DNA of 64,000 nt, taken from Neptunomonas japonica DSM 18939 (GTDB taxonomy: Bacteria > Pseudomonadota > Gammaproteobacteria > Pseudomonadales > Balneatricaceae). The notes beneath the pieces were generated by a model. It had not been told where the DNA came from and ran no database searches. It saw only the letters and a program-made list of their open reading frames with translations. Made by a program: the position numbers and the translations under genes. This document shows positions 1 through 64,000 of this stretch, one piece after another; the first letter of the stretch is position 1, and each line of letters begins with the position of its first letter. The stretch is from contig NZ_AUGR01000001.1 of assembly GCF_000422765.1 (NCBI RefSeq), positions 310,001-374,000 on the forward strand, in the 5' to 3' direction.

Positions 1-144
1 CAGGTCGTGCGTGTCACGGCTGAAATTGAAGCAGAGTTATCATCAGCTGAGAAACAGGCTTTTCTTGATGAGGTGTGTGATCGTTGCCCGTTGCATGACA
101 ATATTAAACTGGCGACTGAAGTAGTACATACGCTAGCCGAGTAA
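1..144 (+). CDS. OsmC-like family protein, C-terminal end (partial)
   Basis: The window opens inside a reading frame that ends in TAA at 142-144, leaving 47 residues. The visible end contains CDRCPLHDNIKLATEV, which resembles the C-terminal redox-cysteine helix of OsmC/YhfA-type peroxidase or hydrolase proteins. The start and the first catalytic cysteine lie outside the window, so the family call rests on this short tail only. Nothing on its regulation is visible. Confidence 0.5.
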   Translation, partial: QVVRVTAEIEAELSSAEKQAFLDEVCDRCPLHDNIKLATEVVHTLAE

Positions 145-175
145 CACTTATTGGGTCAGGGCTGCCTACTCTGAC

Positions 176-480
176 CTATTGCTTCTCTGTTTTTTCTGTT
201 TTTACTACATACTCTGCAATAGCGTCTGCTTGCTAATTTGATAACTGAGTAAATACCGGCATTTTATGGCCCATGCTGTAGCCATATTTAATCATTAAAA
301 CAATTTTATAGCTGGTCATTTTCTTACGGTTTTCAGGTAAGAGCTCATACATAGCGCCAATACCAACTCTAATATGGCATTGCATACAATAATAACTGTA
401 GAGTTGATCGCCTTGCTTTAGTTACAAAAGGGCATTCTTCAGCACAGCCCGATAAAATAAGAAATGAGAGTAGGGAGCAG
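176..480 (-). pseudogene. decayed c-type cytochrome gene
   Basis: Reading the minus strand by hand gives a heme c motif, YCMQCHIRVGIG (CxxCH, encoded near 376-396), followed by a downstream methionine segment KMPVFTQL and an ending EYVVKTEKTEKQ with a stop at 176-178. This is the layout of a small class I cytochrome c. The frame is broken: an in-frame TAG lies at 233-235 between the Met segment and the C-terminal helix, and another stop precedes the heme motif near 421. In a second frame just upstream (about 430-480) the strand reads LLSFLILSGCAEE, a plausible lipoprotein signal with lipobox, so a frameshift probably separates signal and heme domain. No start codon is obvious. The remnant fills most of the gap between the OsmC-like gene and holA. 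Confidence 0.6.
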
Positions 481-569
481 ACCTGAGAAACGAAGTTCTT
501 CAAGAGTGGCTCAGGCTGTGTTGTGATGCTATTTGTCAGTATAGTTTATTCGCGAGTTACACGTGCGTG

Positions 570-1598
570 CTAGGAAAGAGAGGTGAGTTGAAGGCGTTTG
601 CCGGAGAGTGTGATCGTAATATCCGATAAGATTAACCAAGGTGAGCCTGTCGCCATGCCTTTGATAACCTTGTCTAGCTGTTGGCTAGTTTTTAAAAGGC
701 TTTCTAATGTGGTCAAGCTAAGTCGCTCAGCGCAACGGCGCAGAGTCTGCTTTCGCTTGCCCCAAATACGCTCTTTTTGGCAAATGGTGTCGTAAGCTAA
801 GCCGCGCTCCAAGCCTTGACTAATCGCATATAGCGTCCTTATTTCTCGTGCTAATGCCCACAAAACAATAGGAGGTTCAACTCCTTCTTGGCGCAGCACG
901 TTTAAAATCTTGATGCATCGCTCACTTTGCCCTAAAGCGATAGTGTCCATTAGCCCGTAAACATCGTAGCGTGAGTTGTCAGATACAGCATCGACTATTT
1001 GTTCTGCTGTTAGGATACCCTCAGGGTGGAGTAAATGGAGCTTATCGAGTTCTTGCTTTGCCGCGAGTAAGTTACCTTCGACGCGATCACAAAGTAACTC
1101 TACAGCGCTATCATCAAGCTGCATGTTTTTGCTGTTAGCACGGTGTCTTATCCATCCGGGGAGTTGGTTTATTTCAACGGGCCAGATTTCTACACAGACG
1201 CCTTTTTGCTCAATCGCTTTATGCCATGCAGACTTTTTTGCACCGCCATCCAGCTTATTCGCAATAATTAGCAGGATATTTTCAGGAGGTGCATGAGCGA
1301 TATACTCTTGGATAATGTCGCTGGCAGCTTTGTTTACTTTATGGCTGCCTAGCCGGATTTCAATGAGTTTTTGCTCAGCGAAAAGGGAGAGGGCGTTAGC
1401 GCATTCGAGTAAGTACTCCCATTTGAACTGTCCCTCAACATGTAGTACTTCTCGCTCGCTAAAGCCTTTCTGGCGAAATGCACTGCGTAATTGATCACAG
1501 CACTCAGCGCTGATCAGTGGCTCATCGCTTGAAATCAGGTAGACAGGCGCATGTGATTTTTGCAAATGCCCTGTTAGCTGTTCGACAGAAAGTTTCAT
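570..1598 (-). CDS. holA: DNA polymerase III delta subunit
   Basis: HolA is the delta subunit of the clamp loader; it opens the beta sliding clamp during replication. The 342-residue length and the N-terminal SVEQLTGHLQKSHAPVYLIS segment followed by a degenerate AAA+ fold fit the family (E. coli HolA is 343 residues). It is the last gene of a leuS-lptE-holA run on the minus strand, the same order as in E. coli, with 17 bp between lptE and holA, so co-transcription is likely. The ATG start matches the usual N-terminus. Confidence 0.95.
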   Translation of the reverse strand: MKLSVEQLTGHLQKSHAPVYLISSDEPLISAECCDQLRSAFRQKGFSEREVLHVEGQFKWEYLLECANALSLFAEQKLIEIRLGSHKVNKAASDIIQEYIAHAPPENILLIIANKLDGGAKKSAWHKAIEQKGVCVEIWPVEINQLPGWIRHRANSKNMQLDDSAVELLCDRVEGNLLAAKQELDKLHLLHPEGILTAEQIVDAVSDNSRYDVYGLMDTIALGQSERCIKILNVLRQEGVEPPIVLWALAREIRTLYAISQGLERGLAYDTICQKERIWGKRKQTLRRCAERLSLTTLESLLKTSQQLDKVIKGMATGSPWLILSDITITLSGKRLQLTSLS

Positions 1599-1615
1599 AT
1601 AGCTATCTCGACGCT

Positions 1616-2116
1616 TTAGTGTGTTTGTGCAACGAACTGACGCACTACGCGTTCAGAAAGTGACTGCCACATTTCCGATCGAATTTCTTTTTCAAGTGTA
1701 TAGCTGGCAGTAGCTGCATCGGCATCATAGTCATAAATGCGTTCAATGCGAGCAACTAGTGGGCCAGAGATAGATTCTCCTTCAGTATTAAGCACTTCAA
1801 ACTTCACTAGCATAAGAAGCTCATATTCATCAACATTCGCTTTACGGTCTAATGTGATGGAGCGACGATTCTCTTTTACTTGCTTGATGGCCAGTTGGTA
1901 AGGCGCAGTCTCCAGAAGGGCGATGCCCTGCTGGTAGAGTGTGCGCCTTAGCGCTTGTTCAAACGATGCCGGAGTACCGCTTTTTAATATCAGTGTTACC
2001 AATCTGGATGACTCCGGAACATCTGCAGAGCCACGTAACTTAAAGCCGCAACCAGATATTAGAAGACTAGCCAGAATTAGGCACATAAACTTGTATAAAA
2101 AACGGTAATTGGTCAT
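1616..2116 (-). CDS. lptE: LPS-assembly lipoprotein LptE
   Basis: LptE is the outer-membrane lipoprotein that plugs the LptD barrel and helps deliver lipopolysaccharide to the cell surface. The protein has 166 residues with a lipoprotein signal whose lipobox is LISGC, followed by GFKLRGS, the hallmark N-terminal sequence of the family. It sits between leuS (18 bp upstream) and holA, as in E. coli. No irregularity is visible. Confidence 0.93.
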   Translation of the reverse strand: MTNYRFLYKFMCLILASLLISGCGFKLRGSADVPESSRLVTLILKSGTPASFEQALRRTLYQQGIALLETAPYQLAIKQVKENRRSITLDRKANVDEYELLMLVKFEVLNTEGESISGPLVARIERIYDYDADAATASYTLEKEIRSEMWQSLSERVVRQFVAQTH

Positions 2117-2134
2117 CTATTTGATCACTCCTTT

Positions 2135-4870
<2,736 letters not shown>

Positions 4871-4887
4871 TCAGGCCGGAGTTGAAA

Positions 4888-5430
4888 ATGGACAATAAAC
4901 CAAAAAAAATGCCAGAAAACAAACAGGATGTATCGAGTTTATATAATCGTGTTTTGGATCGTTTAGCAGACACGCTAGAAAGCGCCGAGCATCGTTCGTG
5001 GGATTATCTACAAGAGAAAATAGAAGAAGCGGTAGAACTTGAGCTAACCGCTGAAGAGATGACGCGTGATGAGATGGATCTGCTCAGTGCTTATTTGAAG
5101 CGTGATCTTAAGCAACTGGGTTATTATGCGCATGAAACCGGCGAAGGGATTGCTGCCTGGTTGCATTTTGATCTGAATGTTCTTGAAAATACACTTGTGA
5201 AAAAGCTGGTAGCCCTAGCTGATCAAACTCGGGTTGAGCAAGAAAGATTACGAGAGCAGTTAGCCAATGAGAATGATGAATATATGGCAGGGGAGATTGC
5301 CGCTGTAGGTACGTTTCAATGTCAGGGGTGTCAACAGCAGCTGCAGCTTAGGCAAACCAGCCTGATTCAAGCGTGCGAGGTGTGTGGTTCAGAGCACTTT
5401 AAGCGCGTATCTAATCCGTGGAATGTGTAA
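4888..5430 (+). CDS. ybeL: zinc-ribbon protein of the YbeL/DUF1451 family
   Basis: Function is unknown. The 180-residue product is largely helical and charged, and ends in a zinc ribbon with two cysteine pairs, CQGC and CEVC, about 25 residues apart. This fits the YbeL (DUF1451) family, which is found next to leuS in E. coli as well; here it is divergent from leuS. The start is the ATG at 4888 because a GGCCGGAG ribosome-binding stretch lies just before it; the longer open frame upstream has no such site. Confidence 0.82.
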   Translation: MDNKPKKMPENKQDVSSLYNRVLDRLADTLESAEHRSWDYLQEKIEEAVELELTAEEMTRDEMDLLSAYLKRDLKQLGYYAHETGEGIAAWLHFDLNVLENTLVKKLVALADQTRVEQERLREQLANENDEYMAGEIAAVGTFQCQGCQQQLQLRQTSLIQACEVCGSEHFKRVSNPWNV

Positions 5431-5465
5431 GATAAATGCTGGGCCAGTAATTGGCGAATAGCAGT

Positions 5466-5945
5466 CTACTTGCAGAAGAGTTCTACGTTTTCTTTCGCAT
5501 TATTAATGGCGTTGCGTGCAGCAGCGCCTTTTAGCTTCTGCTTTTTACCGGTAACCAAATTAATGCCTTTAACGCCATTGTTTTTGTATTTTGTGTAGCG
5601 TTGTTTATATTTCTCACACATATCTTTATCACGTGCTTCTTGCTTGAGCATGGCTCTCTGTTCAGCCTGTACGTGCTTTTCTTTTCGTATCTCGTTTTTT
5701 TTATCTTCTTCTACGCGACGTATATCTCGTTTTTTCTGATTTAGTAAGCGCTCTTGCCTGTTAGCGTTGGCACGATCTGCCGGTAGTTTTTGTAGCTTTA
5801 CTTCTTGAACATGAGGAGCCAGCACGCGTGGCGTGCTGGAGTAGTGGAGCTTGCCATTTTCATCTTTCCATTTATATATTTCTGCGTTTGCTATTGGGCT
5901 GGTAAGTAGCAATGCGATCATAAAAGATAGAATGGCGTGCGGCAT
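5466..5945 (-). CDS. exported DUF4124-domain protein
   Basis: A 159-residue protein with a signal peptide (hydrophobic ILSFMIALLLTS, probable cleavage after ANA) followed by EIYKWKDENGKLHYSSTPR, the DUF4124 signature found in many gammaproteobacterial periplasmic proteins. The middle is a highly charged Arg/Lys/Glu stretch that probably forms a long helix. Molecular function is not known. The ATG at 5945 is chosen over an in-frame TTG four codons upstream because it gives a cleaner signal peptide. It lies downstream of purC on the same strand with a short gap. Confidence 0.72.
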   Translation of the reverse strand: MPHAILSFMIALLLTSPIANAEIYKWKDENGKLHYSSTPRVLAPHVQEVKLQKLPADRANANRQERLLNQKKRDIRRVEEDKKNEIRKEKHVQAEQRAMLKQEARDKDMCEKYKQRYTKYKNNGVKGINLVTGKKQKLKGAAARNAINNAKENVELFCK

Positions 5946-5979
5946 CGGTCGTCTCAATCTTGGATTAAAAAATATACGT

Positions 5980-7083
5980 CTAATCTATAAGATCGTACTG
6001 ATTGCGCAAAATATCAATAATATCTGCTTTGGGGTTGTCAGAAAGTATCAATTTTTTACCGGTTACTTTCTCAGCAATACCTACATAGGTTGCTGAAATA
6101 TCCATCATCACCGCTTCAGGTAATGCATTATCTCGCGCTAGCGCTTCACGCTCAAGCATGCGCTCTTTGTTAAGCAGAATATCTGGATTAGGAAAGTGGT
6201 TTAATAGCCATTGGCGAAAACCTTCTTTGGAATTCTCAACAATCTTCCCGTTGTTGTAAGAAGTTTCATCCCAAATTCTTGAAGAGTCTGGTGTGCCTAC
6301 TTCATCCATATAAATTAGTTTCTCGTTGCCTGCTGCATCTGTGACATAACCAAATTCAAATTTTGTATCGACAAATATTTGCCCCAAGGTTGCTAAAGCA
6401 TCACTAATAACGCCAAAACCTTCTTTCAATAGTTTTTCATATTGCTTGATATCATCTTGGCTGCGAAAGTTAAACGCAGCAAAGTTATCTTCTAGATTTT
6501 GGCGGGTGATGTTTACATCGTCAGCTTCTGGCACATCCGGAATCCCTTTGAGAATGCCTTTAGTAGAAGGGGTAATCAGGATTTCAGGAAGCTTTTGGTC
6601 CTTTTGCAAGCCATCGGGTAATTGAATGCCACAAAACTCACGTTCACCTTTAGAGTAGGAACGCCACATAGAGCCGGTAATGTATTGGCGACAGATAGCT
6701 TCAATCATCACTGGTTTGGCTTTTTGCACGATCCACACAAATGGGTGTGGAATATCTAAAATATGGCTATCTGCTAAACCGTTGTCATGAAACAGCTTAA
6801 ACCAGTGGTTGGATATTGCGTTAAGTGCGGCACCTTTTCCAGGTACGCCATGCATATCACCTTCGCCATGCCAGATGCAGTCAAAAGCAGAAATGCGATC
6901 ACTAATAACCATAATGGCTAGTGGAGCATCGGCGGCAACATCATAGCCTTTTTCTTCGATAAGGCGTCGGCTATCAGCTTCGGTTAGCCAGTAAACCGAG
7001 CGTACTTTACCACTGTGGACGGGGCTATCGGTACGAATCGGAAGATCGTTGTTAACGGCTAGCACTTTATCGGCAAGACTCAT
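5980..7083 (-). CDS. purC: phosphoribosylaminoimidazole-succinocarboxamide synthase, long form
   Basis: PurC (SAICAR synthetase) joins CAIR and aspartate in de novo purine synthesis. Family features seen: [10 protein letters not shown] near the N-terminus, [11 protein letters not shown], the motif [17 protein letters not shown], and the [12 protein letters not shown] and [12 protein letters not shown] segments that bind substrate and metal. At 367 residues it belongs to the long class rather than the 237-residue E. coli type. No PUR-box operator of the E. coli PurR type was seen upstream. Confidence 0.94.
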
Positions 7084-7212
7084 GAGTTACGCTGTCCTGT
7101 TCAGGGTGGGTTGTATAGATTTCATAGAATAGGTTTTAGGCGGGGATTTTATCAGATTAAAAAATATGAGACACGATTTTTACGTAAGAAGAAGCAAGTG
7201 CTTAGTAGATAT

Positions 7213-7242
7213 AAAAATGCCCTAGTACAAGCTAGGGCATTT
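7213..7242 (-). terminator. intrinsic terminator of the PEP-CTERM gene
   Basis: Perfect 11-bp inverted repeat, AAATGCCCTAG at 7215-7225 and CTAGGGCATTT at 7232-7242, with a six-base loop. On the minus strand it is followed by a short T run, and it lies 23 bp after the stop of the PEP-CTERM gene. Confidence 0.8.
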
Positions 7243-7264
7243 GGGAGTCGCTGTTATGTAAAGA

Positions 7265-7894
7265 TTAAACAGCTTTACTCTTTATGTTTGAGAAGCGTAG
7301 GCCAACTAAACCCAGACCGAATAAAAGCAAAGTAGCTGGTTCTGGCACATCGTTGCTATTTGATGCGAATAGGAAGTTATCAAACTTAGTAGATGTATTT
7401 GCACCGCCGTTGCTAGGGTCGTCCTGGAAAACAAAAGAGCTTAAAGCGGTATCTGTTACTAGACCAAAGAAACCAGATGTGCCTGAAGATCCTACGTTGA
7501 ACGACTGTCCATCAACAGTTAGTACTGTGTAGTCAGAGGTTGGGTCTTCATTAGAGAAATCAAAACCAAATGCTAAAAGACCGTTGTCAAAAGTAATGGT
7601 CATAGTGTCGGGGATATTGCAGCAAGCAGTATTGAAGTCTAAATGGTTGCTAGAGAACGTGCTTGATGAAGCGCCTCCAAGAACAGAAAGGCGTATACCA
7701 GAACCTGCAGCTACTACTGAAAAGTCACCGAAGTCTTGGTTAGAGAATCCGCTAGCTGAATTAGTATCAAAATTATAAGAAGACGTTGAACCAGCAGCAG
7801 TTAAAAAAGACGCTTGATTCGTAAACGTTGTAATCAGTGCTGCTTGAGCTTTTAAAGTAAACAAGCTGATAAAAGCTATTGCTAGGTATTTCAT
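7265..7894 (-). CDS. PEP-CTERM sorting-domain protein
   Basis: An exported 209-residue protein. The N-terminus is a signal peptide (MKYLAIAFISLFTLKAQA), the centre is Ser/Gly/Asn/Phe-rich beta-type sequence, and the C-terminus has VPEPATLLLFGLGLVGL followed by a short basic tail. That tripartite tail (PEP motif, hydrophobic helix, basic end) is the PEP-CTERM signal, recognised in known systems by an exosortase (EpsH/Xrt) and linked to exopolysaccharide production. No exosortase lies in this window. An AAGGCG ribosome-binding site precedes the ATG. It appears to be a single-gene unit with its own terminator. The cargo function is unknown. Confidence 0.9.
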   Translation of the reverse strand: MKYLAIAFISLFTLKAQAALITTFTNQASFLTAAGSTSSYNFDTNSASGFSNQDFGDFSVVAAGSGIRLSVLGGASSSTFSSNHLDFNTACCNIPDTMTITFDNGLLAFGFDFSNEDPTSDYTVLTVDGQSFNVGSSGTSGFFGLVTDTALSSFVFQDDPSNGGANTSTKFDNFLFASNSNDVPEPATLLLFGLGLVGLRFSNIKSKAV

Positions 7895-8051
7895 GTTTTC
7901 GCCTTACATTGATAATTTAATTTTCAAGTGCAGAGCAATTCGAATGCCAACTTTTTAAGTTATTGATATTAATAGGGTTGTAAAATAACAAAAGTGTCGC
8001 ATAAAAGAGACTGTAAAAAATACTGACTAATTTTGTCTCTTTTTTGCGTCG

Positions 8052-9344
8052 TTATTTCTTTTGTTTCTGTTTCTGTTTTTGTTTTTGTTTTGCTTTGCCT
8101 GTCGCTTTGGCCGTCGTAACTTTATTACGAATGATTTTAGTTTGACTGGCCTTATTGGTACGTGGCTTTTGTGCTTTTTGGGTGATCTGCTTCAGCAAGT
8201 TATCGCGGCTACCGACTTCATAACCAGGCATGTTGATACGTTTTATCTTACTGCCGATAAGGTGCTCGATATCATCCAAGGCACGTTCTTCTTCGCGGCT
8301 AACAAATGATATGGCGTGGCCTTTAGCACCTGCACGGCCGGTACGGCCAATACGATGGACATAATCTTCGGCAAGATAGGGTAGGTTGTAGTTAACAACA
8401 TACTCAAGCCCTTTAATGTCCAAGCCACGAGCGGCTACTTCAGTCGCGATCATTACCTGCACTTTACCGGCTTTAAAGTCGGCTAAAGCACGTTTGCGCG
8501 ATCCTTGGGTTTTATCACCATGGCAAACAACATAAGAGATTTTGTCCATTTTGAAATCGACTACTAACTCATCTGCCTGGGCTTTGGTGCTGGTGAATAC
8601 TAACACCTGAAACCAATTATGCTTTTTGATCAGCTCAACAAACAGGTCTGCTTTGCGGCGCTCTTCAACGGGATAAACTACATGCTCGATTGTATCGGCC
8701 GTCGCATTTTGCTTCGCAGCACGGATCGTTTCGTGGCGTGACATTAGTTTTTTGGCTAACTCGTTAACCGTAGGCGTAACTGTGGCAGAAAACATCAGCG
8801 TTTGATGTTTCTTTGATGTTTGTTGGATTAGTTTGTAAACGTCGCTGATAAAGCCCATATCAAGCATACGGTCGGCTTCATCCAGTACCACAAATTCGAC
8901 TTTAGATAAGCTGATATTACATTGTACAACGTGCTCAAGTAGCCGCCCTGGAGTAGCAACTAGGATATCGACACCGGCTTTTAATTTACCTTTTTGTGAG
9001 TCAGTACTCACGCCGCCATAAATACCTTTAACCGTAAAAGGCAGGAACTGGGCATAACCCTTAATGGTAGTGGTTAGCTGATCAGCAAGTTCGCGCGTAG
9101 GTGCTAAAATCAGCGTACGCACTTGCCCTGGCTGAGTAGTGACAGGGCGGTCATGCATCTGCTGCAAAACAGGTACAGTGAATGCCGCTGTTTTACCCGT
9201 GCCCGTTTGCGCATTAGCCAGTACATCTTTACCGCGACGAGCAGGAATAATCGCCTGCTCTTGGATGGGTGTCATTTGGCTGTAACCACAAGCATCAAGA
9301 GCGCGTTGCAACTCGGGTGCAAGATCTAAAGAGGAGAATTTCAT
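8052..9344 (-). CDS. rhlE: DEAD-box ATP-dependent RNA helicase, RhlE type
   Basis: RNA helicase with the full motif set: Q motif (YSQMTPIQEQAI), Walker A AQTGTGKT, PTRELA, TPGR, DEAD, SAT, ARGLD and HRIGRTGRAG. The 430-residue product resembles RhlE, which acts on ribosome assembly and RNA turnover. The last about 35 residues are very basic and end in an alternating Lys-Gln run, likely an RNA-binding tail. An AAAGGAAAG site precedes the ATG, and a TATAAT -10-like hexamer sits upstream at 9391-9396. It is transcribed alone. Confidence 0.93.
   Translation of the reverse strand: MKFSSLDLAPELQRALDACGYSQMTPIQEQAIIPARRGKDVLANAQTGTGKTAAFTVPVLQQMHDRPVTTQPGQVRTLILAPTRELADQLTTTIKGYAQFLPFTVKGIYGGVSTDSQKGKLKAGVDILVATPGRLLEHVVQCNISLSKVEFVVLDEADRMLDMGFISDVYKLIQQTSKKHQTLMFSATVTPTVNELAKKLMSRHETIRAAKQNATADTIEHVVYPVEERRKADLFVELIKKHNWFQVLVFTSTKAQADELVVDFKMDKISYVVCHGDKTQGSRKRALADFKAGKVQVMIATEVAARGLDIKGLEYVVNYNLPYLAEDYVHRIGRTGRAGAKGHAISFVSREEERALDDIEHLIGSKIKRINMPGYEVGSRDNLLKQITQKAQKPRTNKASQTKIIRNKVTTAKATGKAKQKQKQKQKQKK
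8058..8093 (-). repeat. hexanucleotide repeat coding a Lys-Gln tail
   Basis: Tandem six-base units, TTTTTG and TTTCTG on the plus strand, encode about five consecutive Lys-Gln dipeptides at the C-terminus of the RhlE-like helicase. Such a simple repeat inside a coding frame can change length by slippage in multiples of two residues without breaking the frame. Confidence 0.7.
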
Positions 9345-9843
9345 TATCTTTCCTTTGTGGACACAGCCACAGCCAAAATACAGGGCGGCTATTATAAAGG
9401 AAATCTATCTTGCAAGCGCCGTTTTTTGTTAAGGAAGTGTAGCTTGGCGTATTTTATAAAAGTTGGCTTGCCATTATGAGGTTTAATCACCTTTTGAGTG
9501 TTTCTTATCAGGGAGGTTTTTGTGAAATAGCACAAGGTTTAGTGATTGTTGTGCTTTGATGTAGCTCTTGTCTTGGTCTTATTCTGTATAAGGTTAAGTA
9601 GTTTCGTTTTTTTATGCATCCATTCGTTATAACTCCGTCAATAGATTGCTCTAGCCTGCTTCAGCGTAATGCTTGCAAGGTGTTAGTCGGTTTCTTTGTG
9701 GAAAATAATACTTAAAACACAAATTATTTAATTCCTATTACTTTGTTTTGTGAGACTTTTGGTTTCTTTTTTTGAGTTTTGTGTTTGATATTTTGTGGTT
9801 TCGTAGTCTATTCTCAAAGCTGTATTTTCTGGGAGGCTGTTTG
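9345..9843. other. intergenic region between helicase and chemoreceptor
   Basis: About 500 bp of AT-rich DNA between two divergent genes. The rhlE promoter probably lies at its left end (TATAAT on the minus strand at 9391-9396). I looked for a sigma-28 flagellar-type promoter before the chemoreceptor and did not find one; a GGGAGG ribosome-binding site is present at the right end. No convincing small ORF or RNA gene was seen. Confidence 0.5.
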
Positions 9844-11730
9844 ATGAGTGCTAAAGCAAAGTTGCTAATCTATGTTGGTATGTTGTTCGCTTTGGCGATA
9901 GTAAGCATATCTGTTGTCGGGTTTTATCACTTTAAAACAGCATCGGTTCATAGCTATGAACAGAAGTTGCAGAATCAGTCGTTTTTGATTTCTAGGGCGA
10001 TTGGCGAAAAGATGAATCGTATGTTTGATGCGCTAGAGCTAACCGCAGATGAAGTAGAAATCAGCACGTCAGGAGAAGTAACTGTAGAAGTGCTGTTACC
10101 GCAGTTGAGCTCACTTAAAAGCCAATTCAAAGTACTGAATGCCTATGTTGGTTTGCGGGATGGGAGGACCTATGCAATCAATAAGAATGGCTTAATTCCT
10201 AATTTTAATGCTAAGAAAAAACAACGCGAGTGGTATTTACGAGCATTGGCTGGTGAGAGGAAAATCATTACGACGCCTTATAAAAGTGCTTCGGGCAATT
10301 TAGTTATGGCTGTTGCGGTGCCTATCACACGTAATGGCACTGTAGTGGGCGTCTTATCTATCAATTTATCGCTGAATACAATCACTGACTTTATTGAAAG
10401 CTTGGATGAGAATAATCAGTTGTTTGTGAGTAGGGCTGATGGGTTTATTTTGGCAGCAAAATATCCCGATTATATAGGTGCTAATTTGTATGAGCAGCGC
10501 CCAAGTTATCAATCTTTTAAGGATTCGCAGAGCAGCGAGCATAGTTATGTATTCGAGGGTAAGGAGTATTTTGTGGTGTCTTCGCAGGTAGCTGAATTCG
10601 GTTGGACTGTTTGGGCGTGGGAGTCATGGGATCAAATTTTATTGGCTTCGAATAAAAATCTTATGTTGGCTAGCATACTTGCGTTGATCTTTATCTGTTT
10701 ATCTTTGGCTGTTGTTTATTACTTTATACATCGCTTGATGTACCTTCCTATTGGAGGTGAGCCGCGGGTTATTGAGGCATTAGTGCGCAGAGTTGCCAAA
10801 GGTGATTTGAGTGATGTTTCTGAGGCTAAGGGGAATGAAACAGGTGTCTATGCTCAGGTGTTGGCAATGATTACTAATCTTCGGCATACGGTATCGACCA
10901 TTAATAACACTACGGCACAATTGAATGATTCTTCTCAAGAAATGATGTTATCTGCTGGCCAAGTAAATCATAGCTCCCGTTCACAAATGGAGCAGTTAGA
11001 ACAAACTGCTGCTGCTATGAATGAGATGACCATGACGGTGGATGATGTGACCCGCAGTGCTCAAAATGCTGCTGATTCTGCGAGTCAGGCTCAGGTTTCT
11101 GCCACTAATGGCAGTGAAATGGTTGGTGAGATGAATGGCAATATTGCTCAGTTGGTTACCGGTATTACGAATGTACAAGAAGTTATTCTTCAGCTGGATA
11201 GTGAAACTAACCGCGTCGGCAGTATTCTTGATGTGATTAACAGTATTTCTGAACAAACTAACCTACTGGCTTTGAATGCTGCTATTGAGGCGGCACGAGC
11301 CGGTGATGCTGGTCGGGGTTTTGCTGTAGTTGCAGATGAAATTCGTGGTTTAGCTAACAAAACCAAAACAAGCACCAGTGAAATTCAAAATATGATCGAT
11401 AACCTTCAGTCAGCAGCAATGAATGCGGTGAAGCTTATGGAGCAAAATGCATCAGCTGCAGAGATTACTGGCGCTAAATCCTCAGAAGCAAATCAGGCGC
11501 TTTCGGTAATAGGCGCTGAAGCAGTTACTATTCAGGATATGAATAGCCATATCGCCACCGCTGCGAAAGAGCAATCTGCTGTTGCAGAAACGATTAACGT
11601 CAGCATTGTTGAAATACATGACCTGGCAAAAAATACGTTTGATAGATCTGAACAGAATAAGCAATTAGCACAAGGGTTGGCAGGCATTGCGCGGGATCTC
11701 AATAACTCGATTGATGCTTTTAAGGTCTAA
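9844..11730 (+). CDS. methyl-accepting chemotaxis protein with extracellular Cache domain
   Basis: A 628-residue chemoreceptor. It has an N-terminal membrane segment (residues about 6-28), a large periplasmic domain with dCache features ([38 protein letters not shown]), a second membrane segment near residues 275-300, a HAMP-like linker and the conserved signalling hairpin [18 protein letters not shown] with flanking methylation helices. It lacks a C-terminal CheR-binding pentapeptide. The ligand is not predictable by eye; dCache receptors of this type often sense amino acids or organic acids. The ATG at 9844 follows GGGAGG; the open frame upstream of it is not supported. Likely monocistronic. 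Confidence 0.92.
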
Positions 11731-11823
11731 CTGCTTTAAGGTTTTGTCCTATTTAATGGTGTATTGCGTCTGTTTAGGCGCGTGTGATTCTCCATTTGTG
11801 GGGCGAAGCCTGTCATTAGTTGT

Positions 11824-11916
11824 CCTTCCCTACCTGCTCTATATTTCAGTTTGGCTGTTGAATAACTAGCCGCATCCTTTATGAGTAAACCTTGTAAATT
11901 GTTGTTAGTTAACATC
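11824..11916. repeat. 93-bp direct repeat, left copy
   Basis: This copy lies downstream of the chemoreceptor and just past the 3' end of the 593-aa gene. Aligned by eye to 13981-14073 it matches at about 82 of 93 positions without gaps, and the last 19 bases before the right edge (ending GTTAGTTAACATCT) are identical in both. Similarity stops at both edges. No open frame or insertion-sequence end was recognised in it. Confidence 0.85.
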
Positions 11917-11959
11917 TTTGAGGATCAGGACTGAAGATCTAAAATTCTGCCTCGGTCTT

Positions 11960-13741
11960 TTAGTTCACGACGTGTTGCAGGTATTCGATTTTATCCTTTT
12001 CAGCGCGTGCTTCACTGAAAAAACTTAAAGTTTCTATCAATTGCGTGCGGGCTTGAAATGATCCCATTTCGCCCGCTTTTACATCAGTTGCGTTGCTGGC
12101 CAGGTTTTCCAGTAATTGAGTGCCTACTGCTTCACTGTTAGTTAGCAGTACACCAACCAATGCGTCAACCTGATCGCCGGCAAGTTCAGTGGCCAGCCAG
12201 AGTTTTTCTTTCTGTTCCTCGGGCTGAGTTGCCTCTGCCTGTAGTAACGCTGCAGGGTTATTCGTGTGTGCAAGGCTGTTCGTGCGAGTCAGGAATCTTG
12301 TAAACTGCAGGCTTTGTTCATCTGAGTCCTGCAGCGCCAGAGGGGCTGCTCCAATGTTCAGCTGGTTGATGTCCTGCACTAACTGGTCGCGCTGTTCAGC
12401 GTTTAACTCAGAGAAAGTGGTGTTCAGCTTTGTGCTGCGGCTGATGTCATCCTGATTCAGCCAGGCGTCTGTCACCATCAGGCGGATCATGCTTTCCTGA
12501 TCCCATTTACTCTGGTAGTCATCTTTGACTTCATAGAGTGCTTTCGGGTCACCGGTGTTATCACCTAACCGGCTCAGAGAGATTCCTTCGCGGGTTTGAT
12601 GGTTGTCGCGTAACTGGTCAAGCGTTTCGATGATCTGTGGATTATCTTTCAGTTCGAGGCTTTCTGCTTCATCTTTGACCAGCGTCTCAAGGCCTACCTG
12701 AGTAATTTCAAGATAGCTGCGCTGGTGGGTTGCATCCATATAACTAAGTTTATCGGTCATTGCGGATAGCTGTTCATCACTGAACTGATACTCAGAAATA
12801 AAGCTCATGGTAGTGTTAAGCATGTCCTTGAGTACCCAAGGCATTTCATTATCCCAATCGATATTCGCCTGACCAGGTTCTTGAAAATTTGCCCAGGGGC
12901 TAAAGCCTCGTTCGAACCCCGGGCGTGCCTGCTCCGTTAATCCACCGAGATAATTTAAAAAGGAATCAGTCGCTTGTTCTGAACGATCTGCCAGGCCACT
13001 GACAACATCCTGACCTAACTGATTATCGGAGCCGAAAATCAGCAGCAGGGTATCTTGTTGTGTGTCCGTGAATGCCTTCAGGGAGTCCAGCATGGTATCC
13101 GGGTCATCGGTTTTATGAATGGCGCTGACGAAGTTGTAGAGATTATTAGCCGAAGGCGAAGGCTGAGTATGGGGTAAAATGGCATTGGCAGTATAAGTAA
13201 TATCAGCAGGCCTGCTGCTGACCTGTTCTGCATAAGTGGCGGCTTGTTCCAGCACTCTTAGCTGCGTACTCGCAGATAAAGCGGTTAGGTCATAGATGAA
13301 TTCTTTAGCCAGCCGGGATGTTGCCATTCCATAATCGGGTGCCTGGTTAACGGTTGCTGGTGTTTGTAATTTATCAATACTGCTGGCTAAGTGACTTAGA
13401 CCTGTGTCGCCTAGCGACTCTGCCAGCGCAAGAAAGCGCTCATCCAAAATTATTTCGGTATTAATTAACGACTGACGCTGCTCATCGCTAACCCGGTTTA
13501 AGGCATTTTCGATGCGTTTATTTAACTCGTCGCCAATGATGATGTATTGCTTTATAGGTGCGGACTGATCTGTCTTTTGAAACGATTCAGTTCGTTGTGT
13601 ATCAGGTACATTCTGCTGTTTTTCCAGGCTTTTGTTATCTTCCTGCAGATTACTTTTGAGTTGCTTCAGCGCGGTGTTTTCGGGCCGGGAGCTAAGTTGT
13701 ACCGTTTTGATATTCGTCAGAACAGTAGAGGTGAGTTTCAT
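11960..13741 (-). CDS. unrecognised 593-aa helical protein, flanked by direct repeats
   Basis: I do not recognise this protein. It has no signal peptide or membrane segment, is acidic and Gln/Leu/Ser-rich, and appears almost entirely helical. Short similar elements recur about every 50-100 residues: VSDEQRQSLIN, FTDTQQDTLLLI, FSDEQLSAMTDKL, LNAEQRDQLVQDI and LAGDQVDALVGVL, suggesting a degenerate helical repeat. The gene is G+C-richer than its neighbours: three 60-base lines I counted (12301, 12541, 13081) have 31-32 G+C, against 27 in sampled lines of the flanking chemoreceptor and MOSC genes. A 93-bp direct repeat lies on each side. This suggests acquisition as a unit. No integrase or transposase is nearby. 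The ATG at 13741 has the only reasonable start context. Confidence 0.75.
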   Translation of the reverse strand: MKLTSTVLTNIKTVQLSSRPENTALKQLKSNLQEDNKSLEKQQNVPDTQRTESFQKTDQSAPIKQYIIIGDELNKRIENALNRVSDEQRQSLINTEIILDERFLALAESLGDTGLSHLASSIDKLQTPATVNQAPDYGMATSRLAKEFIYDLTALSASTQLRVLEQAATYAEQVSSRPADITYTANAILPHTQPSPSANNLYNFVSAIHKTDDPDTMLDSLKAFTDTQQDTLLLIFGSDNQLGQDVVSGLADRSEQATDSFLNYLGGLTEQARPGFERGFSPWANFQEPGQANIDWDNEMPWVLKDMLNTTMSFISEYQFSDEQLSAMTDKLSYMDATHQRSYLEITQVGLETLVKDEAESLELKDNPQIIETLDQLRDNHQTREGISLSRLGDNTGDPKALYEVKDDYQSKWDQESMIRLMVTDAWLNQDDISRSTKLNTTFSELNAEQRDQLVQDINQLNIGAAPLALQDSDEQSLQFTRFLTRTNSLAHTNNPAALLQAEATQPEEQKEKLWLATELAGDQVDALVGVLLTNSEAVGTQLLENLASNATDVKAGEMGSFQARTQLIETLSFFSEARAEKDKIEYLQHVVN

Positions 13742-14228
13742 GGTTCCATCCTTGTAGTTTCAGTCGTCCGAATTACCGCCATAGTTTCTACTTAGCTCTT
13801 GTATCGGCCGCGTGTTTTTTTTATATATGTACAGATGCGAAAAAGATTAACGGTACAGATATCTGAAATGGTTCAGCGGTGCAGTATAGGCAGGGGGCAG
13901 GAAGGTATTTTAATCAGCGAGCTATCCAGTTATTTTCCAGCTTTATATTTATTTAAATAAAGTTGACGCAAGTTAATTTTACTTTCCTACCTGCGCTATA
14001 TTTCTGTTTAGCTGTTGAATAATTAGACGCTTCCTTTATGAGGAAAGCTTGTGAATTGTTGTTAGTTAACATCTAATAATAATGATGATAGCTCGGTGCC
14101 TGTAACTCTTTTATAAAACCTTTAGCCTCGTCAGTTAAATTCTATACTTGGCGTAGCTGTGTAATGTGGACGTTGGCTACCGGGTTGGTGTAGATTTTGA
14201 TACGACCTACTCAGGTTATAAGGATTAT
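13742..14228. other. intergenic region upstream of the 593-aa gene and MOSC gene
   Basis: About 490 bp between divergent genes. It holds the right copy of the direct repeat (13981-14073) and, just left of it, an AT-rich palindromic patch (TATTTAAATA near 13948). It must contain the promoters of both genes; I could not assign either with confidence. Confidence 0.5.
13981..14073. repeat. 93-bp direct repeat, right copy
   Basis: Direct copy of 11824-11916, offset 2157 bp, about 11 mismatches by eye and no gaps. It lies between the start of the 593-aa gene and the MOSC gene. The two copies bracket exactly one gene. No further copy was noticed elsewhere in the window. Confidence 0.85.
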
Positions 14229-14912
14229 ATGAGCAATCAAAACTACCTCGATAAAGTTTATTGTGGCCAAGTGGCGCAGCATTATGGCCTTGAAACTGCG
14301 ATTGATAAATCAGCAGTTAACACAGACCTTTACCTCTCTATTACAGGGCTTGAAAGTGATCAGTGTGCTGATCAGCACCACCACGGTGGGGCTGAGCGGG
14401 CTTTGCATCAGTATCCTTTGGAGCACTATGCTTTCTGGCGAAAGAAGTATGGTTCTGATCATAAATGGCAGGCACCAGGTATGGGAGAAAACCTCAGTTG
14501 TACAGGTATGACAGAAGATACCGTCTGCTTGGGGGATCGTTATCAATGGGGTGAGGCTATCATTGAGGTTAGCCAACCTCGCTCACCTTGTTTTAAGCTT
14601 AATAAACGCTGGGATATTGAGGACTTTTCTGTTGATATGCAGGCACTAAGACGCTGTGGTTGGCTATATCGAGTTATTCAGCCTGGTGTCGTGAGTGTAA
14701 AGCAGCCGTTAGTGCTGGTGGGCCGAGAGCCAAATGCGATGACAATACGTGAAGTGTGTGAAGTTTTCTTTGGCGACCCATTGAATAAAGATGGACTGCT
14801 AACATTAAAACAGCAATGCAAACTATCAGCGAGTTGGATGGATAAGGTAGTACAGCGCCTTGAAAAAAATGAAGTGGAAAATTGGAACTTCAGACTGTTG
14901 GGGCGTGCATAA
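14229..14912 (+). CDS. yiiM: MOSC-domain protein, YiiM-like
   Basis: A 227-residue MOSC protein; the family binds molybdenum cofactor, and E. coli YiiM reduces N-hydroxylated bases such as 6-N-hydroxylaminopurine. Features seen: HHHGGAERALHQYP and GMGENLSCTGM, both typical of the domain, and the conserved cysteine in SQPRSPCFKL that would ligate the cofactor. The start is the ATG at 14229, five bases after AAGGA; an in-frame GTG at 14166 gives an N-terminal extension without support. The gene stands alone, beside the repeat-bounded insertion. Confidence 0.85.
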   Translation: MSNQNYLDKVYCGQVAQHYGLETAIDKSAVNTDLYLSITGLESDQCADQHHHGGAERALHQYPLEHYAFWRKKYGSDHKWQAPGMGENLSCTGMTEDTVCLGDRYQWGEAIIEVSQPRSPCFKLNKRWDIEDFSVDMQALRRCGWLYRVIQPGVVSVKQPLVLVGREPNAMTIREVCEVFFGDPLNKDGLLTLKQQCKLSASWMDKVVQRLEKNEVENWNFRLLGRA

Positions 14913-15027
14913 GCGAAAGTGAAAGTATCAACCTGAATGATATACTTGAGTAGCAAAGCTAAGAGTTAATTGTTTTAGATTAATCGAAGAGTTTCAATTT
15001 GTGTTTTTAAATAATAGAAGAGTAAAA

Positions 15028-15630
15028 ATGAAAAAAGCGATTATATTTGTTTTCTTGTTTGTTATTGGTTTATCTCCATTACATGCAGCTACTGACTTGC
15101 TGGTCACGAAGAAAGTCTTTATGGATATCTCTATTGGCGGAAAGTCTGAGGGGCGTATTGTCATTGGTTTGTTTGGTGATGCCGTACCTAAAACGGCGAA
15201 TAACTTTTATGCCTTGTCTACTCACGAGAAAGGGTTTGGTTATAAAGGTTCCAAGTTTCATCGAGTTATTTCTGGGTTTATGATGCAAGGTGGTGACTTT
15301 ACCAACGGCAATGGGACCGGAGGAAAGTCGATCTATGGAGAAAAATTTCCCGACGAGAACTTTAAGTTGAAGCATCTTGGCGCTGGATGGTTATCTATGG
15401 CAAATTCAGGTCCAGACACAAACGGGTCACAGTTTTTCATCACGTTCGCTAAAACTCCTTGGCTAGATGGGCGCCACACGGTTTTTGGGAAAGTGCTAGA
15501 CGGCATAGACGTGCTAAAAAAGGTTGAAAAATTAAAAACCGATAGAAGTAATACGCCTCAACAGGAAGTGCAAATTACTGATAGTGGAGCGTTACCCGTA
15601 GACAAGCCGGTTGTTGTCGCGGCTGAGTAA
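15028..15630 (+). CDS. exported cyclophilin-type peptidyl-prolyl isomerase
   Basis: A 200-residue cyclophilin with a signal peptide ([20 protein letters not shown]), so it should act in the periplasm. Family motifs are complete: [17 protein letters not shown] holds the catalytic arginine and [19 protein letters not shown] the tryptophan and histidine of the active site. The long loop segment ([19 protein letters not shown]) is of the eukaryote-like/cyclophilin-A form rather than short PpiA. The ATG at 15028 is preferred over an upstream in-frame GTG at 15001 because it begins a clean signal peptide. Confidence 0.9.
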
Positions 15631-15667
15631 TTTAGCCCTTCAATGTTAATGCTAAAAGAATAGATGG

Positions 15668-16048
15668 GTGCTGATTTTGAATAATTTACATTACTTTTAC
15701 CGTACAGCTATTTATACCCGAAAAAATAATGAAATTGGTTTGGTTGATATTAACCAACCAGATAATGTTACTCCCTTAGATGAGTGGCTTGGCCTTGTGG
15801 TTTCGTTAGCGGATGGCGCGCATTCAATTCAGGAATTGCTGGATTACGTAAGCAGTCGTTACTCTTCAGCGCCTGCTAATCTTGAAGAGACGGTACATTC
15901 GGTGGTTGAGAGACTCCAAGAGGGTAAGCTTATTAAGTTGAGCGAGAACCCTGTCGCTCTGCCTTATTATCTGGCTGAGCCTATTGAGGCGCTTGATCTG
16001 GAGAAAGCCCGAAAGCTAATAGCAGAAGACGGATACACGCTTCACTAA
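15668..16048 (+). CDS. small hypothetical protein with a PqqD-like wing
   Basis: A 126-residue protein whose middle part (LADGAHSIQELLDYVSSR, then ETVHSVVERLQEGKLIKL) resembles the winged-helix of PqqD-like peptide-binding proteins. No radical-SAM enzyme or precursor peptide is next to it, so a role in peptide modification is not implied by context. The start is uncertain: GTG at 15668 or TTG at 15677 are both possible, and neither has a strong ribosome-binding site. Confidence 0.5.
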   Translation: MLILNNLHYFYRTAIYTRKNNEIGLVDINQPDNVTPLDEWLGLVVSLADGAHSIQELLDYVSSRYSSAPANLEETVHSVVERLQEGKLIKLSENPVALPYYLAEPIEALDLEKARKLIAEDGYTLH

Positions 16049-16141
16049 AAGACTACCTTTTCATGCCTAACATTAGCTTTCTTGTGTGAGAGTTAATAAT
16101 GGATGCTTAGTTTGCTTTGCTATCTAAAATAAGGATGTTAT

Positions 16142-16705
16142 ATGCAAAGGTTAGTTAATCTGCTGAGGATGAATGCTTCAGGGAAGGTTGTATTACTTTT
16201 ATGGGTAGCCACAATGGCTACCTTTTCAGTTATGTGGCTATATTCACTCCCAGCAGTTGAGCACTTTGTACCCGAAAAAACTTTATTTGATCTATCGTTT
16301 ACGGGGTATTCGTATGAGTACGCTGTTTCACTGCTCGCAACGTTAGGTGAGCAGGGACGATATGTATATCTACACCTTCAACTACCTGTAGATTTTATTT
16401 TCCCGGGGCTTTTGGCAATATCGAGTGCGTTGCTTCTTATGTGGGTTTTTGGCAAAGGCTATGCGCCTGGCTCTAAGGTATTTTACTTTACGGTGATTCC
16501 GTTTTTAGGTGGGTTTTTTGATTACCTAGAAAATATAGGCATTATGCAAATGATCAGCGCATACCCGAATGTCTCTCATGAACTTGTTAATATTTGCAGT
16601 GCTTTCACGCAGTTGAAAACATGGTTTACTGTGCTGGCTTTTTTGTTTCTGTTGGTCGGTGTTTTCAGAGCTATTAGGAATTATTCAGCAATAACCCGCC
16701 ATTAA
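16142..16705 (+). CDS. hypothetical inner-membrane protein with four helices
   Basis: I do not recognise this 187-residue protein. It has four hydrophobic segments: about residues 14-33, 82-103, 115-135 and 160-178, with short charged ends. The first loop (about 45 residues) is the largest extramembrane part. An AAGGATG ribosome-binding stretch sits just before the ATG. It lies upstream of trpR on the same strand but trpR has its own promoter, so a functional link is not indicated. Confidence 0.6.
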   Translation: MQRLVNLLRMNASGKVVLLLWVATMATFSVMWLYSLPAVEHFVPEKTLFDLSFTGYSYEYAVSLLATLGEQGRYVYLHLQLPVDFIFPGLLAISSALLLMWVFGKGYAPGSKVFYFTVIPFLGGFFDYLENIGIMQMISAYPNVSHELVNICSAFTQLKTWFTVLAFLFLLVGVFRAIRNYSAITRH

Positions 16706-16783
16706 AACGAAACCTTATAAGGTTAGTGGGTGTTTTATTATCTAAAAATGTTGGGGATACTTGTTGCTCTAGAGTGATATGTA

Positions 16784-16819
16784 TTGACAATTATTTAAAT
16801 TGCACTAGCATACTAGTAC
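16784..16819 (+). promoter_or_regulatory. trpR promoter with overlapping Trp operator
   Basis: A -35 TTGACA lies at 16784-16789, with a TAGCAT -10-like hexamer at 16806-16811 (16-bp spacing). Overlapping the -10 is GCACTAGCATACTAGTAC at 16802-16819. Two CTAG half-sites separated by four bases match the geometry of the E. coli trp and aroH operators. The operator ends on the base before the trpR ATG. TrpR bound with tryptophan would block RNA polymerase, so trpR and the following trpE-trpG should be repressed by tryptophan. The predicted transcription start falls at about the start codon. Confidence 0.8.
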
Positions 16820-17062
16820 ATGAATACAGATAAGCAATATACTCTTGAGTTAATGGAGCATCTACTGGTATTAAAAACACCAGATGAGATGGAACAGGCG
16901 TTATGTGCGCTACTAACCCCAGCTGAATTTAGTGAAGTCACGAAGCGTTTACAGATTTTTAAGATGTTGAGACAAGGTGTACCGCAACGCCAAATTGCTG
17001 AAACGCTGGGTGTGGGCATTGCGACTGTGACGCGTGGGTCGCGTGCGCTTAAAGCCGATTAG
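16820..17062 (+). CDS. trpR: Trp operon repressor
   Basis: An 80-residue TrpR. The recognition region QRQIAETLGVGIATVTRGSRALK matches the E. coli helix-turn-helix, including the IAT-TRGS core. It is shorter than E. coli TrpR (108): both the N-terminal arm and the residues after the recognition helix are reduced. It lies 30 bp upstream of trpE, so repressor and target genes seem to form one operon. No ribosome-binding site is possible if transcription starts at the predicted site, so the mRNA may be leaderless; an internal ATG at 16853 is an alternative start but would remove conserved sequence. Confidence 0.88.
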   Translation: MNTDKQYTLELMEHLLVLKTPDEMEQALCALLTPAEFSEVTKRLQIFKMLRQGVPQRQIAETLGVGIATVTRGSRALKAD

Positions 17063-17092
17063 AATGAATGCTAGTGAATAAGGTTAAATACA

Positions 17093-18484
17093 ATGACTTC
17101 TCGTAAACCTGATCGTATCGATCTGTCTAGAAAACCGCATTATGTAACGATTGCTTCTGACTGCGATTTTTTTGATCTATTTAAGAAAATCGAAAAGCAA
17201 TTTGAGACTTGTTTTATGTTGGAATCGTTAGGTGAAGATAGCTTTATTTCTCGCCATTCGATCATTGGTTTTGATCCGGAAAAAATCATCTGGGCAGAAG
17301 AAAAAACACTTTTCATTCAGGAACGTGATGGCCAGTGCGCACAGTACCAAAGTGATAATCCGTATTATTTGTTACGTGAACTCGTGCCACAAGATGTTCT
17401 ATCTCGAAAGTACGCAGGTGGTCTGACCGGTTACATCGGTTATGACAGCATGAACTACTTTGAGCCAACACTTAACCTACAGCGCAGTGATATGTTTGAG
17501 GCGTTTAAGTTTGGTCTTTATAAAGATGGCTTGATACTCGATAAAATGACCGGTGAAGTGATCTATTTCTATTACACGGATAGCCGCTTGGACCTAGTTG
17601 AGTCATTGATTGCACAAGAATATGTTGGCAACGGCGAGTTGGAAATTACCCCAATGGGGGAAACGATGACGCAAGCAGAGCACGCCTCAGCTGTCATGAA
17701 AGTTAAGCAGGATATTATTGACGGTAAAATTTTCCAGACAGAAGTTGGCTTTAAGAAGCGCTTTAAGCTGGAAGGTGACACCATCAATATTTATGAGCAA
17801 TTGCGTGAGGTGAACCCATCACCGCAAATGTACTACGTTAAGTTTGGTGAGCAAAAGTTGATTGGGGCTAGCCCTGAGTTGCTATTTCGTTTGCGACAGG
17901 GAGAGATGGAAACCTTCCCGCTAGCGGGCACAGCCAAACGTGGATCAACCGAAGATGAAGATCGCGCATTAGCACGTGTTTTATTAAACGACCCAAAAGA
18001 AATTGCAGAGCACAATATGATTGTGGATTTGCACCGTAATGATATTGGTCGAGTAGCGCAGTTTGGAACCGTGAAAGTACGTAGTTTGATGGATATTAAG
18101 CGCTTTAGCCATGTGCAGCATATTTCCAGTGAGATTGTTGGCATCATTGCAGAAGAGCACGATATGTTCTCGGCGCTTGCAAGTAATTTTCCGGCAGGTA
18201 CGCTAACCGGAGCACCAAAAATTGAAGCGATGAAAGTAATTGACGATCTTGAATCAGATGGTCGTGGCCCCTATGGTGGAGCCGTTGGGCACTTCTCCTT
18301 TAATGGAGATTGTGCCTTTGCAATTCCTATTCGTACGGTATTTGCTAATGGTGATAAAGCTTATGTACAAACCTGCGGTGGAAATGTGTATGACTCCAAC
18401 CCTGAAGATGAGTATGAAGAGATTCGTCGCAAGTTTGCCGGTACTAAAAAAGTCTTAGATCAGTTTATTAAGGAGGGGGCGTGA
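17093..18484 (+). CDS. trpE: anthranilate synthase component I
   Basis: TrpE makes anthranilate from chorismate with ammonia supplied by TrpG, the first step of tryptophan synthesis. The chorismate-binding domain is clear: GASPELLFRL, PLAGTAKRG, HNMIVDLHRNDIGRV, FPAGTLTGAPKIEAM. The tryptophan feedback site LES is kept in CFMLESLGED near residue 42. At 463 residues it is shorter than enteric TrpE (about 520), and the C-terminus reads CGGNVYDSNPEDEYEE where most TrpE have an AGAGIV-type sequence, so this is a divergent lineage. Its stop overlaps the start region of trpG. Confidence 0.9.
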   Translation: MTSRKPDRIDLSRKPHYVTIASDCDFFDLFKKIEKQFETCFMLESLGEDSFISRHSIIGFDPEKIIWAEEKTLFIQERDGQCAQYQSDNPYYLLRELVPQDVLSRKYAGGLTGYIGYDSMNYFEPTLNLQRSDMFEAFKFGLYKDGLILDKMTGEVIYFYYTDSRLDLVESLIAQEYVGNGELEITPMGETMTQAEHASAVMKVKQDIIDGKIFQTEVGFKKRFKLEGDTINIYEQLREVNPSPQMYYVKFGEQKLIGASPELLFRLRQGEMETFPLAGTAKRGSTEDEDRALARVLLNDPKEIAEHNMIVDLHRNDIGRVAQFGTVKVRSLMDIKRFSHVQHISSEIVGIIAEEHDMFSALASNFPAGTLTGAPKIEAMKVIDDLESDGRGPYGGAVGHFSFNGDCAFAIPIRTVFANGDKAYVQTCGGNVYDSNPEDEYEEIRRKFAGTKKVLDQFIKEGA

Positions 18485-18486
18485 GC

Positions 18487-19152
18487 ATGAAAGTTTACAT
18501 TATCGATAATTATGACTCCTTCACGTATAACCTATATCAGTTTATTGGTGAGATCCTGGCATCTGAGAAATCCAAAGGTGTACTGGATAATTTTGAGATT
18601 GTTGTTAAGCGTAATGATCAGATTACGTTAGCAGAGATCCAAGCGGCTAATCCCGATCGCATTATTATTTCACCAGGCCCAGGATCACCAGATGATGAGC
18701 ACTATTTTGGTGTGTGTGCACAGGTAATATCACAGTTCGGTAAAACTACGCCTTTACTTGGTGTGTGTTTGGGAATGCAGGGGATTGTGCATCAGTTTGG
18801 TGGCAAGGTAGTTAAAGCGCATGTGCCTATGCACGGTAAAGTGAGCCCTATTACACATAATGGCCAAGGAATATTTCGTGGCATTCCTGATCAGCTTGAG
18901 GTGATGCGTTATCATTCTTTGATGGCTGAAGCAGAGAGCTTTCCTGAATGCTTGGAATTGACCTCTATTGTGGGTGATTTAACGGCAGATGAGTTTGATG
19001 ATTATGCAAAAGTTCATCAAGGAGGAGAGTTCGAAGTGATGGCAGTACGTCACCGTGAATACCCTATCACGGGAATTCAGTTCCATCCTGAGTCCTTTGC
19101 TACCGAGGGTGGTAAAGAGCTAATCAGAAACTTCCTTTTTGCCGACGAGTAA
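18487..19152 (+). CDS. trpG: anthranilate synthase component II, glutamine amidotransferase
   Basis: Class I glutamine amidotransferase that feeds ammonia to TrpE. It has YDSFTYNL at the start, the nucleophile motif GVCLGMQGI, and the His-Glu pair in GIQFHPESF. The usual histidine after GVCLG is methionine here, a variant. The 221-residue reading uses the ATG at 18487, seven bases after GGAGGGGG; a GTG at 18481 overlapping the trpE stop is possible. The pairing and overlap with trpE favour TrpG over PabA. Its 3' end overlaps the convergent lnt gene by 29 bp. Confidence 0.88.
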   Translation: MKVYIIDNYDSFTYNLYQFIGEILASEKSKGVLDNFEIVVKRNDQITLAEIQAANPDRIIISPGPGSPDDEHYFGVCAQVISQFGKTTPLLGVCLGMQGIVHQFGGKVVKAHVPMHGKVSPITHNGQGIFRGIPDQLEVMRYHSLMAEAESFPECLELTSIVGDLTADEFDDYAKVHQGGEFEVMAVRHREYPITGIQFHPESFATEGGKELIRNFLFADE

Positions 19153-20623
19153 AGCACACCGCTATCAGCAATAAGCTGAACAGCAAAACAGGAGTGACAC
19201 CGTACTTTTGATAGGGGGTTGCTCCGCTTCTTTTCTCAACGCTTCCTTTTAATACAGCTGGCTGATAAGCCGGTGCTTGTGCCGTTATATCACCATAAGG
19301 GTCGACAATTGCGGTTAGCCCATTGTTGGTGCTTCTAACTAACCACCGGCCATTTTCTAATGCACGCATACGTGCTATCTGCATATGTTGAGCCGGTGCT
19401 AAGGAGTGGCTGAACCAAGTGTCGTTGGAGACAGTAAGAATCCAATCACTGTCTATAGATAGTTTTCTGACAAGTTCTGGGTAGGCTATTTCATAACAGA
19501 TGGCCGCAGCAATCTTGCTTGAGCCAAGTTTAAGTGTTGTTTGTTGTTGTGCGGGCAAGCTAAAGCTCGACATAGGTAAATTGAAAAACTCGATTAAGCC
19601 GCGTAAGTAGTTTTCCACTGGTACGTACTCCCCAAAAGGAACCAGTCGCTGCTTGTGATATATATCTGTTTTTCCAGTCAATAATGCCAGGCTGTTATGA
19701 GCGCGGTAGCCGTTAGGGTGTTCAGTGTCTCTCTCGATAGAAGGTAAGCCGCTGATAAGTGAACGGTTATCTTGCTCTAGTTGAGTTAGCAGGTCGGACA
19801 GGTAGGGTTTTGCTGATGACAGCAGAGCAGGGATTGCTGTCTCGGGCCAAATGATTAGTGGTGCTTGGGTTTTTTCAAGGGTCATCTGGCCATAGATGTT
19901 GAGGAACTCAGGTAGGTAATTTTTATTCCATTTAAGTTGTTGAGGAATATTGGCTTGAACTATATCTATCTCTTGAATGTGTCCGCTTGCTTGCGTCCAC
20001 TCTTTAGGGAGAAAAAAGCCTAAGCAAGGTAGTGTGATGATAACAGCGAGTGCGATGCGTTGTGAGGCGTGGCGTGTGGTAAGCAGTGATGCTGTGGCAA
20101 TTGATATGCATAGTACCGTAAATGAGAGCAGCCAAACGCCGCCTATAGGAGCCCAAAATTTAAGCGGTGAATCTATCAGGGCATAACCTAAATACAACCA
20201 TGGGAAGCCGGTAAGAAACCAGCTGCGAATCCATTCAAAAATAACCCACAAGCCAATAAAGCCTGCACCGGAGAGAGTGGATTTTGATAGCCATTTTGCA
20301 TAACACCAGCCTTGCAGAGCAAAAGTAAGCGCTAGCCCCATTGCAAATGCCAGTGTCATGAGTGAAGCAAGCCAGACAGGGGCATTGCCGTAAGTATGAA
20401 TGCTGACATATACCCAAGAGATGCCTGTGCCGAAAAAGCCGGTGCCAAAGCACCAGCTAACCCATGCTGATTTTTTTGGCGTAAGGTTTTGAAGCAGTAG
20501 GAATAAGATTCCGGGGGTGATAAGAACCAATCCCCAAAAATCAAAAGGTGAAAACGCTAGCGGTGTTAGAGCGCCGCAGATAAGAGCGATCAAGGCGCGA
20601 TATTTTGTTAAAGACTTTAGCAT
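19124..20623 (-). CDS. lnt: apolipoprotein N-acyltransferase
   Basis: Integral inner-membrane enzyme that adds the third acyl chain to lipoproteins. The N-terminal half has several membrane helices; the C-terminal half is a nitrilase domain with catalytic Glu (IIWPETAIPALL), Lys (YHKQRLVPFGEYVP) and Cys (AAAICYEIAYPE). I use the ATG at 20623 (499 residues); a GTG at 20635 is an alternative. It ends the miaB-ybeZ-ybeY-corC-lnt series, conserved in gammaproteobacteria, and follows corC directly. Confidence 0.93.
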   Translation of the reverse strand: MLKSLTKYRALIALICGALTPLAFSPFDFWGLVLITPGILFLLLQNLTPKKSAWVSWCFGTGFFGTGISWVYVSIHTYGNAPVWLASLMTLAFAMGLALTFALQGWCYAKWLSKSTLSGAGFIGLWVIFEWIRSWFLTGFPWLYLGYALIDSPLKFWAPIGGVWLLSFTVLCISIATASLLTTRHASQRIALAVIITLPCLGFFLPKEWTQASGHIQEIDIVQANIPQQLKWNKNYLPEFLNIYGQMTLEKTQAPLIIWPETAIPALLSSAKPYLSDLLTQLEQDNRSLISGLPSIERDTEHPNGYRAHNSLALLTGKTDIYHKQRLVPFGEYVPVENYLRGLIEFFNLPMSSFSLPAQQQTTLKLGSSKIAAAICYEIAYPELVRKLSIDSDWILTVSNDTWFSHSLAPAQHMQIARMRALENGRWLVRSTNNGLTAIVDPYGDITAQAPAYQPAVLKGSVEKRSGATPYQKYGVTPVLLFSLLLIAVCFTRRQKGSF

Positions 20624-20639
20624 GCTTAATGACACTTTA

Positions 20640-21473
20640 TTATTTGCGTATTACCTGTAACAGTCGGATGCGACGGTTGTCTGAAGACAATACCTTGAAG
20701 GTGAAGTCTTGTATCGAGACTTCTTCGTCTTTACGCGGTAGGTGGCCAAAGCGATGTGTAACAATGCCGCCAATGGTATCGAACTCATCATCAGGAAAGC
20801 TGGTGTTGAAATACTCGTTGAAGTCTTCAATTTCAGTCAAAGCCTTAACAATATAAGCGTTGTCGTCAAATAAGCGGATATTGCCTTCATCCTCGTCGAC
20901 ATCGTGCTCATCTTCGATTTCACCGACGATCTGTTCTAGGACATCTTCGATAGTTACAAGGCCTGCTATGCCGCCATATTCATCAATCACAATAGCCATA
21001 TGATTGCGATTAGCGCGAAACTCTTTCAGTAGAATGTTGAGTCGCTTGCTTTCTGGAATGAAGGTAGCTTTGCGTAGTTTGTTGTAAATGTCGAACTCTT
21101 CTTGGCCATCATCAATAATTAAAGGTAAAAGATCTTTTGCTAATAAGACGCCGATGACTTCATCAGGAGACTCTCCGATAACAGGAAAGCGAGAGTGGGC
21201 ACTGGAAATGATAAGGGGAAGAAATTCTTTAGGTGTTAGTTCTGCGTCTACCACAACCATTTGGGAGCGTGGGATCATAACATCTCGAACTTGCATCTCG
21301 GCAACTTGAATAGCGCCTTCAATGATGCTGAGGGCCTCTTGGTCCAGTACACTTTCTTCTGCTGCATCACGTAAAATGGTTAATACTTCATCACGTGTTT
21401 TGGGCTCATCAGAAAATGCCTGGGCAAAACGCCCGAACCAACTTCGTGGTTGTCCCGATCGATCTTCACTCAT
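20640..21473 (-). CDS. corC: CorC/HlyC-family CBS-domain protein
   Basis: A 277-residue cytosolic protein with paired CBS domains (VRDVMIPRSQMVVVDAE and HMAIVIDEYGGIAGLVTIEDVLEQIVGEI) and a C-terminal CorC_HlyC domain (FPDDEFDTIGGIVTHRFGHLPRKDEEV). In E. coli CorC (YbeX) is linked to magnesium/cobalt efflux and also to ribosome-related phenotypes. Context between lnt and ybeY is the conserved one. Confidence 0.92.
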   Translation of the reverse strand: MSEDRSGQPRSWFGRFAQAFSDEPKTRDEVLTILRDAAEESVLDQEALSIIEGAIQVAEMQVRDVMIPRSQMVVVDAELTPKEFLPLIISSAHSRFPVIGESPDEVIGVLLAKDLLPLIIDDGQEEFDIYNKLRKATFIPESKRLNILLKEFRANRNHMAIVIDEYGGIAGLVTIEDVLEQIVGEIEDEHDVDEDEGNIRLFDDNAYIVKALTEIEDFNEYFNTSFPDDEFDTIGGIVTHRFGHLPRKDEEVSIQDFTFKVLSSDNRRIRLLQVIRK

Positions 21474-21483
21474 AACTAATTTC

Positions 21484-21948
21484 TCACACTCCTTGCTGAT
21501 AAGGGTCAGGTATATTGATGGATGCTAGTAGTGCTATTTCCAGAGTTTCCATCTGTTCAGCATCACTGTCATTTATATGGTCGAAACCAATAAGATGCAA
21601 GGTTCCATGTATTACCATATGTGCCCAATGGTTGCGCACCGGTTTATTTTGTTCTTGTGCTTCTTTTGTAACGATATCGGCACAAATGGCAAGATCGCCC
21701 AGTAAATCCATAGGAATGCCTTCAGGCCCATCGAAAGGGAAAGAAAGCACATTAGTGGGGGCATCTTTACCGCGATAGTCGTTGTTCAACTGTTGGCTTT
21801 CTGTCGGCTCCACTAAACGGATGCAGATCTCGCCGCGTGATTTTCTGCCGGTAAGGGCTAAAGTGACCCAGTGTTGAAAATCTTCATCAGAAGGTAGTTC
21901 TAGATTGGTGTTGTCGACTTCTCTTTGGATATCCACATCGTAGTTCAT
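21484..21948 (-). CDS. ybeY: rRNA maturation endoribonuclease YbeY
   Basis: Zinc-dependent endoribonuclease for 16S rRNA 3'-end maturation and ribosome quality control. The 154-residue protein has the metal motif HGTLHLIGFDH (HxxxHxxxxxH) and the upstream DYRGKDAPTNVLSFPF segment. The start codon overlaps the ybeZ stop by four bases, indicating translational coupling. Confidence 0.96.
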   Translation of the reverse strand: MNYDVDIQREVDNTNLELPSDEDFQHWVTLALTGRKSRGEICIRLVEPTESQQLNNDYRGKDAPTNVLSFPFDGPEGIPMDLLGDLAICADIVTKEAQEQNKPVRNHWAHMVIHGTLHLIGFDHINDSDAEQMETLEIALLASINIPDPYQQGV

Positions 21949-22964
21949 GATGTGCTGCCTTTGCTCTGTTCTTGTTCTAGGTCAAAGCGCTCATAAGCTT
22001 CAACAATGTGCTGAACCAATGGGTGACGCACTACATCTTTAGATGAAAAGTGAGTGAATCCAATGTCTTTAACACCGCCCAATACATGGATTGCATGTTT
22101 GAGGCCTGAAGGCGTGCCTTTAGGTAGATCGACCTGAGTAATGTCGCCGGTGATAACCGCTGTTGTGCCAAAGCCGATGCGAGTGAGGAACATTTTCATT
22201 TGTTCGCGTGTGGTATTTTGGCTTTCATCCAAAATAACAAAGGCGCCATTGAGTGTGCGGCCGCGCATGTAGGCTAGGGGGGCAACTTCTATGATGTTGC
22301 GCTCAAGAAGCTTGTCGACTTTTTCAAAGCCAAGCATCTCATACAAGGCGTCGTAAAGAGGGCGCAGGTAAGGGTCAACCTTTTGTGATAAGTCGCCAGG
22401 TAAAAAGCCGAGCTTCTCGCCAGCTTCAACAGCAGGGCGCACAAGTAGAATACGCTCTATCTCTTCTTGCTCTAATGCTTGCACCGCGCAGGCAACTGCT
22501 AAGTAAGTTTTTCCGGTTCCCGCAGGCCCAATACCAAAATTGATATCGTGCTGCAAAATAGAACGTAGATAGTTTTGCTGGTTAGGGCCGCGTGGCCTGA
22601 TGAGAGCTTTACGCGTGCGAATGCTGATATCGCCCTTTAGCTGCTTGTTACCATTGCTAACGCGTTGCTCCACGCCTGACTGTTGTAGTAGCAAGTGGAT
22701 CAACTCAGGCGTGATATCAGTCCCATCGATTGAGTCTTGATAAAGTTGCTTAATCATTTCACCAGCGAGTTGCGCTTGCTGGCTTTTTCCCGAAACTTGG
22801 AAATCATTACTACGGTTATGAATCGTGACATTTAGGCGCGATTCCAATAGCTTCAGATGTTCATTAAGTTTGCCGCATAGATTGGCAAGGGCATCTGCAT
22901 GAAAAGGCGTTAGTAAAAATTTAACGTCTTTAGTTGTTTGTGTTGTCATACTGGCGTTTTTCAA
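21945..22964 (-). CDS. ybeZ: PhoH-family ATPase YbeZ
   Basis: PhoH-like ATPase that works with YbeY. Walker A is GPAGTGKT near residue 146, Walker B-like FVILDESQNTT near residue 240, and a small KH-like N-terminal region precedes them. Length (339) is standard. It overlaps ybeY by four bases and follows miaB by 12 bp, so the genes are probably one transcript. The ATG at 22964 fits but an internal ATG at residue 6 (MTTQTT) is also possible. Confidence 0.94.
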   Translation of the reverse strand: MKNASMTTQTTKDVKFLLTPFHADALANLCGKLNEHLKLLESRLNVTIHNRSNDFQVSGKSQQAQLAGEMIKQLYQDSIDGTDITPELIHLLLQQSGVEQRVSNGNKQLKGDISIRTRKALIRPRGPNQQNYLRSILQHDINFGIGPAGTGKTYLAVACAVQALEQEEIERILLVRPAVEAGEKLGFLPGDLSQKVDPYLRPLYDALYEMLGFEKVDKLLERNIIEVAPLAYMRGRTLNGAFVILDESQNTTREQMKMFLTRIGFGTTAVITGDITQVDLPKGTPSGLKHAIHVLGGVKDIGFTHFSSKDVVRHPLVQHIVEAYERFDLEQEQSKGSTS

Positions 22965-22976
22965 TCCGCAATGGGT

Positions 22977-24317
22977 TTAGTCGAGCTCAGAGCTAACAAG
23001 CTCACCAAGCAAGGAGTTCTGATAAGCATCAAGGATGCGCACATCCGCAAAATGCCCTATCAGATTTGGATTATCGCACTTAAAATTAACAACACGGTTG
23101 TTTTCGGTGCGTCCTGATAAAAGCCCAGGGTCTTTTCTGGAGTAACGGTTAACCAGAATGCGTTGCGTCGAACCGATCATTCGACGGCTAATCTGCATTG
23201 TTTGCTGGATAATACGTGTTTGCAAAATCTGCAAATGCTCTTTTTTGGTTTCTTCAGACACGGTATCAGGCAAATCAGATGCAGGTGTTCCTGGGCGTCT
23301 GCTGTAGACGAAGCTAAATGAGTTATCAAACCCGATTTCTTGGATGAGGTTCATGGTTGCTTCAAAGTCTGCTTCGGTCTCACCCGGAAAGCCGATGATG
23401 AAATCAGAGGACATGGTTAGCTCTGGACGTATTTTCATCAGTCGGCGGATTTTTGATTTGTATTCTAATACGGTATGTCCACGCTTCATTGCCATCAGAA
23501 TGCGGTCAGAACCAGACTGTACAGGTAAGTGAAGATGGTTAACCAGCTCCGGTACGTCAGCAAAAACTTGAATTAAATTGTCTGTAAACTCGACGGGGTG
23601 TGAAGTAGTAAAACGGATACGATCTATCCCATCAACTGCCGCAACATTACGAATCAACTCAGCTAAATCTGCTGTGTCGCCATCATGTGTATCACCACGG
23701 TAGGCATTTACGTTCTGGCCTAATAGATTTACTTCTCTGACGCCTTGTTCGGCTAACTCAACGCACTCGGTGATAACGTCATCTATTGGGCGGCTAACTT
23801 CTTCTCCACGTGTATAGGGAACAACGCAGAATGAACAGTATTTGCTACAGCCTTCCATTACAGAGACAAATGCTTCAGCGCCTTCGGCTTTGGGAGCGGG
23901 TAAAACGTCGAATTTTTCAATCTCAGGGAAGCTGATATCAACGATACCTTTTTTTCCCTGGTTGGTTAGGTCGATCATTTCTGGCAGGCGGTGTAGTGTT
24001 TGCGGGCCGAAAATCATATCAACATAAGGCGCGCGTTTAAGGATGTTGTCACCTTCTTGGCTAGCTACGCAGCCGCCTACGCCAATAATTAGATCTGGGC
24101 GCTTGTCCTTTAATTTACGCCAGCGTCCCAGCTGATGAAAAACCTTTTCTTGCGCTTTTTCCCTAATAGAACAAGTATTTAATAACAGGACATCGGCATC
24201 ATCCAGGCTATCGGTTAACTCCAACTTATGACTTTCACCAAGTAGGTCTGACATACGGGCAGAATCATACTCGTTCATTTGACAGCCATGAGTTTTAATA
24301 AATAGCTTTTTCGCCAT
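22977..24317 (-). CDS. miaB: tRNA-2-methylthio-N6-isopentenyladenosine synthase
   Basis: Radical-SAM methylthiotransferase acting on i6A37 of tRNA. The UPF0004 domain holds the first three cluster cysteines ([29 protein letters not shown]); the radical-SAM triad CSKYCSFC is near residue 156; a TRAM domain closes the protein. The ATG at 24317 ([12 protein letters not shown], 446 residues) follows AAGGTGC and is chosen over the upstream in-frame codon. First gene of the miaB-ybeZ-ybeY-corC-lnt run. Confidence 0.96.
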
Positions 24318-24515
24318 TACGCACCTTGTTCTATCGTTTGCAAAAAGACCGATCATTGTACTGGATAGAGGGGCGTTTTGATAGGTATTGCGGTGTGCGT
24401 TAAAATCGATTTTATCGTAAGGGGAATTCAGGCAAGGGCGCCTGATTTTAAGAGTGTTGGTGAGTGATAAGAGAAGCGTTAGTGTGATGTGTGCTTAGGT
24501 GTGGGGGCTTGAGGC

Positions 24516-24562
24516 CAGGGTGCTTTCTTACGTGCGTTAAGTATTTATAAGAAAGAACCCTG
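24516..24562. repeat. large inverted repeat between lipoprotein gene and miaB
   Basis: CAGGGT/ACCCTG and CTTTCTTA/TAAGAAAG form a two-part stem (6+8 bp with one 1x1 mismatch) around a 17-base loop. It begins 12 bp after the stop of the lipoprotein gene on the minus strand, so it may end that transcript, but there is no T run. Confidence 0.5.
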
Positions 24563-24573
24563 AATGAGCTTGT

Positions 24574-25059
24574 TTATTGAACACATGCTCCGCTAGTGAG
24601 TTTCGTTAGCCTATCACCTTGCGCAATTTCAACACTGCCATCACTAAATATAATTTCTACATGATCAACATCGATACAATCGATTTTTGCTCGACTCCAC
24701 GTGTTTTTCCATGAGTTACCTTTACTGTATTCGCCGGGGTGAACGGGGCCGGAAACGCGTAAGTAGGCACTATGATCTCGGCTTTTTCGAGCGCGTACAA
24801 TATTGCCATCTTTGTCATAAGCGGTGGCACGAAAAAGTATGTATTGGTAAGTGCCGGATGAAGAATTGGTGAAGTGGATATTGGCACCTATTGAGCCGCG
24901 TTTTTTCTTTTGGACAGGTTCGGCAAGCTCAAGTGTGATCAAGGGTTCTGGTACGTAAATTGGAACAGGTTCTGGTACCTTAACTATCTCTTTCTCAGTG
25001 CTACAAGCGACCAGTAAGGCGAGCGTAATAAGAATAAATGATCGTTTGATGAGCTGCAT
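24574..25059 (-). CDS. hypothetical lipoprotein
   Basis: I do not recognise the family. The 161-residue product has a lipoprotein signal with lipobox LLVAC, then a proline-rich tether (KVPEPVPIYVPEP) and a beta-rich domain with two cysteines near the C-terminus that could form a disulfide (IDCIDVDH and SGACVQ). A proline-rich linker after a lipidated Cys is typical of proteins that reach away from the membrane. It is a single gene with its own downstream inverted repeat. Confidence 0.65.
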   Translation of the reverse strand: MQLIKRSFILITLALLVACSTEKEIVKVPEPVPIYVPEPLITLELAEPVQKKKRGSIGANIHFTNSSSGTYQYILFRATAYDKDGNIVRARKSRDHSAYLRVSGPVHPGEYSKGNSWKNTWSRAKIDCIDVDHVEIIFSDGSVEIAQGDRLTKLTSGACVQ

Positions 25060-25186
25060 TGATAAGTCCTGTGACGATAGCTAATGGCAATATTAGAGCA
25101 GTAGACACTCATTGTTCAGGTGTGGTTCCCTTTATACACGAGTTAGCTTAAGGGTAGCTGATTAAATTTTTTTGACTACCCATAGT

Positions 25187-26197
25187 TCAGCTCAAAGAAA
25201 GCAATGTTTTTGACGGGCGACCGGGTATCTCTCGTGCAAGCTTAGGGACAAGATAACCAGGAAGCTCAGTTTGTAGCTCTTTCATTAAAGCAATGGCATC
25301 GTTATCGCTAATGTCAAAGTGTGCGGCTCCGTGTACAGGGTCGAGAACAAAAAGGTAATAAGGAAGAACTCCGCACGTAAAGAGTGTTTCACTGAGGTTC
25401 TTCAAGCAATCAACCGAATCATTAATGCCTTTTAAAAGCACAGACTGATTTAGCACGGTCACCTGGGCTGCTTGTAATTTAGCAATGCTGCCGGTTACCT
25501 GAGCGTCTACCTCATTGGCATGATTAATATGCAAAACACAGACAGTATTAAGGCGAGAAGATGCTAATGTTTGGCAGAGAGTGTCGGTAACACGTTGAGG
25601 AATGACCACGGGGAGGCGGCTATGGATTCTGAGCCGTTTTATATGCGTGATAGCCTCCAGATCATGAATCATGCTGCTTAAACGTTTATCCGGAGTGGCT
25701 AACGGGTCGCCACCTGAGAAGATAACTTCAGTAATGTTTCGGTTATTCTGCAAGTATTGCAATACTTGTTGCCATTGCTGGCTACCTAGTTGGTTTTCTT
25801 GGTAAGGAAAGTGTCGTCTAAAGCAATACCGACAATTAATGGCGCAGGCTCCGCTAAGAATAAGAAGTACTCGGCCTTTATACTTGTGGATTAGCCCAGG
25901 GGCTGGGTTGGTATCGAGTTCTTCCAATGGGTCATTTGAGTAGCCAGGGTAGCGTTCCATTTCTGCTGATTGAGGTAGCACTTGTAGTAGAAGTGGATCG
26001 TTAGGGTTGCCTTTTTCGATACGATTTAAGTAAGGCTTTGGAACTCTAATAGCAAAGTCTTTGGCTGCGTGAGAGCAAGCGGGCAGTGATTCTGAGTCTA
26101 ATTCAACTTTATCTAAAAGTTCATCAAGGTTACAAATAGACTGTCGTAGCAGGGTTTGCCAGTCGGTTTCGATGAAAATAGGTGTAATATGGTTCAT
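25187..26197 (-). CDS. epmB: EF-P beta-lysylation protein, lysine 2,3-aminomutase EpmB
   Basis: Radical-SAM, PLP-dependent enzyme that converts alpha-lysine to (R)-beta-lysine for EF-P modification. The cluster motif CAINCRYCFRRHFPY is near residue 119 and the PLP/substrate segment around VFSGGDPLATPDKRL follows. Length 336 is normal for EpmB and shorter than catabolic KamA. It is divergent from efp with 143 bp between, the classical arrangement. Confidence 0.95.
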   Translation of the reverse strand: MNHITPIFIETDWQTLLRQSICNLDELLDKVELDSESLPACSHAAKDFAIRVPKPYLNRIEKGNPNDPLLLQVLPQSAEMERYPGYSNDPLEELDTNPAPGLIHKYKGRVLLILSGACAINCRYCFRRHFPYQENQLGSQQWQQVLQYLQNNRNITEVIFSGGDPLATPDKRLSSMIHDLEAITHIKRLRIHSRLPVVIPQRVTDTLCQTLASSRLNTVCVLHINHANEVDAQVTGSIAKLQAAQVTVLNQSVLLKGINDSVDCLKNLSETLFTCGVLPYYLFVLDPVHGAAHFDISDNDAIALMKELQTELPGYLVPKLAREIPGRPSKTLLSLS

Positions 26198-26340
26198 GAT
26201 GACTGGAGCCTGAGATAATTCAATTTTGATCGCATTCTCCTTTCAAGTAGAATAGGTGTCAATTTTGGTGTGAAAACCTTTTTTAGCTCGACTATTTTTT
26301 AGTGAAATTATTTTAGCTTAATTATTAATTAGAGAAAATT

Positions 26341-26901
26341 ATGGGATATTCCGCGAACCAGTTAAAAAACGGCCTGAAAGTTATGCTTGAAGGTGATCCA
26401 TGTGCGATGCAGGATGTAGAGTTTGTAAAACCGGGTAAAGGCCAAGCGTTTACTCGTGTAAAAATGCGTAATTTGTTAACCGGTCGTGTTTGGGAACGTA
26501 CTTTTAAATCTAACGAAAGCGTTGAAGGCGCAGACGTTATGGACCGCGATATGGAATATCTCTATAACGACGGTGAGTTGTATCATTTCATGGTGCCGGT
26601 TACTTTTGAGCAATACGCTGCTGATGAAACAGCGGTAGGTGATGCTGCTAAATGGCTCAAAGAAAATGACACCTGCATGGTCACACTCTGGAACGATAAC
26701 CCAATCGCGATTACAACAGCTAATTTTGTTGAACTCGAAGTTGTTGAAACTGATCCAGGTTTAAAAGGTGACACTGCTCAGGGAGGCTCTAAGCCAGCTA
26801 AATTGAGTACGGGTGCATCCGTTCGTGTTCCATTGTTTATTGAGCAGGGCGATATTTTAAAAATTGATACACGTACTGGCGATTACGTTAGCCGTGCGTA
26901 G
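26341..26901 (+). CDS. efp: translation elongation factor P
   Basis: EF-P relieves ribosome stalling at polyproline. Three beta-barrel domains in 186 residues. The modifiable lysine is K33 in [10 protein letters not shown] (K34 in E. coli numbering), the beta-lysylation site; the presence of epmA and epmB alongside supports that modification over rhamnosylation or 5-aminopentanolylation. A strong hairpin terminator follows. Confidence 0.97.
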
Positions 26902-26916
26902 TTTTGAAATGCAGTT

Positions 26917-26943
26917 AAAACGGCAGCTTCGGCTGCCGTTTTT
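26917..26943 (+). terminator. intrinsic terminator after efp
   Basis: AAAACGGCAGC at 26917-26927 and GCTGCCGTTTT at 26932-26942 form a perfect 11-bp stem closed by a TTCG tetraloop and followed by a T run. It separates efp from epmA, so epmA needs read-through or its own promoter. Confidence 0.93.
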
Positions 26944-26980
26944 GTTTCTGATGTTTTTGCTAGTCAATGGTGTGATGTAA

Positions 26981-27946
26981 ATGTCTGACTGGAAGCCGAC
27001 GGCGTGTATTGAAAACCTACACAAAAGAGCCGCTGTATTAGCGTTGATTCGCCAGTATTTTGCTGAGCGACAGGTAATTGAAGTTGATGCAGCCGTTTTG
27101 TCTCAGTGCGCGGTAAGCGATCCTTTTATTGACTCGTTGGAAGTGAGCTTTCGCAGTTATCCTGAAGCAAAGGCAGAAATCTGCTATCTGCAAACGTCAC
27201 CCGAATATGCCATGAAGCGCCTTTTGGCGGCGGGCAGCGGTTCAATTTATCAAATGGGTAAAGTGTTCCGAAATGGTGAAGAGGGACGCTTTCATAATCC
27301 TGAGTTCACTATGTTGGAATGGTATCGTCTAGGACTTGATGATAATGAGTTAATGGATGATGTTGAGCGCTTAGTGCGTTTGGTGTTGGGTGTTGGGCCT
27401 ATTCGACGCTGTACATACAATTCTATTTTTTTAGAAAAGCTGGGTATTGACCTGCTAAAGACGAGTACTGCAGAACTAGCAGCCGTGATGCGTCAGCACG
27501 TAGAAGTGGATATGGGCTTGGAAGACCGTGATGCGTGGTTGAATTTATTGATGTCACACGTGGTTGAGCCTTTGTTAAAAGATGAGCCCGTTTTTGTTAC
27601 GGATTACCCTTCGAGCCAATCAGCATTGGCGCGAATTAAAGAAAATTCAACAGGTGAATTAGTGGCTGCCCGCTTTGAGTTATTTGTTGGGGGTATGGAG
27701 CTGGCAAATGGTTACCACGAGCTCACTGACCCTAAAGAGCAGCAACGTCGATTAGATGCTGATCAGCTGACAAGGCAATCATTAGCGTTGCCTCAACGGC
27801 CATTGGAGCAGCGTTTGGTCGCAGCACTTGATTATGGTTTGCCTGATTGTGCTGGCGTTGCGCTAGGTGTGGATAGGCTGGTTATGCTCGCCTTACAGGT
27901 CTCACATATTAAAGAGGTTATACCTTTTGCATTCAGAAATGCTTGA
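26981..27946 (+). CDS. epmA: EF-P--(R)-beta-lysine ligase EpmA
   Basis: A truncated class II lysyl-tRNA-synthetase paralogue (PoxA/GenX/YjeA) that attaches beta-lysine to EF-P. The 321-residue protein has motif 2 (GKVFRNGEEGRFHNPEFTMLEWY) and motif 3 (GVALGVDRLVML) but no anticodon-binding domain, as expected. With epmB and efp it completes the whole beta-lysylation set in 2.8 kb. Confidence 0.96.
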   Translation: MSDWKPTACIENLHKRAAVLALIRQYFAERQVIEVDAAVLSQCAVSDPFIDSLEVSFRSYPEAKAEICYLQTSPEYAMKRLLAAGSGSIYQMGKVFRNGEEGRFHNPEFTMLEWYRLGLDDNELMDDVERLVRLVLGVGPIRRCTYNSIFLEKLGIDLLKTSTAELAAVMRQHVEVDMGLEDRDAWLNLLMSHVVEPLLKDEPVFVTDYPSSQSALARIKENSTGELVAARFELFVGGMELANGYHELTDPKEQQRRLDADQLTRQSLALPQRPLEQRLVAALDYGLPDCAGVALGVDRLVMLALQVSHIKEVIPFAFRNA

Positions 27947-27962
27947 TAGAAATATTTAGAAT

Positions 27963-27992
27963 CCGCTTTAAGCCTGTTGAGGTTTAAAGCGG
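27963..27992. terminator. hairpin between convergent epmA and patB-like genes
   Basis: CCGCTTTAAGCCT at 27963-27975 pairs with AGGTTTAAAGCGG at 27980-27992 (13 bp with one G-T wobble, loop GTTG). It lies between convergent stops and could serve both strands, but neither side has a long T run. Confidence 0.6.
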
Positions 27993-27999
27993 GTCTCTG

Positions 28000-29154
28000 C
28001 TATGCCGGTAGGTGGTTAAGTAATGCGTTTTTTATGCGTTTAACGGCTTCTTCTAATAAAGGCTTTGGGCAACCAAAATTAAGTCGCATATAGTTAGCAT
28101 CACCAAAATCGCGCCCTGGTGACATGCCGATTCCAGCTTCTTCAAAAAAGCGTGCAGGGTTTTCTAGTTTTGCTGCTGATATATCTATCCACGCTAAGTA
28201 TGTGGCTTCAATGGGGTTCAGTTTTAAGCCGGGGATTTGGTTTATCTCTCGTATTAGATAATCCCTATTTTCTCTCAAATAACGTAGCTGCTTTTGATTC
28301 CAGTCATCACCGGCTTGATAGGCGCCAATAGCGGCGGTATAACCGAGTAGGTTAACGTCAGGCACAATACCTTTTCTTACATTGATAAATTTTTTACGCA
28401 GCTGCTCATCAGGAATAATAGCAAACGAGCAACCCAAGCCGGCAATGTTGTAAGTTTTGCTTGGTGCCATGAGGGTAATGGTGCGTGAGGCACTGTCTGA
28501 ATTCAGCGAAGCCAGAGGGGTGTGCTGTAAACCGGGTTCAAGAATTAGGTCGCAATGGATCTCGTCAGAACAAATGGTGAGCTGGTGTTTTTTTGCGATT
28601 GCAGTTAGCTGTAGTAACTCCTCTTCTCTGTATACGCTACCACCTGGGTTGTGAGGGTTGCAGAAAAGAATCATATGCGTGTCGGGTGTAATAGACTTTT
28701 CTAGTGCGGCGAAATCAAGAATAAAACGCTCGCCTTCCTGTGTCATGGGTACCTGAATGACTTTGCGTTTTGATAGATGCGGTGCTGAAACAAACGGTGG
28801 GTAGATCGGCTGAGGGGAAATAATATGGTCACCAGTATCACCAACCGCTCTGCATGCTAAATTTAACCCACAGACAAGGCCGGGTAACCATACTAACCAG
28901 TCTGTTTTGATCTTCCATTGGTAAAGCGATTGCATTCTATCAATGACCAGCTGATTGAGTTCTGCTGGTGTATTGGTATAACCAAATACACCATGCTCAA
29001 CGCGTTTTTGCAGCGCTTGGATGACGCTAGGTGGGGCCATGAAGTCAGTGTCAGCAACCCACATAGGAAGAATTTCAGTATCTCGGTATCGCTCCCATTT
29101 TTGGCTGGCAGTGTCGCTACGATCAATAAAAGTATCAAAATTTATCGGCGTCAT
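28000..29154 (-). CDS. MalY/PatB-family PLP-dependent C-S lyase
   Basis: Fold-type I PLP enzyme of the MalY/PatB family; members are cystathionine beta-lyases or related C-S lyases. Family features: LPMWVADTDFMAPPSVIQAL near the N-terminus, FCNPHNPGGSVY, SDEIHCDLIL and the PLP lysine in APSKTYNIAGLGCSF. Length 384 is usual. The substrate cannot be fixed by eye. It stands alone on the minus strand, divergent from the leuA region. Confidence 0.85.
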   Translation of the reverse strand: MTPINFDTFIDRSDTASQKWERYRDTEILPMWVADTDFMAPPSVIQALQKRVEHGVFGYTNTPAELNQLVIDRMQSLYQWKIKTDWLVWLPGLVCGLNLACRAVGDTGDHIISPQPIYPPFVSAPHLSKRKVIQVPMTQEGERFILDFAALEKSITPDTHMILFCNPHNPGGSVYREEELLQLTAIAKKHQLTICSDEIHCDLILEPGLQHTPLASLNSDSASRTITLMAPSKTYNIAGLGCSFAIIPDEQLRKKFINVRKGIVPDVNLLGYTAAIGAYQAGDDWNQKQLRYLRENRDYLIREINQIPGLKLNPIEATYLAWIDISAAKLENPARFFEEAGIGMSPGRDFGDANYMRLNFGCPKPLLEEAVKRIKNALLNHLPA

Positions 29155-29501
29155 CAGGTTCTCCTACTTTATTCTGCGTTTGCTTAATAAATGAGAGTGA
29201 TTTCTCATGGTAATTATAGCGGCTCAGAGGTTACAAATAGCTAGCTTCAGGTTATAGTTATCAGTAATTCAAATCAATTCGGTTAACAAGTGAATATGCA
29301 ATTCGTGAGTGCCTATGTGAACTACATAGCACGTGTTGATACGACGCCCACTGCGTGTGGTGAATTAACTCGATTACAGCCTCTACGTCCACTGCTTTAG
29401 GGCAGTTATGTCGCGTTCTCGTCCTTGTTAAATTTCGTTTAAATAATTCGTTTAATTCAGTGCTTTTGTTATGCACTGAGTAACTGATTGGAGCCCCTCC
29501 G
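29155..29501. promoter_or_regulatory. leuA upstream leader region
   Basis: A 347-bp gap between the patB-like gene and leuA. It contains the leucine-rich leader ORF (29296-29400). Just after it, ACTGC and GCAGT flank the leader stop and can pair, and an upstream ACTGC near 29350 could compete for the same GCAGT. A 7-bp hairpin TCAGTGC/GCACTGA lies at 29457-29479, close before the leuA start. I could not identify a hairpin followed by a T run, so the mechanism downstream of the leader is open. Confidence 0.55.
29296..29400 (+). CDS. leuL: putative leucine leader peptide
   Basis: A 34-codon frame, ATG at 29296 to TAG at 29398-29400, ending LTRLQPLRPLL. Five of its last eleven codons are leucine (TTA, TTA, CTA, CTG, CTT), including the usually rare CTA, and the stop comes directly after two leucines. 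This is the layout of attenuation leader peptides, and it lies about 100 bp before leuA on the same strand. The ribosome-binding site is weak. Low leucyl-tRNA would stall ribosomes here; the expected effect is higher leuA expression. Confidence 0.6.
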   Translation: MQFVSAYVNYIARVDTTPTACGELTRLQPLRPLL

Positions 29502-31043
29502 ATGAGCACTAAAGATCAAGTCATAATTTTCGATACAACGTTGCGTGATGGTGAACAAAGTCCTGGTGCTTCAATGACCAGAGATGAAAAGCTGCGTATT
29601 GCCAAGCAGTTAGAAAAAATGCGTGTGGATGTTATAGAGGCAGGTTTTGCTATTGCTTCACCAGGTGATTTTGAATCCATTAAAGCTATCGCTAATACGG
29701 TTACCGAGAGCACAATTTGTTCATTATCACGTGCATTGGATGCTGATATTGATCGTGCTGGAGAGGCCCTTGTAGGAGCCGCTTCTGGGCGTATCCACAC
29801 CTTTATAGCAACATCACCAATCCATATGAAGTATAAGCTTCAAATGACGCCTGAGCAGGTGATTGAGCACGCGGTGCATGCGGTTAAACGTGCGCATAAC
29901 CTAATTAGTGATGTTGAGTTTTCATTAGAAGATGCGAGCCGTTCCGAGCTTGATTTCATGTGTCGCATCATTGAAAAAGTAATTGATGCGGGTGCTCGTA
30001 CCATCAATATTCCTGATACTGTTGGTTACGCAATTCCTGAAGAGTTTGGATATACCATTGGGCAGTTATTACAGCGTATACCTAATGCCGATAAGGCGAT
30101 TTTCTCGGTACATTGTCATAATGATTTAGGTTTGGCGGTCGCGAACTCATTGGCGGCGGTTACCGCAGGTGCTCGCCAAGTAGAGTGTACGATTAATGGT
30201 CTGGGTGAGCGCGCAGGTAACGCTTCGCTTGAAGAGTTTGTAATGGCCATCCGTACACGTAAGGATCTGTTAGGTTTGCAAACTAATATTGATACAACAC
30301 AGATTGTTCCTGCGTCGCGCTTAGTATCAAGTATTACGGGCTTCCCAGTGCAGCCGAATAAAGCCATTGTTGGCGCTAATGCATTCGCACATGAATCAGG
30401 TATTCACCAAGACGGTGTACTCAAACACCGTGAAACTTACGAAATCATGACAGCTCAAGATGTTGGTTGGCAGACTAACCGAATGGTGATGGGTAAACAC
30501 TCGGGGCGTAATGCTTTTCGTTCTCGCTTAGATGAGCTTGGCACAACTTTCAGCTCTGATGCTGAGTTGAACCATGCCTTTGCGCGATTCAAAGACCTCG
30601 CTGATAAAAAACATGAAATCTTTGACGAAGACCTTATCGCGCTAGTGTCTGATGTGCGTGCTGCGGATGCTTATGAAAAGTATAAACTGTCTTCTTTGAA
30701 TGTTACTTCGCAAACAGGTGAGGTTCCTGTTGCGCAAGTGTCTTTGGTGGTTGACGGTGCTGAGTTTAAAGCAGAATCAGAAGGTGGTGGGCCAGTTGAT
30801 GCAGCACTAAAAGCGATCGAAGAGATTGTGCGCTCTGATTCAACTCTGGAACTCTACTCGGTTAATGCCATTACCAGTGGAACTGATTCTCAAGGTGAAG
30901 TGACGGTACGCTTAGAAAAGGAAGGGCGGATTGTGAACGGCATGGGATCTGATATTGATATCATTATTGCTTCAGCCAAAGCGTACGTTCACGCGCTTAA
31001 CCTGCTAGATGCGAACATTCAAAAAGCGCACCCTCAGGTTTAA
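29502..31043 (+). CDS. leuA: 2-isopropylmalate synthase (standard bacterial class)
   Basis: First committed enzyme of leucine synthesis: acetyl-CoA plus 2-oxoisovalerate to 2-isopropylmalate. The N-terminal TIM barrel has [15 protein letters not shown] (metal and substrate residues) and the HxH-type metal site [27 protein letters not shown] follows, and a C-terminal LeuA allosteric domain binds leucine for feedback inhibition. Length 513 is standard. The ATG at 29502 follows GGAG. Its stop overlaps the next start (TAATG), so the downstream gene is translationally coupled. A second IPMS lies at 33540-35207. Confidence 0.95.
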
Positions 31044-31954
31044 TGGTAATGTCGTTTGAGCAATTAGAGCAGCGTCGCCATCGGTATTTGGCGGCAATAG
31101 GGGTAACAAGCTGGTTGCCTCGTGCTGTATTGTCGGGAGCTAAGTCTTCGCCAGACAGTGTCTATCAATTTTTGTATGGACAAGAGGAAGACGACTTTGC
31201 GTCTGATACTGATCTTGAGAGTGACGTAGCTGGGACTACAGGCGTTGAGTCTAGTATCAGTGCGATTTCTTCTGAACAGAAGAAATCTCATATAGCGCCT
31301 GTTACGGCAGAATCACTGCAGTTGTCTTCGACGGACTCTGCGCCTACCGGCATTAATAGCAAAGCGCAAGTGGCGGGTTTAAATGATAGTCGTCATTCAG
31401 CGAAGGCTCGTACTGCGTCTACTCCTATTGATATCCCGCAGTTGACGATTGAGGCGCGTGTTAATAAGGAGAAAGCACCGCGCTTTCGCTTGGGCTTTTG
31501 GCTGTATAAAGATGTATTGGTCGTTGATAGCCTTCCTTTGTTAAGTCGAGGTGGCGTGACGCAGGATAAATACCAAAGCCTTTGTGCAAATATGGTTACG
31601 GCGATGGGTTTAAGTGCTGAGCTGTTGGCTACACCTTATGTACTGGCTTGGCCGATGTTGGCGGGCGGTTCGTTGGATCAGGGACGAGCGGAAGCTTCGT
31701 TGGCTGTGAATCATAAAATACAAAAACTTTTGCTGTTGGCTAAACCACGCCTATTATTGTTCTTGGGAGAGTCTGCAGCGCAGATGTCTATGCAGCGCAC
31801 TGAAAGTTTAGATGAACTGCGTGCCGTGCTCTTTAATTACACGAGCCAAATTAAAGCGCTGCCCTCTTTAAGTTTGACTCAAATGATTCAGATCCCTGAA
31901 TGTAAGAAAGAGGTCTGGAATGACCTTCAGAAAGTCTTGCCTATCGATGCTTGA
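31043..31954 (+). CDS. holD: candidate DNA polymerase III psi subunit (HolD-like)
   Basis: The N-terminus, RRHRYLAAIGVTSWLPR, resembles the E. coli HolD segment RRDWQLQQLGITQW, the part known to bind the chi subunit. The gene is directly upstream of rimI, as holD is in E. coli. The product is 303 residues, much longer than E. coli psi (137); pseudomonads are known to have a longer, poorly conserved psi. Residues about 45-145 are low-complexity and acidic, probably a disordered linker; the C-terminal half (LGFWLYKDVLVVDSLP, LLLFLGESAAQM) is a folded alpha/beta domain. The call rests on the short N-terminal match plus synteny. Confidence 0.6.
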   Translation: MVMSFEQLEQRRHRYLAAIGVTSWLPRAVLSGAKSSPDSVYQFLYGQEEDDFASDTDLESDVAGTTGVESSISAISSEQKKSHIAPVTAESLQLSSTDSAPTGINSKAQVAGLNDSRHSAKARTASTPIDIPQLTIEARVNKEKAPRFRLGFWLYKDVLVVDSLPLLSRGGVTQDKYQSLCANMVTAMGLSAELLATPYVLAWPMLAGGSLDQGRAEASLAVNHKIQKLLLLAKPRLLLFLGESAAQMSMQRTESLDELRAVLFNYTSQIKALPSLSLTQMIQIPECKKEVWNDLQKVLPIDA

Positions 31955-32396
31955 GTTTTCTCTGCTCTGTGAAGGGGATATCGCTTCTGTAATGCCTATT
32001 GAAACATTGCTCTTTACAGAGGATTGCTGGGGTGAGGGGCAAGTTAAAAGCCAATTGGGCAATCCACGTTGTTTCAATTTGGGAGTAAGTACATCAGAAG
32101 AGTTAATCGGATTCGCACTTGTTAGTAGTGTTTTAGATGAGGCGGAACTCTATCAGATTGCTATTCTTCCAAAAGCTCAAGGGTGTGGTGTGGCGATAGG
32201 CCTGTTGCAAGAATTAGTGAAGAGGCTGAAAGTGTTGGGCATTACTCGTTTGATGCTCGAAGTAAGAGAAACCAATACGACGGCCGTTAAGTTATATACG
32301 TCATTTGGTTTCGTGCTTGATGGGCGCCGCAAAGGCTATTACACCTCGTTGCAAGGGCGAGAAGATGCTTTGTTGTACAGTTACCAGATTATTTAA
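31947..32396 (+). CDS. rimI: ribosomal protein S18-alanine N-acetyltransferase
   Basis: GNAT acetyltransferase for the N-terminal alanine of ribosomal protein S18. It has the acetyl-CoA loop in LYQIAILPKAQGCGVAIGLLQEL (QxxGxA-type; cysteine replaces one usual glycine-flanking residue) and the C-terminal LEVRETNTTAVKLYTSFGF motif. Start at the ATG at 31947 gives 149 residues, normal for RimI, and overlaps the holD-like gene by eight bases. The 3' end overlaps the convergent diguanylate cyclase gene by eight bases. Confidence 0.9.
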   Translation: MLEFSLLCEGDIASVMPIETLLFTEDCWGEGQVKSQLGNPRCFNLGVSTSEELIGFALVSSVLDEAELYQIAILPKAQGCGVAIGLLQELVKRLKVLGITRLMLEVRETNTTAVKLYTSFGFVLDGRRKGYYTSLQGREDALLYSYQII

Positions 32397-33354
32397 TACT
32401 CGCTTGAGTATCTACTAGGTGAGTGGTGCTTCCTGTAAGCATATCAGCAAAACATATGTGTTGATTTCTTCCCGATCCTTTTGCGACATAGAGAGCTTTG
32501 TCGGTTTGCTCAATTAACGAGGCAACATTTTTTGCTCCGAATCGAGTGGAGGTGATACCAAGACTTGCCGTTATATGATCACTTGTTGCCGAAAATTCAT
32601 GCAAAATCTTATTTTTTGCTAAGTCTAGAATTATTCTGCCAGCGAGCATTTTTGCGCCTTCCACGGGAGTGTTAGGTAAAATGATCATGAACTCTTCACC
32701 GCCATAGCGCGCCAATAAATCAGCAGGTCTAAATAATTGGGCTTGCAGTATTTTACTGAATTCTTTTAAACAGGCATCCCCTTGCGGGTGACCATAATTA
32801 TCGTTATAAGCTTTGAAGTGGTCGATATCTAACATAACTATCGATAGTTCGGTTTTTTCACGTTGCGCCACTCTCCACGCCCTATCAAGAGCCTCGTCCA
32901 TACCGCGTCGGTTAATCGCTTCTGTTAAAGCGTCAACATGTGTGAGTTTTAAAAGTTGCTGGTTAGCATCGTCTAATGCTGCTTTCATCTGCGCAATACG
33001 TGACATCGCACGTATTTTTGCACTCAGTACAACGCTGTTAACAGGCTTAGTTAGATAGTCATCGCCGCCGGCATCAATGCCTTCTGCTAGGTGTTGATCG
33101 TTAGTTTGCCCACTAAGAAAAATAATCGGAAGCCACTGCTCTTTTAAGCGCTCACGGATTTGGCGTGTTAATTCAAAGCCATTCACGTCCGGCATTTCCA
33201 CATCCATGAGAATAAGGTCAATGTCAGTTTTATCGAGGGCCTTATGAGCTTCTTCTGCACCTGAAGCTGAAAAAGGTGTGTAGCCCTCGTGTGTAATGAT
33301 GGCGCTAACCATTTCGCGTATTAATCTGTTGTCATCAACAACTAATATCTGCAT
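32389..33354 (-). CDS. response regulator with GGDEF diguanylate cyclase output
   Basis: A 321-residue REC-GGDEF protein of the WspR/PleD type. The receiver has the acidic pocket (VVDDN), a phosphoacceptor aspartate in LILMDVEMPD near residue 51 and the TKP lysine. The cyclase domain has an intact active site RYGGEEF near residue 220 and, five residues before it, RPAD, the RxxD product-inhibition I-site. It should make c-di-GMP when phosphorylated and be restrained by product. The partner kinase is not adjacent. Confidence 0.93.
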   Translation of the reverse strand: MQILVVDDNRLIREMVSAIITHEGYTPFSASGAEEAHKALDKTDIDLILMDVEMPDVNGFELTRQIRERLKEQWLPIIFLSGQTNDQHLAEGIDAGGDDYLTKPVNSVVLSAKIRAMSRIAQMKAALDDANQQLLKLTHVDALTEAINRRGMDEALDRAWRVAQREKTELSIVMLDIDHFKAYNDNYGHPQGDACLKEFSKILQAQLFRPADLLARYGGEEFMIILPNTPVEGAKMLAGRIILDLAKNKILHEFSATSDHITASLGITSTRFGAKNVASLIEQTDKALYVAKGSGRNQHICFADMLTGSTTHLVDTQASIK

Positions 33355-33377
33355 GCAGAACGCCTATTAGCTAATGC

Positions 33378-33405
33378 TTGAGCCTTTAGAAAACTAAAGG
33401 CTCAA
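33378..33405. repeat. perfect 12-bp hairpin upstream of the diguanylate cyclase
   Basis: TTGAGCCTTTAG at 33378-33389 and CTAAAGGCTCAA at 33394-33405 with an AAAA loop. It lies 24 bp before the cyclase start on the minus strand. It could be a terminator for leuA2 transcripts or a 5'-UTR hairpin of the cyclase mRNA; it lacks a T run. Confidence 0.55.
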
Positions 33406-33527
33406 TTAAGAAGAATTTAATATAGCTCTATAAAGTTATAGCAAAGAAACTAAAGAAAACCATTATTCTTTTGGTGAGTAGTTGATTTGCTTGAAAGAAA
33501 GGTGATTGCTCTTAATCATAACAATAG

Positions 33528-33557
33528 ATGAAAGGCGCTTTAAGCCGCGCCTTTCAT
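33528..33557 (-). terminator. hairpin at the 3' end of the second LeuA gene
   Basis: ATGAAAGGCGC at 33528-33538 and GCGCCTTTCAT at 33547-33557, perfect 11-bp stem with the leuA2 stop codon in the loop. On the minus strand it is followed by CTATTGTT, a weak U tract. Confidence 0.55.
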
Positions 33558-35207
33558 TTCATATGAATCGCACTTAGAAAATGCTGTTAGCACTGCTTGT
33601 AGCGCTGCGCCGGATGTATCCTCTGCGATTGCGACAGCCGAGTAAGCGTCATCATTGATAGTTAATGCCACACTGGCTTGTGCTTTAGCAGTGCTGCCAT
33701 GTGCCATTGCGTGCTCATCAAATTGAGTGATTTCAATATCTACACAGTACTGCTGAGCTAAAGCATTACATAAAGCATCAACGGCTCCTGTGCCTTTGCC
33801 AGTAAAGATATTTCGGCCGTGATTTATATCAAACTGTGCGCTTACATGTCCGTCTTCTGTATGTAGGTCATAGCCGTTTAATAACCATTGCTCGGAGCTA
33901 ACAGTAAAGTGCTGGTCAAAGAGCGCTTTGATTGTTGTGGCTGATATCTCTTCGCCTGAAGCTTCAGTGGCCTGTTGTACGACTTTGCTCAGCTCTGCAT
34001 ACATCCACTTTGGTAAGCTAATACCATAATCTCGCTCTAGCACTAATGCTACGCCGCCTTTACCGCTCTGGCTGTTGATGCGTATGACTGCTTCATATTC
34101 GCGCCCAATATCTCTTGGATCTATAGGTAAGTAGGCGACTTCCCAAAAAGGTAAGCTGTGTTCGTCGTGGTAATTAATGGATTTGCGAATAGCGTCTTGG
34201 TGGCTACCAGAAAACGCTGTGTAAACGAGCTCTCCTGCCCACGGATGTCGAGCGGCCACTGGCAACTCAGTACAGTATTCCACAACATTGATAATTTCTT
34301 TAATATCAGAGAAGTCTAGTTCAGGATCGATACCCTGGGAGTATAGATTCATTCCCATTGTCACGATGTCCATGTTGCCGGTACGCTCGCCATTACCGAT
34401 TAATGTACCTTCAATACGGTCGGCTCCCGCCATAACGCCTAATTCAGCGGCAGCAACTCCACAACCACGGTCGTTATGCGTATGTAAGCTAATCTGTACT
34501 AGATCACGCTGTTTCATGTTGCGACAAAACCATTCGATTTGGTCAGCAAAAACATTGGGCGTTGATACTTCAACGGTCGCTGGCAAGTTAATAATCATGC
34601 CGCGCCCTTTATCCTGAGCCCACACCTCTACGACGGCGTCACATACTTCTACCGCGTATTCCATTTCGGTGCCTGTAAAACTTTCAGGCGAATACTGGAA
34701 GCTCCAGGTTGTTTGCGGATATTGTGCCGCATACTCTCGTACCCACTTGGCACCTTGGACGGCAATCGCTTTAATGCCATCTTTGTCTAAGCCAAAAACT
34801 TGCTCACGTTGGACTGTGGATGTTGAATTGTAGACATGCACAATGGCTTGTTTTACACCTTTAAGAGCTTGGTAAGAACGGCTGATCAACTCTTCGCGAG
34901 CCTGTGTTAAAACTTGAATGCATACGTCATCTGGAATTAAGTTTTCTTCAATTAATTTACGCACAAAGTCAAAATCAGGTTGCGATGCCGAAGGAAAACC
35001 AACTTCAATCTCTTTGAATCCTAATTTAACCAATAAAGTGAACATACGTGTTTTTTGTTCAACATTCATTGGGTTGATCAGCGCTTGGTTACCATCCCTA
35101 AGATCTACACTGCACCAGTTAGGCGCTGAAGTGATCTGTTTATCTGGCCAGGTACGGTCAGAAAGGCGAATCGGAGTGAAGGGACGATATTTGCGATGAT
35201 CAAACAT
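33540..35207 (-). CDS. leuA: 2-isopropylmalate synthase, long (type 2) class
   Basis: A second IPMS, 555 residues, of the long class found in actinobacteria, fungi and some proteobacteria. It has WCSVDLRDGNQALINPMN (catalytic metal/substrate residues), SLHTHNDRGCGVAAAELG (metal site) and a C-terminal allosteric domain with FTGKGTGAVDALCNAL. It differs strongly from the 513-residue enzyme at 29502-31043. It probably catalyses the same step, perhaps with different leucine sensitivity; related homocitrate or other acyl-transfer activities cannot be excluded by eye. An Lrp/AsnC regulator is divergent from it. Confidence 0.88.
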   Translation of the reverse strand: MFDHRKYRPFTPIRLSDRTWPDKQITSAPNWCSVDLRDGNQALINPMNVEQKTRMFTLLVKLGFKEIEVGFPSASQPDFDFVRKLIEENLIPDDVCIQVLTQAREELISRSYQALKGVKQAIVHVYNSTSTVQREQVFGLDKDGIKAIAVQGAKWVREYAAQYPQTTWSFQYSPESFTGTEMEYAVEVCDAVVEVWAQDKGRGMIINLPATVEVSTPNVFADQIEWFCRNMKQRDLVQISLHTHNDRGCGVAAAELGVMAGADRIEGTLIGNGERTGNMDIVTMGMNLYSQGIDPELDFSDIKEIINVVEYCTELPVAARHPWAGELVYTAFSGSHQDAIRKSINYHDEHSLPFWEVAYLPIDPRDIGREYEAVIRINSQSGKGGVALVLERDYGISLPKWMYAELSKVVQQATEASGEEISATTIKALFDQHFTVSSEQWLLNGYDLHTEDGHVSAQFDINHGRNIFTGKGTGAVDALCNALAQQYCVDIEITQFDEHAMAHGSTAKAQASVALTINDDAYSAVAIAEDTSGAALQAVLTAFSKCDSYEMKGAA

Positions 35208-35578
35208 AACCGGTTTCCTATATGTAAAGAAGAATAAGTTTAATGATGCATAGTGGGTAAAGTTGCTTAACGTAAACGGTTGCTGGCAAAGCCCTGATTC
35301 GCTATAGAGTTGCGGCAGGGCTTGCTGAGTATCTGTTGCTCTTGTGGGGCAAAGAGTTGCTGGATAGGCAATGAAAAAACAGATGAGGTATGTAACTTTT
35401 GATTACTTTCTCGCCGGAAGTCGGGTAGATACCGGTCTGTTATTCAATGAAACAAAGTTTACGTAGGTTGGTGCGCAATTACCTTGCTAATGTTGCTGAA
35501 TGCTTTTTATTTACGCAAATTTATGTGAGTATTTAGTTTATATGATTGCTTTAAATTGCGCTGCTAGAGGTTTTGTCG
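35208..35578. promoter_or_regulatory. divergent regulatory region of second LeuA and Lrp-like gene
   Basis: A 371-bp region. It contains an imperfect hairpin at 35289-35323 (AAGCCCTG/CAGGGCTT with an inner CGC/GCG pairing) and a smaller one, CTCTT/AAGAG, near 35339-35356. Both would be in the 5' part of the leuA2 transcript if it starts upstream of them. I looked for a leucine-rich leader peptide on the minus strand and found none. Confidence 0.45.
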
Positions 35579-36070
35579 ATGTTAGGTGTTGAATTGGACC
35601 GTTTTGATATAACAATATTGCGCGAATTACAGCGTGATGCATCGCTATCTAATCAGGAGTTGGCAGAACGGATTGGTTTAACGGCTGCACCGTGTTCGCG
35701 TCGAGTTAAACAACTTGAAGATTCTGGTGTTATTGCTAATCGTGTCATCCGGGTGAGTGAGCGTAGTGTTGGGTTGAACCTCATAGCCTTACTTCATATC
35801 AGTATGGATAAACATATTCCAGAGCGGTTTGAAACATTCGAAAAAGAGATCGGTTTAATATCAGAAGTCATGGAGTGTTATTTGATTACAGGACATGATG
35901 CCGATTATCAACTTAAAGTCGCGGTTCCAGATATGGATAGTTACCATGATATATTGTTAGGAAAGATCACCCGTATTAAGGGTGTTACCGGGGTTAAATC
36001 TGCCTTTATTATGCGTAAAGTGATTGATACAACGGCAGTACCATTGCACTATATTCCTTCTCATCGGTGA
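35579..36070 (+). CDS. Lrp/AsnC-family transcriptional regulator
   Basis: A 163-residue regulator with an N-terminal helix-turn-helix (LDRFDITILRELQRDASLSNQELAERIGL) and a C-terminal RAM amino-acid-binding domain (YLITGHDADYQLKVAVPDMDSYHDIL). It is divergent from the type-2 leuA, which makes leucine-responsive control of that gene a reasonable inference. The ATG at 35579 is eight bases from AGAGG; an in-frame TTG two codons earlier is less likely. Confidence 0.88.
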   Translation: MLGVELDRFDITILRELQRDASLSNQELAERIGLTAAPCSRRVKQLEDSGVIANRVIRVSERSVGLNLIALLHISMDKHIPERFETFEKEIGLISEVMECYLITGHDADYQLKVAVPDMDSYHDILLGKITRIKGVTGVKSAFIMRKVIDTTAVPLHYIPSHR

Positions 36071-36176
36071 GCCATCTTTACTTTTTATTTATAGGTCGCC
36101 TTTTCATGCATTTTATATTCAGTAGAAAAGCGTAGAATTACTTAATATAAGCTTTTCCTTAATTAATGATTTTGAT

Positions 36177-36845
36177 ATGAATATTACAGATAGTCTTCTT
36201 TCAGGTTCGTGGCTGTGGGTTACAGATGTTTTATATCTGTGTGCGCTTATGTTTGCGCTATGGCGCAGCCCATGGCAAGTCATTGTAAATAATAGGGGGC
36301 TGCAGCATCTATTCTGTGGTGCGACGGTGCTGTTGTTGCTTATGTGGAGTATGAGGGCTGGTATTTCGCCTGGGCTCAGTATTCATTTTCTCGGTGTTAC
36401 AGCGCTAACTCTTATCTTAGGCTGGGATCTTGCCATACTGTCTGCGTCATTAGTTTTATTGGGAATGACGTTGCTGGGTAAAGAAAGCTGGCAAGGCTTC
36501 GCTGTCAACGGCTTGTGTTTAGTTGTGATACCTGCACTTTTAACCTATTGGATTCATCGGCTGGTGGATAAAAAGTTACCAAAGAACTTTTTTATCTATC
36601 TGTTCATATGCGGCTTTATCGGCGCTGGTGTGGTGATTGCTGTTTCGGGAGTCGCAGTGTCCACCATACTCTGGCTTGATGGTGTTTATCCGTGGAGCAA
36701 AATTCAGCACGAATACATAAACTACTTACCGCTGATTATGTTCCCCGAAGGTTTAGTCAACGGCATTTTAATGACAGGAATAATGGTGTTTTATCCCGAC
36801 TGGATAAGAACCTTTAATGCACGCCTCTATATTGATGAGCAATAA
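36177..36845 (+). CDS. CbiM-like energy-coupling-factor permease
   Basis: A 222-residue membrane protein with about six hydrophobic segments. The segment GLSIHFLGVTALTLILGWDLAIL and the end YINYLPLIMFPEGLVNGILMTG match the CbiM-like substrate-binding component of ECF transporters in proteobacteria. Classical CbiM starts MHIxxG and uses the N-terminal residues to bind metal; this protein starts MNITDSLL and lacks that element. No ATPase or T component is adjacent. It converges on the RegA-like gene. Substrate unknown. Confidence 0.65.
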   Translation: MNITDSLLSGSWLWVTDVLYLCALMFALWRSPWQVIVNNRGLQHLFCGATVLLLLMWSMRAGISPGLSIHFLGVTALTLILGWDLAILSASLVLLGMTLLGKESWQGFAVNGLCLVVIPALLTYWIHRLVDKKLPKNFFIYLFICGFIGAGVVIAVSGVAVSTILWLDGVYPWSKIQHEYINYLPLIMFPEGLVNGILMTGIMVFYPDWIRTFNARLYIDEQ

Positions 36846-36861
36846 AGCGTTACTGCCCTGT

Positions 36862-37398
36862 TTATTGTCTAACGGGGTGTTTAGCGAGCTTGCGTTGTAA
36901 GGTTCTGCGGTGCATATCTAGCGCCCTCGCTGTGGCTGAAACATTGCCATCATTTTCACTTAACACCTTTTGAATATGCTCCCATTCTAGTCGGTTAACT
37001 GACATCGGCTGATTAGATATGTCGACCTCTTCATCGGCATCGCTTTGCTCAAGAGCATGCAGGATTTCGTCTGCATTGACTGGTTTTGGCAAGTACTGTG
37101 TTGCACCTAGTTTGATGGCTTCCACAGCGGTAGTGATGCTTGCGTAGCCCGTTAAAACGACGATGCGCACTGTAGGGTGTGCTAGCTTTAATGGTTGAAT
37201 AACCGTGAGCCCAGAGGCTCCCTCCATTTTTAAGTCCAGTGATACAAAATCAGGTAGCCAGTTCTTTATTACTTCAAGCGCTTCTTCTGCACTTCTTGCT
37301 ACCTTCACATTAAAGTCACGTTTTGTGATGGCGCGTGCTAGTACACGTGTGAAAGTGGCATCATCATCGATAATTAAAAACTTTGGTTGTTCAGCCAT
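36862..37398 (-). CDS. regA: redox response regulator of the RegA/PrrA/RoxR family
   Basis: A 178-residue regulator: receiver domain with phosphoacceptor in VSLDLKMEGASG and a Fis-type C-terminal helix-turn-helix (NVSATARALDMHRRTLQRKL) that is nearly invariant in the RegA/PrrA/ActR/RoxR family. The family controls respiratory, redox and carbon-fixation genes. The ATG at 37398 is preferred over the GTG at 37404 because GGAG lies at proper distance. It overlaps the sensor kinase gene by a few bases, so they are one operon. Confidence 0.9.
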   Translation of the reverse strand: MAEQPKFLIIDDDATFTRVLARAITKRDFNVKVARSAEEALEVIKNWLPDFVSLDLKMEGASGLTVIQPLKLAHPTVRIVVLTGYASITTAVEAIKLGATQYLPKPVNADEILHALEQSDADEEVDISNQPMSVNRLEWEHIQKVLSENDGNVSATARALDMHRRTLQRKLAKHPVRQ

Positions 37399-38641
37399 GA
37401 ACACTTCTCCGGGATAAGCGAACTTCAGTTATTGTACCTTTACCCTGTGCGGCATAGAGTTTAACGTCGCCGTCATAATGGGCGAGCGTTGTCGAGGTGA
37501 GAAACAAGCCTATACCTAAACCCTTACCCTTGGTCGAGATAAAAGGTTGACCTAAGGTGTTCGCCTGTTCAACCGATAAACCCGCGCCATAATCTCGGAT
37601 AGTTAACCAAATAGCGGTTGGGTCCCAGCGTAACGATATTTCAATATTCTTAGAGCACGCGTCAGCTGCATTATTTAATAGATTCAAAATAGCTTGCCGC
37701 AATGCGGTTGTATTGCGCAAATCTGGTGGAAGGTCTTCTTGAATGTTAACGCTATAGGTCACTTCTGGGCGGGTGATATTCCACTGTTCTATGATTTCGC
37801 TAAGGAGCTCTGTTGCTAGCGATGTTTTTTCGCTGTCTTTCTCTTCTGCAACGGAGCGCGTCATATGCTGTAGTTTATCGGCACAGGTCTGCACTTGCTG
37901 CTGCAGAATATCAATATCCTCCTTGTGTTCATCCGATAGCGTAGAGTCAGTGCGCATTTCATGCAAAATAACACTCATGGTACTGAGGGGCGTGCCAAGC
38001 TCGTGCGCGGTGCCTGCTGCCATGGTTCCTAATGCGAGTATTTGCTGGTGATGGACTTTGGCTTCTCGTTCTTCAATAAGGCTTTGTTGCTGGCGCTGTA
38101 GAGCACGATTGATGCGTACAATAAAATAGGTAATAACAATCACAGTGAGGATGAAGTTCAACCACATCCCTAGCATATGAAAATTAAAAAGAGACGTTAG
38201 TGAATGCTGGTGTTCTGATAGAGCAGTGACAACAGGAACGTAATAAATCAGTAAGGAGCCGTATATAGCCGTTACTGTGATGGCCATCATCCAAATATAG
38301 CGGTTGTTGAGTGTCATAACGGTGATGATCAGGGGGATCAACAGCATGAAAATAAATGGATTAGTGCCTCCACCTGATTGGTACAGTATAAAACCGTAAA
38401 TAATGGCGTCAGCGAGTAGCTGAGTAAAAAACTCGGGTTGAGTGACGGGCCAAGAAGAGTGAAGGCGTGCGTAGGTTATTAGGTTTAATAATCCTAATAA
38501 TAGTAATGCTGAACCGGTCGCCCATGGGTTGAGGTCGACTCTTAAATACACAAGCGCAAATGCAACCGCGCAACACTGACAAAACAGGATAACAAAGCGA
38601 ATGTAAGTCAGTTGTAATAGCTGTTGATGGTTGCCTGCCAC
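37391..38641 (-). CDS. regB: redox sensor histidine kinase of the RegB/PrrB/RoxS family
   Basis: A 416-residue membrane histidine kinase with six predicted helices. The ubiquinone-binding motif of RegB is present as GGGTNPF near residue 90. The H-box is HELGTPLSTMSVILHEM near residue 217, and a conserved-looking cysteine follows in QVQTCADKLQHM, in the position of the redox-active Cys265 of Rhodobacter RegB. The ATPase domain ends with GKGLGIGLFLTST. It should sense quinone-pool/redox state and phosphorylate the adjacent RegA. Confidence 0.9.
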   Translation of the reverse strand: MAGNHQQLLQLTYIRFVILFCQCCAVAFALVYLRVDLNPWATGSALLLLGLLNLITYARLHSSWPVTQPEFFTQLLADAIIYGFILYQSGGGTNPFIFMLLIPLIITVMTLNNRYIWMMAITVTAIYGSLLIYYVPVVTALSEHQHSLTSLFNFHMLGMWLNFILTVIVITYFIVRINRALQRQQQSLIEEREAKVHHQQILALGTMAAGTAHELGTPLSTMSVILHEMRTDSTLSDEHKEDIDILQQQVQTCADKLQHMTRSVAEEKDSEKTSLATELLSEIIEQWNITRPEVTYSVNIQEDLPPDLRNTTALRQAILNLLNNAADACSKNIEISLRWDPTAIWLTIRDYGAGLSVEQANTLGQPFISTKGKGLGIGLFLTSTTLAHYDGDVKLYAAQGKGTITEVRLSRRSVHG

Positions 38642-38766
38642 GTCCTGTCCTGCTCCAAAATAAGGTTAGGACGAATTATAACTGAAAAGTGCTGCGTTGC
38701 AGATTGGGACAAATTGTCGCGGTTGTTGGAGTCTAAGGTTTGTGGGATGCTAAAAACAGCGGTACT

Positions 38767-38799
38767 AAACCACAACTCTTTTATTGTGAGTTGTGGTTT
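38767..38799 (-). terminator. perfect 12-bp hairpin between ridA and regB
   Basis: AAACCACAACTC at 38767-38778 and GAGTTGTGGTTT at 38788-38799 with a nine-base loop. It lies 67 bp beyond the ridA-like stop on the minus strand and before regB, so it probably ends the upstream transcript. The T run is short. Confidence 0.6.
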
Positions 38800-38865
38800 G
38801 TGGAGTAATTAATCTGTGAAAGGCTGATCATTACAAATTTAGTAACTGAAAGCTAAGTTATGTAT

Positions 38866-39243
38866 TTACTGAGGTACTGCAGCGTAGACAACGACTTCAC
38901 ACAGCATCTCTTCACGAGCCAGTCCTGCGACTATCATTGCAGCGCGGTTTGGGTAGGGTGCTGCAAAATATTCGGCATAGACCTTGTTGAAAATAGGTAG
39001 CTGTTCACGAGCAGTTACATAGATTAGGACTTGCGTCACATCATCCATCGTTAGTTTAGCTGCTTCAATGGTGTGCTTTAAGTTGTCCATCGTTTGGCGT
39101 GCTTGGGCTTCAATACCGCCTTCAACAACTTTACCGTTAACATCAATAGGGATCTGAGCTGTATAGAATTGGTTGTTAGCGATAATAGCCCACTCTAGTG
39201 GAGCGGCTGAGGCAAATAGGTCTGTTTTAACAGCTGTTTTCAT
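38866..39243 (-). CDS. RidA/YjgF-family protein
   Basis: RidA proteins hydrolyse reactive enamine/imine intermediates or act in dedicated catabolic pathways. The 125-residue product has QARQTMDNLKHTIEAAKLTMDDVTQVLIYV and the PNRAAMIVAGLAREEMLCEV end containing the conserved arginine. The ATG at 39243 gives the normal length. A terminator lies between it and the BCCT gene, so it probably has its own promoter although it belongs to the same locus. Confidence 0.88.
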   Translation of the reverse strand: MKTAVKTDLFASAAPLEWAIIANNQFYTAQIPIDVNGKVVEGGIEAQARQTMDNLKHTIEAAKLTMDDVTQVLIYVTAREQLPIFNKVYAEYFAAPYPNRAAMIVAGLAREEMLCEVVVYAAVPQ

Positions 39244-39297
39244 ATGGGTTACCACTTTTTTGTAAACGTGAATGTGAATAAGTTTTTTAATGAACAA

Positions 39298-39320
39298 AAG
39301 GAGCCTTAATCAAGCTCCTT
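39298..39320 (-). terminator. intrinsic terminator after the BCCT transporter gene
   Basis: AAGGAGC at 39298-39304 pairs with GCTCCTT at 39314-39320, and on the minus strand is followed by TTGTTC. It starts 16 bp after the transporter stop. Confidence 0.68.
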
Positions 39321-39336
39321 GTTTAACCTATTGAAG

Positions 39337-40899
39337 TTAAAGCCCTTGCTCATCCGCCATTTTTAAAGCGATCTGTGGAGCTGTCCATAATGAAGGTAGC
39401 AACACCAGAGATACGGGTACTGCGGTAACAACAATGAAAGACTGTAGTGCTGAAATACCACCTGACCCTATAGAGATCAGTAGTGCAGCGACAACACCCA
39501 TCATGATGCCCCAAAATACGCGTACAGCGCTTTTTGGGTGATCAGTTCCTGTCATTACCATAGATACTGCGTAGGTCATTGAGTCACCTGTTGTGGCGAC
39601 AAAAATCGTAGTCAGAATCAAGAACAGTACAGAGATCACAAAACCCATGGGTAGCTGTTCAGTAATCGCTAGCAAGGCGGCAGGTAAATTGAAGCCGGTG
39701 AAGGGCTCAGAGATAACGCCGGGGTTTGCCAGCTCAAATGCTAAGCCGCTCCCGCCTACAATGGTGAACCAGAAACAGGTGATAACCGGTGCAACAATGG
39801 ATATGAGTAAGATCATTTGGCGGATAGTACGGCCACGAGATATACGTGCCACAAACATTGCCATTAATGGGCCATACCCTAGGAACCAGCCCCAAAAGAA
39901 GACAGTCCACCAGTCTAACCAGCCTGGGCTAGCACGAAAGGTTGCCATCGGAATGAACTGATCAAGGTAGATACCAAAAGAGTGCAGGTAGCTATCAATG
40001 ATGAAGGCTGTTGGGCCAAAGAGCAGGATAAATGCCATTAGGGCAACAGCAAGTATAACGTTGGCACGGCTTAGGATTTGTATACCACGGGTTACACCAC
40101 TTACAGCTGACAAGGTGTAGATGGCGATAAGTCCGAGTAAAATCATGACTTGAGTTGTATAGGTGTTTGGAATGCCGAAAAGTTTTTCCAGTCCAAAGCT
40201 AACTTGCAGTCCAAGAAAGCCGATTGGGCCGACGGTTCCCGCTACAACGGCGAGTACGCAGCAAGAATCAACAATGGCGCCGAAAGGGCCTTTCATGACA
40301 CGATCACCAAATACTGGGTACAGCAAAGTGCGCGGTTTGAGTGGAAGTCCTTTTTCATAATGCAGGTACATGTAAACAATACCTGTCAGGCTTCCGAGAA
40401 TCGCCCAAGCAAGAAAGCCCCAGTGCATAAAGCTTTGTGCTAATGCATTGTAGGCCGCATCAGTTGTACCTGCTTCTCCACCAAATAGCGGAGGAGGGGA
40501 GGTAAAGTGAGCCATAGGCTCAGCGGCTGCCCAAAATACACCGCCACCGGCTAGTAGGGTGCACATGATGATAGATATCCACTGGAAAGTGGACATCTCA
40601 GGGGCTTTTAAGCCACCCAGAACAACCGAACCAGTACGCCCGACAGCCAGGAAAATACCGATGATAAATGTCAGCAGAAGTAATACTTGCCAATAAGCAC
40701 CAAAGTACTTAGTTGATGTAGCAAATGCACTGTTTACCCAGCCTGACATCATATCAATGTCATAGAGTGCTAATACTGCAAACAGTACTATTGCCCCACC
40801 GCTGATAAGGAATACCGGCATATCGACGCCTGCCAGCAATTTGCCTTGGCTGCTATCTGGCGTGTCTTTGGCCAGAGAAGCCTGAGTTGCGTTACTCAT
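39337..40899 (-). CDS. BCCT-family betaine/carnitine/choline-type transporter
   Basis: A 520-residue transporter with about 12 membrane helices. The BCCT core is visible in FWAAAEPMAHFTSPPPLF and in FFWGWFLGYGPLMAMFVARI-SRGRTIR. The short cytoplasmic ends, without the long regulated tail of osmosensors such as BetP, fit an uptake system for a nutrient rather than an osmosensing one. An AGGAGAC site precedes the ATG. Neighbouring dehydrogenase and M19 genes suggest it imports the substrate of that pathway; substrate is unknown. Confidence 0.93.
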   Translation of the reverse strand: MSNATQASLAKDTPDSSQGKLLAGVDMPVFLISGGAIVLFAVLALYDIDMMSGWVNSAFATSTKYFGAYWQVLLLLTFIIGIFLAVGRTGSVVLGGLKAPEMSTFQWISIIMCTLLAGGGVFWAAAEPMAHFTSPPPLFGGEAGTTDAAYNALAQSFMHWGFLAWAILGSLTGIVYMYLHYEKGLPLKPRTLLYPVFGDRVMKGPFGAIVDSCCVLAVVAGTVGPIGFLGLQVSFGLEKLFGIPNTYTTQVMILLGLIAIYTLSAVSGVTRGIQILSRANVILAVALMAFILLFGPTAFIIDSYLHSFGIYLDQFIPMATFRASPGWLDWWTVFFWGWFLGYGPLMAMFVARISRGRTIRQMILLISIVAPVITCFWFTIVGGSGLAFELANPGVISEPFTGFNLPAALLAITEQLPMGFVISVLFLILTTIFVATTGDSMTYAVSMVMTGTDHPKSAVRVFWGIMMGVVAALLISIGSGGISALQSFIVVTAVPVSLVLLPSLWTAPQIALKMADEQGL

Positions 40900-40979
40900 T
40901 TTAGTCTCCTGATGGATCTCTTATATTTATTGGTGTATCAGGTCATCTACTTAATAGCGGGAGCGCATGGCCCGCGTTA

Positions 40980-41990
40980 TTAAGCGCCTAGGTTTAATGG
41001 CTTTAACGAATCGTCCAGAAAGTTCAGCCAATTCAGCCCCATGACTTTAGCCACGTCTTCAGGGCTAAAACCACGTGCTAACAATCCGTTGGTGATGTTT
41101 GGGAAGTCCCTGCTATCTTTGAACCATGAAAGTGGGCGCGGCCAATTCGCATTCGATTTAGAGCCTTCGCCGTAATCCATATCTTTTGACCAGCGACCGT
41201 TACGCATCCACTCTAGGATTGATAATGGTTGCTCTTGGCAAAGGTCGGTGCCAATGCCGATATGGTCAATGCCCATCAGTTCTGCTGTACTGGCCACCAT
41301 GTCGCAGAATTGATCTAGCGTGCAATCCGGGCCATTTTTTAGGTGGAATGGATATAAGCTAAAGCCCAACAGACCACCCGATTCCCCTAACGCTTTAAGA
41401 ACGGTATCGGACTTATTGCGTTTGGCTTCGTGAAAGCTCGTAGGATTAGCATGTGAAATTACAATAGGGCGTTGTGAGATTTCGATGGCTTCCAGCGTGC
41501 TGCGTTCAGCACTATGGCTCATATCTATAACCATGCCGACGCGATTCATCTCTTTGATCGCTTGGCGGCCAAAGCGAGTAACACCGCTGTCGTGTGCTTC
41601 GTAACAACCGCAAGCGAGTAAGCTTTGGTTGTTATATGTCAGCTGCATAATCATAAGGTTTAGCTCACGCATTACCTCGATCATGCCGATATCGTCTTCA
41701 ATTGGGGAGCAGTTTTGCGCCCCAAACATGATACCTACTTTGCCTAGCTCTTTAGCATGACGGATATCCATCGCGCTTTTCACTGGCATGATTAAGTCGC
41801 TGTTTTGTTCGAAAAGCCGGTTCCATTCCGAAATGCGCAGCAATGTTTCACGAATTTGTTCATGGTAAACGATGGTGGCATGCACCATCGTTACACCACC
41901 TTCGTGTAGCTGTTCGAAAATTTTTCGGTTCCAGTTCGAATATTGCAGACCGTCAATCACAATCAAATCGTTATGCAGTGCACTATTCAT
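40980..41990 (-). CDS. M19 membrane-dipeptidase homologue with altered metal site
   Basis: A 336-residue amidohydrolase-fold protein of the renal dipeptidase (M19) family. Two metal-ligand regions are kept (MVIDMSHSAERST and VISHANPTSFHE). The first HxD motif is absent: the strand reads VIDGLQYSNWNRK. The bridging glutamate of GVEGG-type sequences is replaced in MFGAQNCSP. Similar M19 homologues occur next to glycine-betaine catabolism genes in Pseudomonas. It is therefore probably not an ordinary dipeptidase. It lies between the ALDH and BCCT genes on one strand, spacing 13 and 80 bp. Confidence 0.78.
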   Translation of the reverse strand: MNSALHNDLIVIDGLQYSNWNRKIFEQLHEGGVTMVHATIVYHEQIRETLLRISEWNRLFEQNSDLIMPVKSAMDIRHAKELGKVGIMFGAQNCSPIEDDIGMIEVMRELNLMIMQLTYNNQSLLACGCYEAHDSGVTRFGRQAIKEMNRVGMVIDMSHSAERSTLEAIEISQRPIVISHANPTSFHEAKRNKSDTVLKALGESGGLLGFSLYPFHLKNGPDCTLDQFCDMVASTAELMGIDHIGIGTDLCQEQPLSILEWMRNGRWSKDMDYGEGSKSNANWPRPLSWFKDSRDFPNITNGLLARGFSPEDVAKVMGLNWLNFLDDSLKPLNLGA

Positions 41991-42003
41991 TGATCTGCTC
42001 CTG

Positions 42004-43449
42004 TTAGGCGCGGATGTAAGTCGTTTTTACAATGGTGTAAAACTCTTTAGCATAGGTGCCCTGTTCGCGAGGCCCGAAGCTTGAATCTTTACGTCCACCG
42101 AACGGCACGTGGTAGTCAGTACCTGCTGTTGGCAAATTAACCATGACACAACCTGTTTTAGCGTTACGCTTGAAGTCTGTTGCGTATTTCAAAGAGGTTG
42201 TACAGATACCGCCTGTCAGGCCGAAGTTTGTATCGTTTAGAGTGTCGAGTGCTTCGGCATAATCTTTAACTTTGATGACACAGGCGATAGGCGCGAATGC
42301 TTCTTCACGGTTGATCGTCATGGCATTCGTGGTGTTAGTGAATAGTGCTGGCTGCATGTAGTAGCCGTCAGTTTCTTCTGTTAATACCTCACCGCCATAA
42401 ACAAGGGTGCCGCCTTCTGATTTGGCTGTTTCCAAATAGCGAAGGTTCTGTTCCATCTGGCGTGCATCAGCAACCGCACCAATGTGAACACCTGCTTTTA
42501 GAGGGTGGCCAACAACCAGTTTTTTCATGCGTTCAATAACGGCGTCAACAAAGCGGTCATGGATCCCTTCAGTAATGATCAAACGAGAAGACGCTGTACA
42601 TTTTTGGCCTGTGCCGCCGTAAGCACCGCCTACTGCGCACTCCACTGCGTTATCAAGATCAGCATCATCCAGAACGACCAATGCGTTTTTGCTGCCCATC
42701 TCTAATTGGCATTTCACTAGGTTTACAGCGGTAGCAGCAGCAACTTTACGGCCAGTCTCTAAAGAACCGGTGAACGTTAATGCATTGATACCACGTGAAT
42801 TAATCATGACATCACCTACTTCAGAGCCTGGGCCCATCACTAGGTTGAGTGTGCCAGCTGGTAAGCCTTGGCGAGAGATGATTTCTGTTAGCGCCCAAGC
42901 ACTTGCAGGTACTTGGTTAGCTGGTTTGAAAACAACAGCGTTACCAAACGCTAATGCTGGTGCGATTTTCCAAGCGCCGGTAGCTGTTGGGAAGTTCCAA
43001 GGTGTGATAACACCCACGACACCCACTGGCTCACGGCGTGTTTCAATTTCAACACCGGGGCGCACAGATTCAGCAGTTTCACCCATCTGGCGCAATACTT
43101 CAGCGGCGTAGTAGTGAAAGAACTGACCCGAGCGGTATGTTTCGCCAACGCCTTCTGCAAGCGTTTTACCTTCTTCACGTGCAAGTAACTCACCCAGCTC
43201 GTCTTTACGTGCAATAAGCTCATCACCAATGGCCATAAGAACAGAGTAGCGTTGCTCTAACCCGCTTTTTTCCCACTCGGCTTGGCCAACAGCTGCAGCA
43301 GCAATGGCTGCTTCAGTTTGTGCTCTATCTGCTTGAGCATAATGACCGATCAGGTCGCTGGTATCGGCAGGGCTGATATTAGCCACGCTTGCATTGTTAC
43401 CTTCTACCCATTCACCTGCGATGTAATTTTTATATACTGAATCAGACAT
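42004..43449 (-). CDS. NAD(P)-dependent aldehyde dehydrogenase
   Basis: A 481-residue aldehyde dehydrogenase. The general-base glutamate is in CQLEMGSKNALVVLDD and the catalytic cysteine in YGGTGQKCTASSRLI; the cofactor motif FTGSLETGRKVA is present. It resembles the group acting on semialdehydes (2,5-dioxovalerate and related), but the substrate is not fixed by sequence reading. It is the first gene of the ALDH-M19-BCCT run and is divergent from the LysR gene. Confidence 0.92.
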   Translation of the reverse strand: MSDSVYKNYIAGEWVEGNNASVANISPADTSDLIGHYAQADRAQTEAAIAAAAVGQAEWEKSGLEQRYSVLMAIGDELIARKDELGELLAREEGKTLAEGVGETYRSGQFFHYYAAEVLRQMGETAESVRPGVEIETRREPVGVVGVITPWNFPTATGAWKIAPALAFGNAVVFKPANQVPASAWALTEIISRQGLPAGTLNLVMGPGSEVGDVMINSRGINALTFTGSLETGRKVAAATAVNLVKCQLEMGSKNALVVLDDADLDNAVECAVGGAYGGTGQKCTASSRLIITEGIHDRFVDAVIERMKKLVVGHPLKAGVHIGAVADARQMEQNLRYLETAKSEGGTLVYGGEVLTEETDGYYMQPALFTNTTNAMTINREEAFAPIACVIKVKDYAEALDTLNDTNFGLTGGICTTSLKYATDFKRNAKTGCVMVNLPTAGTDYHVPFGGRKDSSFGPREQGTYAKEFYTIVKTTYIRA

Positions 43450-43542
43450 ATTGACCTCCCGAATGTAGTTGGATTGATCATAAAACTTGTGCTGTAATAA
43501 TAAAAATTAATAAATAATATCTAGCGATAAGGTTTTCTTATT

Positions 43543-44436
43543 ATGCTTCCAGAATTGAAAGTGACTCAGCTGCGCCACTTTGTGTGGGTGTCTGAATTAA
43601 AAGGGTTTCATGCAGCTGCGGAGAAAGCACACCGGACACAGCCGGCCATCTCATTATCTATACGTGATCTTGAAAATAAATTGGGCGAGGGGTTGTTTGA
43701 AAAGCGAAATGCTAAAACGGCTAAGACTGAGCTAACGCCATTTGGTAAATACTTTTTGCCCAAAGCAAAAGAACTGATAGCGCATCATGATCGTATTGCT
43801 GAAGATATGATGTTGTTGTCAGAGCATAAAACTGGTCACTTAAGGCTTGCTTCTGTGCCCTCTATAGCGAGCAGGGTGTTGCCAGAGATTTTGCTGAAGT
43901 TTGTCACTAATTCTCCGTCACTGCATGTCAGTTTTTTTGATGATAATTCGGATGCCGTTTTAAAAATGGTAGAAAATCAGCAAGTTGATTTTGGCATTTC
44001 TCATTTATTCCACGAGCAGGACCATAGTGACAAGGTGTTTACACCTATTTGGGAAGACCGCATTGGTGTGGTGTGCCCAAAAGATCACCCACTGGCAGGC
44101 AAAACGGGTATACATTGGAAAGAGTTGAGAAAGCACCGACTTATTAGTAACGGGACTTCGCGGTTATTAGAGGATACTGAGGCACGATCATTGTTAGGGC
44201 ACTCACAGTTCTATATTTCCAATATGATCTCTCTGATTGCTATGCTGGAAGCTGGTTTTGGAATGACAACGTTGCCGTGGTATGCGTTTCCTCAAGAGAG
44301 TACGACGTTGAGGTTTATCCCTTTGGAAACCCCTGAGGTAACGCGGCGTATTGGTATTGTTAAATTGAGTAACAAGTCACTCACGCCTCCGGCTCAGGCA
44401 CTTGTGGATTTTATTCTTGCAGAGAGTAAAAATTGA
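43543..44436 (+). CDS. LysR-family transcriptional regulator
   Basis: A 297-residue LysR regulator with N-terminal winged helix-turn-helix (LRHFVWVSELKGFHAAAEKAHRTQPAISLSIRDLE) and a periplasmic-binding-type effector domain (GHLRLASVPSIASRVLPEIL). It is divergent from the ALDH-M19-BCCT genes with a 93-bp shared promoter region, the usual arrangement for a regulator of the adjacent catabolic operon. Effector unknown. Confidence 0.92.
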   Translation: MLPELKVTQLRHFVWVSELKGFHAAAEKAHRTQPAISLSIRDLENKLGEGLFEKRNAKTAKTELTPFGKYFLPKAKELIAHHDRIAEDMMLLSEHKTGHLRLASVPSIASRVLPEILLKFVTNSPSLHVSFFDDNSDAVLKMVENQQVDFGISHLFHEQDHSDKVFTPIWEDRIGVVCPKDHPLAGKTGIHWKELRKHRLISNGTSRLLEDTEARSLLGHSQFYISNMISLIAMLEAGFGMTTLPWYAFPQESTTLRFIPLETPEVTRRIGIVKLSNKSLTPPAQALVDFILAESKN

Positions 44437-44781
44437 TTGAAATCAGTATTGGCTAATTATTTTACAAAAAAATGAATAGGTAAAAAGGGGCTCTAGCATA
44501 GGAAAAATAATGGTTTATAGCAGTTTGATAAGTATTGCTTATCAGGCGATATAACCTTTTGATTTGAGTGGTATTGGTTATTTGGCTGATGATAAGTGGC
44601 CCTTGTTGCAAAAATCGTGTGAGTCGATTTTCTTGAAGGTGGGCTTCCTCTGTCAATAATGATTATAGACAAAGCCAGCAGAGGGTTAGAAGCGTCATGG
44701 TTTTGAACACATCTATGCTGTCGCTGATTTGATATCGGCATTCTGAAACCAGATGTGAGCAAACAAACGAGGATAAAAATA
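44437..44781. other. intergenic region before the 584-aa gene, with hairpin
   Basis: 345 bp. AAAATCG at 44611-44617 and CGATTTT at 44625-44631 form a hairpin followed by CTTG, possibly the terminator of the LysR gene. The rest should hold the promoter of the downstream three-gene operon; none is obvious. A minus-strand open frame here looks non-coding. Confidence 0.45.
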
Positions 44782-46536
44782 ATGACAACGCCTGCAGCCA
44801 TCAATGCTGCCCTTCGGGGTGATAACGCACTGCCGTTACGGCCTATCAACCAAGTTATGAACCTTGATCGATTGGGTGCCATGCATCAAAGCCGATTAAG
44901 CTTTATGCGCACGCTAGTTCGCCGAATCATGCGTGAGCGTTGGCAGATTGAACCGTCGCGTTTTGAGCTTGATGCGCAAGGTTACGGTACTGTAGTCTAT
45001 GAAGTTAAAGCGCCTCATGGCTTGTTTAGCTTCGTTCTGTTTTCTGATTACCTTGCCCCAGAAGATCGCAATGATCGTGTTATTGCTACACAGTGGGATC
45101 TCACCATGGCTTTAGTCGATGGTGAAGTTGACGATATCTATCTTGAAACATTACGCCAGAACGTACCTAAGCAGGAAGCGGGGCGAGTAGATTCACGTGT
45201 GTTTGTTTTATCACGTGCCAACCGCAGCGCGCGTAACTTTGATTATGTAGTGAATCAATTAGCTAATGGTGAGCAGCCGGATGTCGCTAAAATTGCACAG
45301 GTCGGATACTTGTACCGAACGACTGCCGTTTATGGCAGCGGGAAGTTGGGTATGGCAGATTGGGAGAAAGTCTCTACTCGTTATCCTGACTTCGCACGTC
45401 CTTTTGCGGCTGAGATGTTTGTTTGTCTGATGCTACGTAATTTCAGCCTGCTACAAGCCGAATATATAGCTAAAAATCAATCACCTACGTCTTTTGTACC
45501 TATGCAGCCAGAGATTAAACGCTTCTTTGGTATCGGTAATTCAACCGGCTTGGGAATGGCTCCTTACTTAATAAACCACCCGATATTGATTAATCAATGG
45601 GTCGAAATGCGTGAGTTAGCACTGGCTCGTGTTCGGGTGTTAGGCGGAATTGATGCACACGTTTATCAGCAACTGGATCAGCTGATTGATCGTTGTTGTG
45701 TACACACCGCTGAAACAGTCACGGAAGATGAGTGGCAGAGCGCTAATAACCAGCAAGTGCTCAAAGATATGGGTGCACTAAAAGAACGTGTGGCGGACTC
45801 TTTCAATAATTGGAATGAGTTATTGCAATGGAGCGAGGAACACTGCTCTTTGCAAGGTCAAGAAATGCTGATCTCTATGATGCTAGAGTTATATCCTGAG
45901 CTAGTGGATGATCTAGAGGACTATCATACAGCAGAAGAGTTTTTGGACCTTGATCCACTAATGCCAGTGCAGCAGTTGAAAGAGGTGATAGAGCAGCGTT
46001 ATGACTGGGCGTTGGCGATCGACTTTAATGCAGAGGGTGCTCGCGAAATTTTCTGGTATCGTTCAGAAGAAAAAATGGAGCCGCGTTTGGGTGGTACTGA
46101 GTTAGAAGATGGCCGTAAAAAACAGATGGCACTGGGAGTGGGATATGCCGTACGCAAGTGCTATGACCAACTATGCGAGTATGTAGCGGCTTATCCGGAG
46201 CATACTGCGGCGCGCTTTATGGTGGCTAACCCTAAATTGCGAGGCATTGTACGCAGAATTCAGACTATGAATAAATGCGTATACGGTGATATTCAGGCCA
46301 ACTTGCTGGATAGAAACGTTCTTCCAATGCATTTGCTGCGCGCGAAGTTAGCATTTTTTGGTGTTGGTAAGTTTGACCCTCGATCTCGCTTATGGGTGCG
46401 CAACACTATGTTTCAGGGGGCTCCATTACTGGAAGATATCGGTAAAACATTTAATGACGACTGGTTTATGCCTTTAGCACCTAAGCAAGACGCATCAACA
46501 TTAAATACTTCAAACCCTGAAGCTTCAGCACAGTAG
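44782..46536 (+). CDS. unrecognised 584-aa soluble protein
   Basis: I do not recognise the family. It has no signal peptide or clear membrane segment. The N-terminal part is alpha/beta (YGTVVYEVKAPHGLFSFVLFSDYL, then VDSRVFVLSRANRSARNFDYVVNQL) and the rest mostly helical with many conserved-looking Trp, Arg and Asp residues. Paired cysteines occur (DRCCVH and KCYDQLCEY) but no standard metal motif. The ATG at 44782 follows GAGGAT. It is nine bases before the DUF3726-like gene and appears to head a three-gene operon with that gene and a TauE/SafE exporter. Confidence 0.75.
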   Translation: MTTPAAINAALRGDNALPLRPINQVMNLDRLGAMHQSRLSFMRTLVRRIMRERWQIEPSRFELDAQGYGTVVYEVKAPHGLFSFVLFSDYLAPEDRNDRVIATQWDLTMALVDGEVDDIYLETLRQNVPKQEAGRVDSRVFVLSRANRSARNFDYVVNQLANGEQPDVAKIAQVGYLYRTTAVYGSGKLGMADWEKVSTRYPDFARPFAAEMFVCLMLRNFSLLQAEYIAKNQSPTSFVPMQPEIKRFFGIGNSTGLGMAPYLINHPILINQWVEMRELALARVRVLGGIDAHVYQQLDQLIDRCCVHTAETVTEDEWQSANNQQVLKDMGALKERVADSFNNWNELLQWSEEHCSLQGQEMLISMMLELYPELVDDLEDYHTAEEFLDLDPLMPVQQLKEVIEQRYDWALAIDFNAEGAREIFWYRSEEKMEPRLGGTELEDGRKKQMALGVGYAVRKCYDQLCEYVAAYPEHTAARFMVANPKLRGIVRRIQTMNKCVYGDIQANLLDRNVLPMHLLRAKLAFFGVGKFDPRSRLWVRNTMFQGAPLLEDIGKTFNDDWFMPLAPKQDASTLNTSNPEASAQ

Positions 46537-46545
46537 GAGAAAGCT

Positions 46546-47304
46546 ATGCATGTATCAATGATAGAACTCAAAGCTGCCCTGCGACGTTGTTTCGAGGCCA
46601 GTGGTTATTTTGTAGGCAACTATGAAGATGCTGCCAATATGATTTTGTGGCTAGAAAAGCACGGGCTTAATGGTCTGGGTGAATTGGATAGAGCTATTTC
46701 TTATATAAAAGAAGATAAAGAAAAACCGTTAAGTACAGTTATTTATGAAGATAATACATCCGCTATTATTGATAGTAATGGCCGTAGCGCGCTGAATTGT
46801 ATTGCTGCTTCTGTAGACCTTGCTCATGCCAAGGCTCTGGAGTGCGGTATTGCGACGGTGACTGTGCATAACTGCCATAACCGCATGTTCGTACTAAAAG
46901 CACTGACTGATTGCGGAAGACGAGGAATTAGTGCAGCAGCTTATTGGCAGAATGGCAGTCAGGTGGTCAGTGAGCATGCGGTTTCGATTAACGCGGGTGA
47001 CCGGTATCCGAGTTACAGTGAAGCGACAACGAACTTAGCCAGTCTTGATGCAACGGCTGCAGAGAAGCAAGCACTGACGATTATTTGTAGCTCTCGTGTC
47101 GATCTGACCACCTCTTTGCAGCAATCCAAAGGGAACTCAAACGCCCGTTACGTAAGCGCTTCACAGGTAGCGGCAAACAAAGAGTACAGTGTTGATCATG
47201 GCATTGATATTGATGAAACACTGTGGTCTCAAATCAACAAAATTGGCGAAGGTATCTTAGTAGAAAATACTGAACGTTCGCGGATGGGTGCTGGCGGCAG
47301 GTGA
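46546..47304 (+). CDS. DUF3726-like protein
   Basis: A 252-residue protein that I assign, with some reserve, to DUF3726. The N-terminal part (VSMIELKAALRRCFEASGYFVGNYEDAANMILWLEKHGLNGL) and the segment VDLAHAKALECGIATVTVHNCHNRMFVLKAL recall the fold of the malate/L-lactate dehydrogenase Ldh2 family, in which a serine/histidine region of this kind lies near the NADH site; this is inference. Function unknown. It overlaps the exporter gene at its 3' end. Confidence 0.6.
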   Translation: MHVSMIELKAALRRCFEASGYFVGNYEDAANMILWLEKHGLNGLGELDRAISYIKEDKEKPLSTVIYEDNTSAIIDSNGRSALNCIAASVDLAHAKALECGIATVTVHNCHNRMFVLKALTDCGRRGISAAAYWQNGSQVVSEHAVSINAGDRYPSYSEATTNLASLDATAAEKQALTIICSSRVDLTTSLQQSKGNSNARYVSASQVAANKEYSVDHGIDIDETLWSQINKIGEGILVENTERSRMGAGGR

Positions 47305-48055
47305 GTTTTCGCCACTCGTGATTAGCTACTCTGCACTGGATCTATTGGCACTGCTGATAGTCATGAGTGGGATCATTCTACAAACATGGGTAGGTATTGG
47401 CTTTGGCTTACTAGCTGCACCAATACTCTACTTAGTTGATCCTGCTTATGTGCCAGTCCCCGCTTTAATCTTAGGGTTTAGTCTGTCGTTGCTCTTGGTA
47501 TTAAATCAGCGAAAATTCCTGTCTTGGCGACGGGTTCTACCCGCAATTATTGCGCGCTTTCCTGGTTGCTGGTGCGGCGCTCTTCTATTGGTTGCAGCGC
47601 CCACTTATCTACTTAGTATACTGTTCGGCTGTGTTTTATTGATGGCTGTTTTAATATCCCTATTTACCTGCAAAATTACGCTAAACCCTATAACGCTAAG
47701 TATAGGCGGCTTTTTTTCAGGCCTCATAGGTACAGCTACATCGGTAGGTGGGCCGCCTATCGCACTGGTTTACCAGGGTGTAGATAGAATCACTGCACGT
47801 AATGAGCTTGCCGCTTTTTTTCTTATTGGAACGCCTATTTCAATCTTGTTTCTAGTCCTGCAAGGGCGGGTTGATATGGGTAGTCTATTGCTGAGCCTTA
47901 AAATGCTCCCTGGAGTGCTGGTAGGTTTTGGGGTCGCACGGCTTTGTGATAACCGTATTAGTGTTTCGTCGACTAAGCCCGTACTGCTTTTCATCTCAAG
48001 TGCATCAGCTATTATGATTTTATACAAAGGAATTAATGGCTGGTGGGCTGCTTAG
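47288..48055 (+). CDS. TauE/SafE-family membrane exporter
   Basis: A 255-residue membrane protein with about eight hydrophobic segments and the family halves GIILQTWVGIGFGLLAAPILYL and GGFFSGLIGTATSVGGPPIALVY. TauE/SafE proteins export sulfite, sulfoacetate or other organic anions. Its start (GTG at 47288, or GTG at 47318) is within the preceding gene, so translation is coupled. The co-occurrence suggests the two preceding proteins act on a compound whose product is exported or imported here. Confidence 0.85.
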   Translation: MLAAGEFSPLVISYSALDLLALLIVMSGIILQTWVGIGFGLLAAPILYLVDPAYVPVPALILGFSLSLLLVLNQRKFLSWRRVLPAIIARFPGCWCGALLLVAAPTYLLSILFGCVLLMAVLISLFTCKITLNPITLSIGGFFSGLIGTATSVGGPPIALVYQGVDRITARNELAAFFLIGTPISILFLVLQGRVDMGSLLLSLKMLPGVLVGFGVARLCDNRISVSSTKPVLLFISSASAIMILYKGINGWWAA

Positions 48056-48217
48056 CGGGCGTATATTCGCTTAAACCATCCTGCGCGGATTGTTTCTCTT
48101 CCTTATATCGGCGAAAATAGTCAGTAATCCTATTTAACACATGCGGGTTGACGTTAGTTGTTGACTAATTTTAGTCTCAGGCTGCCGACCTATGCATAAC
48201 TCAGAAGACTCTATCTC

Positions 48218-49804
48218 ATGTCTAACTCAGCTATTGCGCAAGAAGTATTTAAGCGCAGGACTTTTGCGATCATTTCTCACCCGGATGCTGGTAAAACAAC
48301 AATCACTGAAAAATTATTACTTTTGGGTAACTTGATTCAAAAGGCTGGTACGGTCAAAGGTAAAAAGAGTGATCGTCATGCAACTTCTGACTGGATGACG
48401 ATGGAGCAGGACCGTGGGATCTCTATTACTTCTTCGGTGATGCAGTTCCATTGGAATGATCGTGTTGTAAATCTTCTGGATACACCAGGGCATGAAGATT
48501 TCTCTGAGGATACTTATCGCACCTTAACGGCGGTAGATAGCGCCTTGATGATTGTTGATGGTGCGAAGGGTGTTGAGGATCGTACTATTAAATTGATGGA
48601 TGTATGTCGCTTGCGTGATACGCCAATTTTCTCCTTTGTTAACAAGATGGACCGTGATATTCGCGACCCAATTGAGTTACTAGATGAAATTGAAGAGGTA
48701 TTGAAAATTCAAGCAGCGCCTATTAACTGGCCAATCGGCATGAGTACGTTTTTTAAAGGCGTATACAACCTTTATACCGATACTATCCATGTGTATAAAG
48801 TGGGACAAAATGCAGTATTGTCGGATGATACAAAGATTCATGGTCTAGAGTCTGAAGAAGCACGTGAGTTATTAGGTGATGACTACGATGATTTTGCTGA
48901 CGAAATAGAACTCGTTCGTGGTGCGAGCCATGAGTTTGATCAAGAAGCTTTTTTAGCGGGTAAACAAACGCCAGTTTTTTTCGGGACAGCGCTAGGTAAC
49001 TTCGGTGTTCGTGAAATGCTTAATGACTTTGTTGAGTGGGCACCTGCACCGATTGCACGCGAAACAACGACTCGCAAAGTAGCTGTAGATGAAAGTAAAT
49101 TCTCTGGTTTTATTTTCAAGATTCAAGCCAATATGGACCCTAAGCATCGTGACCGTATCGCTTTTATGCGCATATGTTCAGGTAGTTATACCCGTGGTAT
49201 GAAAATGAAGCATACGCGTATTAACAAAGATGTGCGCATTGCCGATGCCGTAACATTTCTTGCAGGGGATCGTGAGAATGTAGAAGAGGCCTGGTCTGGC
49301 GATATTATTGGTTTGCATAACCACGGTACTATTCAAATTGGTGATACCTTTACAGAAGGTGAAATTTTAAAGTTTACCGGTATACCGCATTTTGCACCTG
49401 AGATGTTTCAACGTGTTAGGTCGCTAGATCCACTTAAGGCTAAGCAGTTGCAGAAAGGTTTGCAGCAGTTGGCTGAAGAAGGGGCAGTACAGTTATTCCA
49501 GCCACTTAAAAACAATGATCTAGTGCTGGGTGCTGTTGGTCAGCTGCAGTTTGAAGTGGTTATGTTCCGCTTAAAAGATGAGTACAAAGTAGACTGTAAG
49601 TATGAGCCGATATCAGTACAAACGGCCCGCTGGGTTGAATGTGATGATAATAAAATGCTCGAAGAGCTACGTAAAAAAGGTTATGAAAACCTCGCACTTG
49701 ATGGTGGTGGTTTATTGACTTATCTGGCGCCAACTCGTGTAAACCTGAGTTTGACTCAGGAGCGTTGGCCTGATGTGCAGTTCCGCGCAACACGAGAGCA
49801 TTAA
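48218..49804 (+). CDS. prfC: peptide chain release factor 3
   Basis: GTPase that removes RF1/RF2 after termination. G1 is [16 protein letters not shown]3 DTPGHEDFS and G4 NKMDRD; the switch I segment includes [16 protein letters not shown]. Length 528 is standard. It is 162 bp from the exporter gene and is followed after 33 bp by the TatD-family gene, probably co-transcribed. Confidence 0.97.
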
Positions 49805-49837
49805 GTCATTTAGTGACAAGGCTTAAGGAGAAGGGAG

Positions 49838-50620
49838 ATGGCTGACTGGCAAATTATTGATAGTCACTGTCATTTGGATTTTCCTGTGTTTGATGCAATA
49901 CGCCAGCAGCTTGTGCAAAGTGCGCAAGCTGCTGGCGTGAGCCATTTCGTAATACCGGCTGTTACGTATAAAGACTTCCAACGCGTTATTGATACGGCTT
50001 CCCTTTACCCACATGTATCTTTTGCATTAGGGCTTCATCCCTGCTTTATGCAGGAGCACCAATTATCTGATTTAGAAAAATTAGCTGAATATATAGAATC
50101 TCAACCTGTCTGTGCAGTAGGTGAAATTGGCTTAGATTTCTATTTAGAGGGTTTCGATTCAGTTGCTCAAATTTCTTTATTAAAAGCACAGTTGAAGATA
50201 GCCAAAGAGCATCAGTTACCTGTTCTGCTACATGTACGAAAAGCGCATGACATTATGCTGAAAATGCTCAGGGAAATGAGTTTTGATGAGGGCGGGATTG
50301 TGCATGCGTTCAGTGGCTCGGCTGTTCAAGCTGAGCGTTACATACAAATGGGTTTTAAGTTGGGTTTTGGTGGGGTAGTGACTTATCCTCGGGCTAATAA
50401 GATAAGGCACTTGGCTAAAACGTTACCGCTTAACTCTATTGTGTTGGAAACGGATTCGCCTGATATGCGACTGTATGGGCGACAGGGAGAGCCAAATCAG
50501 CCTAAATACATTGTTGATGTGCTTAAGGAGGTAGCAGGCTTAAGACCTGAATCTATAGAAACCATCGCGGCAATAACAACCGCTAATGCTAGGCGGTTGC
50601 TTAAGTTAGATGGCTCCTAG
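49838..50620 (+). CDS. TatD-family metal-dependent deoxyribonuclease, YjjV-like
   Basis: A 260-residue TIM-barrel hydrolase with the metal ligands of the TatD family: DSHCHLDF at the start, GEIGLDFYLEG, LLHVRKAHD, VHAFSGS and LETDSPDMRL. Family members are 3'-5' DNases. YjjV rather than TatD is suggested by similarity of the C-terminal part and by the prfC-neighbour context, which is also seen in E. coli (prfC and yjjV are near each other). Confidence 0.88.
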   Translation: MADWQIIDSHCHLDFPVFDAIRQQLVQSAQAAGVSHFVIPAVTYKDFQRVIDTASLYPHVSFALGLHPCFMQEHQLSDLEKLAEYIESQPVCAVGEIGLDFYLEGFDSVAQISLLKAQLKIAKEHQLPVLLHVRKAHDIMLKMLREMSFDEGGIVHAFSGSAVQAERYIQMGFKLGFGGVVTYPRANKIRHLAKTLPLNSIVLETDSPDMRLYGRQGEPNQPKYIVDVLKEVAGLRPESIETIAAITTANARRLLKLDGS

Positions 50621-50644
50621 AGTCGTTTTACTAAGCAATAAAAC

Positions 50645-51046
50645 CTATTGGTACTCTGTTCGGTAAAGGTCGCTTAGTGCTTTCCATGCTGTGTTTGTTT
50701 TATCGTTCTTAGGTAGGCTATATAATCTGCCGTTTGTGTCTAAACTGGTAGCGCGATAACTGTTATCAGCCGGCTTAAGAAGAATAATCATTAAGCTGCG
50801 AGGGTAGTTAGGGCCTGTGATTTTTTGTTGGTAGGCTTTTTCAAATGAATCGAGCTGGCCGTTTTGGCTGGCCACGAGACTTAAGCGAACACAGTAACCC
50901 GTATTCCCTTTGCACAATCTTCCCTCTTTGGTATCGACTAGATAAAAGCTGCTGTCTTTTTTCTCTGGTATAAGAGAGCTTGTTGAAAAGCACCCACTAA
51001 GAAGAGTCATGGTTAGTAGTATGAGTGAGGTAAACAACTTGTTCAT
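50645..51046 (-). CDS. hypothetical lipoprotein
   Basis: I do not recognise the family. A 133-residue product with a lipoprotein signal (lipobox LLSGC, cysteine near residue 19) and a small domain holding two cysteines (RLCKGNTGYCVRL) that probably form a disulfide. It follows fabY on the minus strand after 23 bp and may be co-transcribed with it. Confidence 0.65.
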   Translation of the reverse strand: MNKLFTSLILLTMTLLSGCFSTSSLIPEKKDSSFYLVDTKEGRLCKGNTGYCVRLSLVASQNGQLDSFEKAYQQKITGPNYPRSLMIILLKPADNSYRATSLDTNGRLYSLPKNDKTNTAWKALSDLYRTEYQ

Positions 51047-51069
51047 GAATCTTCTCTCTAGATGAGGGG

Positions 51070-52989
51070 TTATTTAGTAGTGTAATCGCTAAAAGGGTTT
51101 CCTGAACTCAGGTCTATCTTGTTTTCAAAACCCGGAAGGCGAATGCTACTGGCTGTGATTTCTAAATCATCACCGGCTAGCACATTGTGGTCGTAGTGGT
51201 AGATAGGCCTAGTTAGCCCTAAAGTAGTTTGCTGGTCATAATCACTGGCTCGTGCTTGTGTGATAACTTTTTTGCTTTCCCACTCAGTAATTCTGTTTTG
51301 GCCGTGCTTGGTTAAAAGCATTTGTTTTACAATATGCGGAGCGAGTATCGGTGCGCTGGCATTATTGCCGCCAAAACCTTTTGAATTAAGAATGACACTA
51401 TCCATTCCCAGGGCACCTACTTCCATATGCTGTTGAGAGAGCAATAGGTTTGATTGGTGTACATCTGAAGCAATTTCATCAGTAGTGATAATACCTGGGA
51501 TATAGCCGTACGCCCATGTACCAAGTGACGTGACGAGTTGATCGCCACCGGCCGTACCTTGAGAGTGACCGAGGTAGCATTTAATAGCAGCGACAGGCCA
51601 CGACTTAATATCGAACGCTTTCGCTATTTCGTTAATAACATGTGATTCGGTTACTCGGTTTTGTGGAGTGCTCGTGCCGTGTGCTTGAACATAAGAACGT
51701 TGCTGTAGCGATGCTTGGCCTAGCATGTCCTTTATCAGGGACGCGGCTTTTCCTAGCGTAATGTAGTTGCCGATTCCTGGTGCTGAAATAGATTTCTTAT
51801 GGCCATCAGCATTAACAAAGACATCAGGTACCGCGCCGAATATGTCTGCGCCTAGCTCTAGAGCTAGGTCATCACTCATCAGGACTATGAACTGACTAGA
51901 CTCGCCTATGGTAAAGCCACAGTTGTCACCAAACGGGCGGCAAGCTTTACGGTAATCTTTATCAGTTAGCTCAGCTAGTTTGTCCAAATTACGCAAATCT
52001 TTATCTTCAGCCAAAGCTCCCATGGCACGGAAGCCTTCAATAACCTCTTGGGTTACTGGTGCATCACTACCACCGACTAAGACAACCTTTCGGCGTCCTG
52101 AGCGGATATCTTGAACACCGCTGCGTAAGTTGTATAAAAAGGTTGCACACGCGCCTAGCGCTCCTCCAGTAGTCCCTACGTTACCTAATATGTAGGCGTT
52201 CACAAAGTCTGCGGGCATCTGTGCATAGCCTAGCGGCATTTGTTTGGAGCTGGTGCGTTTGCCGATAGAGGGGTATTTAGTTAGCCCGCCAAAACCAAAG
52301 TCATCCAGTTGTCCTATAGAATTACTAGCATATACGGCAATTTGGTCTGGAGAAATTCTATTTAATATATCCTCGTAAGGTATGCCGGCCGAGAGTAATG
52401 CATCTGATGCACTAAAAACGGTCATTTGTAGATTACGGGGGTGATTTCTAGATTGGTATAGCTTGCCGGGCTGAAAGCCAGAAGGTAGTTGCCCTGCAGA
52501 CTGTACTTGAGCTGTTTTAAAATCTGGAAATATTGCTTCTAGGCTTCCACTAACAGTCACTTCTACTTCTTGACCATTGCCTGGCGAAATCGACCAGTTG
52601 TCAGGGATGATGTTGGGTAGGTGACGCTTGCGTAATGTAAAGCATATATTGTTGCTATCGGTATTTTTTAACGTGGCAGCTTTATTAAAGGTAACCTTGT
52701 TAATATCAAAGCTACTGGCTTCAATGCGGCGAATTAGCGTTGAGTTAAGTAGCTGCTCTTTGATGTTGTTAATAAGTGCGTCTAGAGGAAGCTGTTCACC
52801 GGCCTTATTGAAGTAATGACCGTCTTCATAGGACGCCAAGCCCATAAGTGTGGCTAGCCCTAATAGGATGTTTTGCTGATTATTTTGATCCAGTTTATCA
52901 AAAATTAAACGGCGGTAAGCATGATGGAATGATGTGCGACCTGCGGGATTTATTCCACCGAAACCGACGATTAGAGGTAGATGTGACAA
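51070..52989 (-). CDS. fabY: beta-ketoacyl-ACP synthase FabY
   Basis: A large ketosynthase (639 residues) of the FabY type described in Pseudomonas aeruginosa, where it starts fatty-acid synthesis from acetyl-CoA and malonyl-ACP in place of FabH. The N-terminus SHLPLIVGFGGINPAGRTSFHHAYRR is typical. The nucleophile cysteine is in TGGALGACATFLYNLRSG near residue 278 and the two histidines in YVQAHGTSTPQNRVTE and KCYLGHSQGTAGGDQ. The start codon is TTG at 52987-52989, supported by GAGGAG six bases before it. No FabH was seen in the window. Confidence 0.9.
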   Translation of the reverse strand: MSHLPLIVGFGGINPAGRTSFHHAYRRLIFDKLDQNNQQNILLGLATLMGLASYEDGHYFNKAGEQLPLDALINNIKEQLLNSTLIRRIEASSFDINKVTFNKAATLKNTDSNNICFTLRKRHLPNIIPDNWSISPGNGQEVEVTVSGSLEAIFPDFKTAQVQSAGQLPSGFQPGKLYQSRNHPRNLQMTVFSASDALLSAGIPYEDILNRISPDQIAVYASNSIGQLDDFGFGGLTKYPSIGKRTSSKQMPLGYAQMPADFVNAYILGNVGTTGGALGACATFLYNLRSGVQDIRSGRRKVVLVGGSDAPVTQEVIEGFRAMGALAEDKDLRNLDKLAELTDKDYRKACRPFGDNCGFTIGESSQFIVLMSDDLALELGADIFGAVPDVFVNADGHKKSISAPGIGNYITLGKAASLIKDMLGQASLQQRSYVQAHGTSTPQNRVTESHVINEIAKAFDIKSWPVAAIKCYLGHSQGTAGGDQLVTSLGTWAYGYIPGIITTDEIASDVHQSNLLLSQQHMEVGALGMDSVILNSKGFGGNNASAPILAPHIVKQMLLTKHGQNRITEWESKKVITQARASDYDQQTTLGLTRPIYHYDHNVLAGDDLEITASSIRLPGFENKIDLSSGNPFSDYTTK

Positions 52990-53379
52990 TGAAAACTCCT
53001 CGGCTGGAACTATAACTGGATTAACCGGACTGAATAGGTACAGTAAATTTCATATTCTAGCGGCACACTGGTGCTGTGACTAGATAGAATCTAGGCTAAT
53101 CTTAGGAAAATTACTTATTCAGTGTATTGATTGTGGCTAAGTTTGTTGGAAACTGTTCTAAGGACGATTTGTATTAGGCTTATTGATGTCGGATGATGGC
53201 TGTTAATACAGCTGTCGATGCGATGAGCAGAGTAATGTTAGCTTAGATTAGGTAGCCTTATATTATATGGATCTTATGATGAACATTTACATAGGTGCCT
53301 GCATGTATTAGCTATTTAGTCGTCGCGCAGCTAAATTGAACTAATTATTAAAATTTGTATGACACGCAGAGGGAAGTTT
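52990..53379. other. intergenic region between fabY and the OmpA-like gene
   Basis: 390 bp between divergent genes. It holds the GAGGAG site of fabY at the left and a GAGGGAAG site of the OmpA-like gene at the right. I saw no ORF, RNA gene or clear repeat; the promoters of both genes must lie here. Confidence 0.4.
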
Positions 53380-54036
53380 ATGAAAAAGTTAGTGATAGCA
53401 TTATTGGCAACCAGTGTGCTGGCTGGTTGTACAACTATCGATCCTTACACCCGGGAGCAAAAAACGGGAAATGCGGCTAAAGGCGCCGGTATTGGTGTGC
53501 TTGCTGGAGCGTTACTTGGCTCTGCTGTGTCAGGTAAAGGTGATCGAACTCAAGGCGCAGTTATTGGTGCGTTGGTAGGTGGTGCAGCAGGCGGAGGGAT
53601 CGGCTACTACATGGATCAGCAAGAAGCTCTGTTACGTCAGCAATTAGAAGGTACAGGTGTGAGTGTTGAGCGTGTCGGTGACGAGATTCGTTTGATTATG
53701 CCGGGGAATGTCACTTTCCAGACTAATTCGTACCAAATAGCGAGCAACTTTTATCCCGTTTTGGATTCTGTTGTAACGGTTCTCACTAAGTTTGATAAAA
53801 CGGCGTTGAGCGTGAATGGGTTTACCGACAGCACTGGATCATTTGAGTACAACCAGCAGCTATCTGAACAGCGTGCGGCCAGTGTTGCTAATCAGCTATC
53901 TAGTAATGGCATCAATGGGTTGCGTATTAGTACACAAGGGTACGGTGAGCGTTATCCAGTAGCTGATAATGGTAATGCTTCTGGGCGTGCATTGAACCGC
54001 CGTGTAGAAATTAATATTCGAGGGACTCAGAAATAA
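53380..54036 (+). CDS. OmpA-family lipoprotein, YiaD-like
   Basis: A 218-residue outer-membrane lipoprotein. Lipobox VLAGC, followed by a glycine-rich zipper segment (GAGIGVLAGALLGSAV and GALVGGAAGGGIGYY) of the Gly-zipper type, and a C-terminal OmpA peptidoglycan-binding domain (VNGFTDSTGSFEYNQQLSEQRA and NRRVEINI) with the conserved Asp and Arg. This resembles YiaD. The ATG at 53380 follows GAGGGAAG. Confidence 0.88.
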   Translation: MKKLVIALLATSVLAGCTTIDPYTREQKTGNAAKGAGIGVLAGALLGSAVSGKGDRTQGAVIGALVGGAAGGGIGYYMDQQEALLRQQLEGTGVSVERVGDEIRLIMPGNVTFQTNSYQIASNFYPVLDSVVTVLTKFDKTALSVNGFTDSTGSFEYNQQLSEQRAASVANQLSSNGINGLRISTQGYGERYPVADNGNASGRALNRRVEINIRGTQK

Positions 54037-54049
54037 TAGGCTGAGTCCC
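54022..54049 (+). terminator. hairpin at the end of the OmpA-like gene
   Basis: GGGACTCAG at 54022-54030 and CTGAGTCCC at 54041-54049, 9-bp perfect stem, loop includes the stop codon, followed by CTTCTTG. It lies between convergent genes and may also serve zapB on the other strand. Confidence 0.6.
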
Positions 54050-54062
54050 CTTCTTGATCACA

Positions 54063-54251
54063 CTATTCTGCGGCGTCTACTGAATCAAACTTATTCAGGA
54101 GTTGCTGCAGGTTTTCCTGCCAGACTTGTTGTCCGTCTTCCAGTTTTTGTTTTGCTTCACGTAGTTCGCTTATTTCCATTCTTAGTAACTCGACTTCGTC
54201 GATCATGCTTTCAATTTTAGTTTCTAACTGGTTGAACAGCTCGGTTTGCAT
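54063..54251 (-). CDS. zapB: ZapB-like cell-division coiled-coil protein, shortened
   Basis: ZapB binds ZapA and stabilises the Z-ring. This 62-residue protein aligns by eye with both ends of E. coli ZapB (about 80 residues): LFNQLETKIESMIDEVELLRMEISELRE matches [24 protein letters not shown], and QQVWQENLQQLLNKFDSV matches QNGWQERLQALLGRMEEV. About 20 residues of the central coiled coil are absent. A single coiled coil spans nearly the whole protein. AGGG precedes the ATG. Confidence 0.8.
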   Translation of the reverse strand: MQTELFNQLETKIESMIDEVELLRMEISELREAKQKLEDGQQVWQENLQQLLNKFDSVDAAE

Positions 54252-54319
54252 TGGAGACCCTTTATCATAAAACTATTTAAAGATGCCGATTATAGAGTGG
54301 GTGCGTGCGAAGTAAACCA

Positions 54320-55537
54320 TTACCAGAACATCACGATATCATCAGGCTGAATATTGTGTTGTGTGGTAAGGCTGTCGATGTGTCCTTTTACGACTGTTGG
54401 CTGTATCTCATCGACTATCATTGTTAAGCGAGTGTTGATTAATTCTGTAGTTGGTTGGCTGCTTTGATTGTAAAACATGGTCTTACGATAAACGCTAAGT
54501 TTGTCTCCTCTTGATAGCCCACTGTCCTTGCCTGCATTTATCCAAAGCTTGTTTTCTTCTGTGCGGGTTATTCTTGCTGAGTAAGGTAAGCAGCGAAGAG
54601 ATTGGGACAGATCCGTGCTGATATTATCAAGTAGTGTTTTGACATTTTTCCCATAATCTCCGTTAAAAAAGGTGGGAGTGGCAAAGCCTATTCTGTCAGT
54701 TTCTGAATGATTCCAGCGTCCTTGGGTGGAGTAGCTTTTCTGTTCTAATAAAGTGCCACTGAAAGCGTCGTGAATAAAGAGGTCTAGGCTAAAGTTTCGT
54801 AAATGTTTTTTACTTTTATAATCAAGCTTATTGTAGGTGTCTATTAGCCAATTCTGTTCGTTTGCGGTGCTAGGGTTCATCATCGATAAGTCTCGGATAA
54901 CTCCAGAGATAATAAACTGGCTATCTAGTTGTTGAGTGTAAGGTAGCATAGTGGTGAGTGCCCCGTTATCTAGCTGGCGGGAAGTCGCGGTACCTAATTG
55001 TTTATGTAGCAGCAAGTTCCCTGCATTAAGTGCTGAAATGCCTTCGGTTGTATTTAAACGAGACGCAAGTTGCGAAGCGAGATTGGATTCAACGCTTCTC
55101 AGGTTGCCTAGGCTTGCTTGTAAGGGGTGTTCGAGAGGGAATGCAGTAATGGCGACGGTTTTGCGAAAGCTGTTGCCTGTATTCCCATTTTCACAGGTGG
55201 TTTTTGTATCAATATCAGCGCTAATGCGCACATGAAGCTTCTTGCCGAAAAGCTTTTCGTCAATAATTTTAATGTTCGATAATTGGCTCATAGTGGAGAT
55301 ACGCATGTTGTCAATTTCAAGAATGCCATCTTCTACTTGTTGGGTGCTGCTAATGTAGGCGGCTGCCTGTAAAGACGCTTGCTGTTTGGCATCAGCAATG
55401 GCTTGTTCTCGGGCTTGGCTTATATTGTTGTTATGAATTAATGCTTGGCCTGTTGCTTCTACGGTAGTAGCTGAAGCGTAAGTGCTGCACAGTAAAATAA
55501 TGATAGAGAAGAAATAATCTTGAAAATGTCTCAACAT
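54320..55537 (-). CDS. flgT: flagellar H-ring protein FlgT
   Basis: FlgT forms the H-ring around the basal body of sodium-driven polar flagella in Vibrio and supports assembly of the MotX/MotY ring. The 405-residue protein has a signal peptide (FFSIIILLCSTYASA), an N-terminal domain ATGQALIHNNNISQAREQAI with the Ala-rich repeat typical of FlgT-N, and a C-terminal domain ending in QPDDIVMFW. It is divergent from flgO and flgP, exactly as in Vibrio. No other flagellar gene is in the window. Confidence 0.82.
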   Translation of the reverse strand: MLRHFQDYFFSIIILLCSTYASATTVEATGQALIHNNNISQAREQAIADAKQQASLQAAAYISSTQQVEDGILEIDNMRISTMSQLSNIKIIDEKLFGKKLHVRISADIDTKTTCENGNTGNSFRKTVAITAFPLEHPLQASLGNLRSVESNLASQLASRLNTTEGISALNAGNLLLHKQLGTATSRQLDNGALTTMLPYTQQLDSQFIISGVIRDLSMMNPSTANEQNWLIDTYNKLDYKSKKHLRNFSLDLFIHDAFSGTLLEQKSYSTQGRWNHSETDRIGFATPTFFNGDYGKNVKTLLDNISTDLSQSLRCLPYSARITRTEENKLWINAGKDSGLSRGDKLSVYRKTMFYNQSSQPTTELINTRLTMIVDEIQPTVVKGHIDSLTTQHNIQPDDIVMFW

Positions 55538-55574
55538 GAGAGCAACCTGACCGATATATGATTAATAGAAGAAA

Positions 55575-55590
55575 AGGTATGCAATTTGCG
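55575..55590 (+). promoter_or_regulatory. sigma-54-like promoter of flgOP
   Basis: GG at 55576-55577 and GC at 55588-55589 with exactly ten bases between, with TTGC at the -12 side. Within the consensus, the -24 part is weaker (GGTATG instead of GGCACG). It lies about 80 bp before the flgO start, consistent with class III flagellar genes under RpoN and an FlrC-type activator. Confidence 0.55.
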
Positions 55591-55668
55591 CTCTACATGC
55601 AAATCATGTGTATTTTAATTCAAAAAAATTATCAGCATTATGTAGCGAATGGATATATACAGGCAGTT

Positions 55669-56361
55669 ATGATCAGAAATATCGGTTCAATTTTGTTGTT
55701 TAGCTTATTCTGTGGCGGGTGCTCATATCAGCAGCCAGTGCCTGTCACTATTGAGAAACTGAGCCCGCAAGCGAGTCAGGCATTAGTTAGCTCCGCGCGT
55801 AACACTGTGATTTCTCAGCCTGCGGCTACGGCTGCGGTATCTAGTGGTAATTTAGAGGTTGACCCGATTAGCGAGGCTGTCGAGCAGATGGCAGATCAGT
55901 TGGTGAATGGGCTGAGCCAGAATAGAGTGAAGCGTTTTCCTATTGCTGTTTTGCCGTTTGCCTCATTGCGTCATAGTGTGCCTGATTCATTGTTTGGAGA
56001 TCGGTTGTCAGAAAGCTTTATCTTCCCCTTGCAGCAGCGTGGTTACAATTTGGTAGATTATCGTGCAGTAAGCTTAGCAACTACAGTCAAGTCTCCCGTA
56101 TCAAGGCAGAGTATTTCTGCACTTCGCCAGCGTTATAAAATTTATTTTGTACTGACTGGAACATATGCGCATCACCCTGACGGTATTGTGATTAACGCTA
56201 GAGTGCTAGATACGACGACTCGGCAAGTGTTGGCTGCCGCTCAAACTCATATACCTAATAAGCGGCTCGAAGGGGCGCTTCCCGGCTTTGATCCTGTTAA
56301 GGCGCTAAATAATGGTTATATTATCGAAAATGGTGCGAGTTCTGTGAGGGGAGTGAAATGA
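55669..56361 (+). CDS. flgO: flagellar lipoprotein FlgO
   Basis: FlgO is an outer-membrane lipoprotein needed for motility and flagellar stability in Vibrio cholerae. The 230-residue product has a lipoprotein signal (LFCGGC) and a FlgO domain: RFPIAVLPFASLRHSVPDSLFGDRLSESF, with GYNLVDYRAVSLATTV and YFVLTGTYAHHPDGIVINARVLD. The ATG at 55669 is used; upstream in-frame codons lack a ribosome-binding site. Its stop overlaps the flgP start (ATGA). Confidence 0.82.
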   Translation: MIRNIGSILLFSLFCGGCSYQQPVPVTIEKLSPQASQALVSSARNTVISQPAATAAVSSGNLEVDPISEAVEQMADQLVNGLSQNRVKRFPIAVLPFASLRHSVPDSLFGDRLSESFIFPLQQRGYNLVDYRAVSLATTVKSPVSRQSISALRQRYKIYFVLTGTYAHHPDGIVINARVLDTTTRQVLAAAQTHIPNKRLEGALPGFDPVKALNNGYIIENGASSVRGVK

Positions 56362-56807
56362 GGTTATTGTTCGTTGTTATAGTTGCTGCTCTGTTAAGTG
56401 GTTGTGAAACCGCTTGGATTACAGCTAACGAGGTTGTAGATAAACTTCCTGCGCCTACTATAGAGAACGATACTTCTAAAAGTGGTGCTGCAGACTGGGT
56501 GCAAGCAACAGGGTATGCCCCCATTAGTTTGCAGCCAGGAGCTACTCGTCAACAAAAAGTCGTGATGGCTATGCGAGCTTCGAAACTTAGGGCTTATCAA
56601 GAGTTGGTTGGGGTTGTGCATGGACAGTATATATTCGGTACTACAACAGTTCAGGATATGGTGATGCAGCGTGATTCTTTTAAAGCAGCTGTCGCAGGCT
56701 TTGTTCGCGGGGCTAGAGTGGTAAAAACCTACCCTATACAAGATGATACTTACGCAACTATTCTTGAGGTGGATATGAGCCAGCTTCAGCGTGCTTGGAT
56801 TAATTAG
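56358..56807 (+). CDS. flgP: flagellar lipoprotein FlgP
   Basis: FlgP is a lipoprotein of the LPP20 family required for flagellar function in Vibrio and Campylobacter. The 149-residue product has lipobox LLSGC and the domain VQATGYAPISLQPGATRQQKVVMAMRASKLRAYQEL with ARVVKTYPIQDDTYATILEVDM. The four-base overlap with flgO shows they are translated together. Confidence 0.82.
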   Translation: MRLLFVVIVAALLSGCETAWITANEVVDKLPAPTIENDTSKSGAADWVQATGYAPISLQPGATRQQKVVMAMRASKLRAYQELVGVVHGQYIFGTTTVQDMVMQRDSFKAAVAGFVRGARVVKTYPIQDDTYATILEVDMSQLQRAWIN

Positions 56808-56833
56808 CTTCTGAAGCTGGTAGTGCTCTAGTG

Positions 56834-57130
56834 CTACTTACTGGCTTCGGAGTTAGCAAACGCAGCTAGTTGCTCTGCTGTTGCTTCTTTTTGGTGCTTT
56901 GTTTTCCAGTCAGAATAAGGCTCGCCATAGATTATTTCTCTGGCTTGTTCGTAGTCGATCTCTTCTCCGCGTTCTTCGGCTGCAGCTTTATACCACTTTG
57001 ATAAGCAGTTACGGCAAAATCCTGCTAGATTCATAAGATCAATATTTTGCGCGTCTTTGCGCTTGTCTAAATGTGCAACCAGTTGGCGAAACGCTGCTGC
57101 TTCAATTTCAGTTCTCGTTTGTTGATCCAT
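56834..57130 (-). CDS. DUF1244 family protein
   Basis: A 98-residue helical protein matching DUF1244: AFRQLVAHLDKRKDAQNIDLMNLAGFCRNCLSKWYKAAAEERG and DYEQAREIIYGEPYSDWK. The conserved FCRNCLSKW with two cysteines near residue 40 may bind metal. Function is unknown. It lies downstream of glnD on the same strand (20 bp). Confidence 0.85.
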   Translation of the reverse strand: MDQQTRTEIEAAAFRQLVAHLDKRKDAQNIDLMNLAGFCRNCLSKWYKAAAEERGEEIDYEQAREIIYGEPYSDWKTKHQKEATAEQLAAFANSEASK

Positions 57131-57150
57131 TATTCTTCTCTGTCAGTTAT

Positions 57151-59847
57151 TTATTCATCACGAATATGTTCATCTAGTTCTCTGCAGACACGTGTCTGCA
57201 GTTCTTGGCAGAGTACGGGGTCGCTGATAGGCAAGCCATCGTTATCTGTTAGGAAAAAGAAATCTTCTACGCGTTCACCAACACTCGCTATTTTTGCTTT
57301 ACGCACAGAAATATCAAGTTCTGAGAAAATTTGACCGATACGCGCTAGAAGGCCAGGGCGGTCGGGGCTTCTTACTTCCATTACCGTTAGTTGTAAGTTT
57401 GGGTCGTTACTCAGGCTGACCGTGGTTGGCATGGCAAAGAGTTTCATTTGCCTAGGGACGCGTCTATGAATGATATCTGGGTAATCGTCTGGATCGTCTA
57501 GTTCTTCGATTAGGCGTTCCTGAATGCTGCTCAAATAGCTCGGATTCTCTGAGAGTGCTTCATCATCGTCGGTTAACACCGTGTAAGTGTTTAACGTTCT
57601 TCCATCGTCAGTCAAAATGACGCGTGCATCTTGAATGTTTAAATGCAGTTGATCCAAAGTGGCGACCGTTGCAGAGAAGAGGTTTGGAATATCTTCACTA
57701 TAAATAAAAATTTCAGTCGCCCCCTCAAAAACGCGATAAGAGGTTTGCTGAATCAAAATCAAGGGAAGTTCATTTGAGCCGTGTTCAAGAATGGACTGCG
57801 TGTGCCATGCGATATTTCTGGCTTCTTCTCGTAAGAAGTAGTCCTCGCCTAACATGCTCCAAAACTCTTTTATTTCTTCTTCCGGTTGTCCTGAGTGAGC
57901 CAAAATGAGCATGGCATCGTGTTGAACTTGATCAATTCGATCCTCTTTATTGATAGGGTTTTCCAGTCCGCGCCTTAATGCTCGTTTGGTCTCCATATAT
58001 AGCTGTCTGAGCAACGTGGCTCGCCAGTTATTCCATAGGGTGTGGTTGGTGGCGTTGATGTCGGCAACTGTCAGCACGTAGAGGTAATCTAGGTGAACCG
58101 TGTCGCGTACATGCATAGCAAAGTTATGGATAACATCTGGGTCGGTGATGTCTTTGCGCTGTGCTGTCATTGACATCAATAAGTGGCTGCGTACTAGCCA
58201 AGCCGTTAAATGACTGTCCCATTTTCCTAAATGGTGGCGCTCGCAAAACTCCATAACATCCACAGAACCTAATTCTGAGTGATCTCCGCCGCGCCCTTTA
58301 GCAATATCGTGGTAAAGGCCCGCTATGTATAGGAGTTCGATTTTAGGAAGGTTATTGACGACCCTGTGCGCGATGGGGAACTGTTCGCGGTGGTCGGTAT
58401 GACGAAATTGGCGCATTTTCTGAATGACTTTCATGGTATGCGCGTCGACCGTATAAATATGGAAAAGGTCGTGCTGCATTTGGCCTACAATTTTTCCAAA
58501 TTCTGGCAGGTAGCGGCCAAGAATGTCATAACGGTTCATGCGTTTGAGTTCGGTGGATACGCCATTTGGTGAGCGTAGTAGTTCCATGAATAAACTGGTG
58601 TTACGTAGATCGCTACGAAAATCATCGTCTATCAGGTGGCGATGATCCCGAATTAGTCTGATTGTTGATGCTCTTACGCCCAGTATTTCATCATTTTGTG
58701 CCAGTAGTACAAAAGCCTCTAGCAGAGCGAAGGGGTGGTATTCAAAAACTTTATCGTAGGTGACTTCTAAATAGTCATTATGAATTTGGAAGCGCTTGTT
58801 GATGGAGGTAATTGTTTGCTTGTCATCAATTTTGAGAATAGCTTCGCTAAAATATTGCAAAAGCATGTCATTAAATTCACCCATAGCCATAGCAACACGA
58901 TAATATTTGCTCATAAATTGTTCAACAGCAAGGGCGCCATGTTGGTCTTTGTAACCGAAGAAGTCAGCCAATGTGCGCTGATGATCAAACAGTAATCGAT
59001 CTTCACGGCGCCTGCAGTGCATGTGCAAGGCGTAGCGAACCGTCCAGAGGTAGAGTTCACCCCGATTAAGTGTTTCAAGCTCAGACTCTGTAACAAAGCC
59101 GTGATCAACTAAGTCACGAATATAGGTTGTACCAAAGTGACGTTTAGCAACCCAGCCGATCGTTTGTAGGTCGCGAAGGCCGCCGGGTGATGTTTTTAAG
59201 TTAGGCTCAAGATTGTATTCGGTGTTGTTGGTTTTTTCGTGCCGTGCTTTTTGTTCTTTTAGCTTGGCAATGAAGAACTCTTTGTCAGTCCAAGCGCCTT
59301 CTGATGTCACGCGGTCATACATGCGCTGATGCAGTTGAGGGTCGCCCGTTAATGGGCGAGACTCAATGAGATTAGTGGCGATAGTAATGTCATCACGTGA
59401 TTTGTCATAGCAGTCTTCTATGCTGCGCACGCTGGAACCGATTTCTAAGGCGATATCCCATAACAGCGTGAGGAATTGACTGATGCTTTCTTCATAGGTT
59501 GCGGGGTCGATGGCATCAACAAGGATCATAAGATCGACATCAGAATGAGGGTGTAATTCGCCTCGCCCATACCCCCCAACAGCAATTAAAGATATCTGTT
59601 TATCATCTGGCCACGTAAATAAATCCCAAGCAGAGGTGAGTATGGTATCGATAACCCCTGCACGACCATAGATTAACTTGCGGATATCTTCGCCAGACTT
59701 GAAACGGGCGTCCATCTCAGCCTGGGCCTTATTGATTGTGCTTTTGAACACCTTGATGGGTGGTTCACCGCTGGCTAAGCGTGCTTCAAAAGCGTGAATG
59801 TCAATAAAAGCGTCAGTCTCTGCAAGTTGCTGCAAGGTCGTGTTCAT
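57151..59847 (-). CDS. glnD: bifunctional PII uridylyltransferase/uridylyl-removing enzyme
   Basis: GlnD uridylylates PII under nitrogen limitation and removes the group under nitrogen excess. Domains in order: nucleotidyltransferase (VGGYGRGELHPHSDVDLMIL near residue 95), HD hydrolase (LYHDIAKGRGGDHSELG near residue 515) and two ACT domains (first around residues 705-790, second near 820-895). Length 898 is standard. It is 18 bp from map on the same strand, the arrangement seen in many gammaproteobacteria. Confidence 0.96.
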   Translation of the reverse strand: MNTTLQQLAETDAFIDIHAFEARLASGEPPIKVFKSTINKAQAEMDARFKSGEDIRKLIYGRAGVIDTILTSAWDLFTWPDDKQISLIAVGGYGRGELHPHSDVDLMILVDAIDPATYEESISQFLTLLWDIALEIGSSVRSIEDCYDKSRDDITIATNLIESRPLTGDPQLHQRMYDRVTSEGAWTDKEFFIAKLKEQKARHEKTNNTEYNLEPNLKTSPGGLRDLQTIGWVAKRHFGTTYIRDLVDHGFVTESELETLNRGELYLWTVRYALHMHCRRREDRLLFDHQRTLADFFGYKDQHGALAVEQFMSKYYRVAMAMGEFNDMLLQYFSEAILKIDDKQTITSINKRFQIHNDYLEVTYDKVFEYHPFALLEAFVLLAQNDEILGVRASTIRLIRDHRHLIDDDFRSDLRNTSLFMELLRSPNGVSTELKRMNRYDILGRYLPEFGKIVGQMQHDLFHIYTVDAHTMKVIQKMRQFRHTDHREQFPIAHRVVNNLPKIELLYIAGLYHDIAKGRGGDHSELGSVDVMEFCERHHLGKWDSHLTAWLVRSHLLMSMTAQRKDITDPDVIHNFAMHVRDTVHLDYLYVLTVADINATNHTLWNNWRATLLRQLYMETKRALRRGLENPINKEDRIDQVQHDAMLILAHSGQPEEEIKEFWSMLGEDYFLREEARNIAWHTQSILEHGSNELPLILIQQTSYRVFEGATEIFIYSEDIPNLFSATVATLDQLHLNIQDARVILTDDGRTLNTYTVLTDDDEALSENPSYLSSIQERLIEELDDPDDYPDIIHRRVPRQMKLFAMPTTVSLSNDPNLQLTVMEVRSPDRPGLLARIGQIFSELDISVRKAKIASVGERVEDFFFLTDNDGLPISDPVLCQELQTRVCRELDEHIRDE

Positions 59848-59865
59848 TATTTAATCTCAATATGA

Positions 59866-60636
59866 TTAAAAGGTTTCTTCAGATCGTCGGGTTAATACTT
59901 CAAATCCTGTTTCTGTGACTAGGATTGTGTGTTCCCATTGTGCTGATAAACGACGATCTTTTGTTTCCACTGTCCAGCCATCTTTTTTGGAAAGTTTAAC
60001 GTCACGTTTTCCTGCATTAATCATAGGCTCTATAGTGAAAATCATACCTTCTTCAAGTTTAATGCCAGTGCCTGAGCGGCCATAGTGCAAAACTTGCGGA
60101 TCTTCGTGAAATTCTATGCCAATACCGTGTCCGCAATATTCACGAACTACAGTGTAATGGTTGGACTCGGCATGCTTTTGGATGACGTGACCAATGTCAC
60201 CTAAAAAGGCACCCGGCTTTACTAGCTCAATGCCTTGGTAAAGACACTCTAAGGTGACTTCTGCGAGGCGTTTAGCATGAGGGATCTCTTTACCAACAAA
60301 AAACATCTTACTGGTGTCGCCGTGGTAGCCATCTTTAATGACGGTGATGTCTACGTTGATCATGTCACCATCTTTTAACGGTTTATCGTTGGGGATTCCG
60401 TGACAAACTACTTGATTGACTGAGGTGCAAATGGACTTAGGGAAGCCGTGGTAATTCAGTGGTGCAGGAATAGCTTGCTGTTCATTAGTAATGTAATCGT
60501 GACAAATTTTATCTAGCTGGTTTGTCGTCACCCCTACGGCAATATGAGGTCCGATCATTTCGAGAACCTCGGCAGCTAGCCGCCCAGCAATACGCATTTT
60601 TTCGATTTCTTCTTGGGTCTTAATAATAACGGACAT
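59866..60636 (-). CDS. map: type I methionine aminopeptidase
   Basis: Removes the initiator methionine from nascent proteins. The metal ligands of the family are in VDITVIKDGYHGDTSKMF, EYCGHGIGIEFHEDPQVLHY, TIEPMI and QWEHTILVTE. At 256 residues it is of the E. coli MAP class. It is divergent from rpsB with about 270 bp between, again the standard gammaproteobacterial order glnD-map-rpsB-tsf. Confidence 0.96.
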   Translation of the reverse strand: MSVIIKTQEEIEKMRIAGRLAAEVLEMIGPHIAVGVTTNQLDKICHDYITNEQQAIPAPLNYHGFPKSICTSVNQVVCHGIPNDKPLKDGDMINVDITVIKDGYHGDTSKMFFVGKEIPHAKRLAEVTLECLYQGIELVKPGAFLGDIGHVIQKHAESNHYTVVREYCGHGIGIEFHEDPQVLHYGRSGTGIKLEEGMIFTIEPMINAGKRDVKLSKKDGWTVETKDRRLSAQWEHTILVTETGFEVLTRRSEETF

Positions 60637-60744
60637 AATTTTCCTTGAAATAGTGAATGTCAGACTTTAAATGAGGGTAAGTCTGAGTATTAAGCATAGA
60701 TTAAACCGATTGTACCGAATTATCCCTCCTGAGCGAAGTCGACC

Positions 60745-60907
60745 TTCAAATTGATCGCATCTTGTGGTATAAAACGCGCTCCCGAAATGCAGACTGCATT
60801 GCGAGGAATATCTCACACACATATCGTCACAGTTTCCGGGTGCCGTTTACGGTTGGATGCTGGGATATGTGGAGGTTGAACCCAATTTAAAACAGGAAAT
60901 GCTAAAC
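60745..60907 (+). promoter_or_regulatory. rpsB promoter and leader
   Basis: TTCAAA at 60745-60750 and TATAAA at 60768-60773 (17-bp spacing) followed by a G+C-rich discriminator (CGCGCTCCCG), typical for stringently controlled ribosomal promoters. Transcription should start near 60780, leaving a leader of about 125 bases before rpsB. In E. coli the rpsB leader is the target of S2 autoregulation; whether that structure is kept here was not tested. Confidence 0.65.
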
Positions 60908-61639
60908 ATGGCACAAGTTACTATGCGTGAGCTGCTTAAAGCAGGCGTTCACTTTGGTCACCAGACTCGTTACTGGAACCCAAAAATGTCTCAATACATT
61001 TTTGGTGCTCGTAACAAAATTCATATCATCAACCTAGAGCACACTCTACCTGCACTAAACGGTGCATTAGATGTTGTTCAGGGCTTAGCTCAGAACAAAA
61101 ACAAAGTTTTGTTCGTGGGTACTAAGCGTGCTGCAAGCAAAATCATTAAAGAAGAAGCGCTACGTGTAGGTATGCCGTTTGTTAATCACCGTTGGTTAGG
61201 TGGTATGTTGACAAACTACAAAACTATTCGTCAGTCGATTCGTCGTTTGCGTGAGCTTGAAAGTGCTTCAAGCGATGGAACTTTCTCTCAGCTAACAAAA
61301 AAAGAAGCGTTGATGCGTCAACGTGAAATGGAAAAGCTGGATCGTTCTATTGGTGGTATCAAGGATATGGGTGGTCTTCCTGATGCTCTATTTGTAGTAG
61401 ATGTTGATCACGAGCGCATCGCTGTAAATGAAGCAAACAAGCTAGGTATCCCAGTTATCGGTATCGTTGATACTAATAGCAACCCAGATGGCATTGATTA
61501 TGTTATCCCGGGTAATGATGATGCTCTTCGTGCAATTCAGATCTACGTTAAGTCTGTAGCTGATGCATGTGGCGAAGGCGTTGAAGTTGCTGGTGGCGAC
61601 AAAAGCGAATTTGTTGAAGTAGAAGCTGCTGCAGAATAA
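60908..61639 (+). CDS. rpsB: 30S ribosomal protein S2
   Basis: S2 of the small subunit, 243 residues. N-terminus [27 protein letters not shown] is diagnostic; [13 protein letters not shown] and [17 protein letters not shown] follow. I use the ATG at 60908; in-frame upstream codons give an extension not found in the family. Heads rpsB-tsf-pyrH-frr. Confidence 0.97.
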
Positions 61640-61684
61640 GTTCTGCAGCTGCGAAGTCTATCTTCAGCAGCGTTGAGTACCAGG

Positions 61685-61707
61685 GGGGAGCTTTGCTCCC
61701 CTTTTTT
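61685..61707 (+). terminator. hairpin terminator/attenuator between rpsB and tsf
   Basis: GGGGAGC at 61685-61691, TTT loop, GCTCCCC at 61695-61701 and six T's at 61702-61707. It is a complete intrinsic terminator inside the operon and would make S2 more abundant than EF-Ts unless read through. Confidence 0.92.
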
Positions 61708-61744
61708 AGATTTTGATTGAATGCGTAATCAAGGGGTAATTGGA

Positions 61745-62608
61745 ATGGCAAGTGTATCTGCTAAGTTAGTTAAAGAACTGCGCGATCGTACAGGCTTGGG
61801 CATGATGGAGTGCAAAAAAGCACTCGTAGAAGCTGACGGTAATGTTGAAGCTGCAATTGATGAAATGCGTAAGTCATCAGGCATGAAAGCTGCTAAGAAA
61901 GCTGGTCGTACGGCTGCTGACGGTGTAGTTGCTGTCCGTGTTGCTGATGATAATTCTTACGGTATCATCGTTGAAGTTAACTCTGAAACTGATTTTGCTG
62001 CACGTGATGAAGGTTTTCTTGGTTTTGTTGGAAAGGTTGCTGATGCAGCTTTTGCAGCCAAGTCTGATGATGTAGCTGCTTTGATGGCAGGTGAGTTGGA
62101 ATCAGCGCGTGAAGCATTGGTTCAGAAAATCGGTGAAAACATCGGTCTTCGTCGTATCTCCATCGTAGAAGGCGATTTGGTTGGTGCTTATGTTCACAGC
62201 AATAGCCGTATCGCTACATTAGTGTCTTTGAAAGGTGCTAGTGTTGACGTTGCTAAAGATGTTGCGATGCATGTAGCTGCAGTAAACCCACAAGTGGTTT
62301 CTCAGAGCGATATGCCTGAATCTGTAATCGCTAAAGAAAAAGAAATCATCTTGGCTCAGCCTGATATGGCTAGTAAGCCACCTGCAATTGCAGAGAAGAT
62401 GGTTGTTGGTCGTATTAATAAATTCCTTGCTGAAAACAGTCTTGTTGAGCAAGCATTTGTTAAAAACCCAGAGCTGACTGTTGGTGCAATGGTTAAAGCA
62501 GCTGGCGGTGAAGTTGCCTCTTTCTCTCGTTTAGAAGTTGGTGATGGTATCGAAGTTGAGCAGTTGGATTTTGCAGCTGAAGTAGCGGCACAGTTAAATA
62601 ATAAATAA
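61745..62608 (+). CDS. tsf: elongation factor Ts
   Basis: Nucleotide-exchange factor for EF-Tu, 287 residues. [27 protein letters not shown] is the conserved N-terminal UBA-like domain with the [12 protein letters not shown] core; the EF-Tu-binding motif is seen in [11 protein letters not shown]. Start at the ATG at 61745 (GGTAATTGG before it; weak site). It follows the rpsB terminator. Confidence 0.97.
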
Positions 62609-62625
62609 CTCTGCGCGCTAGAAAG

Positions 62626-62662
62626 GTGTGTGTGCTGTGTTACAGTACGCACACTGTTTTTT
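62626..62662 (+). terminator. hairpin terminator/attenuator between tsf and pyrH
   Basis: Thirteen-bp stem, GTGTGTGTGCTGT at 62626-62638 with ACAGTACGCACAC at 62642-62654 (two G-T wobbles), three-base loop, followed by a T run at 62657-62662. pyrH may therefore depend on read-through or a local promoter. Confidence 0.8.
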
Positions 62663-62705
62663 ATAAGTCTATATCCTTCTAACTTCGTTCTGCGGAGATC
62701 CTGTA

Positions 62706-63464
62706 ATGCCTGCCGTAAATTCTAAACATGCCAAATATAAACGTATTCTTCTAAAGTTAAGCGGTGAAGCTTTAATGGGAGAAGAAAATTTTGGTATCGA
62801 CCCTAAAGTTCTTAACCGTATGGCGCTAGAGATAGGCCAGTTGGTTGGTATTGGTGTACAGGTCGGTATTGTCATTGGTGGCGGTAATTTGTTTCGCGGT
62901 GCGACCTTAAGCGCTGCTGGTTTAGACCGAGTAACGGGCGACCATATGGGTATGCTGGCTACTGTAATGAATTCACTTGCGCTACGGGATGCGCTAGAGC
63001 GCTCGAATATTGCAACACGCGTGATGTCTGCTATTCCTATGAGTGGTGTTGTAGATCATTATGACCGACGTAATGCCATGCGTTATTTAAGCCAAGGCGA
63101 TGTTGTTATTTTCTCAGCAGGTACAGGGAATCCTTTCTTTACAACGGATTCTGCGGCTTGTTTGAGAGGTATTGAAATAGATGCAGATGTCGTTTTAAAA
63201 GCGACAAAAGTTGATGGGGTGTACACTGCAGACCCAATGAAGGACCCGGCTGCTAAGCGCTACTTGCACTTATCTTATGATGAAGTATTGGAAAAGCAGC
63301 TGGCAGTGATGGATTTGACGGCGATTTGTCTAACCCGTGACCATGATATGCCTATCCGGGTGTTTAATATGAATCGCCCTGGTGCGCTTGTTAATCTGCT
63401 GGGAGGCGGAGATGAGGGTACTTTGATAGGTGGTGAAGTAACTGGAGATCAATATGCTGAATGA
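62706..63464 (+). CDS. pyrH: UMP kinase
   Basis: Hexameric UMP kinase of pyrimidine nucleotide synthesis. Conserved regions: [63 protein letters not shown] and [13 protein letters not shown]. Length 252. A GGAGATC site precedes the ATG at 62706. Its last codons overlap the start of frr. Confidence 0.96.
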
Positions 63465-64000
63465 GATAGCTAGCGATGCTGATACGCGGATGAAAAAAAG
63501 CGTTGAATCAGTTGTAGAGCAATTTAAAAAGATTAGAACAGGACGTGCTCACCCAAGTATTTTAGACTCCGTTCAGGTTTTGTATTATGGAGCGCCGGTA
63601 CCGCTTCAACAGGTTGCCAACATCACTGTTGAGGACGCTAGAACGCTGATGATTTCTCCATGGGAGGCGCAGACTGTTCCCGATATTGAAAAAGCCATAT
63701 ATAAATCTGATTTAGGTTTAAACCCTTCGTCAAATGGTGGTGTTATTCGTGTTCCTATGCCTGCATTGACAGAAGAAACGCGTAAAGTTTATATCCGACA
63801 AGCGCGCAGTGAGGCTGAGTCAGCGAGGGTGTCGGTTCGGAATATTCGTCGTGATGCTAATAGCGACCTTAAAGAACTACTAAAAGAAAAAGATATTTCG
63901 GAAGATGAAGAGCGTCGTGGTCAGGATGGTATTCAAAAACTGACTGACAAATACGTCGCAGAAATTGATGGTTTGCTTGAGAAGAAAGAAGCAGACTTGA
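63454..64000 (+). CDS. frr: ribosome recycling factor (partial at window end)
   Basis: Releases ribosomes after termination with EF-G. The frame starts at the ATG at 63454, overlapping pyrH by 11 bases, and reads [19 protein letters not shown], with the conserved [13 protein letters not shown] and [17 protein letters not shown]. 182 codons are visible and the window ends about three residues before the expected C-terminus, so the gene appears intact but cut by the window edge. Confidence 0.96.

Follow-up and report, generated by a model that had tools for sequence, protein, structure and literature searches.

A single gene of probable Aliamphritea-type origin between two copies of a 102-bp recipient spacer in Neptunomonas japonica

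Gene gains without a mobile element often leave few traces of the entry route. Short-patch double illegitimate recombination in natural transformation proceeds through two microhomology junctions with no homologous anchor, and its products are short replacements. Template switching of the MMBIR type also has microhomology at both junctions and duplicates the sequence that is copied twice; it is known mainly within one genome. In homology-facilitated illegitimate recombination (HFIR), a homologous anchor is located at one end and recipient DNA is generally deleted, according to PMC3240628. Small variable segments between direct repeats are a further related class, and PMC2884548 reports that 66-94% of these repeats are under 30 bp and attributes the variability partly to deletion between repeats.

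The locus described here is situated in a 64-kb stretch of DNA, referred to as the window, from the genome G000. A gene encoding an orphan protein of 593 aa, termed X, was found between two direct repeats in the spacer of a chemoreceptor gene and a MOSC gene (Table 1). A piece of about 2.06 kb of Aliamphritea-type DNA was very probably integrated into this spacer without any element, with duplication of 102 bp of recipient sequence. Short-patch double illegitimate recombination gives short replacements, whereas a 2-kb additive insertion with a duplication is seen here. Compared with MMBIR-type events the duplication is present, but the microhomology is weak and the switched-in template would be foreign. 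In HFIR, as PMC3240628 presents it, linear foreign DNA of about 1-2 kb is taken up without an element; the locus resembles it in this and perhaps also in a short microhomology at the illegitimate junction. Unlike in HFIR, the insert shows no anchor at either end against donor-type loci, and recipient DNA was duplicated. The small variable segments of PMC2884548 share a variable segment flanked by direct repeats and the existence of empty alleles; they differ in that the present case is an insertion and its 102-bp repeat is a duplicated target. Literature searches found no close published case of such a scar, although one may nevertheless exist.

Table 1. Features of the X locus in window coordinates.
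Feature	Position	Strand	Remark
dCache-type methyl-accepting chemotaxis protein, left neighbour	9844-11730	+	also in the G007 empty allele, 89% aa
Repeat copy 1	11816-11917	+	recipient spacer sequence, duplicated
Foreign fragment, proposed	11912-13977		11918-13972 between the repeats, about 2055 bp, with an overlap of a few bp on either side; homology to the G061 locus
Tail of donor neighbour gene	11914-11934	+	final 21 bp, stop codon included; the corresponding base is where the G061 ORF ends
X, 593-aa orphan protein	11960-13741	-	ORF between the repeats
Upstream region of X	13742-13972		donor-derived, 75.8% to G061 at aligned bases
Repeat copy 2	13973-14074	+	recipient spacer sequence, runs on unbroken into the native spacer as far as MOSC
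Decayed group II intron 5' end, probable	14047-14155	-	the final 28 nt of copy 2 lie within it; the explanation does without it
MOSC-domain protein, right neighbour	14229-14912	+	also in the G007 empty allele, 79%

The two repeat copies were aligned directly and without gaps over 102 nt, with 89 of 102 positions identical (87%). The initial annotation had counted 11 mismatches and no gaps over 93 bp; this count was exact, and the full extent of the repeat is slightly longer. Its statement that one gene is enclosed also holds, the only other ORF of at least 80 aa between the repeats being an 82-aa frame on the opposite strand that overlaps the start of X. The best ungapped segment between the two spacers scored 69.5, and none of 40 dinucleotide shuffles exceeded 14.5. 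The pair was the sole direct repeat of at least 45 nt within 8 kb reported by the repeat finder in the window, a search that gapped or strongly diverged repeats can escape. Two repeat matches were obtained in the own genome (4.39 Mb) at E 0.001, and two more stretches of 28-30 bp at E 0.1. Beyond the two copies, a search of 57 genomes at E 0.1 gave just short weak matches in eight of them, the own genome included; the one in the congener G007 (contig C46) is the empty site described below. A dispersed element was rejected on the basis of two strong copies in the own genome and short weak matches elsewhere, and no other gene bracketed by the same repeat, for which a search had been suggested, was found in the 57 genomes. 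An RNA gene or attC site was rejected too: neither strand of either copy gave a stable fold (z −0.94 to 0.89), and no Rfam family scored above its threshold.

The ancestral order proposed at the outset, chemoreceptor-repeat-MOSC, is present in G007. This congener carries, in order, a DEAD-box helicase, the chemoreceptor, one repeat copy, the MOSC gene and a peptidyl-prolyl isomerase, without X (helicase and isomerase named by eye). The empty allele is 82.5% and 77.6% identical to the window DNA on its two sides. Alignment was easy up to window position 11817 and picked up at 14045, inside copy 2; the single G007 repeat is 68-73% identical to the window copies at aligned bases. The comparison with relatives thus yielded the predicted empty site, and X was absent from all seven congeners in a profile search, as expected from the earlier reading of the gene as an insertion. 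The interval between helicase and MOSC (L035-L037, compared with window 8052-14912) contains nothing in G001, where the two genes are adjacent without a chemoreceptor, a 237-aa ORF in G004 that by eye resembles a proteasome-type protease, the chemoreceptor in G007, and the chemoreceptor with X in the window. The differing contents in G001 and G004 indicate that the genus is variable in this interval.

In 33 of the 102 columns, counting G007 gaps, the two window copies have a common state that is not that of G007, which indicates that the duplication postdates the split from G007. Loss of X from G007 through recombination between the repeats was rejected, as the copies are far closer to each other than to G007. 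Seven informative sites against two place copy 2 nearer to G007, too few for ordering the copies.

To find X elsewhere, a profile built from six X proteins was searched against 116 genomes of the family. X was found in 18 of them, distributed over 8 of 16 genera, with 19 full-length copies including that of the window and fragments in G071 and G084. A contig search with the single X protein gave no relative; the X alignment as query gave nine named loci in Oceanospirillaceae-type records, including Aliamphritea spongicola (76%, best segment). The Aliamphritea-type genomes G061, G062 and G070, which bear the same genus label as G071, encode proteins with 84.3%, 71.0% and 75.8% aa identity to X of the window by tblastn. 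In all three, X adjoins the same oxidoreductase-like gene (GMC-oxidoreductase-like by eye, no family search standing behind the name). According to a published description, Aliamphritea genomes have a G+C content of 47.1-52.2% and a size of 5.0-5.2 Mb, values with which the genomes here agree.

Window positions 11914-13859 matched G061 DNA at 82.8% over 1949 bp, and 13885-13977 at 72% over 93 bp. The left limit of homology was located at 11914 in G061, G062 and G070 alike. The right limit at 13977, in the first bases of copy 2, was obtained from G061 alone; G062 and G070 gave short weak matches only at this edge. The repeat was not found near X in the donor-type loci (9.6 to 12 kb each, around X), nor in the same-genus genomes G021 and G033, both without X, which were searched whole. 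The homology to G061 that stops at the inner repeat edges and the missing repeat beside donor-type X together indicate that the foreign unit is the stretch between the repeats and that both repeats are recipient DNA. The inserted unit is therefore not gene plus repeat (2157 bp), as had been assumed, but the foreign DNA of about 2055 bp. Of the two routes of entry offered with that assumption, homologous recombination at a repeat on the incoming DNA is not supported, since the repeat is duplicated recipient spacer and the donor-type loci lack it near X; site-specific recombination is unlikely, one end of the fragment being located within the donor's adjacent gene.

In the X tree, G000 was paired with G061 at a moderate support of 93/78, just under the star level of the tool, and G000, G061, G062 and G070 formed a clade at 100/100. 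The tree comprised 19 full-length rows, the fragments of G071 and G084 being left out; it was rooted at the midpoint and contains long branches elsewhere. The TrpE tree conflicted with it and grouped G000 with its congeners G001 and G007. TrpE, named by eye, was the sole reference gene; 18 of 19 genomes had a match, and 12 of these 18 were used, five remote ones (34-37% identity) and that of G071 being left out. X of G000 and G061 are 84.3% identical, more than those of G061 and G070 (80.2%) or G061 and G062 (75.2%), whereas TrpE is 96.5% identical between G061 and G070 and 84.8% between G000 and G061. The dS value between G000 and G061 was 0.72 for X and saturated for trpE; trpE gave 1.06 for G061-G070, 0.67 for G000-G001 and 1.18 for G000-G007. 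The gene had been described as richer in G+C than its neighbours, and its G+C content is indeed 0.475 compared with 0.442 for the window. Its GC3 of 0.492 ranks second among the 43 window ORFs of at least 200 aa (median 0.412) and is close to that of X (0.497) and the neighbour gene (0.489) in G061. Gene tree, synonymous divergence and donor-like GC3 support a horizontal acquisition of X from a relative of the Aliamphritea clade.

The event had been judged not recent, with which the 12.7% divergence of the repeat copies agrees. As the repeat differs from that of G007 by 27-32%, a very rough estimate puts the event at between a third and half of the distance back to the G007 split. Such a rough date is what two copies of a duplicated target supply. 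With a recipient proxy, a donor-type locus and both junctions in hand, the insert, the duplication and the order of events can be separated.

Both junctions had to be read across 13-17% divergence. By eye, recipient and donor share ATC at the left junction and TTA at the right one; the chance of at least three shared bases at one random junction is about 0.05, which is not significant singly. HFIR expects 3-10 bp of microhomology, and here about 3 bp were seen at each junction. As for an HFIR anchor, the donor-type loci, which are stand-ins for the true donor, showed homology to the recipient over no more than about 3-5 bp at each of the two junctions. Besides the 102 bp duplicated, 87 bp of G007 are absent here. 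These are located between the chemoreceptor tail and the repeat in G007 (L035) and have no counterpart in the window; in four comparisons with window DNA, 135 to 297 of 300 shuffles were as good. This gap is no more than about 5 bp away from the junction between donor DNA and copy 2. Its edge may be a fragile site, or the 87 bp may have been lost in the integration event; they may also be an insertion in G007. The integration model leaves this coincidence unexplained.

In the preferred reading, the chromosomal piece from an Aliamphritea-clade relative would have carried all of X, the DNA upstream of it and the tail of the adjacent gene. It would have been integrated into the chemoreceptor-MOSC spacer, and the recipient sequence duplicated during integration would have left X between two copies. 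The likeliest joining step is an illegitimate, microhomology-assisted integration. In the joining that we favour, replication or repair would copy the spacer, switch to the foreign DNA where about 3 bp are identical and later jump back to a point 102 bp upstream. This replication-coupled template switching between species, in which the foreign fragment would be copied from mid-spacer on and an additive gene gain free of any element would leave a legible recipient duplication, is put forward tentatively and is somewhat less likely than not. Were it to hold generally, single-gene acquisitions of the "target-duplicating" kind would form a class of transfer scars that can be recognised and dated. 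A staggered break followed by joining and fill-in would give an identical product, indistinguishable from that of template switching.

It is also conceivable, if rather improbable, that X entered by a single crossover, on a circle in which incoming X was already joined to a repeat copy and which recombined homologously at the spacer. A single crossover yields the arrangement repeat-gene-repeat, and in PMC3240628 partial duplications of 109-950 bp in E. coli conjugation were assigned to this route, with shortened circles that bear homology as the crossover partners. However, it needs a prior joining of foreign DNA to recipient-type DNA, and the homology to the donor ends at the inner repeat edges. 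The donor-type loci, having no repeat near X, make the circle less likely than the illegitimate integration of a fragment.

An undescribed mobile element or site-specific system that moved X and made a 102-bp target duplication is very unlikely. The distribution of X is patchy, G029 carries three X paralogues, and no neighbour gene is common to all X loci, as might be expected of an element. Yet the same gene lies beside X in G061, G062 and G070, and a flanking direct repeat of at least 30 bp was found at only one of 18 other X loci (G029 contig C38, 34 bp), with a further one of 27 bp at G107; two of the 18 loci have a short flank. No integrase or recombinase gene was found between the repeats, and X matched no recombinase in the family searches; the early remark that integrase, transposase and attC-like site are missing was borne out, the repeats having no stable fold. 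Comparison of 40 nt at each insert end gave no terminal inverted repeat, 740 of 1000 shuffles being as good, and a separate repeat search gave none of at least 20 nt. Because one end lies within a gene, X has no recombinase match and an inverted repeat is missing, the insert lacks the ends of an element.

LysR-regulator-like genes (by eye) were seen near X in five genera and chemoreceptors in two, both being large families. In genus g8 (G014, G130, G131; L056, L097, L104), a chemoreceptor related to the left neighbour in the window is located a few kb from X, probably by chance since chemoreceptors are numerous.

Probable traces of a group II intron were detected at the right side of the locus. 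A 29-base motif of intron 5' ends occurred at 14 places in six of eight genomes of the genus, and not at all in the reversed control. Two of the 14 places are the repeat copies of the window, and several others are 5' fragments without the rest of the intron (L035; L039-L052). When the minus strand was compared pairwise with intron 5' ends of congeners, the copy 2 region and G007 were each equalled by 0 of 300 shuffles, and copy 1 by 25 of 300. An intron profile gave E values, varying with the training rows, of 0.0037 to 0.065 for the window (14063-14155 only) and 0.02 to 1 for G007. For the part outside the motif-finding stretch, 2 to 40 of 2000 shuffles were as good in the window and 8 to 46 of 2000 in G007, compared with 1943 to 1969 of 2000 beside copy 1. 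No intron family in Rfam matched window 9300-15100 to E 5. The intron part is probably an old relic in the spacer and not the mover of X.

That the repeats are themselves group II intron relics, with X moved as intron cargo or between introns, is hardly credible: although 14047-14155 resembles the 5' end of introns in congeners and the two RF02001 matches of G029 (E 0.1 or better) bracket an X paralogue, the intron-like part covers just about 28 nt of the repeat and the remainder is unalignable (1266 to 1706 of 2000 shuffles as good), both copies duplicate one already decayed sequence, no Rfam intron match with an E value of 1 or below was obtained for 19 of 20 other X loci with at most 1.5 kb of flank, the exception being that of G029, and the G061 donor-type locus gave none. 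A group II intron as carrier was set aside on the same ground of a donor-type locus with neither intron nor repeat.

In G029 (contig C38; L055 6340-8585), the X paralogue with 24-27% identity to X of the window is situated between two group II intron fragments of the same orientation. They are the only RF02001 matches of that genome at E 0.1 or better, and by eye each is located downstream of a terminator-like hairpin; the donor story does not account for this arrangement. A group II intron in G005 (L059 843-1424) has a match for domain V and, by eye, a C-terminal maturase remnant.

Between X of the window and that of G061, dN was 0.083 and dS 0.723, and the dN/dS of about 0.11 indicates that the protein has been kept by purifying selection, part of that history belonging to the donor side. 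The region upstream of X is probably its own promoter, having come with the gene. Searches against Pfam, NCBIfam, PADLOC, PHROGs and PDB sequences gave nothing consistent on the function of X. Weak matches were each restricted to one of six X members, for example FliL and CHASE8 in Pfam and three unnamed PHROGs, and the PDB sequences gave one match at E 0.23. X was not found in a plasmid collection or a phage collection. The structure model of X, made with six sequences, is all-helical except for two short strands (mean pLDDT 78.1). Residues 1-69 were modelled with low confidence and are probably disordered. Foldseek with this model gave no match at E 0.001, and the top rows of VIA-align, with Z up to 8.4, were mostly designed helical proteins and showed no function. 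X is most aptly regarded as an accessory gene restricted to the family, which was transferred together with the DNA upstream of it.

Either decay or poor assembly (78% completeness) would account for the state of the locus in Aliamphritea spongicola (G071 C1:395731-397339; L087, L091, L093), where X lies in three pieces and the neighbour gene carries stops too.
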